A stretch of DNA of 17,409 nucleotides from Bacillota bacterium (GTDB taxonomy: Bacteria > Bacillota_E > Sulfobacillia > Sulfobacillales > Sulfobacillaceae), in the NCBI GenBank assembly GCA_021802375.1, contig JAKAAL010000010.1:1-17409 (forward strand), in the 5' to 3' direction. Made by a program: the position numbers and the translations under genes. The notes under the pieces were generated by a model. That model worked only from the letters and a program-made list of their open reading frames with translations. It did not search any database and was not told the origin of the DNA. Shown piece after piece: positions 1-17,409 of the stretch; the stretch's first letter is position 1, and every line of letters starts with the position of its first letter.

Positions 1-303
1 TGAAGGAAGCCGGGGGCAAACCTCCGGCCGGACGAACAGGAAGTGCATCCGAGGCGGGGCGCGTGGGGCGAGTTCGCCGAACAGAACGAAGCCCAATACG
101 GTCAAGCGCGCGTCACGTAAATGCACCCGGTAGATGGAGGGACAGTACACGTTCTTACCCGGGGAGGTCTCTCGCGGTACCGCTAAAGCGGAAAGGCCCA
201 TCGCAAGGTGCGCGTGACGTGAGAGAAGTCAGCCGAGGTCATAATAGGTCGGCGCGGCCGCGCCGATTGAAGGGCCAAACATTACCAGAAAGTGGTGCAG
301 TTC

Positions 304-1716
304 ATGAATTCGTGGGACTCACGACGACAGCCGAATACCTCGCCGTGTGAGGGCCTCGCGTCGGGGGAGCGGGTGAAGCCCGCAGGGCCGACGCAGGCGC
401 CGAGTGGGTCCTCGGCATCAGGAGCCTCGACACCCGACGTGCCGACGCATCAACTCATGGAGGCCATCTTGGATGAGCAGAATCTCAAGCTGGCGCTACG
501 CCGTGTGCGCACCAATGACGGCGCACCGGGCACCGATGGAGTGTCCACCGAGGAGTTCATGGACTACCTCCGCGAGCACTGGCCGACGATTCGCACGCAA
601 CTACGCGAGGGAACCTACTATCCGCAGCCCATCCGGGGTGTCGAAATCCCGAAACCGACCGGAGGCGTCAGGATGCTCGGAATCCCGACCGTGGTTGATC
701 GCTTTATCCAACAAGCCATTTTACCAGTGCTCACGCCTCTCTTTGACCCCACGTTTTCGGACCTTAGCTTCGGCTTTCGACCCGGGCGCAGTGCGCACCA
801 AGCCGTGCGCCAAGCCCGCCGATTCGCCGAAGACGGGGCCGAATGGGTCGTCGACCTCGACTTGGAGAAGTTCTTCGACCGGATTAATCATGACATCCTG
901 ATGGCGCGCGTCGCGCGCCGGGTCCAAGACCGCGCGGTTCTCCGGCTCATTCGCCGCTATCTCCAAGCCGGGCTCATGTTCCATGGCGTAAGCACCCCCC
1001 GGACGCTCGGAGCAGCCCAAGGCGGGCCACTCAGTCCCTTGCTCGCCAACATCGTGTTGGACGACTTGGACAAGGAACTGGAGCGCCGGGGATTGGCGTT
1101 CGTCCGCTATGCGGACGACGCGATGATATTTGTGCACTCCCGCCGGGCCGGGGAGCGGGTCTTGGCATCGGTGACCCGATACCTTGACCGGACGCTTCAT
1201 CTACCGGTGAACCAAACCAAAAGCGCGGTCGACCGACTGACTCGGCGCCCATACCTCGGGTTCAAGTTCCTGAAGCACCGGGGCCAATACCGAATTGGGT
1301 TGGCCCGTGAATCACTGCGGCGCGTCAAGCGCCGCCTGCGGGAACTCACGGACCGACACGCGCCCGGACGACTTGAGACGCGCATTCAGCAAGTCAATCG
1401 ATACCTAGCGGGTTGGATCGGCTACTTCGCGCTGGTGGATACGCCGACGCCCCTGCGGGACCTCGATAGCTGGATTCGGCATCGGTTTCGCGCCATCGTC
1501 TGGCAACGCTGGAAGCGTCCCCGGACACGCCTTCGAGAATTACGGGCGTTGGGACTCAAGGACTGGCAGGCGTGGCAACTGGCCATGTCGCGCAAAGGCC
1601 CGTGGCGTATGGCCACGGGACCTCTGAACAGCGTGCTGACCGTCGCGTATTGGGACGCACAAGGCTTGAAATGCCTGTTGAGTTCGTACGAAACAGCACG
1701 TCTACGCTGGCAATGA
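304..1716 (+). CDS. ltrA: Group II intron reverse transcriptase/maturase
   Basis: This protein helps the intron fold and splice, and copies it into DNA during retrohoming. The RT fingers/palm begin near residue 50 and include the conserved phrases GAPGTDGVS, RMLGIPTVVDR, GFRPGRSAH and VVDLDLEKFFDRINHD. The QGGPLSPLLANI motif and the catalytic YADD follow. The C-terminal ~140 residues match the maturase (GIIM/X) domain (YLAGWIGYF). No HNH endonuclease domain is seen; the protein ends soon after the maturase part, as in endonuclease-lacking bacterial intron ORFs. GTG codons at 292 and 295 lie in the same frame, but I prefer ATG 304, which has a purine-rich AGAAAGTGG a suitable distance upstream. 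The protein is about 470 aa, the usual length for the endonuclease-free type. TPQGG is replaced by AAQGG, a mild deviation. The family call is secure; the exact start is not. Confidence 0.95.
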   Translation: MNSWDSRRQPNTSPCEGLASGERVKPAGPTQAPSGSSASGASTPDVPTHQLMEAILDEQNLKLALRRVRTNDGAPGTDGVSTEEFMDYLREHWPTIRTQLREGTYYPQPIRGVEIPKPTGGVRMLGIPTVVDRFIQQAILPVLTPLFDPTFSDLSFGFRPGRSAHQAVRQARRFAEDGAEWVVDLDLEKFFDRINHDILMARVARRVQDRAVLRLIRRYLQAGLMFHGVSTPRTLGAAQGGPLSPLLANIVLDDLDKELERRGLAFVRYADDAMIFVHSRRAGERVLASVTRYLDRTLHLPVNQTKSAVDRLTRRPYLGFKFLKHRGQYRIGLARESLRRVKRRLRELTDRHAPGRLETRIQQVNRYLAGWIGYFALVDTPTPLRDLDSWIRHRFRAIVWQRWKRPRTRLRELRALGLKDWQAWQLAMSRKGPWRMATGPLNSVLTVAYWDAQGLKCLLSSYETARLRWQ

Positions 1717-1786
1717 ACCGCCGTATACCGAACGGTACGTACGGTGGTGTGAGAGGGCGCGGGTTAGTCACCCGCCCCTACTCGAT
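1715..1786 (+). ncRNA. Group II intron domains V and VI
   Basis: Domain V starts at the maturase stop. ACCGCCGTA (1717-1725) pairs with TACGGTGGT (1740-1748), with one G-U. An inner helix TACC/GGTA is capped by a GAAC loop, and a two-nucleotide CG bulge (1738-1739) separates the helices, as expected for the catalytic domain. Domain VI follows as an imperfect hairpin (1755-1778), with A1780 a likely branch-point adenosine seven nucleotides before the 3' end. Both structures are read directly from the sequence. Confidence 0.9.
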
Positions 1787-1806
1787 TGCTCTGAGGTTTA
1801 ACCCCT

Positions 1807-2610
1807 TCAGCTTCCGCTCGTGGGTGTGGATGTGTTGGGCGTGGTTGGCGCTGTGGTGGGTGGTGTCGACGGATTGGTCGAGCTCGTCGTCGTCCCCAAA
1901 GCCGCCGTTAACGCCTGGATTTGGGCCGTTGCTGCCTTGAGCGCCGTCAACTCAGCGGTAAACTGCGCGACAACGCGGCTCAATCCCGGGGGAGTGAAGC
2001 CGGAGGAAGGGGTCGTTGTCGGCGAGGTGGCAGGACTGCTCGGCGAGGTGGTCGGCGGTGTGCTTGTTGAGGTGCTGGGCGAGGTTGAAGCACTCGAGGA
2101 AGTGCTCCCGATGGTGTTCGCCGCATTGTTGGCAGCCATTTCTGTCTGCACCGCGTGCGCGAGTGTTGTGTTGATGGTTTTCAGTTGTTGCAGCGCAGTC
2201 GTCAGCGTACTCGTTTGCCCACTGGCCAAGGCTTGGGACAAGGTGTGGAGATATGTCTGGACAGCCGCCACGTATTGCATGCGTGCGGCTTGGATCTCAG
2301 TCCTTAAGAGGTGAATTTGCTGAACCTCAGCTTGTACCTGAGAGGGCTGTCCGTGATGGCTTCCAGGATGGCCATGGGCTTGTCCATGGTCCGAGTTGGG
2401 GGACACGCTGGTGCTTGGTGAGACTGGGGAACTGGTCGTGTTGGTAGAGTTATGCTGGCTAGCTGCGCCCGCCGATTGGCTCGGCAACACGGCATGGTGC
2501 GCCGGGTTGCCATGGCTTCCGGGGCCATGGCCATGGCTAGCTGCCATTGCTGGAACGGTGGCGAGGATGACCAGACTGCCAGCCAAGGGAGCGATAAGTT
2601 TGCGCTTCAA
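1807..2610 (-). CDS. Secreted Thr/Ser/Pro-rich helical protein, function unknown
   Basis: I do not recognise the family. The best start is TTG at 2610: a strong ribosome-binding site (GGAGGTG on the minus strand, 2617-2623) lies 8 nt before it, whereas the in-frame ATG at 2625 would overlap that site. From the TTG the protein begins MKRKLIAPLAGSL and has a classical signal peptide ending near AMAA. Next comes a His/Gly-rich stretch with repeated HG pairs, a predicted amphipathic helical region of about 75 residues (QVQAEVQQIHLLRTEI onward), a Ser/Thr/Pro linker, a second short helix (ELTALKAATAQIQALTAAL) and a Thr/Pro-rich tail. The layout suggests a cell-surface or secreted protein with an extended linker. 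It is second in an operon, 16 nt after the lipoprotein gene, and both products contain heptad-like helices. Function is not assigned. Confidence 0.75.
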   Translation of the reverse strand: MKRKLIAPLAGSLVILATVPAMAASHGHGPGSHGNPAHHAVLPSQSAGAASQHNSTNTTSSPVSPSTSVSPNSDHGQAHGHPGSHHGQPSQVQAEVQQIHLLRTEIQAARMQYVAAVQTYLHTLSQALASGQTSTLTTALQQLKTINTTLAHAVQTEMAANNAANTIGSTSSSASTSPSTSTSTPPTTSPSSPATSPTTTPSSGFTPPGLSRVVAQFTAELTALKAATAQIQALTAALGTTTSSTNPSTPPTTAPTTPNTSTPTSGS

Positions 2611-2626
2611 TAGATGCACCTCCATA

Positions 2627-2929
2627 TTACGGGTGCTGCAAGGTCTGCAGCAGCTGATTCAGTTGGGTGAGTTCGGACTTTAGCGTTTGGACCTGGGAGG
2701 AGTTGCCAGAACTCGTGTTGACAGAAATAGTGACGATCTGGCTGGATTTGTTGGTGGCGGGAACCGTCATCACCACCGCCCCCGCCTTTGTTGCCGCAGA
2801 TGATGGTGGCGAGGAGGCAGGCGATTGCGAGGTGACAGGCGGCCTTGACAGAGTGCTTTTGGCCTGTGCCGAACCGCATCCGACAAGAACGAAACCCAGA
2901 CTCGCAACCCAAAGTTTTGTCCAACGCAT
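2627..2929 (-). CDS. Small lipoprotein with C-terminal coiled-coil segment
   Basis: A 100-aa precursor with a short charged N-terminus, a hydrophobic core and a lipobox LVGC, with the lipidated cysteine at residue 18. It is therefore expected on the outer face of the membrane. After the cysteine there is a Ser/Pro/Ala-rich spacer, a short beta-like stretch (IVTISVNTSS) and a C-terminal heptad-like helix (TLKSELTQLNQLLQTLQ). The start ATG at 2929 has AAGGGG about 8 nt upstream. It is the first gene of a two-gene minus-strand operon; the downstream secreted protein starts 16 nt later. The two proteins may interact through their helices, which is only an inference. I do not recognise a named family. 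Confidence 0.65.
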   Translation of the reverse strand: MRWTKLWVASLGFVLVGCGSAQAKSTLSRPPVTSQSPASSPPSSAATKAGAVVMTVPATNKSSQIVTISVNTSSGNSSQVQTLKSELTQLNQLLQTLQHP

Positions 2930-3019
2930 ATGACGTACCCCTTTTTGGCTTTTGAGGCCCGTTCGACATCGTTCGTATTAAAATGTCCTGAGCCGTCATA
3001 TCCTTCGCGCCCGAACAGC

Positions 3020-3063
3020 AAATATTGGGGGGGGCAGCAAATTTTTCTGAAAAAAATATTGGG
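3020..3063. repeat. Pair of AAATATTGGG direct repeats with a G-run
   Basis: AAATATTGGG occurs at 3020-3029 and 3054-3063, 34 bp apart, with AGCAAAT also repeated and a run of eight G between them. The pair lies about 90-130 bp upstream of the minus-strand lipoprotein gene and could be an upstream regulatory element, but no clear promoter can be tied to it. Confidence 0.35.
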
Positions 3064-3169
3064 TGGATGAGGTGGCTGGCTTTCGTTTCGCGGTCTATAC
3101 CTGCAAAATGGATGAGAGAGCGATTTTTATGAATTGGGCAGTCTGAAATGCAAGGAGGGACTTCTTCTA

Positions 3170-3558
3170 ATTCGCATGGATGCGATGACGGCAGGGGATT
3201 GAGACGGAACAGGCGTTGCCGGATGGGCGGCCTTAATTCCGATATCGAGTCGCTGCGTCTATGCGGGAGTAGCCGAAGTCAGCGTCTATGTGGGGTCCAG
3301 GTTTCGGGGGCGCGGCATAGGTCTTCGGTTGTTGGTGGAATGCAGTGAAGCCGCGAGATTCTGGACACTGCAATTAGGCATCTTCCCGGAGAATGGCCCA
3401 GTCTGCAAATCTATCGGGCGTGTGGATTTCGCGAGGTGGGTCGACGCCAACGCATCGCACAAATGGGCGGCGTCTGGAGGGACGTCTTGCTGCTGGAGCG
3501 ACGCAGCACGGTGGTTGGGGCGGACCGCCCGGCCGCGCCAGGGACGAGGGACGCTTAG
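3170..3558 (+). pseudogene. Decayed GNAT acetyltransferase, phosphinothricin-acetyltransferase-like
   Basis: The frame beginning near 3170 reads IRMDAMTAGD, stops at TGA 3200-3202, then continues DGTGVAGWAALIPISSRCVY followed by EVSVYVGSRFRGRGIG. That last stretch is the acetyl-CoA-binding R-G-x-G-x-G region of GNAT enzymes, in the form seen in phosphinothricin/methionine-sulfoximine N-acetyltransferases. It carries on to FWTLQLGIFPEN. Near 3395-3400 a one-base loss moves the reading to the next frame, which gives LQIYRACGFREVGRR and then GGVWRDVLLLERRS before TAG at 3556. About 60 residues normally found between the N-terminal MTAGD and the VAGWAAL strand are missing. An AAGGAGGG site is still visible at 3152-3159. 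With an internal deletion, a nonsense codon and a frameshift, it is not expected to be functional. Confidence 0.8.
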
Positions 3559-3797
3559 GGGGACTCCGTCGACGGGGTGTGCGGGGCGTCTTGATGGATA
3601 AGGCGCCTGAACCGAGAGAAGCCCAATCCCGTGGTGAGAAAGGGAGCTAGCAATGCGGCCTCAGGGTGCCCAACCCCCGCTGTCAGGAGCATCGCGCCGG
3701 TAGCGACGACTGCGGTTTCGTGGCCGCCCAGCCGCGAATGTGGCGCGTTGGCATACCACGGCCTTTCGCCCATATGCTACATCAGGATGAGCCCTAT
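3559..3797 (-). other. Degenerate region with a hydrophobic remnant
   Basis: No intact gene. One minus-strand frame (about 3555-3773) encodes a hydrophobic stretch (VVATGAMLLTAGVGHPEAAL) that could be a scrap of a membrane protein belonging to the adjacent ABC pseudogene. It lacks a convincing ribosome-binding site and I cannot place it in a family. Confidence 0.3.
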
Positions 3798-3972
3798 TCA
3801 AAAAAGGATATGCAGCCAGCCTTGTCCTTGGGGGGATTTCCCTGCTCCATTCTCCCCAACCAGAATGCATGACATATTGGCCTGTCGGAATCGACAGGCT
3901 CACATCGTTCAGTGCCGTGAGAGCCCCATATTTGAAAGTCACGCGATCCAACTGGCAACGTGCCGTTGGCAC
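3798..3972 (-). pseudogene. Fragment of an ABC transporter ATPase
   Basis: On the minus strand the frame starting near 3972 reads LDRVTFKYGALTALNDVSLS and then IPTGQY, the typical N-terminal strands of an ABC ATPase (A-loop Tyr in FKYG). A one-base insertion after QY moves the Walker A into another frame, where CILVGENGAGKS is clear. The reading then hits TGA at 3798-3800. No signature LSGGQ, Walker B or H-loop is present downstream, so only the first quarter of the gene survives. Metal or similar importers with GENGAGKS are possible parents, but the substrate cannot be told. Confidence 0.75.
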
Positions 3973-4019
3973 TCGCTCACACCCTGCATCATTCTAGCAT
4001 GCGAGCACAGGTTGCGGAG

Positions 4020-4325
4020 CTAGTGGGTCACGGTCGGACCTGACCAGCGCTGCATGCCGCCGGACATGTTGTAGACATTGCGGAATCCCGCCTCTAGGAG
4101 TAGTTCCGCGGCCCTTTGCGAGCGACTGCCGGATCGGCAGACCACTACCACCGTTTTATCTTTGGGAACTTCCTTGAGACGATGGGTGAGCTGGCTCAAG
4201 GAAATATGCTTGGCGCGCGGGATATGGCCGCTGGCATATTCGCTGCTTTCACGGACGTCAATAATCAACGCCTGTCCCGACCGTGCCATGGCCGCTACAC
4301 GCTCAGCCGAAAGGTGCCGAACCAT
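4020..4325 (-). CDS. Single-domain rhodanese
   Basis: A 101-aa rhodanese-like sulfurtransferase, which moves sulfane sulfur through a persulfide on an active-site cysteine; it is cytoplasmic, with no signal peptide. The sequence shows the whole single domain: IDVRESSEYASGHIPRAKHI, then the active-site loop CRSGSRS with Cys63, and the closing NMSGGMQRW. The loop is the six-residue type used by sulfurtransferases rather than Cdc25-like phosphatases. ATG 4325 has an excellent site, GAGGAGGT, 7 nt upstream. Directly upstream is a perfect palindrome resembling CsoR/CstR operators, overlapping the -10. CstR-type repressors control rhodanese and persulfide-handling genes in other Firmicutes, so induction by sulfide or persulfide stress is plausible. 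The downstream DNA on this strand is pseudogenic. Confidence 0.93.
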   Translation of the reverse strand: MVRHLSAERVAAMARSGQALIIDVRESSEYASGHIPRAKHISLSQLTHRLKEVPKDKTVVVVCRSGSRSQRAAELLLEAGFRNVYNMSGGMQRWSGPTVTH

Positions 4326-4340
4326 ACATCAACCTCCTCG

Positions 4341-4363
4341 AAAATACCAATGGGGGTATTTTA
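4341..4363 (-). promoter_or_regulatory. CsoR/CstR-like operator overlapping the rhodanese promoter
   Basis: AAAATACC (4341-4348) and GGTATTTT (4355-4362) form a perfect 8-bp inverted repeat with a 6-bp spacer, and one half reads GGGGGTAT, the G/C-tract half-site typical of CsoR-family repressors. On the minus strand an extended -10, TGC-TAAAAT (TAAAAT at 4358-4363), runs into the palindrome, so a bound repressor would block RNA polymerase. No CsoR-family gene is in the window; the nearby PadR regulator is an alternative ligand. The palindrome is seen; the repressor family is inferred. Confidence 0.6.
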
Positions 4364-4421
4364 GCACAGCCAAGAGTGATGGGGATGAACTTCTCGCGAT
4401 CGTTTGCGGGTAAAATTATGG

Positions 4422-4778
4422 CTAATGATTTAGCGGCCGATCGTTCTCCCACAGCGCCAAGAAACTGCGCAGGGACTGCATGCGAAGTTCGATGTCTTCC
4501 TTCCATAGCGCCAATCGCGCCCGACCGCGGGCGGTGATGCGGTAGACCCGGACCGGTGCACCGCCCGTTTCCGTGACCCACGTGGACTCAAGTGCCTGAT
4601 CGGCTTCCAAGCTGCGCAAGAGACGATACACTTGGCCGTCATCGATGGTCCAACTGGTAGGCAGGATCGCTCGCAGGCGCGCAACGACTGCCCCGCCGTG
4701 CATGGGTTGCCGCGCGATCACTAAGAGGATGAAGGCCTCAAGATGCTTTCCGGTTTGATATGCCCGAATCGTCGCCAC
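4422..4778 (-). CDS. PadR-family transcriptional regulator
   Basis: A 118-aa winged-helix protein. The PadR core is visible: HLEAFILLVIARQPMHGGAV (helix 1-2), SWTIDDGQVYRLLRSLEADQ (recognition helix region with the conserved G-x-VYRLLRSLE) and the wing ending VYRITARGRARL. A short C-terminal helix of about 30 residues (WKEDIELRMQSLRSFLALW) probably forms the dimer interface, so it is of the small PadR class. The start is GTG 4778 with AAAGGAG 7 nt upstream. It follows the MFS exporter gene by 64 nt on the same strand; PadR proteins often regulate an adjacent drug exporter, so the exporter is the likely target. The rhodanese gene downstream has its own promoter. Confidence 0.9.
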   Translation of the reverse strand: MATIRAYQTGKHLEAFILLVIARQPMHGGAVVARLRAILPTSWTIDDGQVYRLLRSLEADQALESTWVTETGGAPVRVYRITARGRARLALWKEDIELRMQSLRSFLALWENDRPLNH

Positions 4779-4842
4779 CGGTGCGCTCCTTTGATAGAAA
4801 GTCGTTGGTTATATTCTATGACACGCGGCGTGGGCGCCGTTT

Positions 4843-6294
4843 TCACGGGGCCGCTCTGGGTTGTGGCGGTGTGAGGGTCCAGAACCCGACAACCCCAATT
4901 GCCAGTGAGACGGCGAATGCGCCCCGAAATCCCCAATAAAACCAGAGTGGGTATTGCGGGTCCAAATGACTTGGTGTGGGACCCAAGCCATGCATCATCC
5001 AGACTACGGACAGCAAAATCGACGCCAGCGCGACTCCGACCGCTCGGCCCAAGTTTCGCTGCGTGGCAAGAAGACTGGAAGCCAGTCCGGTATCCCCGCT
5101 CCCCACCGCTCCCAACGCCGCGGCGTTGTTGGGCGAGGAGTATAATCCGGCTCCCGCTCCCACCGCGACCAAGATGGCCCAGATGCTCCAGAGCGGGGCG
5201 TGCTGGGGCAGGATAAGAAACAGACCGTCCGCCAGCATCAACAGGGAGATGCCGATCCGACCGGGCCAGAGAACCCCTGAACGGTCAAGCCACCGTCCGC
5301 CCAGAGGGGACGCAACAATCATGATGAGCGCTTGAGGCACTAAACTGACCCCAATCAGACTTACGGGCAATCGAAGTTCATACCGCAAATAAAACGGGAG
5401 CAGGAAGGAGGGAAACATCATCAGGATCCAATACGCCATGCCGGAAATCAAGTTCCGGCTGAAGGGCCGAATTCGAAACAAACGCAACGGGATAAGCGGG
5501 TGCTCCTGTTGGGATTCCCACCAAATGAATCCGTAGACTGCCGCCACGTCAAGCCCCAGAAGTCCCATTCCCCAAATTCTGTGCCAATTGGCCAGGCCAA
5601 ATTGCAAGAGCGAAGTGACGGCCATAAACCAGACTGCTCCCGTCCAGTCAAGACGTTTCAAGGGCGAGTCGTTGTCTGGCGCGAAGCGTGGCAAGAACCG
5701 CCAAGACCCCCATAACCCCCAAAGCCCTATGGGAAGATTGATCCAAAAAATGCTGCGCCACCCAAACAAAGCGGTGAGCAATCCTCCCAAGGGGGGGCCT
5801 GCCAGTGTGCCGGCAGCGACTACGGATCCGATTAATCCTAGGGCTTGACCACGTTTTTCGACGGGAAACACCAGAGCAATAATCGCCATCACGTTGGCCA
5901 TGATGGTGGCACCGCCCAGTGCCTGAAAGGCGCGAGCCAATACCAAGATGAAGAAGGTAGGCGCGAGCGCGCTAAACAGGGACCCGGTGATGAAAGCCGC
6001 GATTCCGACCAAAAAGACTTCGCGTCGCCCCAGAGCGTCTGCGATGCGCCCAGCGACGGGCAAAAGGCCTGTAATCACCAAGAGATAAGCCGTGATGACC
6101 CATTGCAACGTTTCAATCGAAAGCGCAAATTGATGCTGCAGCACGGGGAGCGCCACGTTGACGACGCTCGAATCGAGATTCACCATGAATGTGCCGGTCG
6201 TGGCCGCGGCGAAACTCAGCCACAGCGCACGGCCAGTCAACACCACGGCCCGTTTGGGCGCGCGGCTCGGAGTTTGACTGGCGGATGAACGCAA
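4843..6294 (-). CDS. MFS exporter, DHA2 (EmrB/QacA) family
   Basis: A proton-driven multidrug or toxin exporter of about 14 membrane segments (483 aa, the normal length for the family). Family marks are visible: MVNLDSSVVNVALP in the first segment, WVITAYLLVITGLLP followed by GRIADALGRREVFLVG (motif A), and GTLAGPPLGGLL with GWRSIFWINLPIG (motif C and the following loop), all diagnostic of DHA2. The start is taken as TTG 6294 with AAAGGA 10 nt upstream; an ATG at 6301 is in another frame. The PadR gene follows 64 nt downstream and presumably controls it. The substrate cannot be told from the sequence. The 125-nt gap upstream, after the aldolase gene, contains a strong hairpin. Confidence 0.93.
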   Translation of the reverse strand: MRSSASQTPSRAPKRAVVLTGRALWLSFAAATTGTFMVNLDSSVVNVALPVLQHQFALSIETLQWVITAYLLVITGLLPVAGRIADALGRREVFLVGIAAFITGSLFSALAPTFFILVLARAFQALGGATIMANVMAIIALVFPVEKRGQALGLIGSVVAAGTLAGPPLGGLLTALFGWRSIFWINLPIGLWGLWGSWRFLPRFAPDNDSPLKRLDWTGAVWFMAVTSLLQFGLANWHRIWGMGLLGLDVAAVYGFIWWESQQEHPLIPLRLFRIRPFSRNLISGMAYWILMMFPSFLLPFYLRYELRLPVSLIGVSLVPQALIMIVASPLGGRWLDRSGVLWPGRIGISLLMLADGLFLILPQHAPLWSIWAILVAVGAGAGLYSSPNNAAALGAVGSGDTGLASSLLATQRNLGRAVGVALASILLSVVWMMHGLGPTPSHLDPQYPLWFYWGFRGAFAVSLAIGVVGFWTLTPPQPRAAP

Positions 6295-6358
6295 TCACCA
6301 TCGTTCCTTTCTTTTAAAGAGGGAAGGCCACTGGCTCGAAAGACGCCTAAGCTCCCGG

Positions 6359-6395
6359 GGCCGGGACTCTCTCACCAGGGCCCTAGTCACCGGCC
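6359..6395 (-). other. GC-rich hairpin in the leader of the MFS gene
   Basis: GGCCGGGACT (6359-6368) pairs with AGTC plus CCGGCC (6385-6388 and 6390-6395), a 10-bp stem with a single bulged base and a 16-nt loop that itself contains the palindrome AGGGCCCT. It lies between the aldolase stop (6421) and the MFS start (6294). No U-tract follows in either direction, so it is not a standard terminator. It could be an attenuator, an mRNA processing site or a protein site. Confidence 0.45.
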
Positions 6396-6420
6396 TGGGT
6401 CTAACAGTAGATGCAGGGAA

Positions 6421-7086
6421 TTAACGGCGGCTGCCAAATGCGGCCATGCGCTCCCGCACCTCATCGACCGCTTCCTGGGCCAACTCCTTGGCTCCCCCCA
6501 ATGCCTGCGCCTGGATGGTGAGTTCGGCCGCTTCATCCAGGGTGGCCAGCAGTCGCGCTGTGCTAATCGGATCCTGGTGGAATACCAAAACGCCGTGATT
6601 GGCCATCATTAACGCGTACAGTCCGGGATGATTTTCCACCACGTCCACGATGGCGTTGACGGACTTTTCGGAGCCACGCGGGGCCCATGGCACAACCGGA
6701 ATCGCTTCGGTTAAGCCGAAGCGCAAGAGCGGCTCATAGACCAGCGGTATCGGCTGATGGGCCACAGCAAATGCGGTGATGTGAGGGGCATGGGTGTGAA
6801 TGACGGCCCCCACGCCCGGACGGGCGCGATAGACGCGGGCATGCATTTGAATGACTTCCTGCATGGTCGGGTCCATCGCTTCACCACGGGCCAACTGCCC
6901 GCTTAAATCCAAGACGGCCAAGTCGTTTTCCGTCAGATTCGCAATGGAGCCGCCGCGCGTCATGAGAATATGAGCGTCGTCCAATCGAGCCGACAGATTG
7001 GCATGTTCCCCGCGAAACAGCATCCCGGTGCTGGCCAATAAGTGCGCGGCCTCGACGATTTGTTGGCGAATTTGGTTTTCCTGCAT
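6421..7086 (-). CDS. Class II aldolase/adducin family protein
   Basis: A zinc-dependent aldolase, epimerase or dehydratase fold of the L-fuculose-1-phosphate aldolase type, cytoplasmic, 221 aa (normal length). Visible features: GEHANLSAR (about residues 26-34) in the substrate-binding loop; Glu77 in PTMQEVIQMH, which corresponds to the catalytic acid/base; metal ligands His97 and His99 in VIHTHAPH; and the third ligand His154 in MANHGVL. The usual TPSG phosphate-binding loop is TRGGSIANLT here, so the substrate may differ from sugar phosphates. ATG 7086 has GGGAGG 6 nt upstream. A palindromic operator-like site sits about 85-105 bp upstream. The gene is followed on the same strand by the MFS exporter. 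The family is secure; the substrate is unknown. Confidence 0.93.
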   Translation of the reverse strand: MQENQIRQQIVEAAHLLASTGMLFRGEHANLSARLDDAHILMTRGGSIANLTENDLAVLDLSGQLARGEAMDPTMQEVIQMHARVYRARPGVGAVIHTHAPHITAFAVAHQPIPLVYEPLLRFGLTEAIPVVPWAPRGSEKSVNAIVDVVENHPGLYALMMANHGVLVFHQDPISTARLLATLDEAAELTIQAQALGGAKELAQEAVDEVRERMAAFGSRR

Positions 7087-7168
7087 AGTGAGCCTCCCTT
7101 TCCAAAGTGTGCCTGGTTTGAAGCGCCTCTAGTATGCCGTTCCAATACTCACGGCAATCCGTAGACGC

Positions 7169-7197
7169 AGTATACTGCAATTGTCAGTATATGAGAA
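7169..7197 (-). promoter_or_regulatory. Promoter with palindromic operator, upstream of the aldolase gene
   Basis: TATACTG (7171-7177) and CAGTATA (7185-7191) form a perfect inverted repeat with a 7-bp spacer. On the minus strand a TATACT -10 (7169-7174) is preceded, at 17 bp, by TTCTCA (7192-7197, 4 of 6 match to TTGACA), so the palindrome fills the space between -35 and -10. This is a classic repressor position. The regulator is not identified. The palindrome also lies between the divergent aldolase and lipoprotein genes and could serve both. Confidence 0.5.
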
Positions 7198-7300
7198 GTC
7201 CGGAGGGCGCTGCTGCCCCGGGAGCTTTCAGCCGTGGGTTGCTTTTCGGCGACGGTATTCGTCGTTTCAACGAAACCAGCGAGCGCATGGAGGGATAGGG

Positions 7301-8158
7301 ATGATAAGCGTCAAACAGGCAGGGTTTTCAGTGGTCGGACTGCTCACTCTTGTCGGGGCTGCGGGATGCGGCGCCGGACAAGTTTCGGGGGGGTCTTCGG
7401 CTCCAGCGTCCGCCTCCGCTGCGCGTTCATCGCACGATGGTGTCTATGCCGTTACGGTCAATCGAACGGCCGAAATGATTGATGCAGGGCATACGGCGAG
7501 CTTTCTATTGACCGCATGGACGAAAAGTGGAAAGCCCGCAGCGCATCAACCGGTCACGTTCTACATCGGCACAATGATGCCCTTAAGCGGCATGCCTCCC
7601 GCAGAATGGCTGGCCAGCAACACATCGGCAGCCTCATCTTACATTCAAAGCTACTCCCGCGAAACCAACAGCTCGGGCCAAGCCGAGTTGGTTCTCTCGG
7701 CCCAACGCGCCGGCACCATGGAGATGGTGGGCACCAAGATCGGCGATCTGTCGAGCTACAGCCAAAGCGCCATGGCGGCGCTGGGGAGTCTCGATGCCTG
7801 GTGGACCACCCCTGCAACGTCACCCACGGCGCCAGTCGGAGACTCAGTCACGGTTCGGCCGTTTCTCACCAAAGCCTCGCGGGGTTCGGCCATCCCCATT
7901 ACCGTCACGGTCGACTCACCCTCGGGCCCGGTGCCTGATGCCCGGGTGAACTTTATCCCCAAGCAGGACTCCAGCATGATGGCATCGATGTCCAACGCGG
8001 GAGGGTATACCGTGATGACCAATCAGGTGGGTCAAGCGGTCTGGCGAGCAATGGCAGGCACCGCAGCACGCAAAATTCCCATACGCATCGTGGTGACGGA
8101 AGGCGCTTCCATGACCCGAGTGGCGGGGGGAATGAACACGGAAATCGTAGTCCCATAA
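7301..8158 (+). CDS. Lipoprotein with two Ig-like domains
   Basis: A 285-aa precursor with a lipobox ending AAGC (Cys23), so a surface lipoprotein. After a Ser/Ala-rich linker the sequence has two beta-sandwich-like halves. The first begins GVYAVTVNRTAEMIDAGHTA and includes SGKPAAHQPVTFYIG and TNSSGQAELVLSAQRAG. The second includes GSAIPITVTVDSPSGPVPDA and TNQVGQAVWRAMAGTA. The pattern of G-x-P-V/PDARV strands and N-x-x-G-x-A turns is that of bacterial Ig-like domains. It is unusually rich in Met (MMPLSGMPP, SSMMASMSN), which hints at soft-metal contact but proves nothing. ATG 7301 is chosen because GGAGGG lies 6 nt before it; the open frame extends upstream to 7181 without a ribosome-binding site. 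It is followed by the two-component genes, which have their own promoter. Confidence 0.8.
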   Translation: MISVKQAGFSVVGLLTLVGAAGCGAGQVSGGSSAPASASAARSSHDGVYAVTVNRTAEMIDAGHTASFLLTAWTKSGKPAAHQPVTFYIGTMMPLSGMPPAEWLASNTSAASSYIQSYSRETNSSGQAELVLSAQRAGTMEMVGTKIGDLSSYSQSAMAALGSLDAWWTTPATSPTAPVGDSVTVRPFLTKASRGSAIPITVTVDSPSGPVPDARVNFIPKQDSSMMASMSNAGGYTVMTNQVGQAVWRAMAGTAARKIPIRIVVTEGASMTRVAGGMNTEIVVP

Positions 8159-8192
8159 GGATTTGTGGATGTGAAGAACGGCGAGGAAACGT

Positions 8193-8222
8193 TTGAATTT
8201 TCGCTTCGCTGTTTGGTATAAT
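8193..8222 (+). promoter_or_regulatory. Sigma-A-type promoter for the two-component operon
   Basis: TTGAAT (8193-8198), an 18-bp spacer, and a consensus TATAAT (8217-8222). The start of transcription would be near 8229, leaving a leader of about 105 nt before the response regulator gene. Confidence 0.75.
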
Positions 8223-8262
8223 TACGCCATTCCACCAGGATGGTTTCGAACTCGGTATGCAT

Positions 8263-8330
8263 CCCTTTCGCCTGAGCAATCCACGGCGAAAGGGGGGACA
8301 GGAATTTGGCTTCACCCCCGCCAAATTCCT
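8263..8330 (+). promoter_or_regulatory. Structured mRNA leader with two perfect hairpins
   Basis: Hairpin 1: CCCTTTCGCC (8263-8272) pairs with GGCGAAAGGG (8285-8294). Hairpin 2: AGGAATTTGGC (8300-8310) pairs with GCCAAATTCCT (8320-8330), with loop TTCACCCCC and a TTTT directly after. The only Shine-Dalgarno-like sequence, AAAGGGGGG (8289-8297), overlaps the 3' arm of hairpin 1. It lies about 40 nt from the ATG in linear distance, but only about 8 nt if hairpin 2 is folded. The C-run in the loop of hairpin 2 could also pair with the G-run as a pseudoknot. It resembles no riboswitch class I can name. Confidence 0.65.
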
Positions 8331-8336
8331 TTTGTG

Positions 8337-9020
8337 ATGCCTTCAGCTCTGTTAATCGAAGACGATCCACGCATCGCCCGGCTGTTGATTTTGGAGCTGG
8401 GACGCCAAGATTGGGATATTTTATGGCAAAGAACCGGACACGACGGACTCAAGGCCATGGAATCCCGCGTAATCGATATTGTGCTGTTGGATTTGATGCT
8501 TCCTGACATCGATGGCCTTGAGGTGTGCCAACGCATCCGTCAAACCACCGATGTGCCGCTCCTGATGTTGACCGCCCGGGATGCTGTCATGGACCGGGTG
8601 CAAGGCTTAGATGCGGGGGCGGACGATTACCTAATCAAACCGTTTGCCACGACTGAACTGCTGGCACGCATGCGGGCCCTCATCCGACGACTGCGCCAAG
8701 ATCCAGAGGTTAAGGAAGACTGGCTGATCGTCGGGCATGTCAGGATATCGGAGCGGCGCCATGAAGTCCGCGTGTCGGATCAACCGGTCGAACTGACCGC
8801 ACGCGAGTTCGCTCTATTGCATTACTTGCTTCAAAATGCAGGCGTGGTAGTAACCCGCGACATGATTCTTGAGCGGGTCTGGGGCTGGGGCTACCGCGGA
8901 TCATCCGCGGTGGTCGACGTCTATATGGGCTATTTGCGCCACAAGATTGACTGGCCTAAGGCTCGACTGGCCCTTTCCACCATTCGCGGCGTGGGGTATC
9001 TTCTCCGGGAGACGACATGA
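8337..9020 (+). CDS. OmpR/PhoB-family response regulator
   Basis: A 227-aa DNA-binding response regulator. The receiver domain (1-115) has the acidic pair Asp9/Asp10, the phospho-acceptor Asp52 in VLLDLMLPD, the switch Thr79 in LLMLTARD and Lys101 in YLIKPF. The C-terminal winged helix (about 130-225) shows ELTAREFALLHYLLQNAG, TRDMILERVWGWG, a VDVYMGYLRHKI recognition helix and TIRGVGYLL. I start it at ATG 8337 (MPSALLIEDD), the normal start of the family. GTG 8334 is possible, and the frame is open back to 8193. No Shine-Dalgarno site lies in normal linear position; see the leader feature. The stop overlaps the kinase start (ATGA), so the pair is translationally coupled. Pho-like boxes further downstream make a PhoP/PhoB role plausible but unproven. 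Confidence 0.95.
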   Translation: MPSALLIEDDPRIARLLILELGRQDWDILWQRTGHDGLKAMESRVIDIVLLDLMLPDIDGLEVCQRIRQTTDVPLLMLTARDAVMDRVQGLDAGADDYLIKPFATTELLARMRALIRRLRQDPEVKEDWLIVGHVRISERRHEVRVSDQPVELTAREFALLHYLLQNAGVVVTRDMILERVWGWGYRGSSAVVDVYMGYLRHKIDWPKARLALSTIRGVGYLLRETT

Positions 9021-10402
9021 TGAGAAAGGCCGGAGACCGTCGCATTTCCATCAGAGCGCGGCTGACGCGGCAGTTTGTGGCGGCGGTTCTGGCGATTGTA
9101 GTCACCTTTGCCGCCGTGACCTTGGTGGCGATTACCATGCATCTGTACCGTGACGCGGAGGTCGACGCCAGGATGATTCTCGGCAACCTGACCGCCCAGC
9201 GCAGGGAATCGACCGAGGTAATCCTGGATGCGTACAGTCGAACCACTGACCCCCGAATTTGGATTCTCCAGGGCAACCGCGTCATCAACAGTTCCCTCAA
9301 TGCGCCGCCCGCTCCACCGCAGCTTTCGTACACCGGCCTTCTTTGGCAACCGGCCACCTATCAGCTTTCGCGCACCGTCGCTCAGACCACCTTTGTCATT
9401 GATTGGCCGCTGTCGTCGGATGCCGCGCTATTGCGGGAACTCTCCCTGGTGGTGTTGTTGGTGACCTTGGCAGGGATGGGCGCCGGCGTGGCGGCGGCGC
9501 GATGGACCACGCACCGGGCGTTAGCGCCAGTGAAGTCGTTGACTTTGGGCGTGCGGCGCATGCTGGACGCCGGGCGCATCATGCAGGTTCCCATGCCGTC
9601 TGGCCGCGACGAATTTTATGACCTGGCTGGATTGTTGAATCGGCTCTTGTCCGATTTGGAGGAGCGTCGCCAACGGGACCGGACGCTGTTGGCTGACGCC
9701 ACCCATCATCTTCGCACGCCGATGGCGGTAATCCGTGGCAATCTGGATTTGGTTCAGGCTGGGGAGGACATCAACCCGGCGGTGCGCGACGAGTCTCTTG
9801 TCGTCATTGACCGCACGCTCGTCGACATGTCCCGCTTGGTGGATGATCTCTTGACCATGGAGCACGCCCGCAACTTGCCGACTCGGCTGGTGGTGCCGCT
9901 TGACCTGAGGGCACTCATGAGAGAGGTGGTTGAGGATGCGCGAGCCATCGCCAACGAGGGTACAACTGTGACGATGGATCAAGCTCCCGGAGGCCCCGCT
10001 TGGGGCTGGGCGTATCCGGAATTTGCGCGGCGGGCATTGTGGGCCATTATGGAAAATGCGCTCAAGTATTGCGACTCAGATCATGGTCAAATCGCCATGG
10101 CCGTCAAGCATGACTTGGATAGCGGCTATGTGGGGATTCTCGTGTCTAACAATGGCAAAGGCATTGCTGCCCACGAAATGCCGCTGATTTTCAGCCGGTT
10201 TTACCGAGGCGAGGCCGCCCGTGTTACGGAAGGGGGCACTGGTTTGGGGCTCTCCTTGGCCCGTTCCCTGATGCTGGCTCAGTCGGGCACTATCAGTATG
10301 ACATCCTCGGACGGCACAACGGAGGCGACCTTGTGGTTTCGACAAGTGTCAGCCTCCCAGTCTGAACCATCTTCATTCAAAATTAATCAAAAAGCAACGT
10401 AA
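9017..10402 (+). CDS. Membrane sensor histidine kinase
   Basis: The partner of the preceding response regulator, 461 aa, starting within its stop codon. Two membrane segments (about 20-41 and 138-160) flank an extracytoplasmic domain of about 95 residues with no named fold that I recognise. A HAMP linker (about 160-215) leads to HisKA with the phospho-acceptor His230 in DATHHLRTP. The position after it, usually Glu in HELRTP, is His231. The ATPase domain has the N-box Asn347 (MENALKY), a G1 box VSNNGKGI in which the usual Asp is Asn378, the F-box FSRFYRG and the G2 box GGTGLGLSLA. Both substitutions occur in some working kinases, so loss of activity is not implied. The signal is unknown; if the pair is PhoPR-like it would respond to phosphate. 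Confidence 0.95.
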   Translation: MMRKAGDRRISIRARLTRQFVAAVLAIVVTFAAVTLVAITMHLYRDAEVDARMILGNLTAQRRESTEVILDAYSRTTDPRIWILQGNRVINSSLNAPPAPPQLSYTGLLWQPATYQLSRTVAQTTFVIDWPLSSDAALLRELSLVVLLVTLAGMGAGVAAARWTTHRALAPVKSLTLGVRRMLDAGRIMQVPMPSGRDEFYDLAGLLNRLLSDLEERRQRDRTLLADATHHLRTPMAVIRGNLDLVQAGEDINPAVRDESLVVIDRTLVDMSRLVDDLLTMEHARNLPTRLVVPLDLRALMREVVEDARAIANEGTTVTMDQAPGGPAWGWAYPEFARRALWAIMENALKYCDSDHGQIAMAVKHDLDSGYVGILVSNNGKGIAAHEMPLIFSRFYRGEAARVTEGGTGLGLSLARSLMLAQSGTISMTSSDGTTEATLWFRQVSASQSEPSSFKINQKAT

Positions 10403-10404
10403 CG

Positions 10405-10447
10405 TTCACCAGAATTTGAGACATTTCTTAAATAGATTGGCGACAAT
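10405..10447 (+). promoter_or_regulatory. Pho-box-like array and -10 upstream of the VIT gene
   Basis: Hexamers TTCACC (10405-10410), TTGAGA (10416-10421) and CTTAAA (10427-10432) are in an exact 11-bp register; weaker members may precede them at 10383 and 10394. A -10-like GACAAT (10442-10447) follows after a 9-nt gap, the same geometry as at the ABC importer promoter (11405-11480). No good -35 is present. TTCACC matches the core of the actinobacterial PhoP repeat GTTCACC. The leader to the VIT gene would be about 150 nt. Confidence 0.45.
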
Positions 10448-10604
10448 CGGCACGAACGGAGGGATGCGTGCTCAGTAAGGGATTGTCCTGGGGGAAACGA
10501 AGGATTAGCCACTTATAAGACAATGACGGACCAGGCGTTTTATGTGCGCCGGAACTGCGGTGCGGCTTCATTCGTCGGTCGAGATCGTATGTGGGAGGTT
10601 ATTT

Positions 10605-11342
10605 ATGGAGCAAGGCGTTATTCTGAACAGCCACCCCGATAATTATGAAGACGAAACCTGGCACGGCAGCGGGGGTACGACCCTGCGGCAGATGGTGTTC
10701 GGGATGAACGACGGGCTGGTCGCCACGGTGGGATTGGTGGCGGGACTCATTTTTGCGGGTTCTTCCAAAGGTGTGGTGGTGGGCGGCACGTTGGCCGCGA
10801 TTATCGCAGCGGTTTCGTCGATGGCTTTAGGGTCCTATTTGGCCACCCAAGCAGAAGTCGGCTATCAACAGGCGCAAATCCGCCGCGAGCGCCGGGAAAT
10901 CGAAGAGCAGCCGCGCGAGGAATTGAATGAGATGCGGCAAATCTATCGTGGCTACGGTCTGAGCGAGCAAGAGGTGGACATTTTTCTCTCGCACTTTCAA
11001 CGCGACAAGGAACTGTGGCTTCGCCTCATGTTGCGCGACGAATTGGGCATCATCCCGGAGTCCTTTGAAAATCCATGGAAGAACGCGGGATTGATGGCGC
11101 TGGCGGTAGCCGCCGGCTCACTGCCGCCGTTATTGCCGGTATTGCTGGGCTCGAGTCCCAAGCATGTCTTTGTCTGGGTGTTGATTCTATCGGCGCTGGC
11201 GGCGTTTGGATTGGGCGGAGTGACGGCCCGCAGCACCGGTAAGCAGTGGTGGCGGTCAGGGCTCTCGTTTTTGATTGTCGCGACCATTGCGGCGGCCATC
11301 GGCATGGGTGCCGGAAGCCTCATCGCTCCGTTGATAGGATAG
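10605..11342 (+). CDS. VIT/CCC1-family iron/manganese transporter
   Basis: An integral membrane transporter of 245 aa in the VIT1/CCC1 family, which moves Fe2+ or Mn2+ out of the cytoplasm (in eukaryotes into vacuoles; the bacterial role is detoxification or storage). The first membrane helix carries the family mark FGMNDGLVATVGLVAGL, the second contains SSMALGSYLATQAEVG, and they are followed by the cytoplasmic Glu-rich metal-binding helices (RRERREIEEQPREELNEM, then LRDELGI). Three further membrane helices close the protein. ATG 10605 is chosen because GGGAGG lies 6 nt before it; the frame is open to 10542 without such a site. It is followed by a strong terminator, so it is transcribed separately from the ABC operon. 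Confidence 0.92.
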   Translation: MEQGVILNSHPDNYEDETWHGSGGTTLRQMVFGMNDGLVATVGLVAGLIFAGSSKGVVVGGTLAAIIAAVSSMALGSYLATQAEVGYQQAQIRRERREIEEQPREELNEMRQIYRGYGLSEQEVDIFLSHFQRDKELWLRLMLRDELGIIPESFENPWKNAGLMALAVAAGSLPPLLPVLLGSSPKHVFVWVLILSALAAFGLGGVTARSTGKQWWRSGLSFLIVATIAAAIGMGAGSLIAPLIG

Positions 11343-11355
11343 CAGCAGGTGTTAG

Positions 11356-11380
11356 AAGGCCCCCAGCTGGGGGCTTTTTT
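11356..11380 (+). terminator. Rho-independent terminator after the VIT gene
   Basis: GCCCCCAG and CTGGGGGC form a perfect palindrome (11359-11374), extended by A-T and G-T pairs, followed by six T (11375-11380). It begins about 15 nt after the VIT stop and isolates the downstream Pho-type promoter from read-through. Confidence 0.95.
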
Positions 11381-11404
11381 GTCGAAAGAATGGGGTATCG
11401 GTTG

Positions 11405-11480
11405 TTAAAGAAAAGTTAATGCAATGCTAACCGACGGTTAACCGAGTTCTTAGAGGATTCTTAAAGGCGCTTTCTATAGT
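11405..11480 (+). promoter_or_regulatory. Pho-box-type array and -10 of the Ugp-like ABC operon
   Basis: Six hexamers at exact 11-bp spacing: TTAAAG (11405), TTAATG (11416), CTAACC (11427), TTAACC (11438), CTTAGA (11449) and CTTAAA (11460). A -10 hexamer TATAGT lies at 11475-11480. The -35 position (about 11452-11457) has no TTGACA-like sequence and is covered by hexamer 5, so transcription should depend on an activator bound as tandem dimers. TTAAC-like hexamers with 5-nt spacers are the known design of Bacillus PhoP and, loosely, E. coli PhoB sites. The ATG follows 44 nt after the -10. Confidence 0.7.
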
Positions 11481-11524
11481 GGCACCATACGAGGAGGCCT
11501 TCCCCTCGCGGAAAGGAGTCAGAT

Positions 11525-12658
11525 ATGGCAGCCATCAGGCTTCAGGCGATTCAAAAATCTTTCGGACCCACTCGGGTGTTGCATGGTGTCGATATGGAAG
11601 TGGGGGACGGCGAGTTTGTGGTTGTAGTCGGTCCGTCGGGATGTGGGAAATCGACATTGTTGCGCATCGTGGCCGGGTTGGAGTCGCCCACATCTGGAGA
11701 ACTTTGGTTTGGTGACCGCAATGTTACGCGGGCGGCAGCGCATGATCGCAACATCGGCATGGTGTTCCAAAATTACGCCCTCTATCCGCACATGACGGTG
11801 TATGACAATCTGGCATTCGGCATGCGGGCGCATAAAGTCACCCGCGAGGAAATCGAGAGCCGCATCCAGAGCGTGGCGGAACTGTTGGAGATTGGCCATT
11901 TGTTGCTGTCCAAGCCGGGGGCGTTGTCGGGTGGACAACGCCAACGGGTGGCTGTGGGTCGGGCCTTGGTTAGAAATCCCTATGCGTTTCTCATGGATGA
12001 ACCGCTCTCGAATCTGGATGCCTTGCTGCGGGAGCGAATGCGGGTTGAACTGCGACACTTGCACGAACGGTTGCGCATTCCCACCATGTACGTGACGCAC
12101 GATCAGACGGAGGCCATGACCATGGCGGATCGACTGGTCGTGATGAAGGACGGGGACATCCTTCAAATTGGCACGCCGGAAGACGTCTACCATCGGCCGC
12201 AGACTGCCTTCGTGGCGCAGTTCCTGGGATCGCCGCCGATGAACTTGATACCTGTGCATCGCATGGCGGATGGACGGGTCGCCGTGGATGGTCCCCAAGG
12301 CGAGACGCTGACGGTGCCCTCTTGGTTGGCGCAGCGCTGGCCGCGGGCGAGCTCGGAACTGTGGCTCGGGTTTCGTCCCGAACGGGCTGGCGTGAAAGGC
12401 GGCGCGCCCGCGGGGTTGGACTTCTCCTTTAGGATTCAGACCATTGAAACTCTCGGAGCCCGCTATCACGTTCATGGGAAGTGGGGAGACGCCGGGATTA
12501 CCTGGGTGACGACGGAAGGCCACAACATGGCGTTGGGAAGCCAGATGCCGCTCACTGTTCCGTGGGAGCACGTTCACTGGTTCGACCGTCACAGCGGTCG
12601 GCGCATTGACGAACAAACCACTCAGACGGTCGGCCTTGAGGCGGGAGATGCCGTATGA
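11525..12658 (+). CDS. ugpC: ABC transporter ATPase, UgpC/MalK class
   Basis: The energy-providing subunit of a carbohydrate-type (CUT1) importer, 377 aa. The nucleotide-binding domain shows Walker A GPSGCGKST (36-44), the Q-loop Gln82 in MVFQNYALYPHMTV, the signature LSGGQRQR (134-141), Walker B FLMDEP (Asp158, Glu159), the D-loop SNLDA and the H-loop His192 (VTHDQTEAM). From about residue 240 a MalK/UgpC-type regulatory OB/TOBE domain follows (GSPPMNLIP, then LGFRPE). ATG 11525 has AAAGGAG 6 nt upstream. It is the first gene of a four-gene operon and overlaps the next gene by 4 nt. UgpC and MalK cannot be told apart by sequence alone; the Pho-type promoter favours a glycerol-3-phosphate or related phosphodiester role. 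The long antisense open frame over this gene is a codon-bias shadow. Confidence 0.93.
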   Translation: MAAIRLQAIQKSFGPTRVLHGVDMEVGDGEFVVVVGPSGCGKSTLLRIVAGLESPTSGELWFGDRNVTRAAAHDRNIGMVFQNYALYPHMTVYDNLAFGMRAHKVTREEIESRIQSVAELLEIGHLLLSKPGALSGGQRQRVAVGRALVRNPYAFLMDEPLSNLDALLRERMRVELRHLHERLRIPTMYVTHDQTEAMTMADRLVVMKDGDILQIGTPEDVYHRPQTAFVAQFLGSPPMNLIPVHRMADGRVAVDGPQGETLTVPSWLAQRWPRASSELWLGFRPERAGVKGGAPAGLDFSFRIQTIETLGARYHVHGKWGDAGITWVTTEGHNMALGSQMPLTVPWEHVHWFDRHSGRRIDEQTTQTVGLEAGDAV

Positions 12659-13629
12659 CCGATCGCGACCGCACCGTCACCGTTGGTCCTCGTCATAGCC
12701 CGTCTTGGATGTCCGGGTTGGCCCAAATCCGAAACCAGTGGAAGGAAATGGTGGTGGGCTACGGGCTTATTCTCCCCAGTCTCTTGGTGTTTTTGGTGTT
12801 CTACTACGGACCTGCTTTGTTTCTCCTCTACATCGCGTTTTTCCACTGGAACATCTTTGCGAACGACAGCACCTTTGTGGGACTCCACAATTTTTCGGTT
12901 CTGATGCATCAGCCGATTTTCTGGCAGTCCCTGTTGAACACCGCGTATTATGTCGTCTTGGTGGTGCCCGTCACCACGCTCTTGGCGCTCGGGCTGGCGC
13001 TTTTGCTGCGGGAAGCGCGGAACCTGCGAGGGGGAGGGCTGTCGCAGGCCCTGGTGTTTCTGCCGCATGTGACGCCGGTTGTCGCGACCTCGATTATTTG
13101 GGTGTGGATTTTCGATCCCAACTTTGGTTTGGCAAATGCCGTTCTGCGCCTGCTGCACCTGCCGCAGCTGGGATGGCTGGCGAGCGTTCATTGGGCCCTT
13201 CCAGCGGTCATGATTTACACCGTCTGGCACTCGGTCGGACTCTACACCGTGCTCTTTCTGGCAGGGCTTTCCACCCTGCCGAAACAAGTGATGGAAGCCG
13301 CTCAACTGGACGGAGCGCGCGGCTGGCTGTCATTTCGGCGCATCGTTCTGCCGCTCATCAGTCCGATTACGTTTTTTGTCATTGTCTTGGCCACCATCAA
13401 CACAATGCAGACGTTTTCCCAGATCTACACCCTGACGGGGGGGCCCCACGGTGGAGCTGGGGGACCGGCATTCTCCACCACCACCGATTCCTTGCTGATT
13501 TATCAAACAGCTTTCTTGTATGAGCATTTTTCGCTGGGATCGGCGATGAGCCTCGTACTCTTTGTGCTGATTCTCGGCATGACGCTGGTGCAGAAATTGA
13601 TCGCCGACCGCATGGTTTTTTATCGCTAG
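12655..13629 (+). CDS. ugpA: ABC transporter permease, UgpA/MalF class
   Basis: The first membrane subunit of the CUT1 importer, 324 aa with about six membrane helices (for example LILPSLLVFLVFYYGPALFL). The cytoplasmic EAA loop that docks on the ATPase is clear: EAAQLDGARGWLSFRRIVLP. The extracytoplasmic and C-terminal parts (TLTGGPHGGAG, a stretch common before the last helices in UgpA-like permeases) fit the family. The start ATG 12655 overlaps the stop of the ATPase gene (ATGA), so translation is coupled. The N-terminal tail of about 30 charged residues before the first helix is normal for UgpA-like proteins. The role in G3P uptake is inferred from the operon and promoter, not from substrate residues. 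Confidence 0.9.
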   Translation: MTDRDRTVTVGPRHSPSWMSGLAQIRNQWKEMVVGYGLILPSLLVFLVFYYGPALFLLYIAFFHWNIFANDSTFVGLHNFSVLMHQPIFWQSLLNTAYYVVLVVPVTTLLALGLALLLREARNLRGGGLSQALVFLPHVTPVVATSIIWVWIFDPNFGLANAVLRLLHLPQLGWLASVHWALPAVMIYTVWHSVGLYTVLFLAGLSTLPKQVMEAAQLDGARGWLSFRRIVLPLISPITFFVIVLATINTMQTFSQIYTLTGGPHGGAGGPAFSTTTDSLLIYQTAFLYEHFSLGSAMSLVLFVLILGMTLVQKLIADRMVFYR

Positions 13630-13651
13630 CCGCAAAGGGAGGACGCAACAA

Positions 13652-14464
13652 ATGATGAAATGGTTCACCTATGGATTTCGGGCCGTGGCAGCCGCTCTGA
13701 TGGCGGCACCCATCTACTGGGTGTTTGTCATTGCCACGGGAAAGCAGGGCGCCGCATACAGCATTCCTCCGGTCTGGCGCCCGCTGTTCCATTGGGCTCC
13801 CTTCCTCTATGTGTGGACCCACACGCCATGGGCCCGTTATGTGCTCAACAGCGCATTCATCTCCGTCTCCACCATCATGTTGGTGGTGGTCACCAGCGCG
13901 CTTGCTGGGTACGCGCTGGCTGAGCTGAAGTTCCCGGGCAACTCCCTCTACTTCTATGTCTCGCTGGGTGTGATGATGCTGCCACAGCAGGCGTTGCTGG
14001 TGCCGCAATACGTCGTGATGTACCACCTGCATCTGTTAAACACCTATACCGGGCTGATTGTGCCCTTTGCCGCCAGCACGTCGGGAATTTTTCTCTTCCG
14101 CCAGTTCTTCATGAAGCTTCCGGTCAGCTACCGGGAGATAGCGCGTCTCGAGGGGGTCAGCACCCTGACCTATCTCAGGCGGGTGGCGGTGCCGCTTGCG
14201 CGGCCCGCGGTAGCCACCACAGTGCTTCTCACCTTTATCTCCTCTTGGAACCAATTTCAATGGCCGCTCATTATGACCAACAGCCCGGGGCTTCAGCCAA
14301 TCGAGCTGGCTCTCAGCCATTACATGCAAGCCTATCAGTCGCACTGGCGAGACCTGACGTCCGCCGCGCTGATTGCGCTCCTGCCCATTCTCATTGTGTT
14401 CGCATTTACCCAACGACACATTGTCACTGCGGTGGCTGGGGGAGAGATGGGCCAAAAAGAGTGA
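13652..14464 (+). CDS. ugpE: ABC transporter permease, UgpE/MalG class
   Basis: The second membrane subunit of the importer, 270 aa with about six helices (AALMAAPIYWVFVIAT first). The EAA loop is present in a degenerate form, EIARLEGVSTLTYLRRVAVP, in place of EAARIDGA. The protein ends with the short tail typical of MalG/UgpE (GGEMGQKE). ATG 13652 (or the next codon, also ATG) is preceded by GGGAGG about 9 nt upstream. The gap from the first permease is only 22 nt. Both permeases should form a heterodimer coupled to two copies of the ATPase. Confidence 0.9.
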   Translation: MMKWFTYGFRAVAAALMAAPIYWVFVIATGKQGAAYSIPPVWRPLFHWAPFLYVWTHTPWARYVLNSAFISVSTIMLVVVTSALAGYALAELKFPGNSLYFYVSLGVMMLPQQALLVPQYVVMYHLHLLNTYTGLIVPFAASTSGIFLFRQFFMKLPVSYREIARLEGVSTLTYLRRVAVPLARPAVATTVLLTFISSWNQFQWPLIMTNSPGLQPIELALSHYMQAYQSHWRDLTSAALIALLPILIVFAFTQRHIVTAVAGGEMGQKE

Positions 14465-14555
14465 GGGGACAGGCGGTTGAAAGGATGTGATGGCAATGTA
14501 GCCCGGGAGCGAAGCATCCTCGAGTTCGGCATTACTACCATGAGGAGGAACACGC

Positions 14556-15866
14556 GTGAACAAAGGAAAGACGATGGCACGACGCTTGGGACTGATGTCT
14601 GCGCTTACGGCGGGAACTGTGGCGCTGGCAGGATGTGGAGCGGCAGCAACGAACGCTGGCGCCGGATCAACGAAGGCTCAAACCGTCACGATATCGTTTT
14701 GGGAATCGCACTCGTCAAGCAATCCACCTGGGATTGCCCTGGCGCACCTCATTAAGGAGTTCAATCAGAGCCACAAAAACGTGAAGGTCAACCTGACCAT
14801 TACGAAGGCAAGTCACAAGGCTCTGGGCGCACTGGCGGCGGGCGATGCGCCAGTGGTGGCGTGGATTAGCCACTATGACGGAAACTTTCTTTCAGCCCAT
14901 GCCCTGGTGTCATGGAACAAGTACTTTAGCGGGTTCCCGGCGGCAGAGAGAAACTCGATCTTTCCCGTTGTTTGGGGCAACGGGGAGGTCAACGGCCAGC
15001 ACTATCGCATTCAAGCCAACGCCAAGGTGTCCGAGTTAGTCTACAATAAGGCAATCTTTGCGAAGGCTGGCATCAAGAGCTTCCCTGCCACCTGGACCCA
15101 ACTAGCACAAGACGTGTCGATTATAAAGCAAAGAGTGCCGGGCGTCATCCCCTTGGCATGGAAGGATTCGTCGGCTCATATTTTGCCGCCCTTCCTGTCC
15201 AACGGCGGGCGCCTCTTTAAGCCGGGAACTGGTCAAAAAGAAGTTGACTTTCTCTCCACGGCGGCGACACACACCTTCACGTACTTCCGCAATCTCTACC
15301 AACAAAAGGAAATGATTTTTGCCCATGGCAGCGCGATTGCCGCGGACTTCGGGGCAGGCAAGATTGCGATTGCCGACGGCACTTCGGCCGGGTACTTCTT
15401 GAAGGTGAATGCGGCCCACGGGGCCTTTCCGGTCGGCGTGGCCGCCTATCCGAACGGATCAACCGGCCACAGTGCCAACTTGGATCAAGGTCTAGGCTTT
15501 GTGATGATGGTGGACCATGCGCCGCAAGACTACAAAGCGGCGACCACGTTCATTTCGTGGTGGTTTACGCCAAAGGTCCAAGCCTACTGGGGCACCCACT
15601 CCGGATATCCGCCCGAAACGCGGGCGGGTCTGGCGGCCATTCCCCAGAGTTTCTTTGCCGGAAACCCGGGCGTTCTGGTGTCCGCACAAGTGTTAGCATC
15701 GCCCTACACCATTTCGCGTCCCGTATCCACGGCCTACAAAGAGGTGCAAAGCGCGCTTGATACGGCGTTTTACAATGCCGTCACCGGCAGTGCGTCGGTT
15801 CAGCAAGCGCTTAAGACTCTCCAGCAACAGGCCGATTCGTACCTGAGCGGACAAAGCGCGCTCTAA
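14556..15866 (+). CDS. ugpB: ABC transporter substrate-binding lipoprotein, UgpB class
   Basis: The extracytoplasmic solute-binding component, 436 aa. The signal sequence ends in the lipobox LAGC (Cys27), so it is membrane-anchored. The mature part begins VTISFWESHSSSNPPGIALA, the usual opening of family 1 extracellular binding proteins, and continues with LIKEFNQSHKNVKVNLT. It ends in the hinge and C-terminal lobe with WWFTPKVQAYWGTHSGYPPETRAG, the region where UgpB-type proteins place a substrate-contacting aromatic residue. GTG 14556 has AGGAGG 7 nt upstream; the gap from the permease is 91 nt. It is encoded last in the operon (order C-A-E-B, unlike E. coli ugpBAEC). Sugar binding is an alternative to glycerol-3-phosphate. 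Confidence 0.9.
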   Translation: MNKGKTMARRLGLMSALTAGTVALAGCGAAATNAGAGSTKAQTVTISFWESHSSSNPPGIALAHLIKEFNQSHKNVKVNLTITKASHKALGALAAGDAPVVAWISHYDGNFLSAHALVSWNKYFSGFPAAERNSIFPVVWGNGEVNGQHYRIQANAKVSELVYNKAIFAKAGIKSFPATWTQLAQDVSIIKQRVPGVIPLAWKDSSAHILPPFLSNGGRLFKPGTGQKEVDFLSTAATHTFTYFRNLYQQKEMIFAHGSAIAADFGAGKIAIADGTSAGYFLKVNAAHGAFPVGVAAYPNGSTGHSANLDQGLGFVMMVDHAPQDYKAATTFISWWFTPKVQAYWGTHSGYPPETRAGLAAIPQSFFAGNPGVLVSAQVLASPYTISRPVSTAYKEVQSALDTAFYNAVTGSASVQQALKTLQQQADSYLSGQSAL

Positions 15867-15878
15867 CAATCATCCTCG

Positions 15879-15935
15879 GGACCTCCCGGCTGGGAAAAGG
15901 GGCTGGGAGGTCCTGCATAGGAATTTTTTCGTGGC
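15879..15935 (+). terminator. Possible terminator or attenuator after the binding-protein gene
   Basis: GGACCTCCC (15879-15887) pairs with GGGAGGTCC (15905-15913) as a perfect 9-bp stem. A run of six T occurs about 10 nt later, so it is not a textbook terminator. It may reduce read-through into the downstream regulator gene or protect the 3' end of the ABC mRNA. Confidence 0.5.
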
Positions 15936-15949
15936 GGGAGGTGCCTTGT

Positions 15950-16528
15950 ATGGCCATGGAATCCTACGACAATCGGCGAATGGCTGTCCGACAATTTGTG
16001 GTGGACACGTGGCAGGCTATTATAGAAGGGCGGATCGATCGTCTCGTGCTGGACCCCAGCCGGTTGGAACCGGATGATTGGGCGCCCTTGTTGTGGGCGG
16101 CGAGCGAATACAACCTCCCGGTCGAGTTGTCGCTCACCGGAACGCGGAACGACTGGCCCTCCGCCCGGAGGACGGAGGGCGTCGAATCCTTGCCCGCCTC
16201 GTGCCTTCGCTGGGGGAAAAATTGGTGGGAGGTGTGGCACCATGATCAACCGCTCTCCATCAGCCCCCGGGCCTCGTGGATTTTGAGGGCCATCAGCACC
16301 AGTGCCAGCAACGGCCCAGTTTCTCTGGAAGAGATTAACCGCCAGATGAGCCTATGGGGGCAGTCTATTGTGCGTGAAAGCAATTTTCGCAGCAATGTGC
16401 GGGCTGTCCGCGACCGCATTGGCGCGTCCCACATCATCACCGTGCCTCAGCGCGGCTACCTGTGGCGGTCATGCAAGGCCCTTTTGGGGCCGAGAATCGA
16501 TGCTCAGCAGCAACACAAGACGATTTAG
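15950..16528 (+). CDS. Orphan OmpR-type winged-helix DNA-binding protein
   Basis: 192 aa. The C-terminal ~85 residues are an OmpR/PhoB-type effector domain: SPRASWILRAIS, SLEEINRQMSLWG, the recognition region NVRAVRDRIGASH and the closing ITVPQRGYLW wing (compare VRRLRxKLG...RTVRGVGYR). The first ~100 residues are not a receiver domain: no Asp/Asp pair, no phospho-acceptor Asp and no Lys are seen. I do not recognise this part; it is Trp-rich (WAPLLWAAS, WGKNWWEVWH). ATG 15950 has GGGAGG 8 nt upstream; GTG 15941 would overlap that site. It lies downstream of the ABC operon and 21 nt upstream of the nitroreductase, with which it probably shares an mRNA. It may regulate either neighbour. Confidence 0.75.
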   Translation: MAMESYDNRRMAVRQFVVDTWQAIIEGRIDRLVLDPSRLEPDDWAPLLWAASEYNLPVELSLTGTRNDWPSARRTEGVESLPASCLRWGKNWWEVWHHDQPLSISPRASWILRAISTSASNGPVSLEEINRQMSLWGQSIVRESNFRSNVRAVRDRIGASHIITVPQRGYLWRSCKALLGPRIDAQQQHKTI

Positions 16529-16549
16529 AGTGAAGGGGATTAATTCAGG

Positions 16550-17134
16550 ATGCTCATTGAAGAGGCCATACGCAATCGGGCCAGTATCAAGGTGTTTTCT
16601 ATGGAGGAGGTCAGCGCCGACCTCATCGAACGTTGCTTGGACGCCGCTGTTTGGGCACCAAACCACCATATGACCGAACCCTGGTCGTTTCGCGTGCTGA
16701 CCGGCGACGCGCGGGAGATGCTGGCGCGAGTAGCCAAGGACGAAATGGTCCGACGCGCGACCGGGCTTGATGTCGCGGTGGCGCAGGCCAAAGCATTCAA
16801 GGAGCGCCAAAAGCTTCTGAGTGCTCCCGCTATCGTGGCCGTCTATTCGGACGCGGGACCCGATGAGAAAACGACGCGGGAAAACTTTGCGGCATCGGCA
16901 GCAGCCGCTCAAAACATTTTGTTGATGGCTCAAAGCTTGGGATTGGCCAGCATTTGGCGCACGAGCGCCACGTATGAGTATCCTGGCGTTCGGCAGGCGC
17001 TCAAGGTGCCCGAGGGATCAATATTTGTGGGCGCGTTGTTTCTGGGCTATTCCGCGCAGCGCGAGGTCAGGCGCCGCCGCACGCCGGCTGCCGAAAAGAC
17101 CCTCTGGATAACCGAAGACAACCCTCTGGCCTAA
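16550..17134 (+). CDS. Nitroreductase-family flavoprotein
   Basis: A 194-aa FMN-dependent NAD(P)H oxidoreductase of the nitroreductase superfamily, cytoplasmic and normally dimeric. Visible marks: the N-terminal FMN-binding R-A-S-I-K (residues 10-14) in place of R-R-S-x-R; DAAVWAPNHHMTEPWSF, with the catalytic-site N/P pattern AP(N)HxxxEPW; FAASAAAAQNILLMAQSLGLASIW, the long conserved helix; and the closing GALFLGY. Length and order fit the small YdjA/Frm2-like branch. The start ATG 16550 has GAAGGGG about 11 nt upstream, a slightly long spacing. The gene follows the winged-helix regulator by 21 nt. The physiological substrate is unknown. Confidence 0.92.
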   Translation: MLIEEAIRNRASIKVFSMEEVSADLIERCLDAAVWAPNHHMTEPWSFRVLTGDAREMLARVAKDEMVRRATGLDVAVAQAKAFKERQKLLSAPAIVAVYSDAGPDEKTTRENFAASAAAAQNILLMAQSLGLASIWRTSATYEYPGVRQALKVPEGSIFVGALFLGYSAQREVRRRRTPAAEKTLWITEDNPLA

Positions 17135-17409
17135 GGTCTCGAACCGCTGTTCCGTGGGGCTGACTCGAAAGGTACCTTGGCAAACATGCCGTCCCTAGAA
17201 TGTGTCCGTTTTTTTGCCCCGAGTCGTGGAGGAATCAGGTTCCTCGGGGGTCAAGCGGGAGGACATTTTAGGGCCAAGGCCTTTTGGGTCAGCCCTTTTG
17301 GCCGCATCGGGGGCTCACGAGGTTCCTCCTGTCGCTTGTTCAAGACATTCTCTCTATCGCACGATACAGATTGGCGATAATAGTTCCACAAGGGGATAGA
17401 GGCGGGCAC
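17135..17409. other. Intergenic region at the right edge, no gene seen
   Basis: No convincing coding frame with a ribosome-binding site. It contains a T7 run (about 17210), a small perfect hairpin GAGGAA/TTCCTC (17229-17245), a second copy of GGTTCCTC further on, and a GATAAT -10-like hexamer (17376-17381) without a good -35. A promoter for a gene beyond the edge is possible. Confidence 0.35.

Follow-up and report, generated by a model that had tools for sequence, protein, structure and literature searches.

A conserved array of 11-bp repeats before a Ugp-like ABC operon, a probable Pho box, and its recurrence at phosphate genes of the Sulfobacillus family

Introduction

In the window, i.e., the whole stretch of 17,409 nucleotides analyzed here, a Ugp-like ABC transporter operon is preceded by six short hexamers in an 11-bp register. 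This raises the question whether the array is an operator, which protein might bind it and which other genes might be read in the same way. Direct repeats of 11 nt define the Pho box and Ugp is activated in E. coli (PMC4415409), so that the array belongs to a known kind. Furthermore, the ugp cluster of C. glutamicum is phosphate-responsive, pitH2 of S. coelicolor is regulated by PhoP and glpQ2 of the same species has five units (PMC7866108). Like the Pho boxes of E. coli and Streptomyces (PhoB, PhoP), which have at least two 11-nt direct repeat units, the array studied here is built from such repeats; unlike them, with units given as CTGTCAT and GTTCACC, it belongs to a set with up to six or more units (PMC4415409; PMC7866108). 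For Sulfobacillus, a putative Pho regulon (phoB-phoR-pst-phoU) has been named by gene content in an article whose main text contains no occurrence of “pho box”, “promoter”, “binding site”, “ugp”, “pit” or “vacuolar” (PMC6803676).

Results and Discussion

The array and the operon behind it

The original prediction had placed six hexamers at exact 11-bp steps, the last one ending 9 nt before TATAGT, and all of this was confirmed (Table 1). The array is flanked by the ABC ATPase gene on one side and on the other by a terminator-like hairpin that follows the VIT gene and was not picked up in a scan of the region. The claimed absence of a -35 element is in line with a sigma-70 scan of positions 10300-11700, which gave no two-hexamer promoter.

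Table 1. Positions of the features of the window (array units by their first base) and, in the last two rows, loci of related genomes.
Feature	Position or loci	Strand	Remarks
Neighbour regulator, OmpR-family response regulator	8337..9020	+	as a family not required for arrays
Histidine kinase of neighbour regulator	9017..10402	+	
Second, degenerate 11-bp array	10372..10432	+	5′ of VIT1-family gene; units 10372, 10383, 10394, 10405, 10416, 10427
GACAAT, -10-like	10442..10447	+	15 nt from start of last VIT-array unit
VIT1/CCC1-family membrane protein	10605..11342	+	Pfam PF01988, E 3.9e-59; start picked by homology
Intrinsic-terminator-like hairpin and T run	11356..11380	+	3′ of VIT gene; sequence and inverted repeat I1
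Six-unit 11-bp array, predicted Pho-box operator	11405..11465	+	5′ of Ugp-like operon; TTAAAG 11405, TTAATG 11416, CTAACC 11427, TTAACC 11438, CTTAGA 11449, CTTAAA 11460
TATAGT, -10 element	11475..11480	+	15 nt from last-unit start, 9 nt beyond last hexamer
ABC ATPase, UgpC/MalK type	11525..12658	+	NF008653, 455.4 bits, cut-off 432
ABC permease 1, UgpA-like, below cut-off	12655..13629	+	117.5 vs 335
ABC permease 2, UgpE-like, below cut-off	13652..14464	+	126.4 vs 297
Solute-binding protein, SBP_bac_8/1, weak UgpB similarity	14556..15866	+	44.5 vs 411
Antisense Pit arrays	L156, L165, L167, L168, L170, L172-L174, L182-L184, L186, L187, L189, L190, L194, L205-L209, L222		
Orphan PhoB-like regulator loci with three-unit array	L157/L227, L225, L226, L228-L232		

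Runs of at least three YTWA units at 11 bp occur on the two strands of the window solely at the Ugp array, the motif having been defined post hoc from the six units themselves. A consensus-free column-agreement score was matched once when the 185-bp intergenic region was dinucleotide-shuffled 2000 times and in 58 of 200 shuffles of the entire window, so that by this score alone the array is unremarkable in 17 kb. The latter figure favors an explanation by AT-rich curved DNA or an UP-like element acting with no specific regulator, as AT tracts spaced 11 bp can bend DNA; curvature would, however, leave unexplained the unit-specific T and A retained in 10 aligned regions, the specificity of the gene set, the antisense placement at Pit genes and the lack of strong arrays at 25 VIT paralogs (all described below), and we consider it extremely unlikely.

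A held-out test was possible with a unit matrix made from phosphate-gene arrays of other genomes only (A5). None of 2000 mononucleotide shuffles of the Ugp intergenic region matched the observed score of this matrix, be it for 3, 4, 5 or 6 units, and the six-unit score was +10.8 at 11-bp spacing vs. -30.5 or less at 9, 10, 12 and 13 bp. Among four-unit places of the window, the Ugp and VIT promoters rank best on the plus strand and the Ugp array in reverse ranks best on the minus strand. Its four-unit score is 19.0 forward and 24.8 in reverse, an ambiguity of orientation that is due to the self-complementary core TTAA; the forward orientation is favored in 23 of 25 arrays scored, i.e., in all except the Ugp arrays of the window and L003/L033. 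The array thus consists of tandem 11-nt direct repeats with a conserved core, as found in Pho boxes. It is real and conserved, and very likely acts as a functional Pho box with activator geometry. The PhoP box of Bacillus subtilis is composed of TTAACA-like hexamers with about 5-bp spacers and has its core near -20 to -60. The array resembles it in having several tandem TTAAC/TTAAT units at 11 bp just 5′ of the -10 element; the two differ in the bacterial family and in that the arrays described here also occur at VIT genes and antisense at Pit genes and were not found at phoPR-pst loci.

The assignment of the operon to the UgpABCE class holds in part. Its ATPase passes the Ugp cut-off, both permeases and the binding protein score far below theirs, and as UgpC is the only subunit of the four above its cut-off, the operon is termed Ugp-like rather than Ugp. 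The best relatives of the solute-binding protein among PDB sequences are sugar-binding proteins, with UgpB structures scoring lower. Binding of sn-glycerol-3-phosphate or glycerophosphodiesters, as by Ugp, is putative, and it is for the ATPase alone that the Ugp name is supported. A gene for a 195-aa protein at positions 15941-16528, which adjoins the operon in some close relatives, has no Pfam match and by eye an OmpR-type winged-helix-like C-terminus. Elsewhere in the window, an open reading frame at 292-1716 resembles by eye a group II intron reverse transcriptase, and a short frame at 3661-3972 an ABC-transporter ATPase fragment.

Conservation across Ugp loci

The 458 nt around the Ugp promoter are 100% identical in genome G001. 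Among the 18 listed loci of named records, that of Sulfobacillus harzensis is closest, its first permease reaching 97% in the best segment. The closest relatives retain, wholly or partly, the order regulator-kinase-VIT-UgpCAEB-(195-aa gene)-nitroreductase. Across the six units of 10 aligned upstream regions, which had been chosen for an array visible by eye (alignment A1), T occupies the second position in all 60 cells and A the fourth position in 57 of 60, whereas the remaining phases are variable. This means that the 11-bp register is conserved in orthologous promoters. Units 1-4 are TTAAY-like in the relatives and units 5-6 TTCTTA-like; the latter are unlike units at other genes, which counts against a Pho box.

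Twenty distinct Ugp loci were compared (the window, L032-L048, L015, and L016; L049, with 37% identity and from another lineage, was excluded), with several arrays judged by eye. In 16 of them the array lies immediately 5′ of the ATPase gene. Three loci (L036, L037, L038) have the VIT gene before the ATPase gene and the array before VIT, and at one (L042) the array is absent, another point against a Pho box. The four g8 loci (L045-L048) have a four-unit Ugp array, with the aligned -10 hexamer again 15 nt from the start of the last unit.

Recurrence at phosphate genes

A first model (R1) was made from 23 Ugp and VIT promoter arrays, each represented by its last four units and the -10 element, and run on 34 genomes; its training alignment (A4) omitted L037, which is a near-duplicate, as well as the array of the regulator gene in L044. 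At E ≤ 1 it matched in at least 19 of 21 family members and at least 2 of 13 outsiders. Sixteen of its at least 59 matches are Ugp or VIT promoters and 43 lie at other places. Twenty-two of these 43 were examined: eight are at Pho84-like genes, eight at PitA-type PHO4 genes, two at genes for AEP (aminoethylphosphonate)-like binding proteins, one at a PhoB-like regulator gene, and three (L162, L169, L171) elsewhere than at recognized phosphate genes. At L162 of G012 the array precedes a CoA-disulfide-reductase-like gene adjoining an ArsB arsenical pump gene. When ten proteins of R1 loci were scanned, Pit proteins scored above the cut-off of PF01384, TIGR00887 was the best model for the symporters, which were below its cut-off, and AEP-like proteins were below the cut-offs of the AEP models.

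A second model (R2) was made from 17 arrays newly found by R1, with neither Ugp nor VIT among them, and run on 34 family genomes. It gave at least 77 matches at E ≤ 0.1, in at least 32 of the 34 genomes, and at least 54 below E 0.01. All of these 54, of which 17 are training members, were assigned to genes: 22 to Pit, 22 to Pho84-like, 3 to AEP-like and 4 to VIT genes (one via coordinates), plus three single cases, namely SurE, a site between a phosphoesterase and UppP, and a Pho84-like gene that a gene judged transposase-like by eye parts from its array (G023, L236, 1497-4399). The 37 matches outside the training set comprise 14 Pit, 15 Pho84-like, 2 AEP-like and 4 VIT sites as well as SurE and UppP. 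One of the 23 matches between E 0.01 and 0.1 was assigned (G005:C137, orphan regulator). The original prediction had read six units as a sign of a strong or graded switch, which would be a putative property; several Pho84-like promoters also have six units. The arrays thus recur before phosphate-acquisition genes of related genomes, mostly Pit and Pho84-like, as had been expected for an OmpR/PhoB-type tandem operator of the Pho class with activator geometry; together with the register, this recurrence supports such an operator, to which a regulator would bind.

Several results count against this assignment. R2 did not recover the Ugp or VIT array of the window, and R1 missed the L044 regulator array withheld from its training; both models therefore overlook sites. 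Further sites may have escaped because 150 candidates were scored at first in many genomes. Contrary to the expectation of arrays at pstS, neither R1 nor R2 gave any match up to E 10 in the phoPR-pst loci searched (13 and 14, respectively). Presence at pst is typical of a Pho box but not defining, and array-free phoPR-pst loci are unusual in that Pst is the most conserved Pho member, although clear Pho members without conserved boxes exist (PMC4415409). Overall, the assignment as a Pho box is well supported.

Orientation of the arrays and distance to the -10 element

All 22 R2 sites at Pit genes are antisense to the gene and near its start (Table 1), whereas the Pho84-like, AEP-like and VIT arrays among the assigned R2 matches are all sense. 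The Pit gene start, taken by extrapolation as residue 1 of the L165 open frame, lies between -7 and 46 nt from the edge of the array, and the true start codon may be downstream. An A2/T6 hexamer at +15 of the last unit was found at 15 of 21 Pho84-like arrays (of 23 sites, all but L202 and L203 were scored), 8 of 8 orphan-regulator arrays and 2 of 5 other sense arrays, as opposed to 1 of 22 Pit arrays. The 6 of 21 Pho84-like and 3 of 5 other sense arrays in which the script did not find it speak against a Pho box; in some of the Pho84-like misses the script had halted short of the last unit. At L232 the script took the first unit as its reference, and by eye the last unit also has an A2/T6 hexamer at +15. 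The difference between sense and Pit arrays would fit activation beside a -10 element in the former and steric repression in the latter.

The binding protein

Outside the window, the genome encodes a PhoP along with PhoR and Pst. Orthologs of this PhoP were detected in 32 of 34 family genomes; the two without a match are G005, whose completeness is 59%, and G010, in which a contig end truncates the gene. The genomes thus encode a PhoB/PhoP-type regulator along with PhoR and Pst. The closest PDB sequence to PhoP is RegX3, which is among the phosphate regulators treated in PMC4415409.

The original prediction had put forward the neighbour regulator (8337-9020). This protein is 40% identical to PhoP, and its recognition region is SSAVVDVYMGYLRHK, unlike the RTVDVHVRHLREK type of PhoP. 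Its ortholog (E ≤ 1e-60) is missing from five of 34 family genomes (G004, G005, G012, G014, G022), all of which have array hits, with G005 being 59% and G004 89% complete. These five genomes, together with the presence of PhoP in 32 of 34, weaken the neighbour regulator as necessary binder, and its choice was probably wrong. A narrower proposal is that the neighbouring two-component system (8337-10402) regulates the Ugp and VIT arrays and senses a signal other than phosphate. The linkage regulator-kinase-VIT-Ugp is retained in several members of the genus and, in other arrangements, in L041 and L044, the regulator gene of L044 itself has an array, and the promoter-proximal Ugp units are unlike phosphate-transporter arrays. 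All 19 family genomes whose Ugp ortholog is close (at least 72% identity) have an ortholog of the regulator, as do 10 of the 15 that lack such a Ugp ortholog, counts that are uncorrected for kinship; given its presence in all 19, it may have a role at Ugp and VIT. On the other side, besides the array-bearing genomes without it and its different recognition region, no array was seen by eye before its gene in the window, and we regard this proposal as quite unlikely.

The orphan PhoB-like regulator (L157 type) could also be the main binder instead of PhoP, with autoregulation. Its recognition region is PhoP-like, and 8 of the 11 loci examined, i.e., those with at least 55% identity (L157 included), have a three-unit array; at the three homologs with 48% (L233-L235) no array was seen by eye. 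Yet 11 of 34 family genomes have a PhoB-like copy besides PhoP (G005 and 10 genomes with two matches), compared to array hits in at least 32 of 34, which makes this regulator an unlikely main binder.

It is therefore highly probable that the array is a Pho box for a phosphorylated regulator of the OmpR/PhoB family, with PhoP as the likeliest one, and that it activates the Ugp-like operon. Under phosphate shortage, regulator monomers would bind head to tail on one face of the helix, two units per dimer. The last unit would take the place of a -35 element, so that RNA polymerase is recruited to the -10 element and the operon switched on, and the same regulator, reading the weaker array, would turn on the adjacent VIT1-family gene. 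In relatives, it may also activate Pho84-like symporters, phosphonate-type ABC genes and the orphan PhoB-like regulator, and would probably block low-affinity Pit by sitting at the antisense array near the gene start.

The VIT1-family gene

The array before the VIT1-family gene is weaker than the Ugp array and has a -10-like hexamer at the identical offset. An R1 match at 10396-10449 covers this promoter, a site that belongs to the R1 training set. With A5, its score was equalled by none of 2000 shuffles for 4 and 6 units, by one for 5 units, and by 25 for 3 units. Of 11 distinct loci with VIT orthologs of this type (68-100% identity), 10 have an array no more than 300 bp away, and at the eleventh (L033) an R1 array lies about 390-450 bp upstream. 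The ten orthologs score 12.8-30.7 with a matrix that incorporated arrays of the very loci scored, and none of 25 VIT paralogs (36-42% identity) exceeds 8.2, three of them scoring weakly (6.3-8.2); these paralogs are the scorable ones among 30 loci listed, 4 of 30 VIT loci having been left unscored for lack of a tblastn match at 1e-20. A known riboswitch in the VIT leader was rejected, as a search of 8100-17409 against Rfam yielded nothing up to E 1.

The Sulfobacillus family is known from iron-rich acid habitats, and VIT1-family proteins are iron/manganese transporters. The phosphate-starvation regulon may directly include one such transporter, which accompanies the Ugp-like operon in three ways (in tandem with separate promoters, within one operon, or divergently) and would wire phosphate shortage to metal export or sequestration. 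Pit would be silenced via the antisense arrays. In several genera, the arrays of Ugp and VIT may also be composite, in that the units nearest the promoter would be of a second type, recognized by a different regulator. We consider the chances of this wider proposal to be evenly balanced.

Implications for the Sulfobacillus family

Among the literature matches listed, titles and abstract openings mention neither a Pho box of Sulfobacillus nor a VIT gene in a bacterial Pho regulon. As far as these matches show, the map across the family, the antisense arrays at Pit and the inclusion of VIT are new. A link between PhoB and iron has been reported for Synechocystis (PMC11126600). For the Sulfobacillus family, the arrays provide a sequence-defined phosphate regulon where it had previously been named by gene content (PMC6803676). 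Their geometry offers a testable rule, according to which arrays with a -10 element at +15 would activate and antisense arrays near a gene start would repress. The VIT link suggests that the control of phosphate and metal may be coupled in acidophiles.
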